Of a DNA stretch of 64,000 nt, positions 1 to 64,000 are shown piece after piece. The notes beneath the pieces were generated by a model, which did not search any database, was not told where the DNA came from, and saw only the letters and a list, made by a program, of their open reading frames with translations. Both the position numbers and the translations under genes were made by a program. The DNA lies in the NCBI RefSeq assembly GCF_005869845.1, contig NZ_VAWF01000004.1, forward strand, positions 1-64,000, read 5' to 3'. How positions within the stretch are numbered: position 1 is the stretch's first letter; every line of letters starts with the position of its first letter. This stretch comes from Fodinibius saliphilus. GTDB taxonomy: Bacteria; Bacteroidota; Rhodothermia; Balneolales; Balneolaceae.

Positions 1-151
1 CAATATCGACAAACTGCTTGGCAACTCCGCCGTGATGCTTAGCCATTACCGTTGTAATAGCAGCTGTCAAGGTTGTTTTCCCGTGGTCAACGTGACCAAT
101 CGTTCCTATATTTACGTGCGGCTTATCTCGCTGAAATGTCTCTTTTGCCAT
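1..151 (-). CDS. tuf: Elongation factor Tu, N-terminal fragment
   Basis: This is the first 50 codons of EF-Tu, the GTPase that delivers aminoacyl-tRNA to the ribosome; the rest lies beyond the left edge. The translation begins [20 protein letters not shown] and contains the P-loop GHVDHGKT, which is diagnostic of translational GTPases and, with this N-terminus, of EF-Tu. The ATG is at 151. Four tRNA genes on the same strand lie directly upstream, the arrangement seen at tufB in many bacteria, so co-transcription with the tRNAs is likely. Confidence 0.97.
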
Positions 152-214
152 GGCTAAATGAGTTTACAGTTAATTGTTAAATAATCATCCTTGTAATAAT
201 TATAACACATCGTG

Positions 215-286
<72 letters not shown>

Positions 287-315
287 TTTTGGGTGCGCTC
301 CCCGATAAGGGGATG

Positions 316-388
316 AGCGGGCGACCGGAGTCGAACCGGCAACATTCACCTTGGAAGGGTGACACTCTACCAATTGAGTTACGCCCGC
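316..388 (-). tRNA. tRNA-Gly (anticodon TCC)
   Basis: The minus strand gives a cloverleaf with acceptor stem GCGGGCG/CGCCCGC. The anticodon stem TCACC/GGTGA encloses the loop CTTCCAA, and the T loop contains GGTTCGACTCC. CCA is not encoded. It is the third tRNA of the tuf-linked cluster. Confidence 0.96.
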
Positions 389-394
389 TTATTG

Positions 395-477
395 TGGGGG
401 GAGCAGGATTCGAACCTACGAAGTCTCACGACAACAGATTTACAGTCTGCCCCAGTTGGCCGCTTTGGTATCCCCCC
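395..477 (-). tRNA. tRNA-Tyr (anticodon GTA)
   Basis: This 83-nt class II tRNA has acceptor stem GGGGGGA/TCCCCCC. The anticodon loop CTGTAAA sits in a GCAGA/TCTGT stem and a long variable arm follows, as expected for bacterial tRNA-Tyr. It is the second tRNA of the tuf-linked cluster. Confidence 0.96.
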
Positions 478-542
478 GCGTCATCAATATGTCAAAAAAA
501 TATTCGACCTGACAGAGTAGATCAAATCTCGATTTTCTTGAG

Positions 543-614
543 AGCCAACGGCCGGATTCGAACCGACGACCGGCTGTTTACAAGACAGCTGCTCTACCCC
601 TGAGCTACGTTGGC
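543..614 (-). tRNA. tRNA-Thr (anticodon TGT)
   Basis: The cloverleaf on the minus strand has acceptor stem GCCAACG/CGTTGGC and anticodon stem GCTGT/ACAGC around the loop CTTGTAA. It is the promoter-proximal tRNA of the four-tRNA-tuf unit and corresponds in position to E. coli thrU. Confidence 0.96.
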
Positions 615-772
615 TTATCGAGATAATAACTTTCTCTACCGCTGATTTCTTTCGAAGATCAGCCTCTGGTCGAAAGACTCGAAAACTAAGTACTGTTTAC
701 ATTTTTGTCAACACTGAATTCAAAAATAAATTCTTTTTCTTCAAAAGAGATCGTTCTAACCAAAAAGTGGCT

Positions 773-1393
773 TCATTTGCGATAGTAATAGATCCCACCC
801 CGAACAATTATAAATAAAACGATACCAGCCAATATAATTTTCCCATACAATGAAAGATAATCTCCTATGACCTTCCAATTCTCGTGCACGACCCATCCAA
901 AACCAAGCAAAATTCCATTCCATAGAATAGAACTTATAGCAGAGCTAATAACTGTGGGTGTTATCCGGGTATGACTCAAACCGGCCGTCAACGAGATAAC
1001 AGATCTCGTACCCGCTAAAAAACGATTTGCCAGTACCACCCCCATGCCCCAACGCTGCATCCATGATCGCGTCTTATTAATATACTTCAACGGGATAAAA
1101 CGAAGCAACCAGATCCGTTTATTATTTAGCTCTATCTGCGTACCCCATCGGCTTCCAATCCAGTACATACTCATGAAACCCAAAACTGAAGCTATAGTTG
1201 TTAACAGTAGCATAGGAACCAAGCCAATAACTGACTCCGCGGCCAGGTACCCCCCAAACGCTACCAGCACGTCACCTGGGATAGGTGGTATCACATTTTC
1301 AAAATAAGCTACTAAGAAAAAAACTGTGTAAATACTCAGCGGCGGCAGGGCATTAATAAGGTCAACAAACTCTTGAATAAAATTCTCAACCAT
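773..1393 (-). CDS. DedA/VTT-domain integral membrane protein
   Basis: This protein of about 206 residues belongs to the DedA (SNARE-associated/VTT) family of inner-membrane proteins; characterised members are implicated in lipid-carrier flipping and envelope homeostasis. The near-N-terminal motif ENVIPPIPGD, the segment RFLAGTRS and several hydrophobic helices ending in a basic tail are typical. I chose ATG 1393 because a GAGGAGG ribosome-binding site inside the end of ispF sits just upstream; an earlier ATG at 1411 would overlap ispF. It is the last gene of a queA-ispD-ispF-dedA run. The substrate is unknown. Confidence 0.85.
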   Translation of the reverse strand: MVENFIQEFVDLINALPPLSIYTVFFLVAYFENVIPPIPGDVLVAFGGYLAAESVIGLVPMLLLTTIASVLGFMSMYWIGSRWGTQIELNNKRIWLLRFIPLKYINKTRSWMQRWGMGVVLANRFLAGTRSVISLTAGLSHTRITPTVISSAISSILWNGILLGFGWVVHENWKVIGDYLSLYGKIILAGIVLFIIVRGGIYYYRK

Positions 1394-1397
1394 ATTA

Positions 1398-1871
1398 CTA
1401 AACCTCCTCAATCAGTACTACAGCCCGAGAAGATATCCCTTGTTCGCGCCCTTCAAATCCAACCCCTTCAGAAGTTGTTGCCTTAACAGATATCTGATCC
1501 AGATCTATTTTAAGGTCTTTAGCTATACAGCTACGCATCTCTGAAATATGCGGCGCAAGTTTGGGCTGCTCAGCCACCACCGTGGCGTCAATATTGGAAA
1601 TTATATATCCCTCTTTTTTGACCAGCCCGGAAACTCTTTTCAAAAGAATTCGACTATCAACTCCTTTATACTTTTCTTCAGTGTCTGGAAAATGCTGGCC
1701 AATATCTCCCAAAGCGCAAGCACCTAGCAGGGCATCAGCAATGGCATGCAGCAACACATCCGCATCGGAGTGACCAACCAATCCTTTTTCATAAGGAATT
1801 TTGACCCCCCCGAGAATCAACGAATAGCCCGCCTCAAGACGATGTACATCATACCCGTAGCCAATACGCAT
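1398..1871 (-). CDS. ispF: 2-C-methyl-D-erythritol 2,4-cyclodiphosphate synthase
   Basis: IspF cyclises CDP-ME 2-phosphate in the fifth step of the MEP isoprenoid pathway. The 157-residue length is standard. The N-terminal metal motif YDVHR, the [11 protein letters not shown] segment and the C-terminal [17 protein letters not shown] region are family signatures. The gene starts 3 bp downstream of the ispD stop, so the two are almost certainly co-transcribed. Together with ispH at 27.7 kb it shows that the organism uses the MEP pathway. Confidence 0.97.
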
Positions 1872-1874
1872 TTT

Positions 1875-2567
1875 TTATCCTGTCTTTTTTTCAATTAACA
1901 TACGAGCAATATCCAAATCCAAGGGATAAGTAATTTTAAAGTTGGTTTGACTCCCTTTCACTATTCTTACTTTGCGCCCCAGGTACTCAACCAACGAAGC
2001 ATCGTCGGTGCCTGAGAAGCGATCCCTCTTAGCTTTCTCGAAAGCCTTAACAATAACGTTTTTGTGAAAAACCTGAGGCGTTTGAGCCTGCCACAAAAAG
2101 TTTCGGTCGGGCGTTTCTTCTACAAATTGACTGTCATCAACCCGCTTGATAGTATCTTTCGCCGGCACCCCCAATATGGCAGCACCAGAACGCTGTGCCT
2201 CCTTACAGCATTCAACAATCCGTTTTGCCTCGACAAAGGGCCGAACCGCATCATGAATCATAACAAGATCAACATCTGGCAACACAGCTAAGGCATTGCG
2301 GATAGAATCTTGTCTCTCATCACCTCCGGAAACAGAATACCCTTTTACATCTTCAGGCAATACCTTATCAAGAATGGTATTCGCATGGCTAAGATACTCA
2401 TCTGAAGTAGCTACTACTACTTGAACCAACCCATCCAACGATAGAAATTGACGAACAGTATGCTCTAAGATGGTGGCTCCCGACAACTCTAAAAAAGGCT
2501 TGGGAGTCTCTTTTTGCATCCGACTTCCCGACCCGGCTGCCGGAATGATGAGAGATTTTGTAGTCAC
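1875..2567 (-). CDS. ispD: 2-C-methyl-D-erythritol 4-phosphate cytidylyltransferase
   Basis: IspD joins CTP to methylerythritol phosphate, the third MEP step. The 230-residue protein has the nucleotidyltransferase glycine-rich loop PAAGSGSRM followed by a KPF motif. It also has HDAVRPFV in the middle and the family motif TDDASLVE near residue 190. It lies between queA (7-bp gap) and ispF (3-bp gap) in one minus-strand operon. Confidence 0.96.
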   Translation of the reverse strand: MTTKSLIIPAAGSGSRMQKETPKPFLELSGATILEHTVRQFLSLDGLVQVVVATSDEYLSHANTILDKVLPEDVKGYSVSGGDERQDSIRNALAVLPDVDLVMIHDAVRPFVEAKRIVECCKEAQRSGAAILGVPAKDTIKRVDDSQFVEETPDRNFLWQAQTPQVFHKNVIVKAFEKAKRDRFSGTDDASLVEYLGRKVRIVKGSQTNFKITYPLDLDIARMLIEKKTG

Positions 2568-2574
2568 TATTTTG

Positions 2575-3621
2575 TTATATAATCAACATTGAATCGCCAA
2601 AGGCAAAGAAGCGATAATCGTTCTCTTGAGCTTCTTCATAAGCTTCCATTATAAAATCATAGCCCCCAAAAGCTGCACCTAACATCAACATTGTAGATTC
2701 AGGGCGGTGGAAGTTGGTAATAACTCCTTCCGTAATTTTAAAGTCATATGGCGGAAAGATAAACTTATCGGTCCAACCGGTACCCGGCTTAGAAATTCCA
2801 CTGGCTGTTATACTAGTTTCGATAGTACGAACTGCTGTTGTACCACATGCTACAACCTTATTCTCTTCACTGGCCAATGCTTCATTTATCTTTTCAGATG
2901 TTTCTTCAGAGATATAATAGTTTTCTGAATCTGTTCTGTGTTTTGTCAGATCCTCGACCTCGCACGGTCGAAATGTTCCCCATCCTATATGCATAGTTAT
3001 TGGTAACATTTGCACCCCTTTGTCTTTTAGTTTCTCAACCAATTCATCGGTGAAGTGCATAGCCGCAAAAGGTGCTGCAACCGAGCCTCGCTCTTTTGCA
3101 AATATTGTCTGGTACTGCTCTTTATCTTCTTCATCTGCTTCTCGCTCGATATATGGGGGCAATGGCATCTCACCGATATTATCCAAAATATGGTAAAGGT
3201 CTTCATTCGTCCCTTCAAACAAGAATCGGATTGTACGCCCCCGAGAGGTTGTATTATCGATCACTTCGGCCATTAAGTTCGGGCCAAAATAAAGCTTGTT
3301 CCCAATCCTAATTTTACGAGCAGGTTCAACAAGCACATCCCACAACATATTTTCAGGCACCAACTCACGAAGCAAGAAGACTTCAATATCGGCATCAGTC
3401 TTCTCTTTTTTACCTTTTAAGCGCGCCGGAAAAACCTTGGTATCGTTATAAACGAGCACATCGCCCTCGTTCATATATTTATGAATATCGGAAAATTTCT
3501 CATGAGAGATTGTCTGTTCCTCCCGATCCAAAACCATTAATTTAGCCGCATCTCTGGGCTGAACGGGTTTTTCGGGAACATTATAATCATCTGTATCAAA
3601 CTTAAAATCGGTAAGTTTCAT
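2575..3621 (-). CDS. queA: S-adenosylmethionine:tRNA ribosyltransferase-isomerase
   Basis: QueA transfers and isomerises the ribose of SAM onto preQ1-tRNA to make epoxyqueuosine in the tRNA wobble position. The 348-residue length fits. The N-terminal KPVQPRDAAKLMVLDR, the segment VYNDTKVFPARLKG and the HIGWGTFRP motif are characteristic. It is the first gene of the queA-ispD-ispF-dedA run, with about 360 bp of non-coding DNA upstream that should hold the promoter. Confidence 0.96.
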   Translation of the reverse strand: MKLTDFKFDTDDYNVPEKPVQPRDAAKLMVLDREEQTISHEKFSDIHKYMNEGDVLVYNDTKVFPARLKGKKEKTDADIEVFLLRELVPENMLWDVLVEPARKIRIGNKLYFGPNLMAEVIDNTTSRGRTIRFLFEGTNEDLYHILDNIGEMPLPPYIEREADEEDKEQYQTIFAKERGSVAAPFAAMHFTDELVEKLKDKGVQMLPITMHIGWGTFRPCEVEDLTKHRTDSENYYISEETSEKINEALASEENKVVACGTTAVRTIETSITASGISKPGTGWTDKFIFPPYDFKITEGVITNFHRPESTMLMLGAAFGGYDFIMEAYEEAQENDYRFFAFGDSMLII

Positions 3622-3982
3622 TATCGAACTACTGCCTTTTATTTGGTTTTATGAACCAGCATTTTTGTTGGATTGAAAAGCGTTCCAAATATACTCGATT
3701 TTAGCCCGCAGGACAAGTGTCATTATTTAAGTTCTAAAAACCACCTCTACTACACTGCCCAATCCTCTCTCAACAAATCAATATTTTTTTAAAAAACCTT
3801 ACCAATACCCAACAATACATCGGGCAACTACAACTTAATAAAAAATAAAACCTTTATAGAAACCGTTAAGTCCATACAAGACCAAAGCAACCTCTTTATT
3901 GTAGCTTAATACTTTATTATATTTTGTTACTGCTGAAAACATTATTTTAATGTTAGGCACTTAACCAATATTGGTATCAATT
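3622..3982. other. AT-rich divergent intergenic region
   Basis: This gap separates queA (leftward) from a rightward secreted-protein gene and must hold promoters for both. It is strongly AT-rich with several A and T runs. I see no tRNA, no convincing hairpin terminator and no conserved coding frame. Confidence 0.5.
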
Positions 3983-4507
3983 ATGAAGAACACCTCTTAT
4001 ATATCTGTTATCACGCTGTGCTTATTATTTGTATTTAGTTTAAGCATTGTTTCACATGCACAACTCCGTGATCAACAAACCAGTTCAACTGATCTAATGG
4101 GCCCTGTCGTAAAGGAGAACCCCAGCAAAGGTGCCAACTTCAGCAATCTGTTTAATATGCAGATGAACCACTCATACTCTATGAATTTTACCAGCTGGGG
4201 TGGACAGTTCCAAAACTTGAATGCGTATACAAACACAATGCAGTTCTTCTTTTCAGAAGATTTAACCGGACGGGTTGATTTACAGGTTTTGCACTCTCCT
4301 TTCGGAAACAGCTTTATGCCTAACAATAATGCTGGCATGGATATGAAGTTTTTAATCCGAAATGCGGAACTTAATTACAAGATTAGTGATAAAAGTAATA
4401 TCAGCATTCATTTCCAACAGGTCCCCAGCTATGGTATGAATCCGTGGTCTTCTGGCTTATACCGTAATTCTTATAACTCTCCTTTTAATGATCCAATTTA
4501 CGATTGA
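3983..4507 (+). CDS. Secreted protein of unknown function
   Basis: The product (174 residues from ATG 3983) starts with a clear signal peptide ending near SHAQ. The mature part has no cysteines and is rich in Asn, Ser, Met and aromatic residues, with alternating strands such as NMQMNHSYSMNF and NISIHFQQVP. That pattern suggests a small periplasmic or outer-membrane beta-structured protein. A TTG 12 bp earlier is possible but the ATG gives the cleaner signal peptide. The LytR_C gene follows after 12 bp, so they are probably co-transcribed. I do not recognise a named family. Confidence 0.7.
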   Translation: MKNTSYISVITLCLLFVFSLSIVSHAQLRDQQTSSTDLMGPVVKENPSKGANFSNLFNMQMNHSYSMNFTSWGGQFQNLNAYTNTMQFFFSEDLTGRVDLQVLHSPFGNSFMPNNNAGMDMKFLIRNAELNYKISDKSNISIHFQQVPSYGMNPWSSGLYRNSYNSPFNDPIYD

Positions 4508-4519
4508 CAACACAAATAA

Positions 4520-4972
4520 ATGAGTCCCAAAAACAGCGAATCTCATTCTTTTGCACTTAATGCTGTTATCGGCTTTTTAAGCCTGCTATTGGTATTACTT
4601 CTTTTTGGGTTGTTTACCCGCATAATCTATCCCCGAATTGAAAATCAACGGGCAAAAGATAATACGGACCTCATTGGCGATGTCATCCAGCTAGAAGTTT
4701 TAAACGGATGCGGTGTCGCCGGACTTGCCAATAACTTTACCTCTACTCTACGTAAAAATGGTTTTGATGTAGTAGAAACGGGCAATTTCAAGAACTTTGA
4801 TATGCAACATACCGTTGTAATAGCACGAAATTTTGATTCAGAAAACGCTCATCGCGTTGCCGATGCCCTGGGCATTGCCCCAGAGAATATTTTCATAGAA
4901 GCATCTGAAGATTATTACTTAGACGCTACCGTTGTAATTGGATCCGATTACCAATCTCTCAAACTCAAATAA
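4520..4972 (+). CDS. Membrane-anchored LytR C-terminal (LytR_C) domain protein
   Basis: This 150-residue protein has one N-terminal transmembrane helix (residues ~12-35) and a C-terminal LytR_C-like domain. That domain is recognised by VLNGCGVAGLA, a repeat of the TLRKNGFDVVETGN type, and a final TVVIGSDY. In other bacteria the domain accompanies LytR-CpsA-Psr wall-polymer ligases, but no catalytic LCP domain is present, so the role is probably structural or regulatory. It precedes rsfS by 6 bp in an apparent operon. Confidence 0.75.
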   Translation: MSPKNSESHSFALNAVIGFLSLLLVLLLFGLFTRIIYPRIENQRAKDNTDLIGDVIQLEVLNGCGVAGLANNFTSTLRKNGFDVVETGNFKNFDMQHTVVIARNFDSENAHRVADALGIAPENIFIEASEDYYLDATVVIGSDYQSLKLK

Positions 4973-4978
4973 TACTAT

Positions 4979-5389
4979 ATGACCAACAGCTCTCAGAAAG
5001 CAGACCAACAATTCTCTACTGTCGATGACAGTAAAACGGCTGACGCCGATAAATTAATTGATGTAATTACAGAGGCCCTGTTAGATAAACAGGCAGAAGA
5101 TATTGTCGTTCTAGATGTTAATGGCCTTACTACCCTTGCTGACAAGTTTGTTATCTGCCATGCACAAACCGATGTTCAAATTAAGGCTATCGCAGATAAT
5201 GTGAATGTAGAAACTAAAGAACAACTTGGCGAAGGGGCTTGGAAAGAAGAAGGTAGAGAAACACGACGCTGGGTAATTCTAGATTATGTAAATGTAGTCG
5301 TACATATATTCAAAAAAGAACTCCGTGAATACTACGCTCTCGAACGAATGTGGAATGATGCATCAATCCGAAAAATTGAAGATGAATAA
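4979..5389 (+). CDS. rsfS: Ribosome silencing factor RsfS (Iojap family)
   Basis: RsfS binds ribosomal protein L14 and blocks subunit joining when nutrients are low. The 136-residue length and the motifs DVNGLTTLADKFVICHA, GEGAWKEEGRE and WVILDYVNVVVHIF match the family. The first 20 residues are a polar extension. The next gene begins 9 bp after the stop, so translation may be coupled. Confidence 0.93.
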   Translation: MTNSSQKADQQFSTVDDSKTADADKLIDVITEALLDKQAEDIVVLDVNGLTTLADKFVICHAQTDVQIKAIADNVNVETKEQLGEGAWKEEGRETRRWVILDYVNVVVHIFKKELREYYALERMWNDASIRKIEDE

Positions 5390-5398
5390 TTAAAAGTT

Positions 5399-5818
5399 GT
5401 GAAATTTATCTACCTGTCAATCATCACTCTTATTACTGTAGCCGGTTGCGCTTCATCTTCTAATAATAAAGAAGATTCTCCTGAAGAATACGAACACCTT
5501 GTAACTCTACAACAACCCAATGAAATACCACACGAGAATGCTACCGTATATATTGATTCTGTAAAAAAAGTAAGTACTGTCAAGGGGCCTGCCCTTTTAA
5601 TTAGTGGTACTTTTCCTGATGCCTGCACCCAACTTCACGAAACGACTCACAGTGTAAATGAAGATCATCTATCATTAGAGATAACAGCGTGGAGAAATCC
5701 TGAAACCATGTGCGCACAGGTATTGACTCCTTTCAATTTTATTTTTGATAAGTTTTCTGAGAAGCAACTTTCCAATCACTCAACTATTATTGTAAACGGT
5801 ACTGAATATAGTTATTGA
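5399..5818 (+). CDS. Lipoprotein of unknown function
   Basis: The 139-residue product starts at GTG 5399 and has a lipoprotein signal with lipobox TVAGC, so it should be acylated and held in the envelope. The mature part resembles one compact beta domain with conserved-looking features ISGTFPDACTQLHE and NPETMCAQVLTPF, whose two cysteines could form a disulphide. I have not seen a function assigned to this pattern. It lies between rsfS and the dehydrogenase and ends 2 bp before the next ATG. Confidence 0.72.
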   Translation: MKFIYLSIITLITVAGCASSSNNKEDSPEEYEHLVTLQQPNEIPHENATVYIDSVKKVSTVKGPALLISGTFPDACTQLHETTHSVNEDHLSLEITAWRNPETMCAQVLTPFNFIFDKFSEKQLSNHSTIIVNGTEYSY

Positions 5819-5820
5819 TC

Positions 5821-6795
5821 ATGGCGAAACGCGTATTAGTTACTGAGCCAATTATACCTTCGGTTATAGAAGAACTACAAAAACACTTTACAATAGATGT
5901 AGGAGAGCGAGGTCGCTACAATTCCGAAGAACAGCTTAAAAAAGATATTTCTCCCTATCATGCTATTCTTCCGATGCTTTCAAACCCCATCACTCAAAGT
6001 GTATTATCGGAAGCAACCAACCTCGAAGTAGTAGCAAATCATGCTGTTGGTTATAACAATATAGACCTGGAGGCTGCAAAAAAGCACGGTATTAAAGTAG
6101 CCAACACACCCGGGGTGTTAACGGATTCTTGTGCAGAGTTTACCCTTGGATTAATGTTGGCAGTAGCCCGGCGTTTTTATGATGCTCAACAATACCTGCT
6201 AGATGGCAAATTTGAAAGCTGGGAACCATTGGGGTTTCTGGGCATGGAATTAAAGAATAAAACACTTGGCATCATTGGAATGGGACGCATAGGACAGGGG
6301 GTGGCAAAACGTGCTCGTGCAATGGGGATGAATATTATTTACCACAATAGGAACCGGGTAGAAAAAAAGACCGAAAAAACATTAGAAGCTACCTACTACT
6401 CCTCTCATAAAAAACTAGCTGAAATCTCTGACTTTCTAACTCTTCATTGTCCTCTCACAGAAGAAACCCAACAGCTTATTGATGCTGAAATACTATCCAT
6501 AATGCCAAACCATGCTATCCTGATCAATACTTCACGTGGTCCTGTGGTAGATGAATCAGCTTTAGCAAATGCATTACATAATAACTCAATTGGGGGAGCG
6601 GCACTTGATGTGTTTGAAAACGAACCGGAAGTACATCCCAAGTTGCATAGCGCCCCCAATTGCCTGCTTACCCCCCACATGGCCAGTGCCAGCTACAAAA
6701 CACGTGAGGATATAGGTATGCTTTCGGCAAATGCTATCATTAAAGTGCTTAACGGAAAACCCATTTCCGAGATTCCCAACTTGATTCAGCCCTAA
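5821..6795 (+). CDS. D-isomer-specific 2-hydroxyacid dehydrogenase
   Basis: This NAD(P)-dependent oxidoreductase of 324 residues resembles glyoxylate/hydroxypyruvate reductases and D-glycerate dehydrogenases. The nucleotide-binding motif GIIGMGRIGQGVAKRA lies near residue 150. The catalytic Arg is in NTSRGPVVDE, the Glu in ENEPEVH and the His in LTPHMAS. I took ATG 5821 rather than the TTG 6 bp earlier, which overlaps the lipoprotein gene. The exact substrate cannot be told from sequence. Confidence 0.9.
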   Translation: MAKRVLVTEPIIPSVIEELQKHFTIDVGERGRYNSEEQLKKDISPYHAILPMLSNPITQSVLSEATNLEVVANHAVGYNNIDLEAAKKHGIKVANTPGVLTDSCAEFTLGLMLAVARRFYDAQQYLLDGKFESWEPLGFLGMELKNKTLGIIGMGRIGQGVAKRARAMGMNIIYHNRNRVEKKTEKTLEATYYSSHKKLAEISDFLTLHCPLTEETQQLIDAEILSIMPNHAILINTSRGPVVDESALANALHNNSIGGAALDVFENEPEVHPKLHSAPNCLLTPHMASASYKTREDIGMLSANAIIKVLNGKPISEIPNLIQP

Positions 6796-6838
6796 TTTCG
6801 GTTCATATTCAGTTATCTGCTGAACTGAACTATCTTTT

Positions 6839-9800
6839 ATGAATAATTTTCTGGATACCAACCGGCTCAACCATCTTTTGGGATGGACCCTCTTGGGGCT
6901 CCTACTCACTTTACTGGTACTAGAAGGATGGCGATATGGTGTAAAACCCTCCGAAGTACAGAATGAAGAAATTATAGAACAAAGCCTCACCGAAGCATCT
7001 AACTTCTTTCTTTCTAAACAAAAACAGTTACTCAGTGATACCGAAAGTTTAGCAGCAACGCTTCAGCGCTTATTACAAGAACGTGCTAGAGAACGACTAC
7101 ATAGTACAGTTAACCAATTTCCACAATTCTGGAGTACTGCCTTATATCAAGCAGAACAACCTATTGTTTGGAATGGTTTTGCGCTTAGAAACGAACAAGC
7201 TTCGTCACTAACCCAAGACCAAAAGGAAGGAAGCATATCTCTTCAAAAGCACAATAATGTCATATATTGGCAATTCCATGTCCCCTTTAGCGTACAAGAC
7301 AGTTCTGGAACAACAAATTACAACCTACTAACTACCTATAGGGTTCGTCAGAGTAATCCTCTTCCCATAGGTGATCGCAATGAATTTAATTTGTTCAACT
7401 CTGAGGAACTATCATCCGCTTACCCACTCAGTTTCACAATCTTTAGCTCTCCATCTGCTGATTATGTAGCAAGCCAACCGCTTAAAAACGTAGAAGGTGA
7501 CTCGGTTGGATTGGCTTACGCTACAGCTGAAAAGTTTGAACAGACACAAAAAGAGTGGCAGCAGGGTACCCGGTTTTGGCGCTCTGTATTTGCCTTGTTT
7601 AGTTTTGTCATACTTAGCTGTTTACTATTCTGGGCAGCAGATCGACTCTCCTTATGGCAAGGGTTATTCCTACAGCTTTTATTTATTGGGATAGGCTGGG
7701 GCATATTATACTATACTAACATGTTAGCTTACTGGGTTTTAACACTTTCTGGTTTATCTGTTGAAAGTTCAGGAGCTATGGTAGAAAGTCTTAGCTTTAC
7801 TTGCACAAATGCCCTCTTTTCTTTTATCAGTGCCGTCACTATTGCAAGAAAAATTAATCGAATTCAAAAACGGGTAGGGCCTGATTCCTATTTAAGTTCC
7901 ATACTATTCGCCAGTATAGCAGGAGGTATTAATGCCTTTGGCATTCTTAGTGTTTTTAACCTCTTATACTATGATAGCTTAGCCAGCAAAATCCCTCTGC
8001 TCGACTTACAGATACTACCCCAATGGGGAACCATTATTCTCTATCTTGCTATGGGTACTACTGTGCTTGCATTAGCAATCGTCATTGTTACATTTAATCG
8101 TCTTCTTCTTCGAGCGACTTCCGAGCATTTTAGACTTACAGTTACCATACTGTCTGTATCATTGATCATAAGTGTGTTTTCAACATCCCTTATCTTGCCA
8201 TTAGGGTTACCATTGGATACAATTTTTGCTATCACATTTCTAAGCTTTTGTCTAATACTCGGGGTTTCTATTCTTTACTTTCGCTATAGGCAGTGGGTTT
8301 ATGAAATGTCTCAGCTCCGAAAAGCTATTATAGGAAGTTTTATCATTGCCGGCCTTTGTATCCCTGTACTCTACGAAGCCTCATTAAATAACGTAGATAA
8401 AAAACTATTTGAAACAGCCCAAGACTATGCAAAAAAAGATGACCCGCAGGCCGAAAAGCTTACAAAAGATATTCTTACTGCTCTTGAAAAACAGTACCGT
8501 GATATATCTACAACAGAGCTAGAGGAAAGTCGTTCGGCCCTGCAAGCCCGCTTTACCCAGACCATTCAAGATTTTATATCCCCGGAATGGAATACCTATT
8601 CTTTTAACCTACAGCTTATTGATGGAGCAGGAACTCTTATTGCTGACTACGCAACTGACCTAAATTCTCCCAACTGGACTCAGATCTATAATATCCCTAC
8701 CCTAAAAAGCGTTACTGACATTGAGCAGATAACAAGGTCATCCCTCCATCCTATAGTGCAACGCCCACAACTTGTAAATCAACAAGATTATCACACTTTT
8801 TATCGGGGATGGATCCCAGTTTTTGGAAACTCCGGAGAGACTCCTATTGCTTGGATCTTATGCTCTATTTATAAGGAACGGCCCGAATTTAACAAACCAA
8901 TACGGGCTGTTATGGCTTCACTAACCTATGAAGACTGGAACAAAGCTTACCTGATGCAAAAATATGAAGAGGGTGAAATAATCAATTCAACCCATCAAGG
9001 TTATACCGGAAACTTGCATTCTTCCCGAACATTAGAAACCTCCGAAGTTCAGGCGCTACAAAAAGATTCCCTTATTTATATTAACAAAAAAACCCCCGAG
9101 TATAATTACAGGACATTATTATGGAAAGTCTCTGAAGACGAAACTATTAAAATCAGTACCACCCTATCGGATTATCGTGTCATTTTATTCACCTTTTTTC
9201 GATTTAGCTTTATACTGCTAGTTGCCAGTGGTCTTTTAATGACCATAAGACAGGCTATCATTCCAAACAGTAGTTCGTTATTAAGTCAAGACAAGCGATT
9301 TCAAGATCGTATCCTTGATACTTTTCTTCTGGCTACCCTGGTATTTCTTATTTTCCTGATTGTAACCTCGCACTATGCAATTAAACAACAAAACCAAGAT
9401 ATCGTAAAACAAGAGCTCTTCGATAAATTAGAAAGTCTATCGACCACCGTTGCCTTAAACCAAAACACATCTTCTAACAGCGTCTCAAATCGCACCTACT
9501 CTCTTGATACATTTACCTCTGCTCTCAATGTAGACGCCAGTTTTTATAATGAACGTACTGTTTCAGAGACTACGACCCCACAGATATATCAACAACATCT
9601 TTTACCTTCAGCTTTACCCTACAATATATATGAGAAGCTGTATAAAGAACGGCAAACCGATGTATTTTCAACTGTCACTTTAGCTGACCAGTCACTCCTT
9701 ATAGGATATCGAGCCATTTTTGATAAGCAAAACGATCCTATAGGTACCATAGCAATACCAACATTTCTACAATCTCCTAAATATGACCAGCAACTATTAG

Positions 9801-10726
9801 AAACTACCAGCTATCTCATTCTTATATACCTGTTTGTTTTTGGATTATTTATTCTTGCCTCTACCCTCATCTCTAAAGGACTAACCCGCCCTCTTTTTTA
9901 TATTCAGCGTGGTCTTAATAAAATATCAGCCGGTAATCTGGATACCGAGATCCCAGTCACAAGTAATGATGAAATTGGGAACCTTGCCCATGCTTATAAC
10001 AATATGGTCTCGCGGCTCAAAAAACTGCAAAAAGAATTAGCTGCTGCCGAACGCGAAGCTGCCTGGAAAGAGATGGCCCAACAGGTTGCACATGAAATTA
10101 AAAATCCGCTCACACCGATGAAACTCAACGTACAACACCTTGAGCGACAACTCAAAGACGGTACACAAAGTCCGGAAAAACTTAAAAAGAAGATTCAAAA
10201 AATTACGGCTAATCTTATTGAGCAGATTCAGTCTCTAAATAATATAGCATCTGACTTTTCAAAATTTTCTCAACCCCTTGATGATAACTTTGAAAAGGTA
10301 AATATTGTGGAAATTGCTTCATCAGTAGCAGACCTTTATGAGCATGACGAGGAAGTAAGTATTAACCTAGAATCTGAAAGTGATACGATCTACATAAAAG
10401 CCATAAAAGATGAGCTTAAGAGGGTACTCATCAACTTGGTTAAAAATTCTTACGAGGCTATAACCGATGATAAAAAAGGGGAAATCATTCTTCGTATCTA
10501 CCATCAGAAGCAGCATGTCTTTGTAGAGATTGAAGATAATGGAATGGGTATTGAGGAAGAAAATCGTGACAATATTTTTGTTCCCAACTTCTCTACAAAA
10601 TCCAGCGGTACAGGACTTGGACTAGCCATCTGTAAAAAAATAATAGAGGCTCATGAAGGGAGTATCAGCTTTGCTTCGGTTGAAGGAGAAGGTACAACCT
10701 TTGTTATAAAATTACCTAAAAACTGA
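6839..10726 (+). CDS. Very large NtrY-like sensor histidine kinase
   Basis: This 1295-residue membrane kinase has an N-terminal helix, an extracytoplasmic region (~30-245), about eight helices (~245-517), a second extracytoplasmic region (~518-780) and two helices (~781-845). A third extracytoplasmic region (~846-985), a helix, a HAMP linker (~1008-1060), a HisKA dimerisation domain and a HATPase domain follow. The phosphoacceptor is His1085 in VAHEIKNPLTPMK, a motif typical of NtrY-type kinases, and the G2 box is GTGLGLA. No response regulator is adjacent, so it is an orphan kinase. The signal is unknown. The length is well above usual NtrY proteins (about 700-750 residues). Confidence 0.9.
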   Translation: MNNFLDTNRLNHLLGWTLLGLLLTLLVLEGWRYGVKPSEVQNEEIIEQSLTEASNFFLSKQKQLLSDTESLAATLQRLLQERARERLHSTVNQFPQFWSTALYQAEQPIVWNGFALRNEQASSLTQDQKEGSISLQKHNNVIYWQFHVPFSVQDSSGTTNYNLLTTYRVRQSNPLPIGDRNEFNLFNSEELSSAYPLSFTIFSSPSADYVASQPLKNVEGDSVGLAYATAEKFEQTQKEWQQGTRFWRSVFALFSFVILSCLLFWAADRLSLWQGLFLQLLFIGIGWGILYYTNMLAYWVLTLSGLSVESSGAMVESLSFTCTNALFSFISAVTIARKINRIQKRVGPDSYLSSILFASIAGGINAFGILSVFNLLYYDSLASKIPLLDLQILPQWGTIILYLAMGTTVLALAIVIVTFNRLLLRATSEHFRLTVTILSVSLIISVFSTSLILPLGLPLDTIFAITFLSFCLILGVSILYFRYRQWVYEMSQLRKAIIGSFIIAGLCIPVLYEASLNNVDKKLFETAQDYAKKDDPQAEKLTKDILTALEKQYRDISTTELEESRSALQARFTQTIQDFISPEWNTYSFNLQLIDGAGTLIADYATDLNSPNWTQIYNIPTLKSVTDIEQITRSSLHPIVQRPQLVNQQDYHTFYRGWIPVFGNSGETPIAWILCSIYKERPEFNKPIRAVMASLTYEDWNKAYLMQKYEEGEIINSTHQGYTGNLHSSRTLETSEVQALQKDSLIYINKKTPEYNYRTLLWKVSEDETIKISTTLSDYRVILFTFFRFSFILLVASGLLMTIRQAIIPNSSSLLSQDKRFQDRILDTFLLATLVFLIFLIVTSHYAIKQQNQDIVKQELFDKLESLSTTVALNQNTSSNSVSNRTYSLDTFTSALNVDASFYNERTVSETTTPQIYQQHLLPSALPYNIYEKLYKERQTDVFSTVTLADQSLLIGYRAIFDKQNDPIGTIAIPTFLQSPKYDQQLLETTSYLILIYLFVFGLFILASTLISKGLTRPLFYIQRGLNKISAGNLDTEIPVTSNDEIGNLAHAYNNMVSRLKKLQKELAAAEREAAWKEMAQQVAHEIKNPLTPMKLNVQHLERQLKDGTQSPEKLKKKIQKITANLIEQIQSLNNIASDFSKFSQPLDDNFEKVNIVEIASSVADLYEHDEEVSINLESESDTIYIKAIKDELKRVLINLVKNSYEAITDDKKGEIILRIYHQKQHVFVEIEDNGMGIEEENRDNIFVPNFSTKSSGTGLGLAICKKIIEAHEGSISFASVEGEGTTFVIKLPKN

Positions 10727-10904
10727 TCAAATATTTGAGGTTTCCCCTCTTTATATCAGATTAGACACGCCAACCTTGGTTCATTAAGGCATCAAGTATT
10801 TCAGTTTTTCTTACCCTTACTATTCCACTACTTTTTTTGTACCATTAGCGATTATTTAGGATTGATCTTTTTACTGCCAAAACAGCAAAGCCTTTTCTCT
10901 GCAG

Positions 10905-12254
10905 ATGCTCTCTTATTTTAGATCTCAAAAACAACAAATTCGCGAAGAAGCAGGCATGACCCTAAAGATTGGGCTTCCTGTAATCATTGCCCAGCTGCTA
11001 CAGATGTCAATGAATTTTGTGGATACCGTGATGGCAGGTAACCTATCTGCCGAAGATTTAGCAGCGGTAGCCGTCGGCGGAGCTATATTCATTCCCTTTA
11101 TGATGTTAATTGCGGGTATCCTGATGGCCATCACCCCTATTGTTGCACAACTTGTGGGAGGGCGCAACCTCAAAGAAATTGGGGTCAATGTTCGCCAAAG
11201 TCTTTGGCTCTGTCTTATTCTTGCCCTGCCGGTATTCTTCCTGATTCGAAACCTGGAGTTTGTGATGCACTTTCTGGATGTCACTCCTTCCATCATTCCC
11301 ATAGCACAAGGTTATCTGGATGCCATTTCATGGGGCGTCTTTGGTATTTCAGGCTATATGGCACTGCGTTTTTTCAACGAAGGGATGTCCGTAACCCGCC
11401 CTGCCATGTATTTTGCACTCCTTGGTGTGTTTATCAACATTATCTTTAACTATATCTTTATGTACGGCAAGCTGGGCTTCCCGGAAATGGGAGCCATAGG
11501 TTGCGGCTATGCCTCGGCCGTAAACGGATATGTAATGTTTATGGGAATGCTTCTCTTTACTATGAAACACAAACCCTACCACCGTTTCGATATTTTCTCC
11601 TCTTTACGATTGCCAGAATGGAAATATCTCAAAGAGATTCTACAAGTAGGTATTCCCATCGGACTCAGCTCTACTATGGAAGTAACTATGTTTGCACTTG
11701 TCAGCTTGCTAATGGGTTCGCTCAGTGCTGTTGCTGTAGCCGGTCACCAAGTGGCTATTAACTTTTCTGCCATGACCTTCATGGTTCCCTTTGGACTCTC
11801 TACGGCTATTACTACCCGTGTCGGAAATGCCATCGGTAAAGGAAATATGCCTGAAGCCCGCCATCGCGGATATGTCGGAATTGGTCTTGCCACCTCTTTT
11901 ATGTGTGTAACCGCTGTTATCATCTACCTTTTCCCGGATATTATTACCAGTATTTATACTCAAGACAAAGCCGTACAGGATGTAGCCATAAGCCTACTTT
12001 ATATGGCTGCTATTTTCCAGATTTCTGACGGCTTGCAAGTAAGCGGATATGGCGCTCTCCGCGGACTCAAGGATACCACTATCCCAATGATTGTTAATTT
12101 TATTGCTTATTGGATGGTAGGCTTACCCTTGGGTTATTACCTCGGTATTATTCGAGATGTTGGTCCGCAAGGTCTTTGGATGGGACTTATCGCCGGTCTT
12201 ACCATTGCTGCGATCCTTCACAACATTCGATTCTACATCCTTACGAAACAGTAA
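10905..12254 (+). CDS. MATE family efflux transporter
   Basis: This 449-residue integral membrane protein has twelve predicted helices arranged as two six-helix halves. Signatures include MNFVDTVMAGNLSAEDLAAVAVGG in the first half and GLSTAITTRVGNAIGKGN in the second. MATE proteins export cationic drugs, dyes or metabolites in exchange for Na+ or H+. It stands alone, 179 bp after the sensor kinase and 142 bp before the polyketide cluster on the same strand. Export of the polyketide product is possible but unproven. Confidence 0.93.
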   Translation: MLSYFRSQKQQIREEAGMTLKIGLPVIIAQLLQMSMNFVDTVMAGNLSAEDLAAVAVGGAIFIPFMMLIAGILMAITPIVAQLVGGRNLKEIGVNVRQSLWLCLILALPVFFLIRNLEFVMHFLDVTPSIIPIAQGYLDAISWGVFGISGYMALRFFNEGMSVTRPAMYFALLGVFINIIFNYIFMYGKLGFPEMGAIGCGYASAVNGYVMFMGMLLFTMKHKPYHRFDIFSSLRLPEWKYLKEILQVGIPIGLSSTMEVTMFALVSLLMGSLSAVAVAGHQVAINFSAMTFMVPFGLSTAITTRVGNAIGKGNMPEARHRGYVGIGLATSFMCVTAVIIYLFPDIITSIYTQDKAVQDVAISLLYMAAIFQISDGLQVSGYGALRGLKDTTIPMIVNFIAYWMVGLPLGYYLGIIRDVGPQGLWMGLIAGLTIAAILHNIRFYILTKQ

Positions 12255-12359
12255 TATTTTCAGTCTAACAATCGATTGTTCACTTTCCCTCCTCACCTTA
12301 TCAATACTATTTTGTAAAAGAATTGAAATTGGGAATTTTTACCGCATAATTAGGGTAAT

Positions 12360-12373
12360 ACAGTATAAACTGT
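12360..12373. promoter_or_regulatory. Small inverted repeat before the type III PKS gene
   Basis: The sequence ACAGT-ATAA-ACTGT is a perfect 5-bp inverted repeat with a 4-bp spacer, 24 bp upstream of the polyketide synthase ATG. It could be an operator for a dimeric regulator. Short repeats arise often by chance in AT-rich DNA, so support is weak. Confidence 0.25.
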
Positions 12374-12396
12374 AACTGTTCACCAACACCTCATCA

Positions 12397-13503
12397 ATGG
12401 CTGCCTTTATTCATAATATTGCCACAATCGTGCCAGAACATTTTTATAAACAGGAATTTCTTCGCAATCGGATGAAGGAGTATATCGGAAACGGAAAAAC
12501 CTCCCAGCGCATCATTCATCGTATCTATTCGAAATCCGGCATCAATAAACGCCATACCGTTATTAACGATTTTGACAAAAACGGCTCTGCACGATTCTTT
12601 TTTGAAAAAGATGGCTCCTTAAATACACCCTCTACAGGCACTCGTAATAAATATTACACCCAAAAAGCCAAAGAACTTTTTGTAGCAACCGCTCGCAAAA
12701 CGATCCAACAAAGCAGCAGTATATCCAAAGAAGATATCACCCATGTGATTACCGTATCATGCACCGGTTTTTTTGCTCCAGAACCGGGCTTCGAAATTAT
12801 CAAGAAACTTGACCTTTCTGCCTCTACCCAGCGCTTTCATCTTGGGTTCATGGGGTGTTTTGCCGCTTTCCCTGCAATGAAAATGGCAAAATCATTTGCT
12901 GAGTCTAATTCTAATGCCAACATATTGGTTGTATGTCTTGAGCTTTGCAGCATACATCTTCAAAATTCAACTTCACCAGACAACCTCATTTCCGCCTCCG
13001 TTTTTGGAGATGGTGCTGCGGGAATGTTAATCAATCATACAAAGCCGAAACAAAACGGCTACGAATTGAATCAGTTTTCCACTTCCATTGCAGATGGAAG
13101 TGAGCAAGATATGGCTTGGTCTATTGGTGATACAGGCTTTGATATGGTACTTTCGAGCTACGTTCCGGACATCATTGAATCAAACTTACCCCAAGCTCTT
13201 GCTCCCCTTTTGGCAAACTACCAGCTGAAACCCGAACAGATCAAACACTGGGCAATCCATCCCGGAGGTCGCGCAATCCTGGATAAAGTTGAACAAAGCT
13301 ATTCACTGGATGAATCACAACTGGCATCTTCGCGTGCCACCCTGGCAGAGTACGGAAATATGAGTAGTGCTACTATTTTATTTGTATTAGATGATCTACT
13401 CAAACGGCCTGAAACCGAAAAAGATGAAACTGTGTTAGCAATGGCTTTTGGCCCGGGCCTCACCATGGAAAGCAGCTTATTAACTAAAATCACCCAACGC
13501 TAA
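12397..13503 (+). CDS. Type III polyketide synthase (chalcone/stilbene synthase family)
   Basis: The 368-residue thiolase-fold enzyme condenses an acyl-CoA starter with malonyl-CoA extenders. The full catalytic triad is visible: Cys154 in GFMGCFAAF, His288 in IHPGGRAIL and Asn321 in YGNMSSAT. Bacterial relatives make alkylpyrones, alkylresorcinols or alkylquinones from long-chain fatty acyl starters. The next two genes overlap or abut it (the stop shares bases with the methyltransferase start region) and encode tailoring enzymes, forming a compact cluster. Starter and chain length cannot be read from sequence. Confidence 0.93.
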   Translation: MAAFIHNIATIVPEHFYKQEFLRNRMKEYIGNGKTSQRIIHRIYSKSGINKRHTVINDFDKNGSARFFFEKDGSLNTPSTGTRNKYYTQKAKELFVATARKTIQQSSSISKEDITHVITVSCTGFFAPEPGFEIIKKLDLSASTQRFHLGFMGCFAAFPAMKMAKSFAESNSNANILVVCLELCSIHLQNSTSPDNLISASVFGDGAAGMLINHTKPKQNGYELNQFSTSIADGSEQDMAWSIGDTGFDMVLSSYVPDIIESNLPQALAPLLANYQLKPEQIKHWAIHPGGRAILDKVEQSYSLDESQLASSRATLAEYGNMSSATILFVLDDLLKRPETEKDETVLAMAFGPGLTMESSLLTKITQR

Positions 13504-14198
13504 TGACGCTCTTCTTATCGAATCGAGATACCAAGAGTACAGAACGAATGGATGATCCCGGTTGTGACCTTTCAGAACTTGAAAACACTTATAGGCAATT
13601 TAGTACCATCAACAGCCTAATCTCTCAATGGTATCGAATCTATAAAAACGAAATTCGTCCTCTTTTAGATACTAACACCTCTAACGCCATACTTGATATC
13701 GGTTTTGGCGGGGGCGATATCCCCATAAAATTGGCCCAATGGGCAAAAGGCGATGGATTCGACCTTCATATAACGGCCATCGATCCGGATCCCAGAGCCG
13801 TTAATTATGTTCAGCAACTATCATACCCGTCAAATATCTCATTTTGGCAGTGTGAACTTTCAGAGCTTAAGCCCAAAGAAAATAAGTTTGATGTTGTCAT
13901 CGCCAACCATCTCATTCATCACCTTAGCAAAAAGGAACTGCTCAAAATGTTGAAACGGGCAAAAGCATTAAGCATTCGAAAAGTAATTTTCAATGATATT
14001 CAGCGTAGTGACTGGGCCTATCTTTTTTTCAATCTCTTGGCACGCCCACTTTTCCGCAGCTCCTTTATTACTGAAGACGGTATAACTTCTATCAAAAGAA
14101 GTTATACGCTAAAAGAACTCCGCAATACTGTTCCTGATAAATGGCAGGTAACTTCCGTTTTTCCTTTTCGCCTAATATTGACCTTTGAGCATGAGTAA
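13503..14198 (+). CDS. Class I SAM-dependent methyltransferase of the polyketide cluster
   Basis: The 231-residue protein has a canonical motif I (LDIGFGGGDIP, near residue 60), an acidic motif II (ITAIDPDPRAV) and a later DVVIANHLIHHL motif, all typical of methyltransferase type 11/25 folds. It starts at the last base of the PKS gene and its end overlaps the monooxygenase start, so the three genes are translationally coupled. The likely role is methylation of the polyketide ring or hydroxyl. It is not the membrane ICMT-type enzyme used in the Bacillus and Streptomyces phenolic-lipid clusters. Confidence 0.87.
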   Translation: MTLFLSNRDTKSTERMDDPGCDLSELENTYRQFSTINSLISQWYRIYKNEIRPLLDTNTSNAILDIGFGGGDIPIKLAQWAKGDGFDLHITAIDPDPRAVNYVQQLSYPSNISFWQCELSELKPKENKFDVVIANHLIHHLSKKELLKMLKRAKALSIRKVIFNDIQRSDWAYLFFNLLARPLFRSSFITEDGITSIKRSYTLKELRNTVPDKWQVTSVFPFRLILTFEHE

Positions 14199-15357
14199 GT
14201 GTCCCCCGAAATACCAATTGGCAATCGTAGGAGCCGGAGCGGTAGGCCTATTCCTGGGTATCTGTCTTGAACAAGTAGGTATTTCCTGTGTGATATTGGA
14301 AAAAAGAGAAGAGGTTCGCAAAGGCTCGCGATCCCTGGGAATCCACCCGACATCACTGGAACTATTTGCCAAGCTGAACATTGCAGACAACTTCACCCAA
14401 CAGGGTATCAAAATAACCAACGGACATGCTTTCTCTAATACCAAAAAATTAGGCACTCTTTCTTTCGAGCAATGTACTAAACCTTTCAACTTTATTTTAG
14501 CTCTACCACAAGAAAGGACTGAAAAAATCCTCCAGGATGAGCTTAATAAAAGGAATCCCAACATAATAAAACGGGGAGCAAAGGTATCATCAATTACACA
14601 AAATAAGCAACAGGCTATCGTCTCATTTCACTACCGGGGAAAACAGCAGAAAGTCAATGCCGACTATGTAATAGGATGTGATGGAAAAAACAGTATGGTA
14701 CGGCAGCAGATGGACAGCTCTTTTGACGGACGATCCTATCCGGATACCTACATTATGGGAGACTTTGATGACAACACCGAATTTGGAACAGACGCCGCTA
14801 TTTTTCTGTGTGATGAAGGATTAATTGAATCTTTTCCACTACCCAAACAAAAACGACGCTGGGTCATCAAAACTGACCAATATATTAAGAATCCAAACCG
14901 AGCGGATATTTTAGACCGTCTACAAAACCGAATTGCCCATTCATTAGCAGGAGCAACTCACAGCATGCTCAGTAGCTTTGGAGTTCAAAAATTAGTAGCC
15001 CACCCAATGGTTGACAATCGTATTATTCTCGTCGGTGATTCAGCGCATGTAGTGAGTCCTATAGGCGGCCAAGGGATGAATTTGGGCTGGCTTGGAGCAT
15101 GGAAACTTGCAGAAAGCTTCCATCACATCTTCAATAAAGGCGAAAAAGCAGATGCTAACTTAAAAGATTTTGAAAATGAACATACCGTCACCACAAGAAA
15201 TTGCATGCGAAGAGCAGAACTCAATATGCGACTGGGACGGCGTGTAGCATTTCCTTCTGCTCGAAACCTGGTTGTAAAAGCGATGCTTCAAAAACCGATA
15301 TCCAAGCTTATGGCAAAACTTTTTACGATGCGGGGAATAGATCGGTGGATCATCTAA
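14185..15357 (+). CDS. FAD-dependent aromatic monooxygenase (UbiH/PHBH-like)
   Basis: This 390-residue flavoprotein has the Rossmann dinucleotide motif IVGAGAVGLFLG with the ribose-binding glutamate in ILEKR. It also has a central IGCDGKNSMVR (DG motif) and the GDSAHVVSPIGGQGMNLG motif for FAD phosphate. Such enzymes hydroxylate phenolic rings, often toward quinones. It overlaps the methyltransferase gene by 14 bp and closes the cluster. The inferred role is hydroxylation of the resorcinol or pyrone made by the type III PKS. Confidence 0.9.
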   Translation: MSMSKCPPKYQLAIVGAGAVGLFLGICLEQVGISCVILEKREEVRKGSRSLGIHPTSLELFAKLNIADNFTQQGIKITNGHAFSNTKKLGTLSFEQCTKPFNFILALPQERTEKILQDELNKRNPNIIKRGAKVSSITQNKQQAIVSFHYRGKQQKVNADYVIGCDGKNSMVRQQMDSSFDGRSYPDTYIMGDFDDNTEFGTDAAIFLCDEGLIESFPLPKQKRRWVIKTDQYIKNPNRADILDRLQNRIAHSLAGATHSMLSSFGVQKLVAHPMVDNRIILVGDSAHVVSPIGGQGMNLGWLGAWKLAESFHHIFNKGEKADANLKDFENEHTVTTRNCMRRAELNMRLGRRVAFPSARNLVVKAMLQKPISKLMAKLFTMRGIDRWII

Positions 15358-15499
15358 AAGGTAACTTCACAATTTTCTATTGCTTCGCTCTTGTTTTGGA
15401 ATCGTTGCTAACCTTTATAATGAGAACGTCATTTTCTCATTGCCATATGTTTAGCGGCTGTTTCCTAAACTAATTTTATAAAAGCCTCTGCTAAAGCAT

Positions 15500-16651
15500 T
15501 TATTGCTCAAAAGAGATGACAAAACTAGCCCCCCCCTCACGATTTATTTCCATGGATGCTTCCAATCTTCGAAGTAATACATCAATAAGCCAACTTCCAA
15601 CCGACTCCGTATTACCGAGTGAAAAATCATCTTTCAGCCCCTCGCCATTATCGGCTACTTCCAATTGTACCATATTTTCATTTTGCACCAGATCGATCTG
15701 AATTTCTCCCGTAGCAACATCATCTTTAAATGCGTGCTTATATGCATTGACTAACAACTCATTCAGTAGCAACCCGCAACACATACCCCGCTCAGTATCC
15801 ATCGATACCGACTCTGCCTTAATTCTCACAGCAATATCTTGTGAAGGGTTGGCCAGCATAGAAGATATTTTTTCGGTAAGACGCCCGATATATTCACCCA
15901 GATCTATTTCTTTCTTTAAATCATTATGATATAGCAGATCATGAATTTCGGCCATAGAATCGATACGAGCACAAGTTTTTTGAAGTACCTCCTTAGAAAC
16001 TTCATCAACCTCAGGCATCTCCATCTCAATAAGAGCTGTTATCGTAAGTAGATTATTTTTAATGCGATGGCTCACTTCTGTTAGCATAATCTCTTTATCC
16101 TGAGCGCGTTGCTGTAAATTTTCTAGCTCTCGTGTACGTTCAATTGTATGTGCAACATGTTCAGAAAGTGCTTTAAACACAGGAATATCATCTTCAGAAA
16201 ACCCTTTCTCTCCTTTTCTGTTGATAGCCTCCAGCACGCCTATCACCTTTCCATTTTTTCCAGAAAGAGGTACACAAATAATACTCTCTGTCGTAAAGTT
16301 ATCTGAAAGCTCACCGCCGAAGATACCAGTTTCTTCAAGATTATTTGAAAAATAGGGTTGTTCATGTTCCAGCACCCAACCGGCCACCCCTTCATCTTGC
16401 GAAATACGTTTTCCCCGAACTTCATGGCGCACCGGTCCTGAAGGGATACTCACAACTAATTCTTGGGAATCTTCATCTAACAAAATTAGTGAACTTGCTT
16501 CAGAACTCATCACTTTTTTAATGATTTCCAAGCTTCTTTGTAAAACTCCCTTGAGTTCAACAGCCCTGTTCAGACTACTAAATTCTTCTAACAACATTTG
16601 AAGACTATCACCACTTATACTGCCCGGGTAAGCCTTATTGGCAGATGGCAT
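15500..16651 (-). CDS. GAF-domain sensor histidine kinase (HisKA_2 type)
   Basis: This 383-residue cytoplasmic protein has an N-terminal GAF domain (~15-175), a coiled linker, then a HisKA_2 domain with the phosphoacceptor His195 in EVSHRIKNNLL and a HATPase domain with LLLNELLVNAYKHAF (N box). There is no membrane segment, so it senses a soluble ligand or redox state. No regulator gene is adjacent. The kinase type is the same as the triple-PAS kinase at 52 kb. Confidence 0.9.
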   Translation of the reverse strand: MPSANKAYPGSISGDSLQMLLEEFSSLNRAVELKGVLQRSLEIIKKVMSSEASSLILLDEDSQELVVSIPSGPVRHEVRGKRISQDEGVAGWVLEHEQPYFSNNLEETGIFGGELSDNFTTESIICVPLSGKNGKVIGVLEAINRKGEKGFSEDDIPVFKALSEHVAHTIERTRELENLQQRAQDKEIMLTEVSHRIKNNLLTITALIEMEMPEVDEVSKEVLQKTCARIDSMAEIHDLLYHNDLKKEIDLGEYIGRLTEKISSMLANPSQDIAVRIKAESVSMDTERGMCCGLLLNELLVNAYKHAFKDDVATGEIQIDLVQNENMVQLEVADNGEGLKDDFSLGNTESVGSWLIDVLLRRLEASMEINREGGASFVISFEQ

Positions 16652-16744
16652 AATATAACTATCTCTTTTAGATTTCTTTATTATAACCTACGTTACCATT
16701 TTTTTATCAAAACATAAACAGTACTATTTAATAATATACAAATT

Positions 16745-16773
16745 AAAAGCCCGGCCACAATGGCCGGGCTTTT
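16745..16773 (-). terminator. Intrinsic terminator after aconitase
   Basis: A perfect 13-bp inverted repeat, AAAAGCCCGGCCA and its complement, flanks the loop CAA. On the minus strand the GC-rich stem ends in TTTTAATTT, 28 bp after the acnA stop, so it should terminate aconitase transcripts. The symmetry means it may also act on the other strand. Confidence 0.9.
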
Positions 16774-16801
16774 AAGAAAAAAAAGAAACGAACTACTGAT
16801 C

Positions 16802-19528
16802 TTAGTTATTCTTTTCTGCGCGATGGTATTCCCGCAATACGTAGTGAAGAATTCCTCCATTACGATAGTAATCAATTTCGACCGGTGTATCGATTCGACA
16901 TTCCGTCTCGAAAGAGATCGTTTCTCCATTGGACTTTTTGGCATCTACTTTCACCTTATCCTGTGCTTTCAGATCATCAGACAAATGAATGGTAAACTCT
17001 TCTGATCCATCAAGTCCCAGGGTATCAGCAGATTCACCTTCCTTAAACTGCAAAGGTAACACCCCCATACCTACCAAATTAGATCGGTGGATACGTTCAT
17101 AAGAAGTCGCGATTACCGCCTCAACACCTAACAAATCGGTACCTTTGGCAGCCCAATCTCGAGATGATCCCGTACCATACTGTTTACCGGCAAGGGCAAC
17201 GAGTGGAGTATCGTCTTCTTTATATCGGGTGGCAGCATCGAAGATAGTAGTAATCTCATCTGCGGGGAAGTAGTTAGTGAAACCTCCCTCTTTACCCGGT
17301 GCCAACTGATTTTTAAAGCGTACGTTAGCGAAAGTTCCGCGAGTCATAACACGATCGTTACCGCGTCGAGAACCGTAAGAGTTAAAGTCTTCATACTTTA
17401 CTCCATGATCTTTCAGGTATTCCCCAGCAGGACTGTCTTCTTTAATGTTACCAGCAGGTGAAATGTGATCAGTCGTAATTGAGTCTCCAACTTTAACAAG
17501 AGCCCGTGCATCTTCAATAGATGTAATCGGATCGGGTTCTTCTCCCATATCCATAAAGAATGGCGGCTCTTGAATATATGTAGATTCCTCTTTCCATTCG
17601 TAGAGTTCTCCACCATCTACAGGAATTTCATCCCACTCTTCGGATTCGAACACATCTCCATATTGCTCTTCGAAGAGCTCGGGGCGAATTGCATTGTCGA
17701 GGTGCTCAGCAATCTCATCTGCTGTAGGCCATATCTCTTTGAGATACACATCATTGCCTTCTTTGTCTTTACCGATCGGTTCGTTCTCCAGATCAATATC
17801 AACGGTACCGGCAAGGGCGTAAGCCACAACCAAAGGTGGAGAAGCCAGATAATTCGCTTTCACATATGGGTGAATACGACCTTCAAAGTTTCGGTTCCCG
17901 GAAAGAACACCAGCAACAATCAAGTCGCCTTCTTTAACGGCATCTTCAACGGGCTGTGGCAACGGACCGGAGTTTCCTATACAAGTAGTACACCCATATC
18001 CCACGAGGTTAAATCCAAGCTTGTCCATATAATCGGTGAGGCCGGCCTCTTCGAGGTATTCTGTTACTACCCGTGATCCCGGTGCCAAAGAAGTTTTCAC
18101 ATAAGGTGGAACTTTGAGACCTTTTTCCAATGCCTTCTTCGCAACAATACCGGCACCCAACATTACGCTTGGGTTTGATGTGTTGGTACAAGAGGTAATT
18201 GCAGCGATAACCACATCTCCGTGGGTCATCTCCATCTCCTGTCCATTCTTAAAGGTTCCTTTGTTAGCAAGCTTTTCTTGCTCCAAGTTGAAACCCATCG
18301 TGGGATCGTCGCTGGTAAGACTACTTTCAAAGGTAGACTTCATATTTGGAAGGGTGATACGATCATGCGGCAGCTTAGGTCCCGCAAGGGATGTTTCTAC
18401 CGTACTCAAGTCCAGCTCAAGAGTGCTGGAAAATTCCGGATCGGGCGTACCTTCTGTACGATATAATCCCTGCTCCTTCATATAACGCTCTACAATCTCA
18501 ACATGTTCAACATCACGACCGGTAGCACGCATATAACGCATTGCCTCTTCATCCATTGGGAAGAAGCCCATGGTAGCACCATATTCAGGAGACATATTTG
18601 CAATAGTAGCACGATCAGGCAGGCTCATGCTGCTCAAACCGTCACCATAGAACTCAACAAATTTACCTACAACGCCATGCTTTCGCAACATCTCTGTCAC
18701 CGTTAAGGTAAGATCCGTCGCCGTAACACCTTCACGAAGTTGACCGGTCAGTTTCATACCCACTACTTTAGGAACCAACATGTGGATCGGCTGTCCCAGC
18801 ATTGCAGCTTCTGCTTCAATACCGCCAACGCCCCAGCCCAAAATGCCGAGACCGTTAATCATCGTGGTATGTGAATCAGTTCCTACCAAAGTATCAGGAT
18901 AGACGATAGTAGAACCATCCTCTTCTTCGCGGACAAATGCCCCTTTGGCCAAATACTCCAAGTTTACCTGATGCACAATTCCGCGCCCGGGAGGTACAAC
19001 CCGGAAGTCATCAAACGCTTTTTGCCCCCACTTCAAAAACTCATAACGCTCACGATTACGTTCAAATTCTTTCTCCACATTATGCATAAAAGCATATTCC
19101 TGCCCGAACTCATCAACTTGTACCGAATGGTCAATAACAAGATCAACCGGCACCTTCGGGTTAATAGAAGTTGGAGGTCCGCCCATGCGATCCATCGCAG
19201 ATCGTAATGCAGCTAAATCAACAACAGCAGGTACGCCAGTAAAATCTTGCAGTACCACACGTGAAGGTTTGAAAGGGATCTCTCCCTGCGGGTCTTTTGC
19301 ATTATAGTTCGCTAAACTGTCAATATCGTCTTCGGTAAACGCATAACCGTCGTACTCTCTAAGTACTGCTTCGAGCAGTACCCGTATTGTAAATGGGAGC
19401 TTTTCCATTTTTCCATAGCCCATCTCTTCCAGCTTTTGCAAGCTGTACATATCGGCCTCACCGGATCCCGTGTCAAAGGGAATGCGTGTTTTTGCAAACT
19501 TATTTTCTTTGCTCATCTTTTTCTTCAT
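16802..19528 (-). CDS. acnA: Aconitate hydratase (AcnA type)
   Basis: Aconitase interconverts citrate and isocitrate in the TCA cycle with a [4Fe-4S] cluster. The 908-residue length matches the AcnA/IRP class. Cluster cysteines lie in [10 protein letters not shown] and [14 protein letters not shown], and the swivel domain carries the substrate-binding [10 protein letters not shown]. The ATG at 19528 is used here, but a second in-frame ATG 12 bp downstream (MSKEN) is equally plausible. It is monocistronic, with its own terminator. Confidence 0.97.
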
Positions 19529-19778
19529 TTCAAAATTAACACTCTACTTCTTAAGCACACTTTTTACGGTATCGCAAAGATACAACTTTTTTTTAAGAGT
19601 TTCTTTTCTTTAATAAAGATAACTTTTACTGCTCTATCTCACGATATGCCGGATTTCTATCTATAAGAAGCAGAGAATCCAGTAATAAAAATTTTAATAT
19701 CTTCAGCATTGCAAATGGAAATAAATAAGCCTATTTTGCGGGACTTCACAGAAAAGCAATTTTAAACAATTTTTAACC

Positions 19779-20222
19779 GTGGACACGAATAGTTACAAGA
19801 CCTACTCCGCTAAACCGAGTGATATCGAAAAGAAATGGGTTCTTGTTGATGCCGATGGGCATGCTCTCGGACGCGTTGCTTCTAAAGTAGCAACGTACCT
19901 GCGAGGTAAGCACAAGCCCGAGTTTACCCCTCATATGGATACCGGCGACAATGTTGTAGTCATCAATGCCAGCAAGGTAAAGCTGACAGGCAACAAGTTG
20001 AAGCAAAAGGAATATTTCCGGTATACCGGTTACCCCGGTGGTGAGCGTTTTACTTCGGCTGAAGAGTTGCTGGAACACAAGCCAGAGATTGTCATGGAAA
20101 AAGCCATCAAAGGCATGTTACCCAAAAACAAATTGGGTGACAAACTAATGACAAACCTGCGCGTTTATGCTGGTCCGGTACATGAACAAGAAGCACAACA
20201 ACCAGAAAAAATCGAGCTTTAA
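19779..20222 (+). CDS. rplM: 50S ribosomal protein L13
   Basis: The 147-residue protein starts at GTG 19779 and shows L13 signatures: WVLVDADGHALGRVASKVA, VVVINASKVKLTGNKL, and KAIKGMLPKNKLG. It binds 23S rRNA early in large-subunit assembly. It is followed after 6 bp by rpsI, the near-universal L13-S9 pair, and begins a translation block reaching to frr. Confidence 0.97.
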   Translation: MDTNSYKTYSAKPSDIEKKWVLVDADGHALGRVASKVATYLRGKHKPEFTPHMDTGDNVVVINASKVKLTGNKLKQKEYFRYTGYPGGERFTSAEELLEHKPEIVMEKAIKGMLPKNKLGDKLMTNLRVYAGPVHEQEAQQPEKIEL

Positions 20223-20228
20223 TAACGA

Positions 20229-20615
20229 ATGGAACAGAAAAACTTCATCGGAAGAAGAAAGACTTCGACAGCGCGATTATATATCAAGCCAGGATCGGGA
20301 GAATTTATCGTAAACAAACGACCTCTGGAAGATTATATCGCAACTAAGGCACATCAGAATGTTGCTACCTTACCTCTTGAAGTAACTGAGTCTGAAGACC
20401 AGTTCGACATTAAGGTAACGGTACGCGGCGGTGGCATTACCGGACAATCCGGAGCCATTCAGCACGCGCTTGCTCGCGCTCTTGACGATCACAACGAAGA
20501 GTGGCATGATGTATTGAAAGCACATGACCTTCTTACTCGTGATGATCGTATGGTAGAACGCAAGAAGTATGGACAACCTGGTGCTCGTAAGAAATTCCAG
20601 TTCTCCAAGCGTTAA
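20229..20615 (+). CDS. rpsI: 30S ribosomal protein S9
   Basis: The 128-residue protein contains GRRKTSTARL near the N-terminus, VTVRGGGITGQSGAIQHALA in the middle, and the basic C-terminal tail KKYGQPGARKKFQFSKR whose last residues reach the ribosomal P site. It is co-transcribed with rplM. Confidence 0.97.
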   Translation: MEQKNFIGRRKTSTARLYIKPGSGEFIVNKRPLEDYIATKAHQNVATLPLEVTESEDQFDIKVTVRGGGITGQSGAIQHALARALDDHNEEWHDVLKAHDLLTRDDRMVERKKYGQPGARKKFQFSKR

Positions 20616-20670
20616 TATACCGCGCGTTTTTACGCTTTCTTTTTTCCAACACACACAATTTAATCACACA

Positions 20671-20735
20671 TATACAGCGACTCAGTGCGCCGAGTGTCTG
20701 CCCTTGGCAGATTAGCGCCGGGGACGACCTGTATA
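20671..20735 (+). promoter_or_regulatory. Candidate structured 5' leader of rpsB
   Basis: In the 150-bp gap before rpsB a 7-bp stem (TATACAG at 20671-20677 with CTGTATA at 20729-20735) encloses two hairpins. One is ACTC/GAGT (20680-20683 with 20692-20695) and the other is TCTGCC-CTT-GGCAGA (20697-20711). This compact closed fold with no U-tract is what an autoregulatory ribosomal-protein leader can look like. S2 control of rpsB-tsf through its leader is established in E. coli. That this leader does the same is inference. Confidence 0.5.
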
Positions 20736-20765
20736 GAGGATTAACTCAAAAACAAATCTATACCT

Positions 20766-21608
20766 ATGCCTAAAACACCAGATCTACAAGAACTATTGAA
20801 ATCGGGCGCCCACTTCGGGCACCTTACTCGCCGATGGAATCCCAAAATGAAGGAATTTATCTTCATGGAGCGTAACGGGATTCACATTATTGACCTCAAA
20901 AAGACACAAAAGTTTTTCCAGGAAGCGCTGGATGAAGTCACTAAACTTGCACGCGCCGGAAAAACTATCCTTTTTGTAGGAACCAAGAAACAATCTCAAG
21001 ACATTGTTAAAACCGAAGCTATTCGTTGCGGTATGCCTTATGCTACGCATCGTTGGCTTGGTGGAATGCTTACAAACTTCTCTACGGTCAAAAAGAGCAT
21101 CTCTCGAATGGAAGAGATTGAGCGTATGAGCCAAGACGGTACTTTTGATGAGCTTACCAAGAAAGAGGCTCTTATGCTGGAACGTGAGCAAGAAAAACTT
21201 GAGCAAACCCTCGGTGGTATTGCCAACATGGGGCATATTCCCGGTGCTATTTTTGTCGTTGACACGATCAAAGAACATATTGCTGTTAACGAGGCTGTGA
21301 AGCTTAACATCCCTATTGTTGCTATGGTAGACACCAACAGTGATCCCGATATTCCGGATTACATTATTCCTTGCAATGATGACTCTGCCCGTACCATTCA
21401 ATTGATAACTTCTAAAATTGCCGATGCTATTATTGAAGGAAATGCTGAGCGCGAATCTCATAGCGAAGAAGAGATGATGCAACAAGCAGCTCAGGATGCT
21501 AAAAAAGCGGAAGAGCAAGAAGTGAAGAAAAAGATTAAAGCTACCGGCAAGCGTCGCTCACGACGTAAAGACAAAAAGGATGATTCCTCTTCTGACGAAG
21601 AAGAATAA
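20766..21608 (+). CDS. rpsB: 30S ribosomal protein S2
   Basis: The 280-residue protein carries S2 signatures: LLKSGAHFGHLTRRWNPKM, FVGTKKQSQDIV and VMVDTNSDPD-like AMVDTNSDPDIPDYIIP. The last 50 residues form a highly charged Lys/Arg/Glu tail (RRSRRKDKKDDSSSDEEE) longer than in E. coli S2. It precedes tsf by 57 bp, the conserved rpsB-tsf pair. Confidence 0.97.
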   Translation: MPKTPDLQELLKSGAHFGHLTRRWNPKMKEFIFMERNGIHIIDLKKTQKFFQEALDEVTKLARAGKTILFVGTKKQSQDIVKTEAIRCGMPYATHRWLGGMLTNFSTVKKSISRMEEIERMSQDGTFDELTKKEALMLEREQEKLEQTLGGIANMGHIPGAIFVVDTIKEHIAVNEAVKLNIPIVAMVDTNSDPDIPDYIIPCNDDSARTIQLITSKIADAIIEGNAERESHSEEEMMQQAAQDAKKAEEQEVKKKIKATGKRRSRRKDKKDDSSSDEEE

Positions 21609-21665
21609 CATCCAACCCGGTACAACAATAAATACAAAACGAACATTAAATAGCGTAACGCCAAA

Positions 21666-22499
21666 ATGAGTATTTCTGCAAAAGACGTAAAAGAACTACG
21701 CGAACAAACAGGGGCTGGCATGATGGACTGTAAAAAAGCCCTTCAAGAAGCAGATGGCGACTTTGATGAAGCCACTGAAATTCTTCGTAAGAAAGGACAA
21801 AAGCTTTCTGAAAAACGAGCTGATCGCGAAGCCAACCAAGGCCTCGTTGTTAGCCGTGTAAGTGATGACGGTAGCAAAGCCGCTGCATTGGAAATTAACT
21901 GTGAAACTGACTTTGTTGCTCGTAATGATGATTTTCAGGAAGATGCGCAAAACTTCCTTGATATCGTTTTTGAAAACGAGATCAACTCAGTTGATGAACT
22001 TCTGGAGACAGAGGTTGATGGCCTTACAGTTGCTGATCAACTCAAAGATATGATCGGAAAAATTGGTGAAAAGATTAAGATCAACCGTGTTCTCTTTACC
22101 AATTCTGATGGCTATCTAATTTCCTACATCCACCCTGGCAACCAACTGGGAGTACTAGTAGAGTTTGAAGGTGAGATTTCTGACGACAGCATAGGTAAAG
22201 ATGTGGCCATGCAGGTAGCTGCCATGAATCCGATTGCAGTAACACGCGACGACGTTGACAGCTCAATAGTAGAAAAAGAGCTTAAAATCGCTAAAGAGCA
22301 GCTGCTTGAAGAAGGCAAAACAGAAGAAATTGCTGAAAAAGCATCTAAAGGAAAGCTTCGACGCTTCTATGAAGAACGGGTACTGCTGGAACAAAAGTTT
22401 GTGAAAGACAACAGTCTTTCTGTTGAAGAGTATCTCAAACAAAATGATACTCCCCTCGTAAAATCCTTTCACAGGATTCAGCTTGGAGAAGACTCCTAA
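21666..22499 (+). CDS. tsf: Elongation factor Ts
   Basis: EF-Ts is the nucleotide-exchange factor for EF-Tu. The 277-residue protein begins with the UBA-like region VKELREQTGAGMMDCKKAL, then has NCETDFVARN, the classical EF-Ts signature, and AMQVAAMNPIAV in the core. An intrinsic terminator 15 bp after the stop separates it from pyrH. Confidence 0.97.
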   Translation: MSISAKDVKELREQTGAGMMDCKKALQEADGDFDEATEILRKKGQKLSEKRADREANQGLVVSRVSDDGSKAAALEINCETDFVARNDDFQEDAQNFLDIVFENEINSVDELLETEVDGLTVADQLKDMIGKIGEKIKINRVLFTNSDGYLISYIHPGNQLGVLVEFEGEISDDSIGKDVAMQVAAMNPIAVTRDDVDSSIVEKELKIAKEQLLEEGKTEEIAEKASKGKLRRFYEERVLLEQKFVKDNSLSVEEYLKQNDTPLVKSFHRIQLGEDS

Positions 22500-22513
22500 A
22501 ACATTTGATTTTC

Positions 22514-22545
22514 AAAAAGGCTACCAATTTGGTAGCCTTTTTTTT
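22514..22545 (+). terminator. Intrinsic terminator after tsf
   Basis: The hairpin GGCTACC/GGTAGCC with loop AATTT is extended by A and T flanks and followed by eight or more T residues. It ends the rpsB-tsf transcript; pyrH then needs its own promoter or read-through. Confidence 0.93.
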
Positions 22546-22619
22546 ATGCTTAAGGGATTATACAATTACAATAGCTAATCGGCACGTTAACTATTAATTC
22601 AACTTCCAACAGAAGAAAA

Positions 22620-23345
22620 GTGGCAAATAAATACAAGCGGGTTTTACTGAAGGTGAGCGGCGAAGCACTACTCGGTGAACAAGGTCATGGCATTGACGGA
22701 GATATCCTGACACAGTATTCCGAAGAAATTGAATCTATTCACGACGAAGGGTACGAAGTATCGGTCGTTGTAGGCGGCGGAAATATCTTTAGGGGCGTCA
22801 AAGGTGCTACCGAAGGCATGGATCGGGTACAGGGCGACTATATGGGTATGCTGGCAACAATGATTAACAGTATGGCCCTGCAAGATGCTCTCGAACGCAT
22901 GGGAGTTCATACCCGGCTGATGTCTGCTATTCGAATGGAAGAAATTGCCGAACCTTATATCCGCAGACGTGCCATCCGACATCTCGAAAAAGGGCGCGTC
23001 GTTATTTTCGGTGCAGGAACAGGTAATCCCTACTTTACTACTGATACGGCAGCTTCTCTTCGGGCTATTGAAATAGAAGCAGATGTGATTCTTAAAGGAA
23101 CTCGTGTTGATGGAATCTTTGATTCTGATCCGGAAAAGAACCCTGATGCAGAAAAATTCCATACTATTAGCGGTGAAGAAGTACTCAATCGTCGGCTTGA
23201 CATCATGGATCTTACCGCCTTTACCCTATGTCGTGAAAATGAGACCCCAATCATTGTTTTTGATATGAACAAGGTCGGAAATCTTAAAAAAGTGTTAGCA
23301 GGTGATAATTCAGTAGGATCTGAAGTAGTTTGGGAAGATTCCTGA
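22620..23345 (+). CDS. pyrH: UMP kinase
   Basis: PyrH phosphorylates UMP to UDP. The 241-residue amino-acid-kinase-fold protein starts at GTG 22620 and contains [25 protein letters not shown] and [17 protein letters not shown], all PyrH signatures. It forms the usual pyrH-frr pair. Confidence 0.97.
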
Positions 23346-23408
23346 ATTTCTTAAATTCTTTTTGACTGATATCAGTATAAAAAAGACTATTAATAACACA
23401 CGAATATT

Positions 23409-23978
23409 ATGATTCCTCCAGAACTACAGTCTATTATCAAATCTGCCGATCAGCAAATGGATCGTGCTGTAAAACATTATCGCAAAGAGCTTTCTCATAT
23501 TCGTGCAGGTAAAGCACAACCCTCTATTTTAGACGGGATCAAAGTTGATTATTACGGATCGCAAACCCCTTTGAACCAGCTGGCTAATGTAAGTGCCCCC
23601 GAGGCACGGCTACTTACGGTACAGCCTTTCGACAAATCAGCACTTGAAGAGATTGAAAAAGCTATTATGTCTTCCGGTTTGGGGTTAAATCCTAATAATG
23701 ATGGCAATATTATTCGTATTCCTCTTCCGATTTTATCTGAAGAACGCCGTAAGGAGTTGGTAAAACGGGTAAATGAACTCGCTGAAGAAGCACGTATTTC
23801 TATTCGAAATACTCGTCGCGATGCCAATGAAGAGATCGAAAAAACGGTGAAAAATGAATCTCTTCCCGAAGATTCTCTTTATGAGGCTGAAGAAGAGATT
23901 CAGAGTATTACCGATAATCATACTGAACAAGTTGGGGAGCTCTCAGATAAGAAGGAAGAAGAAATCATGACTGTTTAA
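23409..23978 (+). CDS. frr: Ribosome recycling factor
   Basis: RRF splits post-termination ribosomes with EF-G. The 189-residue protein has the typical ELSHIRAGKAQPSILDGI, the beta-domain YYGSQTPLNQLANVSAPEARLL and the C-terminal helix with ARISIRNTRRDANEEIEK. A terminator follows, which ends the translation block. Confidence 0.97.
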   Translation: MIPPELQSIIKSADQQMDRAVKHYRKELSHIRAGKAQPSILDGIKVDYYGSQTPLNQLANVSAPEARLLTVQPFDKSALEEIEKAIMSSGLGLNPNNDGNIIRIPLPILSEERRKELVKRVNELAEEARISIRNTRRDANEEIEKTVKNESLPEDSLYEAEEEIQSITDNHTEQVGELSDKKEEEIMTV

Positions 23979-24005
23979 ATTCAGGAGCTCCATATTCAAA
24001 CACTT

Positions 24006-24043
24006 AAGACTCAAATAATTATTGATCATTATTTGAGTCTTTT
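24006..24043 (+). terminator. Intrinsic terminator after frr
   Basis: A perfect 14-bp inverted repeat (AAGACTCAAATAAT with ATTATTTGAGTCTT, 8-nt loop) is followed by TTTTC. It lies 27 bp after the frr stop and 18 bp before smc. The stem is AU-rich, so termination may be partial. Confidence 0.8.
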
Positions 24044-24060
24044 CATTTGATAGCTAATGC

Positions 24061-27000
24061 ATGTATATATCCGAACTCGAATTACAGGGATTTAAGAGTT
24101 TTGCGAACAAAACCAATGTCTCATTTGATAAAGGGATAACGGCTATTGTTGGTCCCAATGGCTGTGGAAAATCTAATATTGTTGATGCCATGCGATGGGT
24201 GCTGGGTGAACAACGCCCTACCCTTCTTCGCTCATCAAGTATGGCGAATGTGATCTTTAACGGTACTGCCAAGAAAAACGCTCTTGGCATGGCTGAAGTG
24301 TCGCTCACTTTTGTTAATAACAAGGGGTTACTACCTACCGAGTATAATGAACTTACTATTAGTCGACGTCTCTACCGCTCTGGAGAGAGTGAATACCTGA
24401 TTAACGGCACTACCTGTAGGCTCAAAGATATTACCGAACTCTTTATGGATACCGGCATGAGTTCTGATGCCTACTCCGTAATTGAGCTAAAGATGGTAGA
24501 GGAGATCCTCAATGATAAAAACAACGACCGGCGCCACCTGTTTGAAGAGGCTGCCGGTATTACCCGCTACAAAGAAAAGCGAAAAAAAACCTTTCGTAAA
24601 CTCGATGAAACCGAAGAGGACCTTCAGCGTGTAGAAGATATTCTTGTTGAGGTACGAAAAAAAACAAAATCACTTGAAAAGCAGGCTGAAAAAGCCAAAC
24701 AAGCCAAAAAATTCAAGAAAGAACTTGAACAGCTCGATAAAGCCCTCAACAAATACGAATATGTGCAAATTAAAGAGGAGCTAGAACCGCTTGAAGAACG
24801 TATTGATAATGCCGACAAAGAGAAGAAAGAGATTGTCTCTAAGGCAGATAAGCTTGAAAAAGAGATCGAATCGGCTCGCAGTGCCCTCAATGAAAAAGAA
24901 CGCAAACAGTCAGAAGCGCAACGCCGGGTTAGCCAATTGCACTCCAAGATACGGGATACCGAGACCAACCTGCAGATAACGCACGAAAAGATCAGTAATG
25001 AGAAAGGGGTTATTGAGCAGTACACAAAAGATATTGAACAAGGTGAGAAAGATCTTGAAGATCTCCGCGAAGCTTTTGAAAGCAGTAAAAAGAAACTGGA
25101 AAACTTTGACGGAAGCCTTCAGAAGGCCGAGAAAAATCTTAGTGAATCTAAAAAACGATATTCTGAGATTCAGGAACAATACTCAGAAGAACGCGACTCA
25201 CTGAAGAAACTGGACCGGGAGTTTAGTCAAGCAAACCAGGATCTCAATGACCTCCAGACCAAACGCATAAAGATAGAATCTCGTCTGGAAAACACAGAAG
25301 GTGATCTTATTCGGATCAGGGAAGAGATTGAAGAGCTGGAAGACGAAATAATGAACTACCGCGGTGAAACAAAGCTGCTTCGCGAAAAGCTGGAAAAGGC
25401 TGAACAGGAAACTGAGGAACAGCAAGAAAAACTGGAGCAGTCTCGAAAAAAACGCGAAGAACTAGGGGATAAACAGAACGAACTTAAAGACCAAATACGC
25501 AGTCACCAAAGCAACCTTGATTCCGTTGAATCTGAAATTGAGCTGCTCCGTGATATCGCCAGTTCTAATGAGGCTTTTCCTTCGAGTGTACAATTTCTGC
25601 TAGAAAACCACTCAGAGCAGTTTGAACTATTGGATGTTGTTTCAAACTTACTATCCACGGATGAGAAACACGCTATTGCGCTGGAATCCGTGCTTAGCGA
25701 CGCGCTCAACTATGTAGTGGTGGACACACTCGATAATGCACGCCGAGCGGCTAAGATACTTAAAGAGAACGACAAAGGTCGGGCTACTTTTATTCCGTTA
25801 GACCAGCTATCAAATTCGTATAATACTATTAACGACTCACTAGCCAACAAAGTAGATTGTGATGATACGTTTTCGGGGCTCAAAGAACTTCTGCTCGGCA
25901 ATGTAATGCTCTACGACTCGGTTAATCACGCTTATCAAGGGGTATCCAATAATGAAACGATCGGTGTTACTTTGGACGGCGAAGTGGTAACCGGCAAGCA
26001 GTTTTTACAGAGTGGAAGCAAAAGTAAAAATGCTGGTATTCGCGTTGGTCTTAAAGATAAGATTGCCAAACTGGAAGAAAGAGCTAACAAGATTAGCAGT
26101 ACAATTGAGGAATCAAAATCTAAGCTTGAACAGGTACAAGAACAGTACCGCGGCATCGACCTCACTGCTATTGAAAAAAAGCTCAAAGAGAAAGAAAAGG
26201 CAGCCCGCCAAATCAGCAACAAGATTAACAGCTTTACCCAAAAAATTGAGATTTACGAAAAAAATATTGGAGAGCTGAAAAGTCGCCGAAAATCACTCAT
26301 CAACAACGAAGACCAGTCGCAACAAGAGCTTGACCGGCTGCAACCCCGTCAAAAAGAACTTCAACAAAAGCTAAAAGACCTGCACGAGCAGCAAGAAGAA
26401 AAGAAAGAAATTCTGCAGCAGCTCGAAGAAGAACGCTCTATTGCCCAAGAACGCTTTAACGATGCCAAGCTAAAGCACCAAGATCTTAAGAATAAAGTCG
26501 AAAATCACGAACGTGATATAAAACGTGCTCAGAGTGGAATTAAAAACCTGAAGGAACGCCTCAAAATTCGTTCAGAGAAGACGAAAGAAGCCAAAGAACG
26601 CATTGAAAAATACAGTTCGGCTATTGAACAGGCTGAAGATAAGCTGAAAAAACTCAAAGAACAGAAACAGGAAGCCGATAAAAAGCTTGAAAATGCCGAA
26701 GAAGCGGCCGGCAAACAACGTGGTCGAATTAATGAAATAGAGAAAGAACTTAAAGAAGTACGCCGCCGTAAAGAGGTAAATATGGAGCTGGTGCACCACT
26801 TGGCTATGTCGAAAGAGAAGTACGAAATGCAGATTGAGAATCTTTCTGACCATATTTGGGAGACTTATGGCATACTGATGGATCAGGTTGATGAGAAGCT
26901 TCCAAAGGATACAGAGGCGGACGAAGCCAAAAAGCGTATATCTTGGCTTAAGCAAAAGCTCAATAAGATTGGCGAGGTTAACCCCTTGGCTATTGAAGAG

Positions 27001-27582
27001 TTTGAAGAAGAGAAAGAACGCCTGGATTTTTATGAGGAACAAGTGGCCGACCTCCAGCTGGCGGCAGAAGAACTTCGCGAAACAATTGCCCAGATCAATG
27101 AAACAGCGACTGAACGATTTAACGAAACTTTTGAGAAGATCCGGGTTAATTTCCAGAAAGTATTCCATACACTCTTTAATGACGATGACTATTGTGATCT
27201 CGTCATTGATCAGGAGGCCGAAGATCCGCTGGATGCGAGCATTGAAATAAAAGCAAATCCTAAGGGCAAACGTCCCTCTACTATTAACCAGCTTTCAGGG
27301 GGGGAAAAAACCTTAACCGCTATTGCCCTACTCTTTGCCATCTATCTTGTGAAGCCTTCACCATTCTGTGTTTTGGATGAGGTTGATGCACCGCTCGACG
27401 ATGCCAATATCGAACGCTTTTCTGCGATGATTAAGCAGTTTAGTGAAGACACACAGTTTATCATCATTACCCACAACAAGAAAACGATGAGTAAGGCAGA
27501 GATGATGTATGGCGTAACGATGCCGGAAACGGGCGTCAGTCAGCTTGTGGGCGTAAAGTTAGATGAAGTTGCAGAAGTTTAG
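24061..27582 (+). CDS. smc: Chromosome segregation protein SMC
   Basis: SMC forms a ring-shaped ATPase with ScpA/ScpB that organises and segregates the chromosome. The 1173-residue protein has the N-terminal Walker A GPNGCGKSN, two long coiled coils (~170-500 and ~665-1000), and a hinge at ~505-660 ending in glycines (LDGEVVTGKQF). The C-terminal head has the signature LSGGEKTLTA (~1080) and Walker B FCVLDEVDAPLDDAN. Length and order are canonical. Confidence 0.97.
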   Translation: MYISELELQGFKSFANKTNVSFDKGITAIVGPNGCGKSNIVDAMRWVLGEQRPTLLRSSSMANVIFNGTAKKNALGMAEVSLTFVNNKGLLPTEYNELTISRRLYRSGESEYLINGTTCRLKDITELFMDTGMSSDAYSVIELKMVEEILNDKNNDRRHLFEEAAGITRYKEKRKKTFRKLDETEEDLQRVEDILVEVRKKTKSLEKQAEKAKQAKKFKKELEQLDKALNKYEYVQIKEELEPLEERIDNADKEKKEIVSKADKLEKEIESARSALNEKERKQSEAQRRVSQLHSKIRDTETNLQITHEKISNEKGVIEQYTKDIEQGEKDLEDLREAFESSKKKLENFDGSLQKAEKNLSESKKRYSEIQEQYSEERDSLKKLDREFSQANQDLNDLQTKRIKIESRLENTEGDLIRIREEIEELEDEIMNYRGETKLLREKLEKAEQETEEQQEKLEQSRKKREELGDKQNELKDQIRSHQSNLDSVESEIELLRDIASSNEAFPSSVQFLLENHSEQFELLDVVSNLLSTDEKHAIALESVLSDALNYVVVDTLDNARRAAKILKENDKGRATFIPLDQLSNSYNTINDSLANKVDCDDTFSGLKELLLGNVMLYDSVNHAYQGVSNNETIGVTLDGEVVTGKQFLQSGSKSKNAGIRVGLKDKIAKLEERANKISSTIEESKSKLEQVQEQYRGIDLTAIEKKLKEKEKAARQISNKINSFTQKIEIYEKNIGELKSRRKSLINNEDQSQQELDRLQPRQKELQQKLKDLHEQQEEKKEILQQLEEERSIAQERFNDAKLKHQDLKNKVENHERDIKRAQSGIKNLKERLKIRSEKTKEAKERIEKYSSAIEQAEDKLKKLKEQKQEADKKLENAEEAAGKQRGRINEIEKELKEVRRRKEVNMELVHHLAMSKEKYEMQIENLSDHIWETYGILMDQVDEKLPKDTEADEAKKRISWLKQKLNKIGEVNPLAIEEFEEEKERLDFYEEQVADLQLAAEELRETIAQINETATERFNETFEKIRVNFQKVFHTLFNDDDYCDLVIDQEAEDPLDASIEIKANPKGKRPSTINQLSGGEKTLTAIALLFAIYLVKPSPFCVLDEVDAPLDDANIERFSAMIKQFSEDTQFIIITHNKKTMSKAEMMYGVTMPETGVSQLVGVKLDEVAEV

Positions 27583-27717
27583 AGTGGTGAGACTTAAGAT
27601 TTGACATAGAACAAAGATCGATTCTATTTAGAATTTTGTTTACTTGTCTCCCGTGATGTTTGACGCTAATCTCCGTATATTCAGTAGCTAAATTTAAGAC
27701 AGCAACTACTATTACCT

Positions 27718-28968
27718 ATGGGCCGCAAGACGTTCGATATTCCAGAAATTTACCAATCACCGATCATTCGCAAAGTTAAAGATGCCAACAAGGTGATGGA
27801 CCCCCGCAAGAAGGACTTGGAGCCCAGCATATTAGACTTTGGTCCGGTACGTTTTCATGTGCCCCGCCATTTCGGTTTTTGCTACGGAGTAGAAAACGCA
27901 ATAGATATTGCCTACAAAGCCGTTGCCGATAACCCGAATAAAGATATCTACTTGCTTAGCGAGATGATCCATAACCCTACGGTGAATGAAGACCTCCTGG
28001 ATCGCGGCGTCAAATTCCTTTTTGAAACCGACGGAACAGAACTAATCCCCATTGAATCGCTGGATGAAGATGATCTCGTTATTGTACCGGCCTTTGGCAC
28101 TACTCTGGAAATGCAGGCACGGTTAAAAGAACAAGGTATTGACCCCTACGAGTACAATACTACCTGCCCATTTGTAGAGAAAGTTTGGAAACGGGGCAAA
28201 CAGCTGGGCAAAAAAGGCCATTCCTTAGTTATCCACGGCAAACATCGCCATGAAGAAACACGAGCGACCTTTTCTCACAATGCAGACCACTCTGAGTGTG
28301 TGGTTGTCTTAAACCCCGAAGAAGCCCAGATTCTAGCTGATATTCTTACGGGCGACCGTCCTAAATCTGACTTTGACGAACATTTCGGACATAAAAGCAC
28401 CGAGGGTTTTGATCCCCACAACGATATGGAACATTTCGGGGTAATCAATCAAACCACGATGCTTGCCACAGAAACAGAAGAAGTGATGGAAATTCTTAAA
28501 ACTGCCGCCATTGAAAAATATGGTGAGGCTGATATTCTCGATCACTTTGCCGACACTTCTGATACCCTTTGTTATGCTACAAACGAGAATCAATCGGCGA
28601 CTCTAGCATTGGGCGAAACGAAGAGTGACCTGGCTATAGTAGTAGGCGGTTATAACTCCTCAAATACCATGCACCTAGTAGAAATTCTGGAACACTCTTT
28701 CCCGACCTACCATGTGCGTGACGCTGAAGAGTTCTCCTCTGCAGGTGAAATACAGCATTTTGATCAATGGGATAAAGAACTTAAAACTACCGAAGAATGG
28801 CTGCCCATGGATGAAGATCCTGTTGATATTGCTATTACTTCCGGGGCTTCTTGCCCGGATGTGCTGGTTGATGAAGTTATCTTAAAGATTCTCTCCTTTT
28901 TTGACGAAACGGCACAGGTAGAAGATATTATTGCCCCTTTCGAAGAAAAGCTGGAAGAAGTAGCTTAA
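27718..28968 (+). CDS. ispH: 4-hydroxy-3-methylbut-2-enyl diphosphate reductase, long form
   Basis: IspH is the last MEP-pathway enzyme and makes IPP and DMAPP with a [4Fe-4S] cluster. Cluster cysteines are in FGFCYGVENA, NTTCPFVEKVW and SGASCPDVLVDEV. At 416 residues it is the long form known from cyanobacteria and plastids rather than the ~310-residue E. coli type: it has an extra N-terminal segment and an insert with DHFADTSDTLCYATNENQ. Its stop lies 13 bp from the convergent YbbR gene. Confidence 0.95.
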   Translation: MGRKTFDIPEIYQSPIIRKVKDANKVMDPRKKDLEPSILDFGPVRFHVPRHFGFCYGVENAIDIAYKAVADNPNKDIYLLSEMIHNPTVNEDLLDRGVKFLFETDGTELIPIESLDEDDLVIVPAFGTTLEMQARLKEQGIDPYEYNTTCPFVEKVWKRGKQLGKKGHSLVIHGKHRHEETRATFSHNADHSECVVVLNPEEAQILADILTGDRPKSDFDEHFGHKSTEGFDPHNDMEHFGVINQTTMLATETEEVMEILKTAAIEKYGEADILDHFADTSDTLCYATNENQSATLALGETKSDLAIVVGGYNSSNTMHLVEILEHSFPTYHVRDAEEFSSAGEIQHFDQWDKELKTTEEWLPMDEDPVDIAITSGASCPDVLVDEVILKILSFFDETAQVEDIIAPFEEKLEEVA

Positions 28969-28981
28969 CTACGTTCCCCCA

Positions 28982-29983
28982 TTAGTCCAGTACCATAAAA
29001 TAAGCAATACTTCGCGGCTGAAATGAACGTATCTTAATATGATACTTATTTTCGGTCTGCTCGATTTTTGGTGTAATAAAACCAGATGAATCCTGCTTGA
29101 TCTGCCTGTCTGTAATATAAGCTGTGAAAGGATTGATCTTTTGAACGTCATTATATTCTCCAATTGGCACACGGTACGTAACGGTAATGGATGAGGGGCT
29201 AAAACTTATACTGCGCCCCAGAGGTAGGTCTCGGGCAGAAACGTCCACTTCCATTTCTCCTTCTGTAAACTGAGATACCGTGCCATTAAATTCAACTTGC
29301 TGCCGAGATAAATTAACCAACTTACTCGCTTCTTTAAGTTGTACCGATCGCGACAAATCAGTTGAAACACCAGAGATATCTACTGAATCTGTGGGCCATG
29401 CTGTGATATCATCAAGCAGAGAACGAGCACCTGTAATAGTGATACTGTCCGGAGTAATTACTGGTTGCTCAATAAAATCATACTGCTTGTCAAAAGAAAC
29501 GTTCACACGGGAAAGTACCGGCACCTTCTTAGAGGCGCTCTCTTCAAGTTCAACGGTAAGAACAAGAGGCTGAACTTTCTGTACGCTTATATCAGGTAGT
29601 GTATTCATGCGTTGCTGAACCTGATCGTAAACATTAACCTCTTCATTGGTCACATCCACATTAATAGACGGAGGGTTGTTGTACAGGTTAATAAGTTTCC
29701 ATCCTTCTCCGGATACACTGACTGTGGCTTTATCGGGAAGGTCTTCGGCCAAGGCTTTATTTTCAGGGACCGCCCCAAGAGAGATTGGCAACTCGACATT
29801 AAGATTATAATCTCGACTTAAGTTGACCATCAGCCAAAAACAGAATGCAAGAATCAGTGCTACTGCAAATACCACAATGCGTTCACGCCCAATTTCCAGC
29901 TCCGCTTCTTCGTCAGACTTTTTAACAAAGTCCTCCCACCAGCCTGATAAAAATTTTTCTTTATATTCTTCGAATCTGGACAT
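28982..29983 (-). CDS. YbbR-domain membrane-anchored protein
   Basis: The 333-residue protein has a cytoplasmic N-terminal ~50 residues, one transmembrane helix (ERIVVFAVALILAFCFWLMV), and a large extracytoplasmic part made of YbbR-like beta repeats. One such repeat contains PDSITITGARSLLDDI. In Firmicutes a YbbR protein (CdaR) regulates the c-di-AMP cyclase; no cyclase is adjacent here, so the role is open. dciA and recF lie upstream on the same strand. Confidence 0.82.
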   Translation of the reverse strand: MSRFEEYKEKFLSGWWEDFVKKSDEEAELEIGRERIVVFAVALILAFCFWLMVNLSRDYNLNVELPISLGAVPENKALAEDLPDKATVSVSGEGWKLINLYNNPPSINVDVTNEEVNVYDQVQQRMNTLPDISVQKVQPLVLTVELEESASKKVPVLSRVNVSFDKQYDFIEQPVITPDSITITGARSLLDDITAWPTDSVDISGVSTDLSRSVQLKEASKLVNLSRQQVEFNGTVSQFTEGEMEVDVSARDLPLGRSISFSPSSITVTYRVPIGEYNDVQKINPFTAYITDRQIKQDSSGFITPKIEQTENKYHIKIRSFQPRSIAYFMVLD

Positions 29984-30053
29984 TACTAGATATTAGGGGT
30001 TCCTGCCAATATAATTCGAGGCTAAATCCATTGCAAGGGAGCTTTGAAAACCT

Positions 30054-30356
30054 TTAAGAACGCACCACAATTTCCTTTATGATTTTTTCATCTACTTTAT
30101 CATTCAGCTTCTTTGCAATACTAAAGCGCTTCATATGTATCTCTTGTCGCCAAGCCGGATTCTTCACATGCACTATAAGATTGCCACGTTCAAAATGAAC
30201 ATTATCTGTTTGTTCAGCAATTTTTTCACCTACTGTTCGCTCCCACATCGACAAAATCATACCACGCTTTAATCTCTTGCGATGAGGATAGTCATCAAGA
30301 AAATCTTTCAACGCATCTTTAAGCGACTTTGGAGTATTTGAACGATAGCGTCCCAC
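30054..30356 (-). CDS. dciA: DciA-like replicative helicase loader (DUF721)
   Basis: DciA helps to load DnaB helicase in bacteria that lack DnaC or DnaI. The 100-residue protein shows the DUF721 pattern: the N-terminal SLKDALKDFL, a W-containing ILSMWERTVGEKIAEQT and the C-terminal LIVHVKNPAWRQEIHM. It starts 10 bp after the recF stop and is 5.4 kb from dnaA, consistent with a replication gene neighbourhood. Confidence 0.9.
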   Translation of the reverse strand: MGRYRSNTPKSLKDALKDFLDDYPHRKRLKRGMILSMWERTVGEKIAEQTDNVHFERGNLIVHVKNPAWRQEIHMKRFSIAKKLNDKVDEKIIKEIVVRS

Positions 30357-30366
30357 AGTAATATTT

Positions 30367-31497
30367 TTATATTAAGCGATTAATATTGCCGCTTTCAACT
30401 TTAAATTTACGATTTTTTTCTCCATCAAATTCAAGATAATCATCAAATGGAATAGGATTCGCAGCTGTTACAAAAGTCTGCCCGGCGTGCTCAATTAACG
30501 CATTTAGCAATACTTCCGTGCGTTGAGCATCCAGGTCTCCAAACACGTCATCCAGCAAAAAAATCGGGAGATCATCTAGTTCTTCCGAAAAATACAAAAG
30601 CTGGGCCAGTTTCAAAGCCAGTGCAAATAAACGATGCTGGCCTTGCGATCCATATTTACGCAGCTCAAAATCATCCAGATAAAAAACAATTTCGTCGCGA
30701 TGCGGCCCCACCAGAGTGAGTTCCCGTTCTATTTCATGATCTTGCTCTTCTTCGAGCTTGGCCTTATAACGATTGTGGATCGTCTCTACATCTTCATCGG
30801 GCTCACAAAACGTTTGATACTCAAGATGCGGCTCATGGCGCATACCCGAAATTACTTCATACTCACGGGCAAGAAAATCCTGAAAATTATTGAGCACTTG
30901 GGTACGCTTGGCTACAATACGGGTACCATATTCCAACAGCTGAGCATTCCATGGCTCCAGATATGAAACAAGCACCTCCCTGCTTCCTCTAAACTGTTGC
31001 AACAACTTGTTGCGCTGCTTCCGGGCTTTACGAAAGTCAAGCAAATCCTGCAAATAAGCAGGAGAAATCTGGCTAATAAAAGAATCAATAAAAGAACGAC
31101 GTTCGCTCGGACCCTCGCTTGTTAATTTCTTATCTCGCGGCGAAAGTACCACCACCGGTACCATACCGATAAGGTCAGAAAGCCTATCCAACGGACTTTC
31201 ATTTACAAATATCTTTTTCCCTTCTCCCCGTGAATAGGAACATCCAACATCAAAACTGGAACGAATATTTCCCTCAAAATGCCCTTTAATCATAAAAAAA
31301 GTCGCATCCTGATTGACTACATACATATCGCTGCTGGAAACAAAACTGCGACTCATACACAAATAATGGATAGCATCAATGAGATTAGTTTTACCCGCAC
31401 CATTTTGGCCGATTATCACATTCATGTGTGGAGCCCAATCTACGATCGTTTCTATATGATTTCGAAAATTTTGTAGCTTCAGGCTCGTTATTTGCAT
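30367..31497 (-). CDS. recF: DNA replication and repair protein RecF
   Basis: RecF is an SMC-like ATPase that promotes RecA loading at gaps with RecO and RecR. The 376-residue protein has Walker A IIGQNGAGKTNLIDAI, the signature KYGSQGQHRLFALALKLA and Walker B PIFLLDDVFGDLD. It lies a few kilobases from dnaA, as in many bacteria, but on the opposite strand and separated by enolase and prmC. Confidence 0.96.
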   Translation of the reverse strand: MQITSLKLQNFRNHIETIVDWAPHMNVIIGQNGAGKTNLIDAIHYLCMSRSFVSSSDMYVVNQDATFFMIKGHFEGNIRSSFDVGCSYSRGEGKKIFVNESPLDRLSDLIGMVPVVVLSPRDKKLTSEGPSERRSFIDSFISQISPAYLQDLLDFRKARKQRNKLLQQFRGSREVLVSYLEPWNAQLLEYGTRIVAKRTQVLNNFQDFLAREYEVISGMRHEPHLEYQTFCEPDEDVETIHNRYKAKLEEEQDHEIERELTLVGPHRDEIVFYLDDFELRKYGSQGQHRLFALALKLAQLLYFSEELDDLPIFLLDDVFGDLDAQRTEVLLNALIEHAGQTFVTAANPIPFDDYLEFDGEKNRKFKVESGNINRLI

Positions 31498-31585
31498 TCA
31501 AAAACCGGTAAGTACTTCAGTTCCAGGTGAATAAAAAAGGGAACAAGGTATGAGCAATGGTATTTCGTGCACTGCCCACCTAGCA

Positions 31586-32908
<1,323 letters not shown>

Positions 32909-33050
32909 CTAAGGTACAAGGATTTTACCTATCGGTAAAGAGGGGATTAACAGATTATAAAACACTTATGGGAGAGAATAGAACAAGGGCACAAGATGTG
33001 TGGTGTGCTGATCATAAGTATACAACATCTTGCACCCTCAAATTGCAGTA

Positions 33051-33914
33051 TTACCACATCCCGCCAATTGTAATTTTTATCTGTGGGGTTCCAAAATACT
33101 TCTGCGAAGGATTAAATGGATTACGTTCCCCATCTTTTTTTTCTATAGGAGTACCCGGAAATCCGTTTTGGGGCGCTCTATAACCATAAGGTTTATACGG
33201 TTCCATAATCTGCAGCCCCTGCTTGAAATAATAGAAAAAATACCCGAATTCTATTGTAGTCTGGCCTGCAAAGGTACTTCCGAGGTCGGCACCAATTTTA
33301 ATCTCACCATTAAGTCCCCAATGCGTTTCTCCCTTTTTCCATCCAGTGAAAAAATCATTTACTCGCTCTGCCGGAGATAGGAACGTCCCCCCCCCCGGAG
33401 CTTGAATTGCGACGAAATCTCGGAACCCATTGTTATTACCATCTTGAACATAAGGATAAGTAAATGCCATAGCGGGACCCGCACCAACATTAACGAACAG
33501 ACGGAAATTATCAGCAATTTTTTCTGGAAAAATACGATGTTTTATTCCAAACAAGAATGGAAACCCAAAAGCACGCTTATATTTATTCGGGATAATTTTA
33601 TTACCAGTAAAAAAACTTTGAAATGTCTGTTCACTTGCATCTCGAATGCCCGTAATCCCCGATCGGAATGTAATTGCAGTAAATGGTCCTATATATCGCC
33701 CGTAATGGACTCCCAATCCGAAACCGAAATTATTGACAATCAGATCTAATCCATATTCATTACTCACCCCTTCGGAGAGTGGTGTTTGCGGGTTAGGAGC
33801 TTTAACAACGGGTGGCTCTTCCAGTTGAGCCTGCGCTTCATTTGCCGCCACCATAGTTAGGGATATCAGAAAAAATAATGTGATACCGGCCTTTAAAAGT
33901 TTAGAATCCATCAT
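33051..33914 (-). CDS. Probable outer-membrane beta-barrel protein
   Basis: The 287-residue protein has a signal peptide ending near EAQAQ. The mature region consists of alternating amphipathic strands rich in Gly and aromatics (GFGLGVHYGRYIGPF, TTIEFGYFFYYF), ending in a strand with terminal Trp (IKITIGGMW). A C-terminal aromatic strand is a usual outer-membrane insertion signal. It includes an asparagine-rich loop (QDGNNNGFRDF). Function is unknown, and no TonB box or OmpA domain is visible. Confidence 0.75.
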   Translation of the reverse strand: MMDSKLLKAGITLFFLISLTMVAANEAQAQLEEPPVVKAPNPQTPLSEGVSNEYGLDLIVNNFGFGLGVHYGRYIGPFTAITFRSGITGIRDASEQTFQSFFTGNKIIPNKYKRAFGFPFLFGIKHRIFPEKIADNFRLFVNVGAGPAMAFTYPYVQDGNNNGFRDFVAIQAPGGGTFLSPAERVNDFFTGWKKGETHWGLNGEIKIGADLGSTFAGQTTIEFGYFFYYFKQGLQIMEPYKPYGYRAPQNGFPGTPIEKKDGERNPFNPSQKYFGTPQIKITIGGMW

Positions 33915-34050
33915 GGTTTAGTTGATCACAATTTACATTCATGCAATTAACAAAAGATATTAGTATAACAGTCATTTAAGACAAAAATTATATATCTCCT
34001 AATCTATTATAAAATAATATTAAAAAATGTTTTAAAATACTTGACTATGG

Positions 34051-34072
34051 CTGAATAAAAACTTTTATTCAG
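34051..34072. promoter_or_regulatory. 22-bp palindrome in a divergent promoter region
   Basis: CTGAATAAAA-AC-TTTTATTCAG is a perfect 10-bp inverted repeat with a 2-bp centre. It lies between the divergent outer-membrane protein gene (starts 33914, leftward) and the small protein gene (34117, rightward), 10 bp after a TTGACT. It may be an operator controlling one or both genes; a hairpin in RNA is also possible. Confidence 0.45.
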
Positions 34073-34116
34073 GCTCTTTACAATCTAAGTAATTATCCAA
34101 TCGAAGTTAACACATT

Positions 34117-34506
34117 ATGGCAACTGTAAGCAAGTATCTTGTTTATGGTCCGGCAGATACTTTAAGACGCATGCCGAACCAACTATTTGATAGAATTGAA
34201 CCGAAATACTTGTACAATTACAAATCTTCGGACACCAACGACGAGGTTCATGTTGCGGTTTATGAAGAATATGAAAAACAGATAAACGCAAGTGTAACCC
34301 TTACCTGCATTATTGAATTTACCGGTAAGCAAAGCCGGTTTGAGCTGAAGAAAACCGGCGGTCGCATGGGATTCCGAGGCAGTTCTCTTGATGAAGAAAA
34401 GCGAACTATTGATGATGAAGTTATCGAATTCATACTTGATTTCGGTAAACGATTCGGACTCACCGTTCAACAAGAAAAAGAGCAAGCTCCTCAAAAAGGC
34501 GAGTAA
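34117..34506 (+). CDS. Conserved-looking small cytoplasmic protein, function unknown
   Basis: The 129-residue protein has no signal peptide or membrane helix. Features are an N-terminal YLVYGPADTLRRMPNQLF, a central FTGKQSRFELKKTGGRMGFRGSS and an acidic helix before a polar tail. I do not recognise a family. It is 20 bp upstream of prmC on the same strand, so the two are probably co-transcribed. Confidence 0.7.
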   Translation: MATVSKYLVYGPADTLRRMPNQLFDRIEPKYLYNYKSSDTNDEVHVAVYEEYEKQINASVTLTCIIEFTGKQSRFELKKTGGRMGFRGSSLDEEKRTIDDEVIEFILDFGKRFGLTVQQEKEQAPQKGE

Positions 34507-34526
34507 TAACCCCTTAAACTGTTGCC

Positions 34527-35390
34527 ATGAGCTCCAAGGTCGAGGAATGGACGGTCCTTTCCATGTTGGAATGGGCTACTGACTTTTTTAAAGAAAAAGA
34601 CATTCCCGACCCACGGCACAGCATAGAGTGGCTACTGGCCGATACCCTGGATATTAAGCGGCTAGACTTATACCTGAAGTACGACCGCCCCCTCTCTCCC
34701 CAAGAACTCAATACACTTCGGCCGATGGTAAAACGTCGGGCTAAGCATGAGCCCCTACAATATATCATTGGGTTCACCGATTTTATGCATGCAAAAATAT
34801 CGGTTGATAAACGTGTACTTATTCCACGGCTCGAAACGGAACAACTTGTAGAAATTCTCCTTGATAACCACGAAGAGGATGAGCCTAAAAATGTTATTGA
34901 CTTAGGCACCGGTTCTGGCTGTATCCCCATTGCTCTTAAAATGGAGCGCCCCCAATGGACCGTTTCCGGCATTGATATTTCTGAAGATGCTCTCGAGTTG
35001 GCCCGGGAAAATGCTAAACAAAACGAGGTCACTGTTTCTTTTACTAAAGCTGATATACTTTCTTCTGAAAGCATATCTGATAAACAACCTTTCGATATCA
35101 TCGTTTCTAACCCTCCCTATATTACCCCTGGTGAGGAAGAACTGCTTGAGCCCCAAGTCAAAGAGTACGAACCCCATGAGGCACTCTTCTTTGATAAAAT
35201 AGATCATATGTACGGCACTATTATCGATTATGCCGCTAAAAACCTTACCAAGCATGGTGCACTCTACCTGGAACTGCACGAGAGCTATGCCGACAAAATA
35301 CAGGGCCTTTTTGATGATGCAATATGGGATGCCACGATTCATCACGACTACGATAAAAAACCACGATTTATCGTAGCATTTCTTAAATAA
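34527..35390 (+). CDS. prmC: Peptide chain release factor N5-glutamine methyltransferase
   Basis: PrmC (HemK) methylates the GGQ glutamine of release factors RF1 and RF2. The 287-residue protein has the N-terminal substrate domain, a SAM motif VIDLGTGSGCIPIAL near residue 120 and the diagnostic SNPPYI motif. It stands directly upstream of the candidate origin and dnaA. Confidence 0.95.
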   Translation: MSSKVEEWTVLSMLEWATDFFKEKDIPDPRHSIEWLLADTLDIKRLDLYLKYDRPLSPQELNTLRPMVKRRAKHEPLQYIIGFTDFMHAKISVDKRVLIPRLETEQLVEILLDNHEEDEPKNVIDLGTGSGCIPIALKMERPQWTVSGIDISEDALELARENAKQNEVTVSFTKADILSSESISDKQPFDIIVSNPPYITPGEEELLEPQVKEYEPHEALFFDKIDHMYGTIIDYAAKNLTKHGALYLELHESYADKIQGLFDDAIWDATIHHDYDKKPRFIVAFLK

Positions 35391-35785
35391 ACCTCTTTTT
35401 ATAAAAATTTCGTAGTTCACTATTAGTTAATTTTACCCACCCTGAAGCAATCAACATTTCGATGTGGATAACTTGTTGAAAACTTTTTTCATAGTCGCCT
35501 CACTGTATTAATCACAGGTGAAATCTATGTTAGCGCAGTATTATGTACTGTCAAGTCCTATTTGATAGAAATGTGTAAAAAATACTAAGTCGTTGTGCAT
35601 CATGCACTTACAATGTTTAGAGCATTGTGGATAACTTTTTACTATGGGCGAAATATTTTTTTGACATCTGCCGCTGAAATTATCATCTTCATTTCACGCC
35701 AAATGAGGTCAGTACACAAAACGTGTGGATAACTATAAGAGTCCAAGTGTTTTAATTATTAATCTTTAGAGGAGGTTACGGGACG
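35391..35785. other. Candidate oriC with three DnaA boxes
   Basis: This 395-bp non-coding gap precedes dnaA. It contains three perfect copies of TGTGGATAA (complement of the consensus DnaA box TTATCCACA), all in one orientation, at 35463-35471, 35626-35634 and 35724-35732. AT-rich stretches lie between them. A location next to dnaA plus a box cluster is the usual picture of a bacterial origin. The same boxes may also autoregulate dnaA. No rpmH, rnpA or dnaN is adjacent, so the origin call is an inference. Confidence 0.65.
35768..35776 (+). promoter_or_regulatory. Strong ribosome-binding site that sets the dnaA start
   Basis: AGAGGAGGT lies 9 bp upstream of a TTG codon at 35786. This near-perfect Shine-Dalgarno sequence is rare in this window and justifies the non-ATG start of dnaA. 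Confidence 0.8.
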
Positions 35786-37237
35786 TTGAATACAATTTCT
35801 GCCGATACTGCGTGGGAGCAGTGCCTAGAAATTATCAGGGATAACATCAGTTACCAAAAGTACAAATCTTGGTTCGAACCTATTGATCCGGTAAAACTTG
35901 ACAATGGTACACTCACAATTGAGGTACCCAGTCAATTTTGGTACGAATGGCTTGAAGAACATTATTATGGGATGTTACGCTCAACACTTGCAAAAGTATT
36001 GGGCGAAGAGGGAAAGCTTGAATACTCCGTTCTTTTAGAAAAGTCTGAGGATGAGAGTAAAAACAAGTCGGTACGGTTACCGCAACAACCGATGCCACCA
36101 GACAGCAACCAACAACAAGATGTGAAAGGATATTCTGAGTACAGCCCGGGTAAAATTGAGAATCCGTTTGTAATACCGGGTATTCAAAAAACGAAAATCG
36201 ATTCCAACCTTAACTCCAGCTATGTCTTCGATCGATATATTGAAGGAGACTGTAACCGCCTGGCACGCTCGGCGGCAATGGCTATTGCTGAAAATCCGGG
36301 AAGCAACTCTTTCAACCCTTTCTTTATTTATGGGGGTACCGGCCTTGGAAAAACACACCTGATACAAAGTATCGGGAACAGAGTAAAAAAAGAACACGGC
36401 GATGATATAGCCGTTTTATATATATCTTCTGAAAGCTTTACGAATGAATTCGTACAGGCCATACGAAACAACCGGGCCAGCGAATTCACCATGTTCTATC
36501 GCCAGATCGATGTTCTAATTGTTGATGATATCCAGTTCTTTAGCGGCAAAGAGAAAACGCAAGAAGAATTTTTTCACATTTTCAATGCTCTGCACCAAGA
36601 TGGTAAACAGATAATCTTGAGCAGTGATCGCGCACCGCGCGAGATTCCTGATATTGAAGAACGGTTGATCTCTCGCTTTAGCTGGGGACTGAGTGCCGAT
36701 CTGCAGATTCCGGAATATGAAACACGGTATGCTATATTGGAGCGGAAAGCCAACGACAACGGCATAGAGCTGCAGCACGATGTGCTCGAATTTATCGCCC
36801 ACAACTTTAAATCTAACGTGCGCGACCTTGAGGGAGCCATTATTAAGCTTCTCGCTTTTGCTTCGCTACAGCATGTGGATGAGATTGAGCCACAAATGGC
36901 CAAGCGCGTGCTCAAAGATATGATACAGGAATCACACACCTCTATCTCTATAGAGCAGATTCAAAATTACGTCTGCGAATACTTTGGTATCGATACCAAC
37001 AAGGTTCGTGAAAAGACGCGAAAGCAGGAAATTGTGGAAGCACGCCAGATTGCAATGTACCTGGCCAAACAGTTTACCGATTCCAGTCTCAAAACAATTG
37101 GGCTTCACTTTGGAGGACGCGATCACTCGACGGTCATCCATGCCATCTCAACGGTAGAAGAACGCATGCAGACCACGGCCAAACACAAACGTATTGTTGA
37201 TGAACTGCACCAAAAAATTGAAGTTTCTACACTCTAA
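35786..37237 (+). CDS. dnaA: Chromosomal replication initiator protein DnaA
   Basis: DnaA opens the origin and recruits the helicase. The 483-residue protein starts at TTG. Domain I (1-~85) is followed by a variable, Gln-rich linker. The AAA+ domain has Walker A GGTGLGKTHL and Walker B VLIVDDIQFF, and the C-terminal DNA-binding domain has GGRDHSTVIHA. folB follows after 2 bp, an unusual partner that suggests co-transcription with folate genes. Confidence 0.97.
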   Translation: MNTISADTAWEQCLEIIRDNISYQKYKSWFEPIDPVKLDNGTLTIEVPSQFWYEWLEEHYYGMLRSTLAKVLGEEGKLEYSVLLEKSEDESKNKSVRLPQQPMPPDSNQQQDVKGYSEYSPGKIENPFVIPGIQKTKIDSNLNSSYVFDRYIEGDCNRLARSAAMAIAENPGSNSFNPFFIYGGTGLGKTHLIQSIGNRVKKEHGDDIAVLYISSESFTNEFVQAIRNNRASEFTMFYRQIDVLIVDDIQFFSGKEKTQEEFFHIFNALHQDGKQIILSSDRAPREIPDIEERLISRFSWGLSADLQIPEYETRYAILERKANDNGIELQHDVLEFIAHNFKSNVRDLEGAIIKLLAFASLQHVDEIEPQMAKRVLKDMIQESHTSISIEQIQNYVCEYFGIDTNKVREKTRKQEIVEARQIAMYLAKQFTDSSLKTIGLHFGGRDHSTVIHAISTVEERMQTTAKHKRIVDELHQKIEVSTL

Positions 37238-37239
37238 CC

Positions 37240-37602
37240 ATGGAAACGCTCACGCTTAAAGCACTTAGCTACCGGGCTTTCCACGGATACTACCAGGAGG
37301 AACGCGATAACGGCAATGACTTTGAAATTGATCTCACCTTTAAGGCACCTCTTCGGCAAGCTGGGGCCACCGATGAACTTTCTGATACTATCGATTACCA
37401 AAAAGCCGAAGAGGTTGTCTCGGAGGTAATGCATGGCCCCTCGGTAAAACTACTTGAGACGCTGGCTAAAAATATTGGTGACGACCTCTTTGAAACCCTT
37501 CCCCGGGTGCAAGAACTTACGGTTACCGTGCGCAAACTCTCTCCTCCGCTCAACACCGAAACTGCTCATTCCGAAATCAGCATGACATGGCAACGGTCGT
37601 AG
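37240..37602 (+). CDS. folB: Dihydroneopterin aldolase
   Basis: FolB cleaves dihydroneopterin in folate synthesis. The 120-residue protein has the N-terminal [17 protein letters not shown] with the conserved G-Y-EE pattern, [13 protein letters not shown] in the middle, and VRKLSPP near the C-terminus. It overlaps folK by 16 bp, so the two are translationally coupled. Confidence 0.94.
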
Positions 37603-38075
37603 TCGCACTAGGCTCCAACGTGGGAGACCGTCAACAACATCTTTCCGACGCCAAAGCTTTTTTGAGTGATCTCTCCGAGACTCCCATCCAGCACTCTGCT
37701 ATCTATATCACCGAGCCGGTAGGCCCCTCAACACGCGATTTTTATAACGCAATAGTGGTACTCAACAGTACAATAGAACCGGAACCGCTTATCAAATCCT
37801 TCAAAAATTTTGAGCAAGAACATGGCCGCAAGGCGGATCACCCGCGGTGGAGTGCCCGAACCATCGATCTCGATATTATTTCGTATGACGACTTGGTGAT
37901 TCAATCCGATAATCTTATCATTCCCCATCCGGAATACGACAAACGGATGTTTGTTTTAGAACCGCTAAAAGAGGTCATTCCCCTTTGGCAAGATCCCCGG
38001 ACGGGTAGATCGATAGCCAAACTTATTACTGAGGCTGACACCCTCCGAGTTAAAAAATCCGATTTACGTTGGTAA
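37587..38075 (+). CDS. folK: 2-amino-4-hydroxy-6-hydroxymethyldihydropteridine pyrophosphokinase
   Basis: HPPK transfers pyrophosphate from ATP to the pterin. The 162-residue protein shows [23 protein letters not shown] and the signature [16 protein letters not shown]. It lies between folB and a deoxynucleoside kinase (3-bp gap) in one operon. Confidence 0.95.
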
Positions 38076-38078
38076 ACT

Positions 38079-38723
38079 ATGGACAACCAATTTGAATTTA
38101 TTGCGATAGAAGGCGTTATAGGAGTCGGCAAAACTTCGCTAGCAAAACTGCTAACCGAGCGTCGTGATGCACGGCTGGTACTCGAGGAGTTTGATGAAAA
38201 TCCTTTCCTGCCCAAATTTTATAATGACCGTGAACGGTACGCCTTTCCCACACAGATGTCGTTTCTGGCCAGCCGCTTTAAGCAGCAGCAAGAGATGCGG
38301 AGTAAAGATCTATTTCAGCAGCTTACCATTTCGGACTATATTTTTGAGAAAGACCGTATCTTTGCCCGGCTCAACCTTGACGACGACGAGCTTTCGCTCT
38401 ACGATTCCATCTTTAATATTATGACTGGTATCTCGGCCCGGCCCGACCTGGTCATCTACCTGCAGTCTAATGTAGATAGGCTGATGGCGAACATCCGCCA
38501 ACGCGATCGGCAATATGAGCGGCGTATTTCACGTTCTTACTTGCAAGAGCTGAGTGATGCGTACAACCATTTCTTTCATCATTACAATAAATCACCCCTG
38601 ATGATCATTAATACATCAGAGATCGATTTCGTAAGTAATGAAAAACACTTAGATTATATAGAAGAACAGATTTTCGATCAGCCTATTCGAGGCAACACAC
38701 ACATTCATATCATTCCCGATTAG
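38079..38723 (+). CDS. Deoxynucleoside kinase
   Basis: The 214-residue dNK/thymidine-kinase-2-like protein has the P-loop IEGVIGVGKTSLAKLL, the conserved ISDYIFEKDRIFA (DRS/ERS-type region), and a lid with RQRDRQYERRIS. It salvages deoxynucleosides, most likely deoxyadenosine or deoxyguanosine. It follows folK and precedes a small membrane protein by 6 bp. Confidence 0.92.
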   Translation: MDNQFEFIAIEGVIGVGKTSLAKLLTERRDARLVLEEFDENPFLPKFYNDRERYAFPTQMSFLASRFKQQQEMRSKDLFQQLTISDYIFEKDRIFARLNLDDDELSLYDSIFNIMTGISARPDLVIYLQSNVDRLMANIRQRDRQYERRISRSYLQELSDAYNHFFHHYNKSPLMIINTSEIDFVSNEKHLDYIEEQIFDQPIRGNTHIHIIPD

Positions 38724-38729
38724 CAGTTC

Positions 38730-39023
38730 ATGTTTTTACGTACCCTTTTATTTATAGTGGTGATCTATTTCCTGGTGAAAATCATCAGCCGCTTATTTTT
38801 GTCATCCGAAAAGCAAAAGAAGCGCCGCGGGCCCAACGCTTTTATCCGCATGATGCAGCAGATGGCCCGACAACAGCAGCAACAGCGCCAGCAACAAAAC
38901 AGATCAGAAACCGATCCTGACAGCAATAGTGGCAACGGACCACAGCGTTTTGAGCAAATTGAAGAAGCTGAGTTTGAAGAAATTACCGAAGAAGAAAAAA
39001 CCGGCGACAAATCGTCTGATTAA
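38730..39023 (+). CDS. Small single-pass membrane protein with Gln-rich tail (DUF4834-like)
   Basis: The 97-residue protein has one N-terminal helix (LRTLLFIVVIYFLVKIISRLF), a basic segment, a Gln/Arg-rich stretch and an acidic C-terminus with FEEITEEEKTG. This layout resembles the DUF4834 family of Bacteroidota; the assignment is by pattern only. It is the last gene of the dnaA-folB-folK-dNK run. Confidence 0.7.
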   Translation: MFLRTLLFIVVIYFLVKIISRLFLSSEKQKKRRGPNAFIRMMQQMARQQQQQRQQQNRSETDPDSNSGNGPQRFEQIEEAEFEEITEEEKTGDKSSD

Positions 39024-39109
39024 GCCCCAAACTTTGCTTATCTTTGGGGGCAGCATCACAGATTAGATAAATTTTATCACCAAAATTAACTTGAAAGTAG
39101 TTTTTACGC

Positions 39110-39658
39110 ATGAATTTTGAAGAACAGCTCGAAGAAGGATTAGCCCTATTGCACGAAGGGGATTATGATCACGCCCTCGATATTTCGCACCAACTCCAGA
39201 AGATGGAACCTGAATCGGCCGACGGTTACCACCTAGAAGGCATGGTATTTCAGAAGCTTAACCAGTGGGAAAAAAGCATCGATGCCCTGGACAAAGCAGT
39301 AGAACTGGAAGACCAGAATAGCGGCTATCATAATCTTCGTGGATTTGCAAACCTCCAGCTCGAAAACCTGGACTTGGCTATTGAAGACTTTGAAAAGGCC
39401 ATTGACCTGGACGACTCTCCTGCTGCACATCGCAATAAGGTGCTGCATATGATTATGACGGATAAGGGCAATAAAGCTATTGAGTACCTGCTTAATCGTA
39501 TTAAACAGAACCCCAAGGATGTGGAAAACTGGATTCTGATGGGCGACCTGATGCAGCGAGCCGGACAAGGCGCCAAAGCACGCACCTATTACGAACAGGC
39601 CAGTAAGATGGACCCTGAAAACGAATATGTGAAGAATCAGCTGGAAGAGATGCAATAA
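39110..39658 (+). CDS. Tetratricopeptide-repeat protein
   Basis: The 182-residue protein is built of about five TPR units, for example SADGYHLEGMVFQKLNQWEK and SGYHNLRGFANLQLENLDLA. No signal peptide or catalytic domain is seen, so it is probably a cytoplasmic scaffold. An intrinsic terminator follows directly. Confidence 0.88.
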   Translation: MNFEEQLEEGLALLHEGDYDHALDISHQLQKMEPESADGYHLEGMVFQKLNQWEKSIDALDKAVELEDQNSGYHNLRGFANLQLENLDLAIEDFEKAIDLDDSPAAHRNKVLHMIMTDKGNKAIEYLLNRIKQNPKDVENWILMGDLMQRAGQGAKARTYYEQASKMDPENEYVKNQLEEMQ

Positions 39659-39671
39659 ATATAGACAAATG

Positions 39672-39723
39672 GTTTGCCCCCCTCGGCCTATGCCTTAAGG
39701 GCGGGGCAAACTTTTTGTTTTTT
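39672..39723 (+). terminator. Intrinsic terminator after the TPR gene
   Basis: GTTTGCCCC at 39672-39680 pairs with GGGGCAAAC at 39703-39711 and is followed by TTTTTGTTTTTT. It lies 13 bp after the TPR stop codon. Confidence 0.88.
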
Positions 39724-39759
39724 CCACTTTCAATTTCAGTGGAAAAAACACTATATTTG
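39718..39759 (+). promoter_or_regulatory. Inverted repeat and TAnnTTTG box before tRNA-Leu
   Basis: An 11-bp perfect inverted repeat (TTTTTTCCACT at 39718-39728, AGTGGAAAAAA at 39738-39748) is followed by TATATTTG at 39752-39759, about 65 bp before the tRNA. TAnnTTTG is the Bacteroidota minus-7 consensus, so this is a likely tRNA promoter. The repeat may be part of the preceding terminator zone or a regulator site. Confidence 0.5.
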
Positions 39760-39823
39760 AAGCCGTTGAAAAGCGCTCAGCTAGAAGCATTACCGAGCGC
39801 TTTTAACATTTTAATTTTGACCT

Positions 39824-39908
39824 GCCCTGGTGGCGGAATTGGTAGACGCGCTGGCTTGAGGGGTCAGTTCCCATTTTGGGAGTGCTAGTTCGACTCTAGT
39901 CCAGGGCA
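39824..39908 (+). tRNA. tRNA-Leu (anticodon GAG)
   Basis: The 85-nt class II tRNA has acceptor stem GCCCTGG/CCAGGGC with discriminator A. The D arm contains GGTAGACGCG, the anticodon loop is CTTGAGG, a long variable arm follows, and the T loop is AGTTCGACTCT. No CCA is encoded. It marks the border between the core block and the accessory region. Confidence 0.96.
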
Positions 39909-39927
39909 CTTTTAAAAGGGCAATATT

Positions 39928-39975
39928 AGCCGTAAAGTGTTGGCTCGCAAGAGTTAAATACTTTACGGCTTTTTT
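39928..39975 (+). terminator. Intrinsic terminator after tRNA-Leu
   Basis: AGCCGTAAAGT (39928-39938) pairs perfectly with ACTTTACGGCT (39960-39970), followed by TTTTT. It lies 20 bp after the tRNA. Confidence 0.85.
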
Positions 39976-40131
39976 ATTTGCAGAACCAGTCTCTAATTTA
40001 CTCTCCTATTACTTATTTCTCCTATTGAATACTGTGGCCACTCTGAATGTTAATATTTTAATTATTTTAGCGAATCAACCAATTATTCAGCGCTCAAATA
40101 CTCTCTTGGGCACTATAGGATATAGTATTAT

Positions 40132-40177
40132 AGCCGTAACTTATTGGTGCTCAACGCACTAATGAGTTGCGGCTTTT
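40132..40177 (+). terminator. Second, imperfect terminator-like hairpin
   Basis: AGCCGTAACTTATT pairs with AATGAGTTGCGGCT through two G-T wobbles, around GTGC-TCAA-CGCAC, and ends in TTTTCTTTT. It resembles the tRNA-Leu terminator 190 bp upstream. The preceding CTTGGGCAC resembles the 3' end of the tRNA, so this may be the remnant of a second tRNA-Leu unit. Confidence 0.55.
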
Positions 40178-40219
40178 CTTTTGGTAGAACAAATTGCCAA
40201 AAAAGATGATGGAATAGTT

Positions 40220-42022
40220 TTATTTCGGAAAACTTCCGTCTGGATTTAAACTCCATGCACTATAAAAGCTTCGGATTAATTCTTTGTATTCAGGACTTTC
40301 CTTTACATCTGGATAATTTTTCCCAAGTCTGCGTAATCCATCCATAGCTCCAAAATATTCCCAATCAGTTGGCTCGATCTCTTGGTATGTTTCGATCGCT
40401 TTCTGTGTTTTCCCAAGGCCCCAATATCCCCATGCCAGATAACGGGGAGCTACGTTGGCAGTCTCAAGCTTGTTAAGATAATTCTGAGCCGCAAGTGTGT
40501 CTCCTTGGGTTGCTGTGATTTGTACCAGATAGGCATTAAACCAATGTCTCATAACTGTTTCCAAATTTTCTTCTGCTAGCTGTTGGGCTTGTTCATATTG
40601 TTTTAGGTCCATAAGCGCGCGTACCTCACCACCAATCGCTACGGCATGTTCAAGTCCCATCTTTTTTTGAAGGCGGGCCTCTTCAAGGCTTTTCTCTGGT
40701 TTTCCTATGGAATTGTAAGCATCGTAAAGCAAGTGGCGGGCCCGAGTATGTTGTGGGTTCAGCTCGGTAGCAATTTTAATATGATTTAATGCCTGCTCAG
40801 GGCGCATAATCTTGTAATACAATTCACCAAGCAGATGGTGAGCCTCCCAATAGCTTGGTTTTAGCTCGACAGCTTGTTCAAGTTGTTGTCGTGCTGCTGG
40901 AGCGTTCATATTTTTAAGCTTTACATGGCCCATAGAAGTATGTGCCTCAGCTAAATTAGAATTTAATTCCAAAGCTCTCTCGGCCGCTGTTTCTTGATCA
41001 ACCGGCAAAAAAGAAAGAGTATCAGGATGTGTTCCATAGTAACTTGCGGCGGCATCCGCCAGGCCTGACCACGCCAGAGCAAAGGTTGAATCTATCTTGA
41101 TCGCGTGATGAAAGTAGTCTACCGCTTTTTTTACATGTTCATCTATCCCATATGTCCGTTGGGCCAATTCTTGCCGACCTTGAGCATAAAGACGGTACGC
41201 TTTAAGATCTCCCGATGGTGCACCCGCTATCCGATCCTGTTCTCCTGCAGAGAGTTCTGCTTGCAGAGCATTGGCTATTTCTCGGGCAATAGCACCCTGA
41301 ATGGCAAAAATATCCTCTGCATTTAGATCGCGTTGATAGGTGTCCGCCCAAATGTGGGTATCGGAGGAGGGATCAATAAGCTGCGCGTTAATTTGTACTT
41401 TGGAACCACCTTTTTGCACATTTCCTTCCATAATCCATTTAACACCTAAGCTATCAGCAATGGCAGGAAGGGTTAATTCGCTTCCTTGGAATTTTTCGAC
41501 AGATGTTCTAGATATTACTTTCAGGTCAGAGACATTAGCCAGTCGGGTCAATAGATCGTCGTGGAGACCCTCTGCCAGCGGCAAGGGCTCATTCCCTCCG
41601 CTTACGCTTTTTAGCGGCAAAACAGCAATAGAACGGTCGGTAATCTGTTGCGGATTGGCAGATTTGGAATTCGCCGTTGGTTCCATCGTCAGATACCACC
41701 AACCACCAAATAAAATTACGACTACAATGACAATACCCACCCAAAAGTACTCATCGTTGGGATTTTTTGCGCCATCAGTTTCACTTTTCGTTTTTTGCAC
41801 CCCGTCCGGCGTTACTTCAAAAGCCCAGGTTAATACCATTGCAATTGGGAATCCCAGCAGGATCAACGTGATGATCATCTTCATAACCCAGGCAGGGGCG
41901 CCAAATGTATTGGCAGCAATGGAAGCTATCTGTACCAGTACCCATCCCGTAATGCTATAGACCACTGCTACTCGGTAGATGTTGCGCCTCTTGAGCTCTC
42001 TAAAAAAAGATTTTATTCCCAT
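40220..42022 (-). CDS. TolB-like and TPR-repeat membrane protein
   Basis: The 600-residue protein starts with three hydrophobic helices (~15-75 and ~92-112). A TolB/FlgO-like alpha/beta domain follows (SIAVLPLKSVSGGNEPLPLAEGLHDDLLTRLA), then eight or more TPR units to the C-terminus. This architecture is common in proteobacteria and Bacteroidota beside adenylate cyclases or DNA-binding domains, but here neither is present. It is probably a membrane-tethered scaffold; its role is unknown. Confidence 0.82.
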   Translation of the reverse strand: MGIKSFFRELKRRNIYRVAVVYSITGWVLVQIASIAANTFGAPAWVMKMIITLILLGFPIAMVLTWAFEVTPDGVQKTKSETDGAKNPNDEYFWVGIVIVVVILFGGWWYLTMEPTANSKSANPQQITDRSIAVLPLKSVSGGNEPLPLAEGLHDDLLTRLANVSDLKVISRTSVEKFQGSELTLPAIADSLGVKWIMEGNVQKGGSKVQINAQLIDPSSDTHIWADTYQRDLNAEDIFAIQGAIAREIANALQAELSAGEQDRIAGAPSGDLKAYRLYAQGRQELAQRTYGIDEHVKKAVDYFHHAIKIDSTFALAWSGLADAAASYYGTHPDTLSFLPVDQETAAERALELNSNLAEAHTSMGHVKLKNMNAPAARQQLEQAVELKPSYWEAHHLLGELYYKIMRPEQALNHIKIATELNPQHTRARHLLYDAYNSIGKPEKSLEEARLQKKMGLEHAVAIGGEVRALMDLKQYEQAQQLAEENLETVMRHWFNAYLVQITATQGDTLAAQNYLNKLETANVAPRYLAWGYWGLGKTQKAIETYQEIEPTDWEYFGAMDGLRRLGKNYPDVKESPEYKELIRSFYSAWSLNPDGSFPK

Positions 42023-42138
42023 AATCTAGGGTAAGTGGACAATTAGTATTGCACATATGCAATTTTACAGATTTTGTCAGCCATTGTTAAACACACAACC
42101 TATTAGCGGTATATAAGAACACCTCAGGAAATAATTGA

Positions 42139-43074
42139 CTATTGGCGCTTGAAACCCTGAGCCCATTCTTTAAATCCGGGATAATCCGCTTCTAGCTCTT
42201 CAAGCACCTTTTCAGACTCTATTTTTCCAATACCACTCGGAAAAACTTCTTTCATCGTCTTAACAAAAGATAGTCCATGTTTTTCTACCAATGGATTTGC
42301 CTTGATCTCAAAAGCTGACTGATACCAAGCATAGTTACTAACTCCTACCTTCACATATCGTTTTTCAAAATCTTCCAATGTATAATAATGAGGCTCATAC
42401 CCTTCTTGTATAGCGTGCCCCGTGATATCCCAAATTTCCGCCATTTCTGGCCGTTCTTGGTACATATACAGATATGAAAAATAGTTGGCCATTAATTCAT
42501 TAAACCATAAGGCTGGCTCACCAATTCCGTAAGCATTCTTGTAAACATGACCCAATTCATGTAGGCTTACTAAATCCACCATGATTCCTGAAATTTCCTC
42601 CCATGAGTACCCGGTATTTTGAATACGTTGCCGGAGATTTTTTGAAAAGTTGTTTTCCAGGGAAACCATAAAATCATATACGGTTCCATCCCCAATAACA
42701 GGTAAGACCGCAACCGGAGGATCTTTATCATTCATACCACTAACATGAGGAAGTCCGTATGGTGATGAACTAATTTGGATCCAATCCAGTGAATCTACAA
42801 GGGCCAAGTGAAAATGTTGCTCTATCCCCAATTCTTTTTTGAAAAATTGAATAGCGTCATTCAATAAAGGGCCGAGCTTTTCGGCTCGCTCTTTATAACC
42901 GGGCTTATAATGTACCACAACACCCTCCCGCACTGTTGGCAGATCAAGTGATTGCACTTTTGTAAGCACCGTTCGGTTATCCCCTTGATTGTTTTCTTGT
43001 GCAATGGTAGTGGTAGAAAACATAAAGAATGCTATTAGTGCCGATAATAAACCTGCTCTCTGACAAATATTCAT
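42139..43074 (-). CDS. Secreted protein with HExxH zinc-protease-like motif
   Basis: The 311-residue protein has a signal peptide ending near TTIAQ. A HELGH motif in VSLHELGHVYKNAYG is the zinc-binding core of gluzincin-type metallopeptidases, and a downstream WFNELMANYFSYLY supplies a Glu that could be the third ligand. The C-terminal region is helical. It could be an active secreted peptidase or an inactive relative. No operon partner is evident. Confidence 0.72.
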   Translation of the reverse strand: MNICQRAGLLSALIAFFMFSTTTIAQENNQGDNRTVLTKVQSLDLPTVREGVVVHYKPGYKERAEKLGPLLNDAIQFFKKELGIEQHFHLALVDSLDWIQISSSPYGLPHVSGMNDKDPPVAVLPVIGDGTVYDFMVSLENNFSKNLRQRIQNTGYSWEEISGIMVDLVSLHELGHVYKNAYGIGEPALWFNELMANYFSYLYMYQERPEMAEIWDITGHAIQEGYEPHYYTLEDFEKRYVKVGVSNYAWYQSAFEIKANPLVEKHGLSFVKTMKEVFPSGIGKIESEKVLEELEADYPGFKEWAQGFKRQ

Positions 43075-43239
43075 AACGTTGATAACTATAATTTGATGTT
43101 TTTTGAAAGACCAACTTAATAATAACTAATAATACTGACCACTTGTTAGCCTTTTAAGTGATAATTTAGCGTATTTTCTTGCTTAATTAATAACTTTATT
43201 GCGTTCAAGAATTAGTACGTAAATTACTATCATCACTCT

Positions 43240-43941
43240 TCACACACTCTCCTTCACAATCCCAATTTCCTCCTCCAACTCGCTGGTGTCAGCTTTGAGT
43301 TCTACATTGACGGTGAGAATTTGATCGACGTTTGATTCAATTTTCTTTTTTGTATTATCATCTGCTTTAGCAATCGGAATATTACTTACATGCTGCCGGA
43401 ACCATCGCATTCTACCACCTTTATCAGGATCACCTAATACGGAAGAAACGCGCTTGTAGTAGTTAAATACAAGTTTAGAGTTGAGGATGCCCAATACGTA
43501 TTTGTCAGAGGATGGTATAAAATAGGCCGTGTTAGTTAGGTAATAACCTTCTGTATCTAATGTAAACCTTCTTTCTTTGGCAATATCAGGATAAATTATT
43601 TTAGGCTTTTCAAACTCATTATAATAATCGCATGCTCTTAGTTCCCAATAATGATCGCCTTGCTTTATGTTGATATCGATATTGGGCAGGACTTCTAAAG
43701 CCTGGTAGTCGGTATCTTTACGGTAATAAGCGTGCTTGAGGAGCTCGATCCACAATCGCAGTCGGCAAATATTTACCGAGTTGGGATTGATATCTACCCC
43801 GAACAGACAGTTTTCAATCAGAATATTCTTTTCACGGATTAGGACTCTTTGCAGGCGCTGGGTATCGCTGCCCACACTTCGCTCGATGTCACCGGTTTCT
43901 TTCCAGTCCGAGGTTACCCGGTACTCAAAAAAGGTAACCAA
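43240..43941 (-). pseudogene. Remnant of a type IIG restriction-modification enzyme
   Basis: The 233-residue frame holds two separated parts of an Eco57I/TaqI-like methylase. An internal piece, NCLFGVDINPNSVNICRLRLW, is followed shortly by IDINIKQGD. The frame then jumps to a C-terminal target-recognition piece (YPDIAKERRFTLD, YVLGILNSKLVFNYY, MRWFRQHVSNIPI). The section expected between them, including the catalytic NPPY motif, is missing, as are several hundred N-terminal residues. It is therefore not expected to methylate or cut DNA. Its 5' end is fused to another gene fragment. Confidence 0.82.
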
Positions 43942-44102
43942 CCTGAGGTATTATCCATTAGGGAAAATAAATCAGCAGAAGAAGAATATCCGGCATTTAT
44001 ATTAACCTGAGCAAACACCTTTGCACTCTTGTTTAGTGCCAGAAGCAACAATATTGCTAAAATTTTTGAGCTACGCGATAACAGGATTTTAAATCGGGAC
44101 AT
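43914..44102 (-). pseudogene. Truncated 5' fragment of a secreted-protein gene
   Basis: From ATG 44102 the frame encodes a good signal peptide (ILAILLLLALNKSAKVFAQ) and then NINAGYSSSADLFSLMDNTSG. The sequence then runs into the restriction-modification remnant and stops. The mature domain is absent, so this looks like the start of a gene cut by the same rearrangement. Parent family unknown. Confidence 0.6.
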
Positions 44103-44275
44103 ATAAAGTTTTATTAGATGAGTTGTAGAGTATACCCCGGAATGAAGATTCGAAAATAAGCCGAAATAATTATTTATAGTCAACCTTCATTAAAATAGAG
44201 ACCAGATATTCCGAAACTATTTTGGGGGGATTAAAAGCAAGGGTCCCTACTCCAGAGTACTCTTATTAAAGCCTG

Positions 44276-44539
44276 TTATTCACGGGATCGGTCGTCGACA
44301 GCAATAGCCTGTTTAAGCTTTTCAACATCCTGCTCCATTTTAATAATGGTAGCCCCAAAGCCTGATATAATAGAAGTAACCGTAAAGCCCAACAGTCCCG
44401 TCATCACAAAATAGATATAGTCATCCTGCGCAAAGATACCTTGCTCTACCATTTTAACCCCGACATAAAAGCCGGCAATTGTTCCAAATATTATAAGCAG
44501 GAATAATCCAGCCTTAAACATTAGCATTAAAAACTTCAT
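44276..44539 (-). CDS. Small two-helix membrane protein at the end of the exopolysaccharide operon
   Basis: The 87-residue protein has two hydrophobic helices (~5-28 and ~40-62), followed by a charged helical tail (KMEQDVEKLKQAIAVDDRSRE) that probably lies in the cytoplasm as a coiled coil. It follows the GT2 gene after 69 bp on the same strand. Small accessory membrane subunits such as PgaD support GT2 synthases, so a similar role is a reasonable guess. Confidence 0.65.
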   Translation of the reverse strand: MKFLMLMFKAGLFLLIIFGTIAGFYVGVKMVEQGIFAQDDYIYFVMTGLLGFTVTSIISGFGATIIKMEQDVEKLKQAIAVDDRSRE

Positions 44540-44608
44540 AGGGTTTAACCCTCCTTTTATTTGTGATTAGATTTACTTCTTAAATTCTGATCATTAATAT
44601 CAATCCTT

Positions 44609-45910
44609 TTAAATACCCTTTTCTTTGGCATGGAAAGAAGTTTTCGCCGGATTCCACGGATCCTCGTAAGAAGTCTTGTAAAAGAATTCTTGTATATAAG
44701 CTATGGTGCGGACAAAACGAATATAATAGCCCGTATAAAGGGTTGATAGAGGTACAAGCATCAATAACCTAAGCTTATCCTTCACATGGTCTCTTAACAC
44801 CAGTGAAGCAAAAAATTGAATATAGTTTGAACACGTATAAAAAATGTAATTAACCGGAAAAACAATCACTATTAGCTTCGGCATATTTATAGCGACATCA
44901 ATCAAGTATATAAACCAGCCGAAATTTAAAACTAGATTATAAAAAATATTCTCCCAAGAAGAGAGCATATTCCGCAATGAAAAATTACGATTCAAAGCGA
45001 ATATATCGCCGTGCTTGCGAACCCTGAACCGTATTAGAGACTTACTCCATCGCAATCTCTGTTTCGTCAAACTATTAAAATTATCAGGCACATTTGTCAG
45101 ACAAAGGGCCGTAGGCTCAAAGTATATTTTATATCCCATCTTTCGAATCTTAACAGTGATATCCCCATCGAGCCCGGGACCAATATCCCAGCCGCCAACG
45201 CGCTCAATAACATCGGCCCGAAACGCCCCGTGCGCTCCAGAAACGATTCGTAAAAGCCCCAGGTACGACAATACCAACCGCCCTACCGATATGGTAGCCA
45301 TATACTCTATGGTCTGTAAACTTGTACAGATAGAATCATTGGTATTTCGGACTCCCAGGTTACCGGCAACAGCACCAATATCATCGTCATAAAAGAATGG
45401 AACCAGTAAATTTTCGATAGCATTAAAGTCTAACGAGCTGTCGGCATCCAGATGAACAATAAATTTACCTTTTGCAAACCGCAGACCTGTATTAGCGGCA
45501 GAGGCTTTTCCTCCTCTTACTTCATTACGTATAAAAAGATCAATCTTACCCTGTCGCTCTAATCGCCTGCCGATGGCTAACGAATTATCTTCTGAGCCAT
45601 CATCAACAATAATCAGTTGTATGTTGCGATAAGTCTGTTCTTCAAGGGTTCTTACTAACTTGTGATAGTTTTCCCCTTCGTCTTTTCCCGGAACCAGTAC
45701 AGTAACTAATGGCTGTTCATTCCAAAGCTTATTTCGAGCATTATCCCACGCATCTTTTTTAAAATTTCGATGCAGATGGTAAATAGCCAATATAACCAGA
45801 TCAAGTACAAGATATCGTGGTACTTCCACAAAAAAGAAGAACCAAAACATGCGCACAAGCTTGTCAGAGGACATTGAAGTCCAAAAGTTGACGAGGTCAG
45901 CTATTTCCAT
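44609..45910 (-). CDS. Processive family 2 glycosyltransferase, polysaccharide synthase-like
   Basis: The 433-residue protein has an N-terminal transmembrane helix. A GT-A catalytic domain follows with VDDGSEDNS, HLDADSSLD, GAHGAFRADV and the acceptor-site motif KQRLRW (QxxRW type), and the C-terminus has several helices (~310-410). This is the layout of PgaC, NodC and hyaluronan synthases, which polymerise and export a glycan in one step. It is the fifth gene of the operon. The sugar is not deducible. Confidence 0.9.
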   Translation of the reverse strand: MEIADLVNFWTSMSSDKLVRMFWFFFFVEVPRYLVLDLVILAIYHLHRNFKKDAWDNARNKLWNEQPLVTVLVPGKDEGENYHKLVRTLEEQTYRNIQLIIVDDGSEDNSLAIGRRLERQGKIDLFIRNEVRGGKASAANTGLRFAKGKFIVHLDADSSLDFNAIENLLVPFFYDDDIGAVAGNLGVRNTNDSICTSLQTIEYMATISVGRLVLSYLGLLRIVSGAHGAFRADVIERVGGWDIGPGLDGDITVKIRKMGYKIYFEPTALCLTNVPDNFNSLTKQRLRWSKSLIRFRVRKHGDIFALNRNFSLRNMLSSWENIFYNLVLNFGWFIYLIDVAINMPKLIVIVFPVNYIFYTCSNYIQFFASLVLRDHVKDKLRLLMLVPLSTLYTGYYIRFVRTIAYIQEFFYKTSYEDPWNPAKTSFHAKEKGI

Positions 45911-45967
45911 ATTATGATTTCAATTGTTCTCAATGACTGCAAAAAACTGGTGATAAGATGATAACTT

Positions 45968-46972
45968 TTATTCAAATCCACTGGTAGCAGCTTGCTCACC
46001 ACCTCGTGTTAATTCATAACGATATATTGTCTGACTATTCAGGTTTTCAATCTCCATATTGGTATTACAGTTCGTACACCGAGCCTTAATAATCACATCT
46101 TGAAAGGTATCCCCGCATTTTAAGCAAAAATATATTGCAGAAGGTTTGTCATAATCTACTCCAATATGTTTCAATGTTTTTTCGCATTTAGGGCAAATCA
46201 AATTACCGGGTTGCTCCTCAGATTCAAAATCTGAGACGGGACCAACGTAAGCACAAGGGAAATGATGCACAAGATCTTCTGATCGGAGATGAGAAGAATC
46301 GCAGTTTGGACATACCTCTCTGGTTAATAAAAAAGAATTATTACAGTTATAACACTGGTATGTCCTTTCCAGAAATTCCTGCGTTAGTAATCCCCGTTCC
46401 ACTCCAAGTTCTAATACTTTCAGAGCTTTAATTTGTTCGGCCGGTTCAAAGTTTTCGCTTAAGACGGGATAGTAAAAACCTAGTTCATTCTCATTAGTCA
46501 ATATTGGAGAGAGCTTCTTTTTTTGCCTGGTATACATAAACTGCAGTAGTTTTAGCAGTGTCACTTCATTATAAGATAGCACACTGCTTTTTTTGTTGGA
46601 CTCTATCTGCTGTATAACCCGCTCAATCGACTTTTTAAACCGATCAATATCAAATGGTTTAGGCAAGAAATCAGCTACACCAAGCTCGAAACCATCAACG
46701 GCATATTCTCTTGCCCCCGATACAAGGATAACAAACGGTGTTTCCTCGAGCGTTTGTAGATATTCTAAACCTGTAACCTCCGGCATCCGAACGTCAAGAA
46801 ACATGATGTCTACTTCATTACTTTTAAGCAGCTCATCGGCCTCTTTTGCATTTTCAGCTTTACCGACCAATGTTAAATCAACTCTTAAATCCTTCTTACT
46901 TTTCTCAATCATAGCCGTCATGAATTGACGAAAAGTAGGGTCGTCATCAACTATCAAACAATTAAGTTCCAT
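45968..46972 (-). CDS. Response regulator with zinc-ribbon (TackOD1-like) output region
   Basis: The 334-residue protein has a complete N-terminal receiver domain with Asp9-Asp10, phosphoacceptor Asp60 in MFLDVRMP and Lys105 in LPKPFD. A helical middle (~110-200) follows, then a cysteine-rich output region with pairs C207/C210, C221/C224, C260/C263, C283/C286 and C299/C302 plus HHFPC at 236-240. No DNA-binding helix-turn-helix is visible. The pattern resembles the TackOD1 output domain first described in thaumarchaeal two-component proteins; that assignment is mine by pattern. It lies between the adaptor genes and the glycan synthase, so it probably controls synthesis post-translationally. 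Confidence 0.82.
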   Translation of the reverse strand: MELNCLIVDDDPTFRQFMTAMIEKSKKDLRVDLTLVGKAENAKEADELLKSNEVDIMFLDVRMPEVTGLEYLQTLEETPFVILVSGAREYAVDGFELGVADFLPKPFDIDRFKKSIERVIQQIESNKKSSVLSYNEVTLLKLLQFMYTRQKKKLSPILTNENELGFYYPVLSENFEPAEQIKALKVLELGVERGLLTQEFLERTYQCYNCNNSFLLTREVCPNCDSSHLRSEDLVHHFPCAYVGPVSDFESEEQPGNLICPKCEKTLKHIGVDYDKPSAIYFCLKCGDTFQDVIIKARCTNCNTNMEIENLNSQTIYRYELTRGGEQAATSGFE

Positions 46973-47049
46973 CTTTATCAGATCTTTAAGTTAGCCGAAT
47001 TATCTACCTCAGTAACCCATTCGAAAACAGTTTATCGGAAACCAGCACT

Positions 47050-47412
47050 TTATGTTATTTCAACGGATTCGTCTATGTCCTTGGTTTTCTGAAGTCTTTC
47101 CAGAATTTGCCGTACCTTTTCAATGATCCCACCCAAATTATCTAACTCATCAATTACCTTATCAGCAGAAGCCCTGGTTAAGTCGGTAGTAATATCTGCC
47201 CGATCATATAACAATACGACCTTTAAAAAAAGGTCTGATTTTTCCGCAGACCTAATAGCATGTATTAATCGTCTTGTTAATTGATCTTCACTACAGTCTA
47301 TTATGATAATATCAGGGTTTTCGAGATACGAGAAATCTATTTTCTCATCATCTTTAAGAATTAAGAAGTTAATACCTTGTCGTTCAAATACTTTACCGTG
47401 AGAGTACTCCAT
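47050..47412 (-). CDS. Small degenerate receiver-like protein
   Basis: The 120-residue protein has an alternating alpha/beta pattern: NFLILKDDE, PDIIIIDCSED and LKVVLLYDRAD. A C-terminal helix IIEKVRQILERLQK ends the fold, as in receiver domains. The first acidic pair is poorly conserved, so phosphorylation is uncertain. It starts 1 bp after the HlyD-like gene stop and precedes the full response regulator. Function is inferred only from fold-like pattern and context. Confidence 0.6.
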   Translation of the reverse strand: MEYSHGKVFERQGINFLILKDDEKIDFSYLENPDIIIIDCSEDQLTRRLIHAIRSAEKSDLFLKVVLLYDRADITTDLTRASADKVIDELDNLGGIIEKVRQILERLQKTKDIDESVEIT

Positions 47413-47413
47413 T

Positions 47414-48517
47414 TTACAAAGCGAGTTGCGTTACTTTTACACTTTTACCAAAATAGTTCTGCCACCTGTTAATTGCCATGGAATCATCACGGACGGGGCG
47501 AATAAGAGCCCTGATAAACATCGTTCTACCCTCAATCGGATCAGTAGAAATGCCGGAAATCCTTTCTTCGGACCCCTCGAACCGGTGTATAATGCCAGTG
47601 TCTGATTGACCATCCGGAAATTGTACCGTTACCTCTTCACCGATACCAAGATCCTTGACTTGCTCGAAACTAAAGTAGGCTTCCACAAAAATACTGTCAG
47701 GCTTGTAGATGGTCATAACTGTATTTGAACCTGAAACCACCTCTTCTGGTTCCGAAGCAATATCAGATATTATTCCGCGGATGGGGGCCCGATAAAGACT
47801 TTTACTATAGTTGATATTGGCAATTGAAAACTCACCTAATTTCTGCCCCTTTTTGTTAATTAATTCTTCTCGTATAGTGGGTATTTGATTACGCTCGGTT
47901 TGAAGCAGTGAGATTTGGTCTTCCAAAAAATTTATCTGTTCTGTCAAGGTGAGGGCTTTTGAGTTTAGTTCTTGTAACTTTGTAGTATACGTATCCAACT
48001 TATCTCGCGTATGCAATCCCAAATATGTCTCCCTGTGAATTCGTTGTACCCTACTTTGGTAAAAGTTGGCCAACTTCTCTGCTTGGTTACGTTCAATCCG
48101 CTTAAATTTCAGATCTCTGCTTGTAATGCGAATTTGATCTTCTATTTTTTCACGCTGCTGCTGACGTTTTTCCATACCCTTGTTACTGCCAAAAAGCCCC
48201 AGGTTATCCATGTCATCTCTGCTTATATACGTAAACAACGAATCTTCAACCGATATACGATCTCCTTCATTTTTATAAAACTCAAGAAGTTTAACATCCG
48301 TAGGAAATCGAACTTTTACTTTAGCCGAACTAACAAAACCATTTGCTGTTATAAAGAAAAAAGTTGAATAGAGATACCTTCCAACAAAGAATAAGACTAA
48401 TACCGTAATCAATATATAGATAATCTCATCCCAACGAACGCCATCATCCGTAGAACGGGTAAATTCTTGACTACCCCCAGTCTTAGCATTTCCTTTTTTA
48501 AAGTCCTGACTCTTCAT
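47414..48517 (-). CDS. HlyD-like membrane-fusion (periplasmic adaptor) protein
   Basis: The 367-residue protein has a cytoplasmic N-terminus and one transmembrane helix (~32-55). A split lipoyl-like region follows (VKLLEFYKNEGDRISVEDSLFTYIS and, after the coils, YRAPIRGIISDI), with a long helical hairpin (~110-215) and a C-terminal beta domain. Such adaptors bridge inner-membrane exporters and TolC-type channels. Its start abuts the stop of the TolC-like fusion gene, and it is part of the same operon. Confidence 0.87.
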   Translation of the reverse strand: MKSQDFKKGNAKTGGSQEFTRSTDDGVRWDEIIYILITVLVLFFVGRYLYSTFFFITANGFVSSAKVKVRFPTDVKLLEFYKNEGDRISVEDSLFTYISRDDMDNLGLFGSNKGMEKRQQQREKIEDQIRITSRDLKFKRIERNQAEKLANFYQSRVQRIHRETYLGLHTRDKLDTYTTKLQELNSKALTLTEQINFLEDQISLLQTERNQIPTIREELINKKGQKLGEFSIANINYSKSLYRAPIRGIISDIASEPEEVVSGSNTVMTIYKPDSIFVEAYFSFEQVKDLGIGEEVTVQFPDGQSDTGIIHRFEGSEERISGISTDPIEGRTMFIRALIRPVRDDSMAINRWQNYFGKSVKVTQLAL

Positions 48518-50947
48518 TTACTGGTAATTAATTACCTCGTCATCCAGCTCTATAAGCCCACCGAGATCCTGTATCGATATTCGATTAAACATTAATCTCT
48601 CACTAACTTCTAACATAAAAGCCTCAAAAGCTACCCTATCTTTAAAATCACCCGTTCTTAGGGCTAAAACCGTTTCTATGCCCGACAATCTACGTTCATT
48701 TTTTGTGCTCTCGCTTATCTTTTCTGGCGAATCAGTACCATATGCCATTACATAGAGATCATCTATGTAGGTCTGTATCCTTTCTAAAAAATTATTGTCA
48801 TAAGTAACAGGAACAGATACCCCTAATTGTACATTCAGGGCAGATAATAAACTTTTTGTTTGCTGAAGCAAATCTATGTAGTTGTTTTGATAAAACAACA
48901 TTTTTTCATCCCAATCTTGAAATGTGTGCGGTTCAACATCTAAATGAAGCCCGTCATATCTCAAGGTATCTATCTGAGAAACATAACTATTTAATTTATC
49001 AATCCGATCTTTATTTATGAGTGAATTAACCCCAGCCAACAAATGCACCTTTATATCATGCTTGTGCATAGTACTTATGAAGCTGGCTACTTTTCCCGAT
49101 TGCGTTGCAGTTTCATCAGCAGAAAGCAACACCTTACTAATTCCATTATTAATAATGTATTCAGTAAGAAAGGAACGCCTATACTTGTTAAATGTCTCAG
49201 ACCAGACATACACACTGCGATTAAAACCATACTTTTTATATAATTCTTTTTGCCCTACAGCATCGACCAGCTCTGTTACTGGTCTATTGTCGACATAAGT
49301 ATAGATTTTGAGCAGTTTGAGATAAGCACTCTGTTTGATATCAATAATCTGAAGTTTAAGATCGAAAAGATCATTTATATGAGCCCATAGCATTGGGATA
49401 TTAAAGTTTGGGTCCCCAATTTTCCATCGAGTGCGATCTTTTCTGATTTTTTCTTCTGTATTTCTAAGCTTCGATACCGCCTCCAGGTATCTCCTGAATA
49501 TATGCTGGTAATCGTAGTAATGATTTAAAACCTGCTTTCTTGTGGTATACTGCTCCTGTTTATTTTCATATTTAAGCCTGTTTTTCTTTGCCTCAATAAG
49601 CTCTTTATTGCTACTCACTCCCAATGGCAAGGGCAAGCGCAATTGCAATCCTGCCGACATATATCCCCTATCTCCCTGGGTACCGCTTCCTGAGGAGAGT
49701 ACCGATCCAATGCCATCGTAATATGTATAGTCTACCGACAGATCTAAATTAACATCTCTCCAAGCGGAGTGTTCGCTTTCAATATTCTCAACTTGTAACT
49801 GGTATATCTGCTTTTCTTCAGCTGATTGTCTTACCCCTTGAAGAAGCTGATCAATCCTGATCTCAAGCATAGGCAGGTCTGTGGCAGGATCGATTTCAGT
49901 AAAAGAAATAGTATTAAGGGAATTGTAATTATTATAACTTTCAATCTGCTTTTTAGTCTTCTCCAGGTTCGACATTATATTAAGCACGTTTTCCCAATTT
50001 ATGGACTTCGCATGATAAAACTGACGGGCGTGCTTAGTTTGCTTTTCCAAAATAGTTCGCACCTTTTGGAGCAGATTTATTTTTCGCTTATTAAAAAGTT
50101 CAATGAACGCATTATACTGCTCGCTGTAGATCTCCTCTTTTACTGATTGCTTCTCTTTTAATTGATTGCTTTTAACCTCATTTTTCAGTTGTGCTACCTT
50201 TGCCCGATGCTCAAGTAGACCGCCACCTAAAAAATCCCATTGTATCCCTGTCTGGGCCCTTCTGCGATAACTTATTCCGGAACCAATAACCAACCCCTGG
50301 CCAAAGTTTTCAGAGAACGAGGATGCCATAGAAACACCAAGCTTATCCTTCTCATTCTCTATTTGTGCATTGAGCACTCTCCGATCATGATCATACGAGC
50401 TTGTTTTCTGAAATTCTTGAGAAAATATCTTTTCTACATTAGCTAATGAATTGTCCGTCGAATCTTTTTCTGATAGTAAACCAGACGACATGGTCTTAAA
50501 CATATCTCTAACCAATGAATCAGACGAGCTATACTTAAATGAATTTCTACGATATGTTAGGCCGACCAAGAGATCATTAGAAAACCGATCTTGATAAATT
50601 TCTGCTTTCAGCTGTACAGTAGGAGCTAATGTTATTAATACAGCTAACTCACTCTCACCATTATATGTAACGTCAATATTTCTAAAAGGGTACTGTACCT
50701 CCTCAATATCAACAGTATCCACTTTCCGTACCGGACTATTAAATTTTACCCTTATATCCCTAAAGTTAACTTGTTCAAGCTGATAAGAATCAATTTTCTT
50801 AGAAAGGTGTAACCGTACTACAAAGCCTCTACCGTCTTGCCGCTCAGCAGTCGAAACTTTTTCTACTCTTGATTGGCTGTTCACGTTTAAGGCAACAGCT
50901 AAAATTAAACCAATAAATATTAGTCCAAATTTAGTACCATCAAACAT
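48518..50947 (-). CDS. Fusion of AMIN-like, TolC-like and GH18-like domains
   Basis: The 809-residue product (ATG 50947; a TTG 21 bp earlier is less likely) has a signal peptide (1-~25) and an AMIN-like beta domain (~26-140). A TolC-type outer-membrane efflux region follows (~190-580, long helices with repeats such as IELFNKRKINLLQKVRTIL and strands YMSAGLQLRLPLPLG). The C-terminal part (~590-809) looks like a GH18-type TIM barrel with DGLHLDVEP, in which Asp670 and Glu672 match the DxE catalytic pair but His668 replaces the first Asp. Strands LGVSVPV and LYVMAYGT fit the later barrel. It is the first gene of the operon. Confidence 0.8.
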   Translation of the reverse strand: MFDGTKFGLIFIGLILAVALNVNSQSRVEKVSTAERQDGRGFVVRLHLSKKIDSYQLEQVNFRDIRVKFNSPVRKVDTVDIEEVQYPFRNIDVTYNGESELAVLITLAPTVQLKAEIYQDRFSNDLLVGLTYRRNSFKYSSSDSLVRDMFKTMSSGLLSEKDSTDNSLANVEKIFSQEFQKTSSYDHDRRVLNAQIENEKDKLGVSMASSFSENFGQGLVIGSGISYRRRAQTGIQWDFLGGGLLEHRAKVAQLKNEVKSNQLKEKQSVKEEIYSEQYNAFIELFNKRKINLLQKVRTILEKQTKHARQFYHAKSINWENVLNIMSNLEKTKKQIESYNNYNSLNTISFTEIDPATDLPMLEIRIDQLLQGVRQSAEEKQIYQLQVENIESEHSAWRDVNLDLSVDYTYYDGIGSVLSSGSGTQGDRGYMSAGLQLRLPLPLGVSSNKELIEAKKNRLKYENKQEQYTTRKQVLNHYYDYQHIFRRYLEAVSKLRNTEEKIRKDRTRWKIGDPNFNIPMLWAHINDLFDLKLQIIDIKQSAYLKLLKIYTYVDNRPVTELVDAVGQKELYKKYGFNRSVYVWSETFNKYRRSFLTEYIINNGISKVLLSADETATQSGKVASFISTMHKHDIKVHLLAGVNSLINKDRIDKLNSYVSQIDTLRYDGLHLDVEPHTFQDWDEKMLFYQNNYIDLLQQTKSLLSALNVQLGVSVPVTYDNNFLERIQTYIDDLYVMAYGTDSPEKISESTKNERRLSGIETVLALRTGDFKDRVAFEAFMLEVSERLMFNRISIQDLGGLIELDDEVINYQ

Positions 50948-51483
50948 GAAAGTAATTAGGGATGTCAAAGTTAGTGGTCAAAATACAAATTTCTATAATA
51001 AAGCCTTAAATTTAAAAATCCGAATATTGTTCAATTAAATAAGATTAATACTACATGAATGAACTCTGTATAGCGGAAGCAGGTCATTGGTATCATACCA
51101 TCTTTAATCGGTAATAGTGATGATCCTGTTATCATGGGTACTATATGCACTTCTGGTACCGATATTATATTTCTGTTGGTGTTCGTTTGCCCTAGCTCGT
51201 ACCAATTGCCACTTGTGTTAATTGTTCTAGGCTTGGCCTTTACTTTAATAAAGTCAATGTTCCCCAACATAAAACCAACCCCTTAACAAAATTTTGGTTT
51301 TGCCGATAACCATAGCAGACCTAATAACTGCTATTGAAAAAAACTGCAGGATGAATAGAGCCCCAGCAACAGCATTACCGTCAAGGAGACCTCAACATTA
51401 TAATACTAATCATTACTACAGTATCACTTTCCCCAGCTCCAAAATTTTGTTTTCAACTTTAACCATTAACCACTAAACCGGGC
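50948..51483. other. Divergent intergenic region upstream of the exopolysaccharide operon
   Basis: This 536-bp gap lies between the leftward operon and a rightward zinc-ribbon gene and should hold promoters for both. Short frames exist in it, but none has coding character. An inverted pair CAAAATTTTGG / CCAAAATTTTG occurs near 51287 and 51440; it is built of simple A/T runs. Nothing else is supported. Confidence 0.4.
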
Positions 51484-52029
51484 ATGAATACATTCCAAAA
51501 CTATTGGTGTTCTGCCTGTGAATTGAAAGGTTCTTCAACCTGCACATGGGGAGATTTCTTTTATCAAATTGGTACCTACCGGTTTACTATCCCGAGAGGA
51601 GCCGGGGTGTGCTATAATTGTAACAGTATTACCGCAGTAGAAATACTGCCTGAGTATAAAATACTGCACAAACAAGCTAAACAACAAAAAGACAAATCAG
51701 TACCCACCTCTTATCTTGAAGAACAGCTTGAATTGGCAAGCTTGTTAGAAAACAGGGAGTCCATTGCACGATGCCTGGAATGCGGGAGTCATGATTTTCA
51801 GCTCATCCCTAAGATTGAGACCGATCAGGGGCTTCCAACTCTTAACATTCCTAAAAGAACAACCCTTATTCACAAAAAATGCGGGGGCAGAATCTTTGTT
51901 CGTCAACCGCTTCTTCATATTGATGATCACAACCGGAAAGAACGATTTTACACCAAAGAGGGTATCGAAGTAACTTATAACACCCATCCTACCTTAAGAT
52001 TTAAACGGATATTTGGACGTAATAATTGA
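51484..52029 (+). CDS. Zinc-ribbon protein of unknown function
   Basis: The 181-residue cytoplasmic protein has metal-binding-type cysteine pairs: WCSACELKGSSTC, GVCYNCNS and ARCLECGSHDF. A lone Cys in HKKCGGRIF follows, and the C-terminal third is basic. Between the pairs is a short coiled segment. I do not recognise the family, and it differs from the output region of the response regulator. It is divergent from the exopolysaccharide operon, so a regulatory link is possible. Confidence 0.7.
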   Translation: MNTFQNYWCSACELKGSSTCTWGDFFYQIGTYRFTIPRGAGVCYNCNSITAVEILPEYKILHKQAKQQKDKSVPTSYLEEQLELASLLENRESIARCLECGSHDFQLIPKIETDQGLPTLNIPKRTTLIHKKCGGRIFVRQPLLHIDDHNRKERFYTKEGIEVTYNTHPTLRFKRIFGRNN

Positions 52030-52086
52030 TGAAGCCAGACCTGCCTCTAACAGTGAGTTGTACCGTCTGCACTACACATCAATTAT

Positions 52087-53838
52087 TTAGGAAAACATGG
52101 TACTGCCCACGCCTTTTACTGAAGACTTTTCAAATTGCAGCTCAAAGGTAGTCCCGTTATCAGTCTTAAACGCCCCCTCCCCGTCTAACTGTGAAATCAA
52201 TGTATTGATCAGCTGCATCCCGAGCGTTGAGGACCTTTGCAAATTTATACCATCAGGTATTCCTTGGCCATCATCATTAAACTCTAAGTGAACCTCGTCG
52301 CCTTTATCTTTGGCTTTGATTTTTATCATTCCATTATTTTCGGTAAAAGCATGCTTAAGAGCATTGGTGGTTAGCTCATTTACAATTAATGAGCAGGGAA
52401 GTGCTTGGTTGATATTCAAATCAATAGACTCAATATCATATTTAACACTCACATCGCTGTCAAAAGTATCAAGTATTCTTTCAACAAGACGCTTTACCGT
52501 TTTCTCGAAGTCAAGATTAGAGAAGTTTTGCTCCTGATATAATATTTCATGAGTGGTTGCAATGGAATTTACACGAGTCTGACTGTCTTTAAGCTTTCGC
52601 TCCAGCTCATTGTTATCACTCCCCATTATTTCTAAATCCATGAGGCCGGAAATAACCGCCAGGTTATTTTTAACTCGGTGGTGAATCTCACCGAGCAGCA
52701 CTTCCTTTTCTTTTAATGACTTCTGTAAATCCTGCTCCATTTTCTTACGTTCTGTAATATCGGTTGAAATACCAAAAATACAATTTTCATACTGGTCTAC
52801 ACCTTTCAAAAGCATCTTTGTTGACAAAAATGTTTTTACCTCTCCATTTATATTGATCTCCTCTTCAAACCGAACCGTATTTCCCGTTTCTCTAACATAT
52901 TCATCATTTTTCTGAACCTTCCGCCCCTTTTCCTTGTCCAAGAGCGATTCTCTTTGTTTTACAAAATCTTCTTCATCTCTCAAGCCAAAGAGTTTAAAGA
53001 ATTTTTCATTTGCAAACTTCAAATTACTTTCTTGGTCCTTGATGTACATTACTGAATCCGATTGGTCAATTATGGCCTGTAACAGGTTTTGGTGAATTTC
53101 GGCTTTTCGTTGAGCTTCAATAACGTTCGAAACATCAATACCAATGCCGAGCACGCACTCTTCTCCTTCCATTACTACTTTACTAGCTTTAAATAGCAAT
53201 GGAGTCTTTTCACCATCCTTACCCTGAAGGCGCCCTCTCGCTTCCACATATCCCTCTTCAATAACTGTTTCTATAACTTTCGACATCTTCGGTTTAGCCT
53301 CCTCCGCAAAGAAATCTATCGCATTCATCGATGCAATTTCCTCACTCGAATAACCGGTGACTTGCTTTACATATTCATTCCAGCGGATCATAGCACCGTC
53401 CGTATCAAAGATGAAGAATGTGCCCGGTAGTTTCTTTGTAATTAGATCAAGGATCTGCTTTCTTGACTTTAGTTTGGTTTCAATATCTTTTTGTTTTGTA
53501 ACATCATTTGCAACAATGAGCTTGCACTCTTGGTCTTCAACGCGAATAGAACATCCTTTTTCATGGATGTAAATAACATCTCCATCCTTTGTATTATGCT
53601 TCCATACCCCCGATTTTTCAGCTTCATCAACTTCGGATTCAAGAACCTGCGGCAATTTAATATTATCTTCTCGTGAGTGCAGATCCTGAACAGTCAAAGA
53701 AAGCATCTCTTGACGCGAGTAGCCATACAGAGAAAGAGCCGCATTATTAACATCTATTATTTCAAGCGTGTTAACGTTATAGATCCACATTGGGCTGGAA
53801 TCATCGCGGAAACAGATTTCTACATTGTTGAGGGACAT
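52087..53838 (-). CDS. Triple-PAS sensor histidine kinase (HisKA_2 type)
   Basis: The 583-residue soluble kinase has three PAS domains (~5-115, ~125-245, ~250-370), each with recognisable PAS patterns such as IIDVNNAALSLYGYSRQEM. The HisKA_2 domain has phosphoacceptor His387 in EIHHRVKNNLAVISGL, and the HATPase domain has LIVNELTTNALKHAF and DDGQGIPDG. There is no membrane helix. No regulator is adjacent; the nearest one is the zinc-ribbon response regulator 5 kb away, a plausible partner. Confidence 0.9.
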   Translation of the reverse strand: MSLNNVEICFRDDSSPMWIYNVNTLEIIDVNNAALSLYGYSRQEMLSLTVQDLHSREDNIKLPQVLESEVDEAEKSGVWKHNTKDGDVIYIHEKGCSIRVEDQECKLIVANDVTKQKDIETKLKSRKQILDLITKKLPGTFFIFDTDGAMIRWNEYVKQVTGYSSEEIASMNAIDFFAEEAKPKMSKVIETVIEEGYVEARGRLQGKDGEKTPLLFKASKVVMEGEECVLGIGIDVSNVIEAQRKAEIHQNLLQAIIDQSDSVMYIKDQESNLKFANEKFFKLFGLRDEEDFVKQRESLLDKEKGRKVQKNDEYVRETGNTVRFEEEININGEVKTFLSTKMLLKGVDQYENCIFGISTDITERKKMEQDLQKSLKEKEVLLGEIHHRVKNNLAVISGLMDLEIMGSDNNELERKLKDSQTRVNSIATTHEILYQEQNFSNLDFEKTVKRLVERILDTFDSDVSVKYDIESIDLNINQALPCSLIVNELTTNALKHAFTENNGMIKIKAKDKGDEVHLEFNDDGQGIPDGINLQRSSTLGMQLINTLISQLDGEGAFKTDNGTTFELQFEKSSVKGVGSTMFS

Positions 53839-54191
53839 GTGTGATTTTAAATTTCAAACTTCTGAAATAGGATATTCTATTTACAAAGTATAAAAATATC
53901 TAACAAAACAAGACTGGCCATCAATTGTTACCTGAGAGTCAGGTACCATAGTTTTGGCGACCTCTCTTTAAAGGTCACAAACTTTATGACTACAACGGTC
54001 ATCTACTGCAAAAACTATGATCATAATACTTAAACGACTCCCGACAGTATGATAATTAATCGATTTGGAAACGATATCTCACTACTGTTATTAAAACAGA
54101 CATCTCTAAAAGTTAATCAACCTATTGCTTCCCAAAAGAATATATACTTGGGTAACAATAGGCTGAATAACTAATAAGTTTTAAAATGATA
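53839..54191. promoter_or_regulatory. Intergenic region with nested inverted repeats (candidate structured leader)
   Basis: This gap lies upstream of the triple-PAS kinase. CATAGTTTT (53947-53955) is perfectly complementary to AAAACTATG (54011-54019). Between them lie two hairpins, GACCT/AGGTC (53959-53963 with 53972-53976) and ATGAC/GTCAT (53986-53990 with 53998-54002), giving a three-way junction. Next to it is TACCTGA-GAG-TCAGGTA (53929-53945). On the minus strand it would form a 5' leader about 90-180 nt before the kinase start. No known riboswitch consensus was recognised. Confidence 0.4.
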
Positions 54192-55175
54192 TCACTCAGG
54201 CGGAGCCATAAATGCGGGACGTACTGGATCTTGGACCGTCTCCTCTACAATAGCTTCAATCTCCTCCAGCTGTTGTTGGCTTAGCTGCCAGCCCGCAACA
54301 TCCTCAAATGTTACTTGCTCCGGGCGACGCGCACCCCAGATGGCCGAATCTACACCTTTATCTAAAATCCAGCGTACCGCTAAACTAAGTACGCTCTTAT
54401 CCAACTCTTTCGCTGCATAACCCTTTAGCCTTTCAACGGCCTCAAGGTGGTTTTTAAAGGTCTGCCCCTGGAACTTTGGATCAGCATTTCTTCGCAGGTC
54501 CCCCTTCTCGAACTCATAACTTTCATCCATCTTACCGCTAAGCAGTCCCCTGCAAAGGGCGCCGTAGGTCAGTAATGAAATATCATGTTCGTTGCAATAT
54601 GGAAGCAAACCTTGTTCAATACCCCGCTCAAACAGATTGTAAGGAGGCTGGGCTACATGGATGGGGGCATATTGCTGAAACTCTTGCATCTGCTCCACCG
54701 AGAAGTTTGACACTCCTATCGCTTTAATCTTTCCGCTATCCAGGAGCTGTAACAAAGTGTTTGCTGTTTCCCTAAAGTCGGTCTGCAGATCGGGCCAGTG
54801 AATTTGGTAAATATCGATATAATCGGTCTCCAATCTTCGTAGTGAATCATTGAACTCTTTGAGGATTCGTTTCCGCGAAGAGTTACGCTGTACGTTTTCA
54901 TCATCATCCCACTCCAAGCCAAACTTAGTGGCAATCTGCACCTCTTTCCTGTTACCAAATTCTTTAACTGCCTGGCCCACTAGTTTTTCACTCTTTCCGA
55001 ATCCATAAATGGGAGCCGTATCTACTGTGGTCACTCCCATTTTTAATGCTTTAAGTACCGTGTCAATAGACTGTTGCTCGTCGGTACCACCCCATTGCCA
55101 TCCGCCAATGGCCCAGGTGCCCAATGTTATCCTGGATATTTCAAAATCGAGATCACTTACATTAGTGTATTCCAT
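54192..55175 (-). CDS. Aldo/keto reductase
   Basis: The 327-residue NADPH-dependent reductase has a TIM-barrel layout with the catalytic tetrad visible. Asp lies in TTVDTAPIYG, with the Tyr in the same motif. Lys lies in IATKFGL and His in YQIHWPD. The C-terminal IWGARRPEQV binds NADP. It resembles the YhdN/IolS-type subfamily. It is monocistronic and its substrate is unknown. Confidence 0.92.
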   Translation of the reverse strand: MEYTNVSDLDFEISRITLGTWAIGGWQWGGTDEQQSIDTVLKALKMGVTTVDTAPIYGFGKSEKLVGQAVKEFGNRKEVQIATKFGLEWDDDENVQRNSSRKRILKEFNDSLRRLETDYIDIYQIHWPDLQTDFRETANTLLQLLDSGKIKAIGVSNFSVEQMQEFQQYAPIHVAQPPYNLFERGIEQGLLPYCNEHDISLLTYGALCRGLLSGKMDESYEFEKGDLRRNADPKFQGQTFKNHLEAVERLKGYAAKELDKSVLSLAVRWILDKGVDSAIWGARRPEQVTFEDVAGWQLSQQQLEEIEAIVEETVQDPVRPAFMAPPE

Positions 55176-55645
55176 CTGTGATATCTAATATTTGGATTTG
55201 ATTAAATATTATGTACTGCCTCCGGTAGTATTTAAGAATATTCTGCCACTATATCTATTTACGAAATGCGGCTCCCCCCAATCGTTGTAACCGATATCCG
55301 TAACTACCTGATTCCCTATAAATTCCTTTTTATTATTCATTTGGCCTAACATGCTTATAGCGTAGAAACTTTCGACTCGACACCTTCGAAAAAGGTCATA
55401 TCATCCGCTGAATAAAACTGCTATTCCTACATAATTGTACAATTTAAAGCTTAGAGAGCATATAGAGAAGAAACAACTAGCTGTTTCTACTTTGAGAAGC
55501 CAACACATATAGGAAAGCTCATTTATCAGATACCCTTATGCTTCGTAGCTGGTTGTCTTGGTTATTAATTTTTAACATCTGTAACAACTACACTCACCCT
55601 CTATCTTGATATTGGCATTATTGCTAGCAAAATTGATGATAAATT
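55176..55645. other. Intergenic region before the AraC-type regulator
   Basis: This 470-bp region is non-coding and AT-rich. It lies between divergent genes and should hold their promoters. I see no strong hairpin, repeat or tRNA in it. Confidence 0.4.
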
Positions 55646-56062
55646 ATGGATGACTCCCATCAAATAGTCAGAGAGATATTATCTGAATATCAATACAGCT
55701 TACCCTCAACTAAACCCGATTGGCCTAAAAAAATATCACGTGCTGCTCAGTATATTAATGAGCATATTTATGACCAAAGCTTAACTGTTAAACAGATTAC
55801 GGGACAATGTTTTTTAAATGGTTACAATTTCTCAGAAAATTTCAGGCATTTTCTACAATTATCGCCCATCAATTATATCACTACACATCGATTAGAATCG
55901 GCTAAAAGACTCTTAAAAGACCATAGACTTAAACAGGTTCCGATTGTAAGTATATCGATGCATGTAGGTTTTAAAAGCAACTCTGCCTTCACAACAACTT
56001 TTAAAAATAAGATTGGCATACCACCTTCAGTTTGGAGAAAAGAAAATATGGCTTCCACTTAA
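55646..56062 (+). CDS. AraC-family helix-turn-helix protein without a sensor domain
   Basis: The 138-residue protein contains only the double helix-turn-helix of AraC/XylS regulators. The first is around AAQYINEHIYDQSLTVKQIT and the second around VPIVSISMHVGFKSNSAFTTTFKNKIGIPPSVWRK. The ligand-binding half (150+ residues in most members) is missing and only ~25 residues precede the DNA-binding domain. It precedes the secreted-peptide locus by 93 bp and may control it. Confidence 0.85.
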   Translation: MDDSHQIVREILSEYQYSLPSTKPDWPKKISRAAQYINEHIYDQSLTVKQITGQCFLNGYNFSENFRHFLQLSPINYITTHRLESAKRLLKDHRLKQVPIVSISMHVGFKSNSAFTTTFKNKIGIPPSVWRKENMAST

Positions 56063-56155
56063 AATTTTGAACTAATATTTGAAGTCATCAACAAAACAGA
56101 TATACATATTTCATTTAGCCAATAAGATTTACTGAGCATAATAAATACCTCTTTT

Positions 56156-56584
56156 ATGAAAAACATATTGGGTACATTTCTGCTTTTCCTCTGTTTTATA
56201 CAAAATAACGTTGAACTACCAGCAGCACATGAATTTAACACCAATTGTGAGACGAGCTTTAAGATGCAAAATGAGGAGAGTACAGCCCAATTAAAGTTCA
56301 ACTCATCGGACGGTAACTTAATAATTTATTGTGAGATCAAGAATGTGAGTGCAGGAAAATACAAATTACTGCTTGCCGACTTTAAAGTCGACAGCAGTGT
56401 AACAGCCAAACAGGTCAACAATGAGAATAGCCAAGAAGTACTAGAAATCATTGTTAAAAAAGATAAGGGACGTACCGTACGTCAAGACCAATCGCGGCAA
56501 TGTAAAGATGTGAAAAAATTTAAATACCGAGCCTTAATTGTAAAACAAAGAGATGCTAATAAAGATGTTGTGTTCCATAATTAA
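56156..56584 (+). CDS. Secreted protein of unknown function in the cysteine-rich peptide locus
   Basis: The 142-residue protein has a signal peptide (1-~23). A beta-rich mature part has three cysteines (TNCETSF, IIYCEIK, RQCKDV), followed by a basic C-terminal region. I do not recognise a family. It is the first gene of a short plus-strand series with two small cysteine-rich peptides and a thioredoxin-like gene. Confidence 0.6.
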   Translation: MKNILGTFLLFLCFIQNNVELPAAHEFNTNCETSFKMQNEESTAQLKFNSSDGNLIIYCEIKNVSAGKYKLLLADFKVDSSVTAKQVNNENSQEVLEIIVKKDKGRTVRQDQSRQCKDVKKFKYRALIVKQRDANKDVVFHN

Positions 56585-56640
56585 CACAACCTATTCACTA
56601 AACCAAACAATGAAAAACTAATTCTAAAGGGTAGAATACT

Positions 56641-56856
56641 ATGACTGATAATAAAATTAATATATCTGTTTTGGTTGTAGCTTTAATACTCGGGGGACTG
56701 AGTCTATTGGCACCAACTGATGCAGAATCAAAAATGGCAACCGGCAATTATAGTTATGTTTGCTGTGATGCATCAGAATGTTCTGATGGCGATGAATGCA
56801 GTGGAGACGGCTCTTTTCAATGCTGCAGTGATAATGTTCAGATACAATATCTATAA
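56641..56856 (+). CDS. Small secreted six-cysteine peptide
   Basis: The 71-residue product has a short N-terminus, a hydrophobic export segment (~8-24) and a small mature part with cysteine spacing CC-x4-C-x5-C-x7-CC. The mature part is acidic. The paired cysteines suggest disulphide stapling, as in defensin-like or bacteriocin-like peptides. A very similar cysteine pattern follows at 56.9-57.1 kb, and a 20-bp leader is shared between the two genes. Function is unknown. Confidence 0.7.
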   Translation: MTDNKINISVLVVALILGGLSLLAPTDAESKMATGNYSYVCCDASECSDGDECSGDGSFQCCSDNVQIQYL

Positions 56857-56890
56857 AAAACAATAAATTTATTCTAAACAGAATAAGACT

Positions 56891-57101
56891 ATGGAAAATA
56901 CTAAACCTCGGTGTAGCCTTTCTTACCATATTAGCGTTCGTAGTTACGGCAATGGCGTGGACTATTCCTACTACAGCCAATGCTCGGGTAGACGTAGAAT
57001 ATGATGAAGTGTGCTGCGGCGGTGATTGTAGCTATAATCGCTGCCTCAATTATGGTGACAACCAATGCTGTATCGATGTTGAATTTCAACAGGTAAATTG
57101 A
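56891..57101 (+). pseudogene. Second six-cysteine peptide gene with a 5' frameshift
   Basis: Ending at TGA 57099-57101, the frame encodes an export segment (LGVAFLTILAFVVTAMAW...TTANA) and a mature part with spacing CC-x3-C-x4-C-x7-CC. It has no start codon in frame. The ATG at 56891, preceded by a 20-bp leader matching the first peptide gene at 15 of 20 positions, opens a different frame. One base change near 56895-56910 would restore the gene. It is a recent pseudogene, a sequencing error or a frameshifted gene. Confidence 0.65.
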
Positions 57102-57127
57102 GAGCTATAAAAATAGACCCTTAAAAA

Positions 57128-57154
57128 TGCCCCTCCAGTAGGTTTGGATGGGCA
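57128..57154 (+). repeat. Hairpin between the peptide gene and the thioredoxin-like gene
   Basis: TGCCC-c-TCCA (57128-57137) pairs with TGGA-t-GGGCA (57145-57154) with one mismatch and a 7-nt loop. No T-run follows directly, so it may be an attenuator or an RNA-processing site rather than a terminator. Confidence 0.4.
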
Positions 57155-57166
57155 CATTCAATTATT

Positions 57167-57652
57167 ATGGAAACAATTAAAAAGTTCATCAAACTATACT
57201 ACTTCCATTTTATTGCTTTAGCTTTAATTTCCGTATTGGCCTATTCAAACTTTAACCAAAGGCAGGAGATAGAAACAAAAGATGCGAAGATATCTCTATT
57301 CTTTGAGAACCATTCTTATAATCAATCATTATCGTCACGGTGAAGCGAAATTTTTCCTTTTCACCCAAAGCTCCAAAAAAAGGTTTTTGCTGCCCGTACA
57401 AATACTACCGATTATCTTACTGTTATCGCAAATTTCCGTGTTTGTAGTACATGTTTAAGTGATGAACTTGAAATTATCAATCACTTAGGTGACCAACTTA
57501 AAGACCAACATATCCAACCTATTATCATTTTTGGGATAAATCGAGACAGTGAGAAAGAATTAATTTTGTCATACCGCAAACGAGAGCTTATAAAAGTACC
57601 CTATATCACGGTTATCTATTCTAAACTCAATAATTTTATCCCTTTGATCTAA
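57167..57652 (+). pseudogene. Thioredoxin-like protein gene interrupted by a TGA codon
   Basis: From ATG 57167 the frame encodes a membrane/export segment (FIALALISVLAYS), and after 58 codons it meets TGA at 57341. The same frame continues for 102 codons to TAA 57650 and contains VCSTCLSDELEII, a CxxC motif followed by a thioredoxin-like pattern (PIIIFGINRDSEKE). Only this one stop breaks it. It would be a membrane-tethered disulphide enzyme if read through; as written it is inactivated. Confidence 0.65.
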
Positions 57653-57770
57653 TTATAGTACTAGTTATCACCCACACTCTATAAGGAAGCAAATCTAACT
57701 TTTAGGTAAACTCTTTTCCGATTGGCTGATAGCCCAGCTAAGAACATGGCCTGAGACCATATAAAAGAAA

Positions 57771-57802
57771 TTTTCTTTGCATGTACAAACATGCAAAGGA
57801 AA
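57771..57802 (-). terminator. Long hairpin between convergent genes
   Basis: TTTTCTTTGCATGT and ACATGCAAAGGAAA form a 14-bp stem (one G-T pair) around ACAA, 9 bp after the stop of the leftward gene at 57811. The run after the stem on the minus strand (TTTCTTTTATA) is T-rich but broken. It probably ends transcription from either side. Confidence 0.55.
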
Positions 57803-57810
57803 ATAATGCA

Positions 57811-58326
57811 TCAGGAATGTTGGTAGATCTTTTGTTTCAGTAAATCCACTACTATTTCGTTCTTTTTACTTACGCGCAGGGCATCCACCAATACCAGTAG
57901 CTCATAGAGTGCTGCATCTTCGCTACACGCCTTTGGCACTGTATCATATAGCGGTGGAATAACAATGCCCTTGGTTGAATACCCCTTTGCAGGCCATATA
58001 TACGGATCATCCACTACAAAATCCTTTTCAAGAAGCGGAGCGGAGTAGGCGGTGGGCATACCGCGCTGCAGGCTACCCGGTACTGCAGGAAACACATGTT
58101 TTATTCCATAAACCAAGAAAACGAGCAGTTCGTCCTTACGGACTGTTTTCTTATCTCTTTCAATAAGCTCACCAATCACCGATCGATTCAGAGATTCACT
58201 TACTTCTGAATTACTAATATATAGTTGGGTTGCCAGATCTTTTTTATACCAGCTTTCCTCACCCAGGGCAATAATTTTAAGTAAAATTACAATATCTTGT
58301 GGACGCATTCCTTTGTGTTCTTTCAT
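57811..58326 (-). CDS. Winged-helix-like protein of unknown function
   Basis: The 171-residue protein begins with a helix-turn-helix-like region (MRPQDIVILLKIIALGEESWYKKDLATQLYIS, ~7-38). A region of unclear fold follows, with MPTAYSAPLLEKDFVVDDPYIWP and a C-terminal helix. An alternative start is the Met at residue 7. It probably binds DNA. No operon partner is present, and I do not recognise the family. Confidence 0.65.
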   Translation of the reverse strand: MKEHKGMRPQDIVILLKIIALGEESWYKKDLATQLYISNSEVSESLNRSVIGELIERDKKTVRKDELLVFLVYGIKHVFPAVPGSLQRGMPTAYSAPLLEKDFVVDDPYIWPAKGYSTKGIVIPPLYDTVPKACSEDAALYELLVLVDALRVSKKNEIVVDLLKQKIYQHS

Positions 58327-58469
58327 AGGGAAGCAGAATAACCAAAAGCCTTTTAAAACACAAGGTTTGCAAATCGCGAAACGATAAAACCTTATTTATT
58401 CATTACAAGAACATTTTTATTGAAACAGATGTATTTCTATATACAATAATTCTATATACAACTATAGCT

Positions 58470-58808
58470 ATGGATCAAATAACATGGGCGCAATTTGAAC
58501 AAATAGAGTTACGTGCAGGTACTATTATTCAAGCCAAAAAGTTTCCGGAAGCTCGCAAACCTGCCTACAAACTAAAGGTAGATTTTGGTGAGTCCATTGG
58601 CATTAAACAAAGTAGTGCTCAAATTACTGAGCTTTATAACCCCGACGATCTTTTGGGTAAACAAGTACTGGGTATCGTGAATTTTCCACCCAAACAGATC
58701 GGGCCCTTTATTTCTGAATGCCTTATAACCGGCTTTTATCGCGAGGATAAAAAAGTGGTATTAGCCACGCCCGACAAACAGGTTCCAAACGGATCCAAAC
58801 TCTGTTAA
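58470..58808 (+). CDS. csaA: CsaA-type tRNA-binding protein
   Basis: The 112-residue OB-fold protein matches CsaA, a dimeric tRNA-binding protein reported as an export-related chaperone in Bacillus. Recognisable segments are FEQIELRAGTIIQA, AYKLKVDFG, IGIKQSSAQIT and VLGIVNFPPKQIGPFISECLITGF. Confidence 0.94.
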   Translation: MDQITWAQFEQIELRAGTIIQAKKFPEARKPAYKLKVDFGESIGIKQSSAQITELYNPDDLLGKQVLGIVNFPPKQIGPFISECLITGFYREDKKVVLATPDKQVPNGSKLC

Positions 58809-58857
58809 TAAACAAGCCGATTGGATTATATAATAATCATTCCATATGCTATAGAGG

Positions 58858-59667
58858 ATGGCATATCAATTAATTTCACATAGCGTCTGTTCTCTGTTCA
58901 TTTGGGTATCCTGCCTTTTGCTAACATTGGCAAGCTCTGCTAATAGTCAACATTTGGTGGTATACCCGAAACAGAAAAACGATAGCCTTTCGTTGGAAGT
59001 TGAAAACAGATTTCCCTGTACCATTAATCTTACGGCGAAATCAACAGAATTCGATACCAGTTTTACCGAAGTGATCCCAAGTAAACAGAAACGGTTACTC
59101 TTTCAATGGACCAACCCTTCCGGGAACCTTGTAAAAGAGATAAAAGAGGTTTTCGACTTTGATTACTTTTTTGGTGATCCTAATACTATTCATGACGACG
59201 AATACGAATACAGCCTCCCATTTCCGGAAGGGAAAACCTATGTTTTAACACAGGGTAATAAAACTTCTTTTACCCATAATACTCCGCGCTCTAAATATGC
59301 TTTCGACTTTGCGATCCCAGAGGGTAATTATATTTCTGCGGCTCGTGGGGGTGTAGTTGCTGATGTCATAGAAGAATATAAGGAGAGTGGCCAAGTAGAA
59401 AGTATGATGGATAAGGGAAATCGTATTATTATTTGTCATGACGATGGAACAGTTGCTCTTTACGCTCACCTCCAGTACCAGGGAGCTTTTGTAAAAATAG
59501 GAGATAATGTTTTTGTGGGACAAGTAATAGGTCGAAGCGGTAATACCGGTTACAGCACTGCTCCTCACCTTCATTTTGTCGTGCTTATTGGTAATCGGTC
59601 AATACCTATTCGATTTCGAAATGAATACACCATTCTATACGAAGGTGAAACCTATGGCCATGAATAA
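58858..59667 (+). CDS. Secreted M23-family (LytM) metallopeptidase
   Basis: The 269-residue protein has a signal peptide ending near ANSQ, an N-terminal beta domain and a C-terminal M23 domain. The zinc site is visible as H...D in FTHNTPRSKYAFDFA and HLHF in TAPHLHFVV, with a third motif LYAHL. M23 enzymes cut peptidoglycan cross-links or glycine-rich peptides. It stands alone, 50 bp after csaA. Confidence 0.88.
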   Translation: MAYQLISHSVCSLFIWVSCLLLTLASSANSQHLVVYPKQKNDSLSLEVENRFPCTINLTAKSTEFDTSFTEVIPSKQKRLLFQWTNPSGNLVKEIKEVFDFDYFFGDPNTIHDDEYEYSLPFPEGKTYVLTQGNKTSFTHNTPRSKYAFDFAIPEGNYISAARGGVVADVIEEYKESGQVESMMDKGNRIIICHDDGTVALYAHLQYQGAFVKIGDNVFVGQVIGRSGNTGYSTAPHLHFVVLIGNRSIPIRFRNEYTILYEGETYGHE

Positions 59668-59858
59668 CTTTTTATCCATCTCTAGTACCCAGTCATCTAA
59701 TAAAAAATCTTTTTATTATTAAGCATAAAAACATGGCTATGAATATGTTTTAAAACTACCAACGCATTTTTAACATACTTTTTTAATAATTAAGAAAATC
59801 ACAAACAACCGATGCATTGTTACTCGAACAGTATGATCCACTAACACTTCTGTCTGTT

Positions 59859-61028
59859 CTAAATAGCTACCAAAAGTGCGGTTCCGTACATTAGAGCTAT
59901 TCCTATGGTAAAACCTAACAGGTTAGGTACTGTAAAACGATCTCCTACTTCTGCATTGCGGCCAATGTAACTGCTAATCTCAACAATAACCTGTAATATA
60001 GCCCCTGCCCCTATGGCAAATAAAACAGCACCCCACTGCGGACTATAAGAAAAAGCCCCAATAATGGTCCCTGCAGCAGCAGGGAGGCCGGCAAGAATGG
60101 TAAGCCCGATAAAGGTTATGAATTTAGTTTTTCGTTCAAGCAATGGAGTAGCAATTCCTATACCTTCTGTCAAATTGTGGAGAGTAAAACCAACTACAAG
60201 AAAAGCTCCCAAAGCAGCTTCCCCTGATGCCAATGCGGCTCCCACGGCCAACCCTTCTCCTAAATTATGCAACCCTATTCCTATTGCCAGATAAATTGCC
60301 AGTGATAACCCCTCGGGGGCTTTACCCTTGCTACGGCCAACAGCATATATTAAAAGAAAAGAAAGCCCAGTAACCAGCCACACTGTTAGACTACCTTCAA
60401 AAACAGTTGCTGCTTCTGTAACCAACTCCAATCCTTCCTGAAGCGTATCAATAAATAAATAAAGAAGTAATCCCAATGTAAGGGTAAGCAGGAATTGTAG
60501 TACGCTATCTCCTTTTGTTTTCAGGTAAGGATAGAACATCAGGCCCAAGGCTACGGGTATAACCCCAATAAAAATGCCCAATAAAATATATCCCCAAACC
60601 CGTTTCACCGTCCATTCAGGAGTTGCTGTTGCAACCTCAATCGTGTGGTTAAAGGTAGCTCCCACATCTGTTAACAGTGTTATTTCATGCAATTCATTTT
60701 TAACCCAAGGGTAAGGTATGGTAACCCAAGAACTAGATAACCTGGGAATGGGTCCTTGAGGATCCATTGAAAACTTCCAATACGCTTCGTCAACCATAAC
60801 TTGGGCCAACTTTACCGACTCAGAACCGTTTGCCCGTACTTTTAAATGGATGCCATTATCATTGAGCTTTGTTTGCTCCACCGTTAACTGTTGTACGGGA
60901 GGGGCATTGCCTGCAAGCATTTGCAAGGGATTTTCAGCTAGGAATAGCACAACTGATCCCACTAATAAAATTAATGGAATGACAGCCCATATCCATTTTG
61001 GCAACCTTTTTTTCCAGTCAGTATTCAT
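59859..61028 (-). CDS. ZIP-family metal transporter with an N-terminal extracytoplasmic domain
   Basis: The 389-residue protein has an N-terminal helix (~12-32), a beta-rich extracytoplasmic region (~33-150) and then eight helices of the ZIP (Zrt/Irt-like) family. The metal motifs HNLGEG and HNLTEG lie in the helices that form the ZIP metal path. ZIP proteins import zinc, iron or manganese. The extra N-terminal domain is not typical of bacterial ZupT (~260 residues). Its ATG overlaps the oxidase stop by 4 bp (ATGA), so the two are coupled. Confidence 0.9.
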   Translation of the reverse strand: MNTDWKKRLPKWIWAVIPLILLVGSVVLFLAENPLQMLAGNAPPVQQLTVEQTKLNDNGIHLKVRANGSESVKLAQVMVDEAYWKFSMDPQGPIPRLSSSWVTIPYPWVKNELHEITLLTDVGATFNHTIEVATATPEWTVKRVWGYILLGIFIGVIPVALGLMFYPYLKTKGDSVLQFLLTLTLGLLLYLFIDTLQEGLELVTEAATVFEGSLTVWLVTGLSFLLIYAVGRSKGKAPEGLSLAIYLAIGIGLHNLGEGLAVGAALASGEAALGAFLVVGFTLHNLTEGIGIATPLLERKTKFITFIGLTILAGLPAAAGTIIGAFSYSPQWGAVLFAIGAGAILQVIVEISSYIGRNAEVGDRFTVPNLLGFTIGIALMYGTALLVAI

Positions 61029-62155
61029 ACAACATCCTTATTTTCATTGATAACTTCGAAAAAGCTCATCCATCCCAGTTCAGCAAATTCAGCCTGGTGC
61101 GCATGAAACATATATCGTCCGGGCTCAAAATCTTCAAATGAAAATTCCAGAATACCCCGTTGGGCCTGACAAAGCATCACCGTATCTATGGTTTCTTTGG
61201 TTGGATACAGGGTAGTGCCATGATCATAGTAGTCAAAGAAGTTTGCATGAAGATGAAAAGAATTAATGGGATCAAACTCCGTGACATTGACTAAATATAC
61301 CCGTGTTGGTTTATCATGCTTGATGGGAATAGGCTTCTGCTGGTAAGCAAAAGCGACCGTATTGGCAGCATAGATTTCGTTATCAGCATCAAAATTGGTA
61401 TCAAAACCATTCATAACCATGAAAAGCTCCTGCCATTCTTCATTTTCGGGCGTTCCCAACAAGCGTGAACGGGCAACCTCTTCAAATTCTGGATGGTTTT
61501 CAGGGGCCGGATCTACGATAAACCCCCCATATAGTCCTTTGTGCATATGTCTCTTTAGCGGCATAGAATGGCAGTGGTATAGATGACATCCAAACGGCTC
61601 TGCATCAAACTCGTAGGTAAAAGATTCACCGGGATTAATAATTCCCGGACCATTTCCCGGTACTCCGTCCATTGTTGCCGAATGAATTCCATGAAAATGA
61701 ATAGTATGAGGATGAGAGCCTGAATTGATAAATTCCACACGCACACGATCACCTTCTGTGCATCTCATTGTAGGCCCAGGCACCCGGCCGTTATAGGTCC
61801 AGGCAGGAAAATGAATGCCGGGAGCAACTTCAATCTCTTTATCTACTGCTATCATTTGAAATTCTCGCAGCCTTTGTCCATTTGGCAGGGTTGAAACTTT
61901 ACCAGTATCCCAATCTGTAAGCATTTCATGAGGGTCAAATCCATTCTTTTCATGGTCAACCTTCCCAATAGCCGTCATTCCATTGTGGTCAACACCAGGA
62001 TGTGCAGGCTCGTCGGTTTCTACTCCTTCAGATGACTGCTCACCAACACCTTGACTGTCACCACTCCCAAAAAATATCGATCCCAGGAGAGCACTGGCCC
62101 CGGTTATCAGGCCAGATTTCAGAAACAGTTTTCTTGGAATTTTGTCGTCAAACAT
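61025..62155 (-). CDS. Two-domain multicopper oxidase
   Basis: The 376-residue protein has an N-terminal export segment (LFLKSGLITGASALLGSIFF), preceded by R-K rather than a strict twin arginine. Two cupredoxin domains follow, with copper motifs HPHTIHFHGIH, CHLYHCHSMPLKRHMHKG, FHLHANFF and HAHQAEF. These form trinuclear and type 1 sites. Such enzymes oxidise metals or phenols. The coupled ZIP transporter suggests a ferroxidase-like or metal-handling role. An acidic linker (residues ~30-55) follows the signal. Confidence 0.88.
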   Translation of the reverse strand: MFDDKIPRKLFLKSGLITGASALLGSIFFGSGDSQGVGEQSSEGVETDEPAHPGVDHNGMTAIGKVDHEKNGFDPHEMLTDWDTGKVSTLPNGQRLREFQMIAVDKEIEVAPGIHFPAWTYNGRVPGPTMRCTEGDRVRVEFINSGSHPHTIHFHGIHSATMDGVPGNGPGIINPGESFTYEFDAEPFGCHLYHCHSMPLKRHMHKGLYGGFIVDPAPENHPEFEEVARSRLLGTPENEEWQELFMVMNGFDTNFDADNEIYAANTVAFAYQQKPIPIKHDKPTRVYLVNVTEFDPINSFHLHANFFDYYDHGTTLYPTKETIDTVMLCQAQRGILEFSFEDFEPGRYMFHAHQAEFAELGWMSFFEVINENKDVV

Positions 62156-62326
62156 AGTAAAATCATTACATATTAACCTTAGGCTATATTTAATGTATAA
62201 AAATAAAATTGTTAGTTAAAGCTAAATAATAAATTTAGTTTACTGTTCATTATATCTGTTAACAATACTAATTTTCATGAACCATTCACCTCTACAAAAA
62301 GGTTATCTGTAACCAAAACTTGAACT

Positions 62327-62803
62327 ATGCATAAATACCATGCTACCATAGAATGGGAACGAAACGGAGAAACCTTCACAAAAAACAAATATTCACGCAA
62401 ACACCAATGGATATTTGACGGGGGAACAACTGTCTCGGCTTCCGCTTCACCGAACATTGTACCAGAACCTTTTTCTGATCCTTCGTCGGTTGATCCTGAG
62501 GAATCGTTTATTGCTTCTATTTCAAGCTGCCATATGCTCTGGTTTCTTTCAATTGCAGCTCAGGAAGGGTATATTGTCGACGCTTATTCTGATCAAGCCG
62601 AAGGGTTAATGCAAAAGAATAAGAAAGGGAAATTGGCCATTACAGAGGTTATATTAAGACCTGTTGTAACATTTGATAAAAATCAACATCCAACTCCTAC
62701 TACGCACGATAAACTGCATCATCGGGCACATGGTCGATGTTTTATTGCAAACTCAGTGCACACAAACATTACCATCAATGCAACTATCGATGGTTCTTCC
62801 TAA
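62327..62803 (+). CDS. OsmC-family peroxiredoxin-like protein
   Basis: The 158-residue protein has the two conserved cysteines of OsmC/Ohr proteins, in SISSCHMLWFLSIA and GRCFIANSV. OsmC proteins reduce organic hydroperoxides. It is the first of three rightward genes (OsmC, DUF1801, MsrA) that could all serve redox protection, although the 50-110 bp gaps do not prove one operon. Confidence 0.92.
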   Translation: MHKYHATIEWERNGETFTKNKYSRKHQWIFDGGTTVSASASPNIVPEPFSDPSSVDPEESFIASISSCHMLWFLSIAAQEGYIVDAYSDQAEGLMQKNKKGKLAITEVILRPVVTFDKNQHPTPTTHDKLHHRAHGRCFIANSVHTNITINATIDGSS

Positions 62804-62860
62804 ATATTCTGAGATCTTTAGCAGGAATTATTCATACAACTTAAACTATCAACTAATATC

Positions 62861-63304
62861 ATGGCAAAGAGTAAAGCTCAATCTGTTGACGAATATATCC
62901 AGGAACTACCCGAATATCGCAGGGAAACGATAGAAGAAATTCGACAACTTATCCTTGATAATCTTCCTGATGGATATGTAGAAACCATTAGCTGGGGAAT
63001 GATTAACTATGAAATCCCACTGGAGAAATATCCCGACACTTATAATAACCAACCCCTCACCTATATTGGGCTTGAGGTTCAGAGAAACCATAATGCTCTT
63101 TATTTGATGTCTGCCTACCAAGACGAAGAGGTCCAAGAATGGCTAGAGGAAAAATTTGAAGAATCCAATAAGGAGATGGAAATGGGACGATCATGTATAC
63201 TCTTCCAGACAAAAAACGATCTTCCGCTTGACGCTATTGCTGAACTTATTGCCAAATATTCTCCCGATGAATTTATCGAGGCATACGAGGAAACACGAAA
63301 ATAG
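62861..63304 (+). CDS. DUF1801-family protein (YdhG-like)
   Basis: The 147-residue protein has the DUF1801 pattern with VDEYIQELPEYRRETIEEIRQLIL, WGMINYEIPL and a C-terminal LPLDAIAELIAKYSPDEFI. The fold is a small SHS2/YdhG-type domain of unknown function. Confidence 0.85.
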   Translation: MAKSKAQSVDEYIQELPEYRRETIEEIRQLILDNLPDGYVETISWGMINYEIPLEKYPDTYNNQPLTYIGLEVQRNHNALYLMSAYQDEEVQEWLEEKFEESNKEMEMGRSCILFQTKNDLPLDAIAELIAKYSPDEFIEAYEETRK

Positions 63305-63416
63305 TAATAACTGTTAAGGATAGCACGTCTATAGGATTAGTAATGCAGATTTTAGCCACTGCATTACTACTCTGCAAGAATGGCTATCACAGAATTCAGA
63401 AAACTATGTTATTACT

Positions 63417-64000
63417 ATGAATACTTTAAAATTGCTACTCTTAATAAGTGGAATTGGGTTATTTGCCAGCTTTAGTGCGGTAGCCCAGCAATCTAATAAT
63501 ATGGCAATGGAAGAACAGGAAAAAATCTTCGAAGAAGCGACACTGGGTGCTGGTTGCTTCTGGTGTGTAGAAGCAATATTTGAAGAAGTTAAAGGGGTAA
63601 AATCTGTTGTAGCCGGTTATGCCGGCGGTAAAATTAAGAATCCCAGTTATAAACAAGTAGCCTCAGGTGCTACAGATCATGCTGAGGTTACGCGCATTAC
63701 CTATGATCCTGCTACGGTATCATTTGAACAGCTACTTGAGGTCTTTTGGCATACTCATAACCCAACTACCAAAAATCGGCAAGGTGCTGATGTGGGCCCC
63801 CAATACCGATCAGTAATCTTTTATCATAATGACAAGCAAAAAAAGATTGCCCAAGAATCTCTTAAAAAAACCGATAGTACAGATCTCTGGAAAGACCCCA
63901 TAGTAACAGAAGTTGAACCATTAACAAACTATTCAAAAGCAGAAAACTATCATCAAAACTATTACGAAAACAATCCCAATGCGGGATACTGCACGGTAGT
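63417..64000 (+). CDS. msrA: Secreted peptide-methionine (S)-S-oxide reductase, N-terminal part
   Basis: The gene runs off the right edge after 194 codons. It starts with a signal peptide (LLLLISGIGLFASFSAVAQ). The MsrA catalytic motif GAGCFWCVEAIFEE follows, then VVAGYAGG, the long signature HAEVTRITYDPATVSFEQLL, and NYHQNYY-like AENYHQNYYENN. It repairs oxidised methionine, here in the periplasm because of the signal peptide. Confidence 0.95.
   Translation, partial: MNTLKLLLLISGIGLFASFSAVAQQSNNMAMEEQEKIFEEATLGAGCFWCVEAIFEEVKGVKSVVAGYAGGKIKNPSYKQVASGATDHAEVTRITYDPATVSFEQLLEVFWHTHNPTTKNRQGADVGPQYRSVIFYHNDKQKKIAQESLKKTDSTDLWKDPIVTEVEPLTNYSKAENYHQNYYENNPNAGYCTV

Follow-up and report, generated by a model that had tools for sequence, protein, structure and literature searches.

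A conserved Bacteroidota gene module that probably encodes a synthase-dependent exopolysaccharide exporter with a TolC-type exit

We have found in Fodinibius saliphilus a compact locus that is likely to encode a synthase-dependent exopolysaccharide exporter with a TolC-type exit, in which the channel and a GH18-fold barrel are parts of one polypeptide. The window analyzed, i.e., the whole stretch of 64,000 nucleotides, contains at this locus six ORFs that are all read from the minus strand, running from 50947 down to 44276 in the ORF listing, with intergenic gaps of, in order, 0, 1, 77, 57 and 69 bp. A previous sequence-only reading had claimed six same-strand genes here (a TolC-like channel, an adaptor, two signalling proteins, a processive GT2 and a small membrane protein), and all of them were found. 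A promoter and terminator scan gave a count of sites not above that of shuffled sequences. The features are as follows:

48518..50947, minus strand: 809-aa fusion, with signal peptide, amidase-type N-terminal domain, TolC-family channel and GH18-fold barrel (ORF, PF02321, AlphaFold, structure searches)
50498..50881, minus strand: N-terminal domain of the fusion, residues ~23–150 (phmmer against the family's N-acetylmuramoyl-L-alanine amidases; low-confidence model)
49271..50443, minus strand: TolC-fold channel of the fusion, residues ~169–559 (VIA-align, Foldseek)
48521..49228, minus strand: GH18-fold (beta/alpha)8 barrel of the fusion, residues 574–809 (VIA-align)
48932..48940, minus strand: D670-V-E672, DxE catalytic motif of the barrel, within DGLHLDVE (alignment, 74/74)
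47414..48517, minus strand: HlyD-family periplasmic adaptor, 367 aa, with a single N-terminal transmembrane helix (PF13437, hydropathy)
47050..47412, minus strand: 120-aa degenerate-receiver-like module (in other lineages, joined to TackOD1 proteins)
45968..46972, minus strand: response regulator of 334 aa, composed of a receiver and a TackOD1 zinc-ribbon output domain (PF00072, PF18551, alignments, model of a relative)
44609..45910, minus strand: 433-aa membrane GT2 of the processive type (PF00535, PF13641, motifs)
44276..44539, minus strand: 87-aa protein with two transmembrane segments, 3' of the GT2 (ORF; probably outside the core)

The fusion matched PF02321 (OEP) in Pfam at residues 385–550 (E 8.4e-9, 35.9 bits against a gathering score of 22). 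A phmmer search of its sequence against the PDB gave no meaningful match, so that structure comparison was needed. The AlphaFold model has a TolC topology at residues ~205–549, and the fusion aligned with TolC 9v52 in Foldseek (E 6.5e-11) and, in VIA-align, with TolC 7ng9 over residues 173–559 (Z 18.3) and with 1ek9 (Z 17.9). It therefore has both the Pfam score above gathering and the fold by which the TolC/outer membrane factor family is recognized.

At the C-terminal end the model shows eight strands alternating with helices (residues 576–792), and VIA-align matched the region ~574–809 to GH18-fold chains with Z values of 17.7–20.9, as expected of a GH18-type (beta/alpha)8 barrel, and to the PgaB C-terminal domain 4p7o with Z 18.1. 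In Pfam, PF00704 (GH18) did not match the window fusion, and L054 was the sole relative matched, below threshold (24.8 bits, cutoff 29.6). The D670 and E672 of the DxE motif are invariant in 74 of 74 aligned barrels, and M734, Y736 and D767 are also conserved in all 74, across wide divergence. The complete DGxDxDxE motif is interrupted in the window barrel, where a His (H668) replaces the first inner Asp, and the position after MxY is a Gly (G737) versus Glu in 69 of the 74. The barrel had been described as GH18-like in the manner of PgaB; the likeness holds for the fold and fails for the motif, since PgaB (GH153) is without the GH18 motif (PMC5933820). Structure prediction, named beforehand as what might refute the fusion, recovered both folds, and AlphaFold, Foldseek and VIA-align together bear out a TolC fold and a GH18-type barrel in a single polypeptide. 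The N- and C-termini of TolC are located on the periplasmic side, and for this reason the periplasm is where the barrel is expected to act. Trimming of the glycan at the outer membrane, as first suggested, is better replaced by processing or clearance in the periplasm, next to the channel.

A single-sequence search of the genome contigs with the window fusion gave no match, and a TackOD1 profile search of genome contigs retrieved 460 relatives, of which the best-scoring 80 were fetched, less similar arrangements being under-sampled in this set. The order fusion, HlyD adaptor, TackOD1 regulator and processive GT2 on one strand was present in 71 of the 80 fetched loci, with median gaps within the module of −1 to 2.5 bp, and the other nine begin or stop at a contig edge inside the module. 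All 73 of the fetched loci with a long enough contig carried the GH18 barrel. Over 395 Bacteroidota genomes, the GT2 and TackOD1 occurred in an identical set of 12 genomes and 13 loci (p 4e-23 in Fisher's test, relatedness ignored); the narrow fusion profile matched only 12 of the 395 and may under-report distant fusions. The module is not a product of chance, since it is found repeatedly in Bacteroidota, with protein-by-protein identities of about 20–55%. The four-gene core is conserved across the phylum in dozens of unrelated members and is not lineage-specific, and within it no partner accompanies the synthase more constantly than the TackOD1 regulator. The search for this order across Bacteroidota had been suggested from the sequence alone, and its wide recovery shows that the locus is not an oddity.

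The GT2 matched PF00535 and PF13641 (E 1e-21) and carries the motifs DDGS, DAD, GPGLDGD and QRLRW; the QRxRW motif and a membrane architecture typical of processive synthases are conserved across 73 GT2s. Judged by families and motifs, it appears to be the processive-type inner-membrane synthase expected in synthase-dependent secretion. Its best NCBIfam equivalog was PgaC_IcaA with 175.8 bits, well below the curated cutoff of 422.3, so that it is not assigned to that equivalog, and the next-best model reached 110 bits (NodC 71.5; CelA 19.6, cutoff 699). A T9SS-secreted family with polysaccharide-deacetylase matches flanks about a dozen of the loci, and two PF01522 proteins are encoded elsewhere in the F. 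saliphilus genome; within the window operon itself no deacetylase or sugar-nucleotide gene was detected. Since the synthase is nearest to PgaC, the barrel has a chitinase fold and deacetylases are found nearby, an N-acetylhexosamine polymer seems the likeliest product. The sister operons L055, L058 and L059 carry a TviB-like UDP-GlcNAc dehydrogenase and have no detectable GH18 domain.

The adaptor matched HlyD_3 (PF13437, E 6.5e-10). The 334-aa regulator contains a receiver (PF00072, E 4.1e-21), matches to which took up its VIA-align rows, and a TackOD1 domain (PF18551, E 1.5e-51, 175.1 bits, cutoff 32), and in an alignment of 82 TackOD1 proteins 11 Cys columns were conserved at 95% or more, in agreement with the family. 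Two signalling proteins had been proposed and both are present, and it was the identity of the TackOD1 domain that had been missed. The relatives of the regulator have ~480 aa and end in a degenerate GGDEF tail that is missing from the window protein. A frameshift was rejected, as only 57 bp separate the regulator from the GT2, indicating that the tail is simply absent. In the relatives the position of the GGDEF motif reads SSSTI, NSSTL, NPSVL and similar; neither GGDEF nor GGEEF was among the 30 commonest motif forms listed, and an active GGDEF was discarded on these residues. The fold order and sub-threshold Pfam matches agree with a GGDEF origin of the tail. The 120-aa protein resembles a degenerate receiver; in other lineages this module forms the N-terminal part of TackOD1 proteins. 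TackOD1 is a widespread output domain whose function has been called obscure (PMC5847659), and in Thaumarchaeota (PF18551, arCOG06883) it was associated with loci for type IV pili (PMC4858521, PMC5847659). The thaumarchaeal proteins and the window regulator share a receiver, TackOD1 and conserved CxxC motifs; here, however, the domain goes with a glycan synthase, and in the relatives a degenerate GGDEF domain follows, unlike in Thaumarchaeota.

From the computed domains, folds, motifs, gene order and co-occurrence we infer the following scheme for the polymer, its hydrolysis, the assembly and the direction of regulation. The inner-membrane GT2 would polymerize a nucleotide sugar, with UDP-GlcNAc or a closely related HexNAc as the likeliest substrate, and thread the growing chain across the inner membrane, while the HlyD adaptor would link the GT2 to the TolC portion of the fused protein, forming a closed conduit through the periplasm and outer membrane. 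The GH18-fold barrels, three per channel trimer on the periplasmic C-terminus of TolC, may cut chains stalled or leaked into the periplasm and/or set chain length. AlgL and PgaB clear chains and/or set their length in their own systems. The extra amidase-type domain of the window protein probably anchors the complex to peptidoglycan, and the receiver-TackOD1 protein and its degenerate-receiver partner probably toggle the synthase by protein contact after phosphorylation. It is the gene order that suggests contact of the GT2 with HlyD and with TackOD1. All known synthase-dependent operons include the gene of an enzyme that breaks down the system's own product (PMC8829089), and with its conserved DxE the barrel is the candidate for this role here. 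Synthase-dependent glycan secretion, as first proposed, is consistent with a TolC/GH18 fusion beside a HlyD adaptor and a processive-type GT2.

TolC/HlyD pairs serve mostly in efflux and type I secretion, which counts against polysaccharide export. They also commonly carry small molecules, and in cyanobacteria glycolipids, which, with the NodC match, would favor export of a short glycan or glycolipid (a NodC-like oligosaccharide or a decorated lipid) rather than a polymer, with the barrel remodeling the cargo; we consider this very improbable given the processive features shared by the 73 GT2s, and neither an acyltransferase or lipid gene nor an ABC, RND or MFS pump was seen as a conserved neighbor. 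A catalytically dead barrel, acting as a scaffold or lectin-like gate, would fit H668 and G737 and the structural matches in VIA-align to IDGF-2, YKL-39 and Ym2, which we take to be GH18-fold chitinase-like proteins without activity. The five residues kept in all 74 barrels argue against it, and we regard it as unlikely.

The four systems usually listed as synthase-dependent (cellulose, alginate, Pel and PNAG) all rely on a periplasmic scaffold of the TPR type together with a porin (PMC9384988), whereas the window system would use a TolC/HlyD conduit, and no TPR family matched any of the six locus proteins in Pfam. With alginate (AlgL, AlgK, AlgE, Alg8/Alg44) it would share the synthase-dependent logic and a periplasmic polymer-clearing enzyme, but there the lyase, porin and TPR protein are separate and control is by PilZ. 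A rearranged true PNAG system, making poly-beta-1,6-GlcNAc with a divergent PgaC and partly deacetylating it with enzymes encoded elsewhere, also seems unlikely to us. It would account for the nearest equivalog, the match to PgaB, an expected periplasmic TIM-barrel glycoside-hydrolase-type domain in both systems, and the deacetylase-type proteins flanking some loci or encoded elsewhere. The synthase, however, scores far under the PgaC cutoff, the barrel keeps the catalytic DxE that PgaB is without (PMC5933820), and Pfam detected among the six proteins neither PgaA, a TPR plus beta-barrel porin, nor a PgaB-type deacetylase-GH153 protein; PgaD, an in-operon deacetylase and a recognizable c-di-GMP component are likewise missing. 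Quite improbable, in turn, is a glucan (cellulose-like) exporter with the barrel as a glycan-binding guide, even though a GT2, a HlyD-like adaptor and a TolC-like channel, as here, form the cyanobacterial tripartite cellulose secretion model XcsAB-TolC, itself unverified (Maeda et al. 2018, reviewed in PMC12430437), and the barrel departs from the GH18 consensus at the two positions above. XcsAB-TolC has a PilZ cellulose synthase, scattered genes and a separate endoglucanase; the window system has one operon, a GT2 on the PgaC rather than the CelA side, an invariant DxE in a TolC-fused barrel, and TackOD1 replacing PilZ, the core being without PilZ domain or cellulase.

No named system with these parts was found among open-licence papers, as the sequence-only reading had supposed. 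If the exopolysaccharide exporter is real, it represents a further, TolC-type synthase-dependent design in hundreds of Bacteroidota, with a polymer-cutting domain as an integral part of the exit channel protein. A plausible, if tentative, extension is a distinct phylum-wide class in which a HlyD-coupled TolC trimer would bear three periplasmic GH18-type hydrolases and the synthase would be phospho-switched via TackOD1 and a degenerate GGDEF, not by c-di-GMP on PilZ/PgaD; such switching, if true, would give TackOD1 its first functional role. Polysaccharide passage through TolC/HlyD conduits is proposed and unproven in cyanobacteria (PMC12430437), and the system would make testable both this and what TackOD1 does.

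Two parts of the locus belong to the window rather than to the core. The 87-aa ORF is genuine, as claimed, and was seen in the window only; no relative appeared in any fetched locus, so that it is probably not part of the core, its conserved membership is not upheld, and a role as PgaD counterpart was rejected. The lead domain of the fusion had been called AMIN-like, and Pfam gave no match to PF11741 (AMIN) up to E 10, so the formal assignment was dropped. The name is nonetheless right in part: in phmmer, residues ~7–150 are homologous to the domain at the N-terminal end of the Amidase_3 proteins of the family, with 17 proteins matched at E 2e-16 to 4e-12, the Amidase_3 protein L002 among them. 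In the fusions of the relatives this domain is replaced by a BNR propeller or by nothing, and it is thus a window-specific add-on outside the conserved core.

The locus comprises six co-directional ORFs on the minus strand, running from 50947 down to 44276 of the window and separated, in order, by 0, 1, 77, 57 and 69 bp.

ORF 1 (-): 809-aa fusion protein, Pfam OEP (PF02321) at residues 385-550
ORF 2 (-): 367-aa HlyD adaptor, Pfam HlyD_3
ORF 3 (-): 120-aa small protein
ORF 4 (-): 334-aa receiver-TackOD1 protein, Pfam Response_reg and TackOD1 (PF18551, E 1.5e-51)
ORF 5 (-): 433-aa membrane GT2, Pfam GT2 families
ORF 6 (-): 87-aa protein with two TM segments

The 120-aa and 87-aa proteins had no Pfam match. 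For the GT2 the nearest NCBIfam model was PgaC_IcaA, at 175.8 bits far under the 422-bit cutoff but well above the next models. The sequence-only reading of a compact exopolysaccharide locus had the gene content right, but the N-terminal domain of the fusion and the 87-aa protein fall outside the core, and a constant additional partner, the TackOD1 regulator, had been missed.

The proposal that a TolC fold and a TIM barrel share one polypeptide was borne out by structure prediction. The AlphaFold model, run on ten relatives (pLDDT 70 overall, mostly 80-93 in the barrel), shows the TolC plan of two beta-beta-long helix-helix repeats at about 205-549 and, C-terminal to it, eight strands with helices at 576-792. 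Foldseek matched the model to TolC (E 6.5e-11) and VIA-align did so for residues 173-559 (Z 18.3), while residues ~574-809 aligned with GH18-fold chains (Z 17.7-20.9), the C-terminal domain of PgaB among them (Z 18.1). Pfam GH18 matched the barrel of one relative (L054) below threshold (E 2.1e-5). In the alignment of 74 barrels D670, E672, M734, Y736 and D767 are invariant, whereas 72 barrels have His in place of the first inner Asp of DGxDxDxE and 69 have Glu where the window has G737. Given the structure matches and this mixture of conserved and deviating motif positions, we call the barrel GH18-type, not a proven GH18 member, and predict that it is probably active. The profile of this barrel also matches (E 2e-17) the N-terminal part of a 774-aa T9SS-sorted protein that has no TolC part (L062 1631-3955). 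The 536-aa TolC of L061 (8894-10504) has a C-terminal tail that by eye resembles a shrunken barrel lacking the DxE core; the GH18 profile detected no barrel in it.

The first ~150 residues of the fusion, read before as AMIN-like, show homology to the N-terminal domain of amidases that occur throughout Balneolaceae (Amidase_3 in L002). This domain is accessory, since relatives lack it and two of them (L072 805-3450 and L080 4922-7582) bear a BNR-type (PSII_BNR/YCF48-like) propeller in its stead. It also heads an outer-membrane beta-barrel protein (L010 1441-2586), and thus moves between envelope proteins.

The termini of TolC are periplasmic, so both the barrel and the amidase-type domain would lie in the periplasm, around the channel. 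There the barrel would reach polymer that has escaped from the conduit and not polymer already exterior; the hydrolase is therefore better placed in the periplasm than at the outer membrane, where trimming had been suggested. Such a role agrees with the periplasmic clearance shown for AlgL of alginate, which has been proposed for other synthase-dependent systems too (PMC8829089), and with the processing role of PgaB (PMC9384988).

The same gene order was found in five close relatives, and the full fusion in 9 of 92 Balneolaceae genomes; there are also more distant forms of the system. A TackOD1 profile search gave 460 relatives in named genomes, of which we analyzed the best 80; these are the loci closest to the window, so that variation is under-sampled. 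Judged by record title they belong to Bacteroidota, from Balneolales to Flavobacteriales, Chitinophagales, Sphingobacteriales and Cytophagales, with one further record labelled Kuenenia, possibly mislabelled. The order fusion, HlyD, TackOD1, GT2 on one strand is kept in 71 of these best 80 loci (median gaps 2, 2.5 and -1 bp; contig ends truncate or divide a few of the fusions), and the other nine begin or stop at a contig edge inside the module. Independently of this, over 395 genomes of the phylum, PF18551 matches that exceed the cutoff and matches to the GT2 profile at E <= 1e-100 fall at an identical set of 13 loci in 12 genomes (Fisher p 4e-23, a statistic that ignores relatedness).

The function of TackOD1 has been described as obscure (PMC5847659), and the domain has been tied to type IV pilus loci of thaumarchaea (PMC5847659; PMC4858521). 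Here its gene is the constant neighbour of the GT2 gene, which suggests control of the synthase by the regulator; direct contact between the two is our inference. A degenerate-receiver module accompanies it in all of the best 80 loci (median i-E 6e-15), as a separate gene in Balneolaceae, where the TackOD1 protein carries a receiver of its own, and fused to TackOD1 in other lineages. The C-terminal domain of TackOD1 relatives has the helix/strand order of GGDEF and sub-threshold GGDEF matches, without the catalytic motif; the window protein lacks this tail. A PAS-PAS-PAS HisKA_2 histidine kinase (52087-53838, minus strand) lies ~1.1 kb upstream of the operon, a histidine kinase is directly upstream in L032, and about 14 of the best 80 loci have histidine kinases in their flank. 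HisKA_2 kinases recur beside the module at other loci and may be its cognate type.

That the closest synthase is PgaC, that the chitinase fold carries a DxE and that a deacetylase-like family flanks the module all hint at an N-acetylhexosamine polymer. This T9SS-secreted family stands beside about a dozen loci; its polysaccharide-deacetylase match passes the Pfam cutoff for L071, L089 and L104 and is weaker for L080 and L110, the other members being assigned by BLAST clustering only. The core has no conserved sugar-nucleotide gene, so the precursor is likely supplied by housekeeping metabolism. Three Balneolaceae loci have a sister operon of TolC, HlyD, dehydrogenase, TackOD1 and GT2, with kinase and receiver genes ahead:

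L055 7312-14338: sister operon
L058 8197-17153: sister operon
L059 998-9714: sister operon

Their dehydrogenase most resembles TviB, the Vi antigen UDP-GlcNAc dehydrogenase, and these operons are predicted to make a HexNAc-uronate polymer. In one genome (G103) the two operon types lie within about 25 kb. No GH18 domain is detectable in the channel protein of these TviB-like operons. The pattern agrees with a hydrolase suited to the uncharged polymer, though it comes from three loci, all within one family. Against this, the L061 channel lacks the GH18 domain yet has no dehydrogenase adjoining, and in the fusion loci L079 and L092 a related dehydrogenase is encoded on the opposite strand at a distance of a few kb.

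Known synthase-dependent systems have a TPR scaffold and a porin in common (PMC9384988), and GT2-HlyD-TolC has its closest precedent in the cyanobacterial XcsAB-TolC, an unverified model (PMC12430437). We found no paper on the present composition in a literature searchable only in part.

Just upstream of the operon, on the opposite strand, 51484-52029 (+) codes for a cysteine-rich protein of 181 aa that contains CxxC pairs and matches no Pfam or NCBIfam model. The 233 aa encoded at 43240-43941 (-) correspond to part of an Eco57I/PglX-like DNA methyltransferase (TaqI_C, Eco57I and weak BREX PglX matches); being much shorter than the whole enzyme, this piece looks like a remnant.
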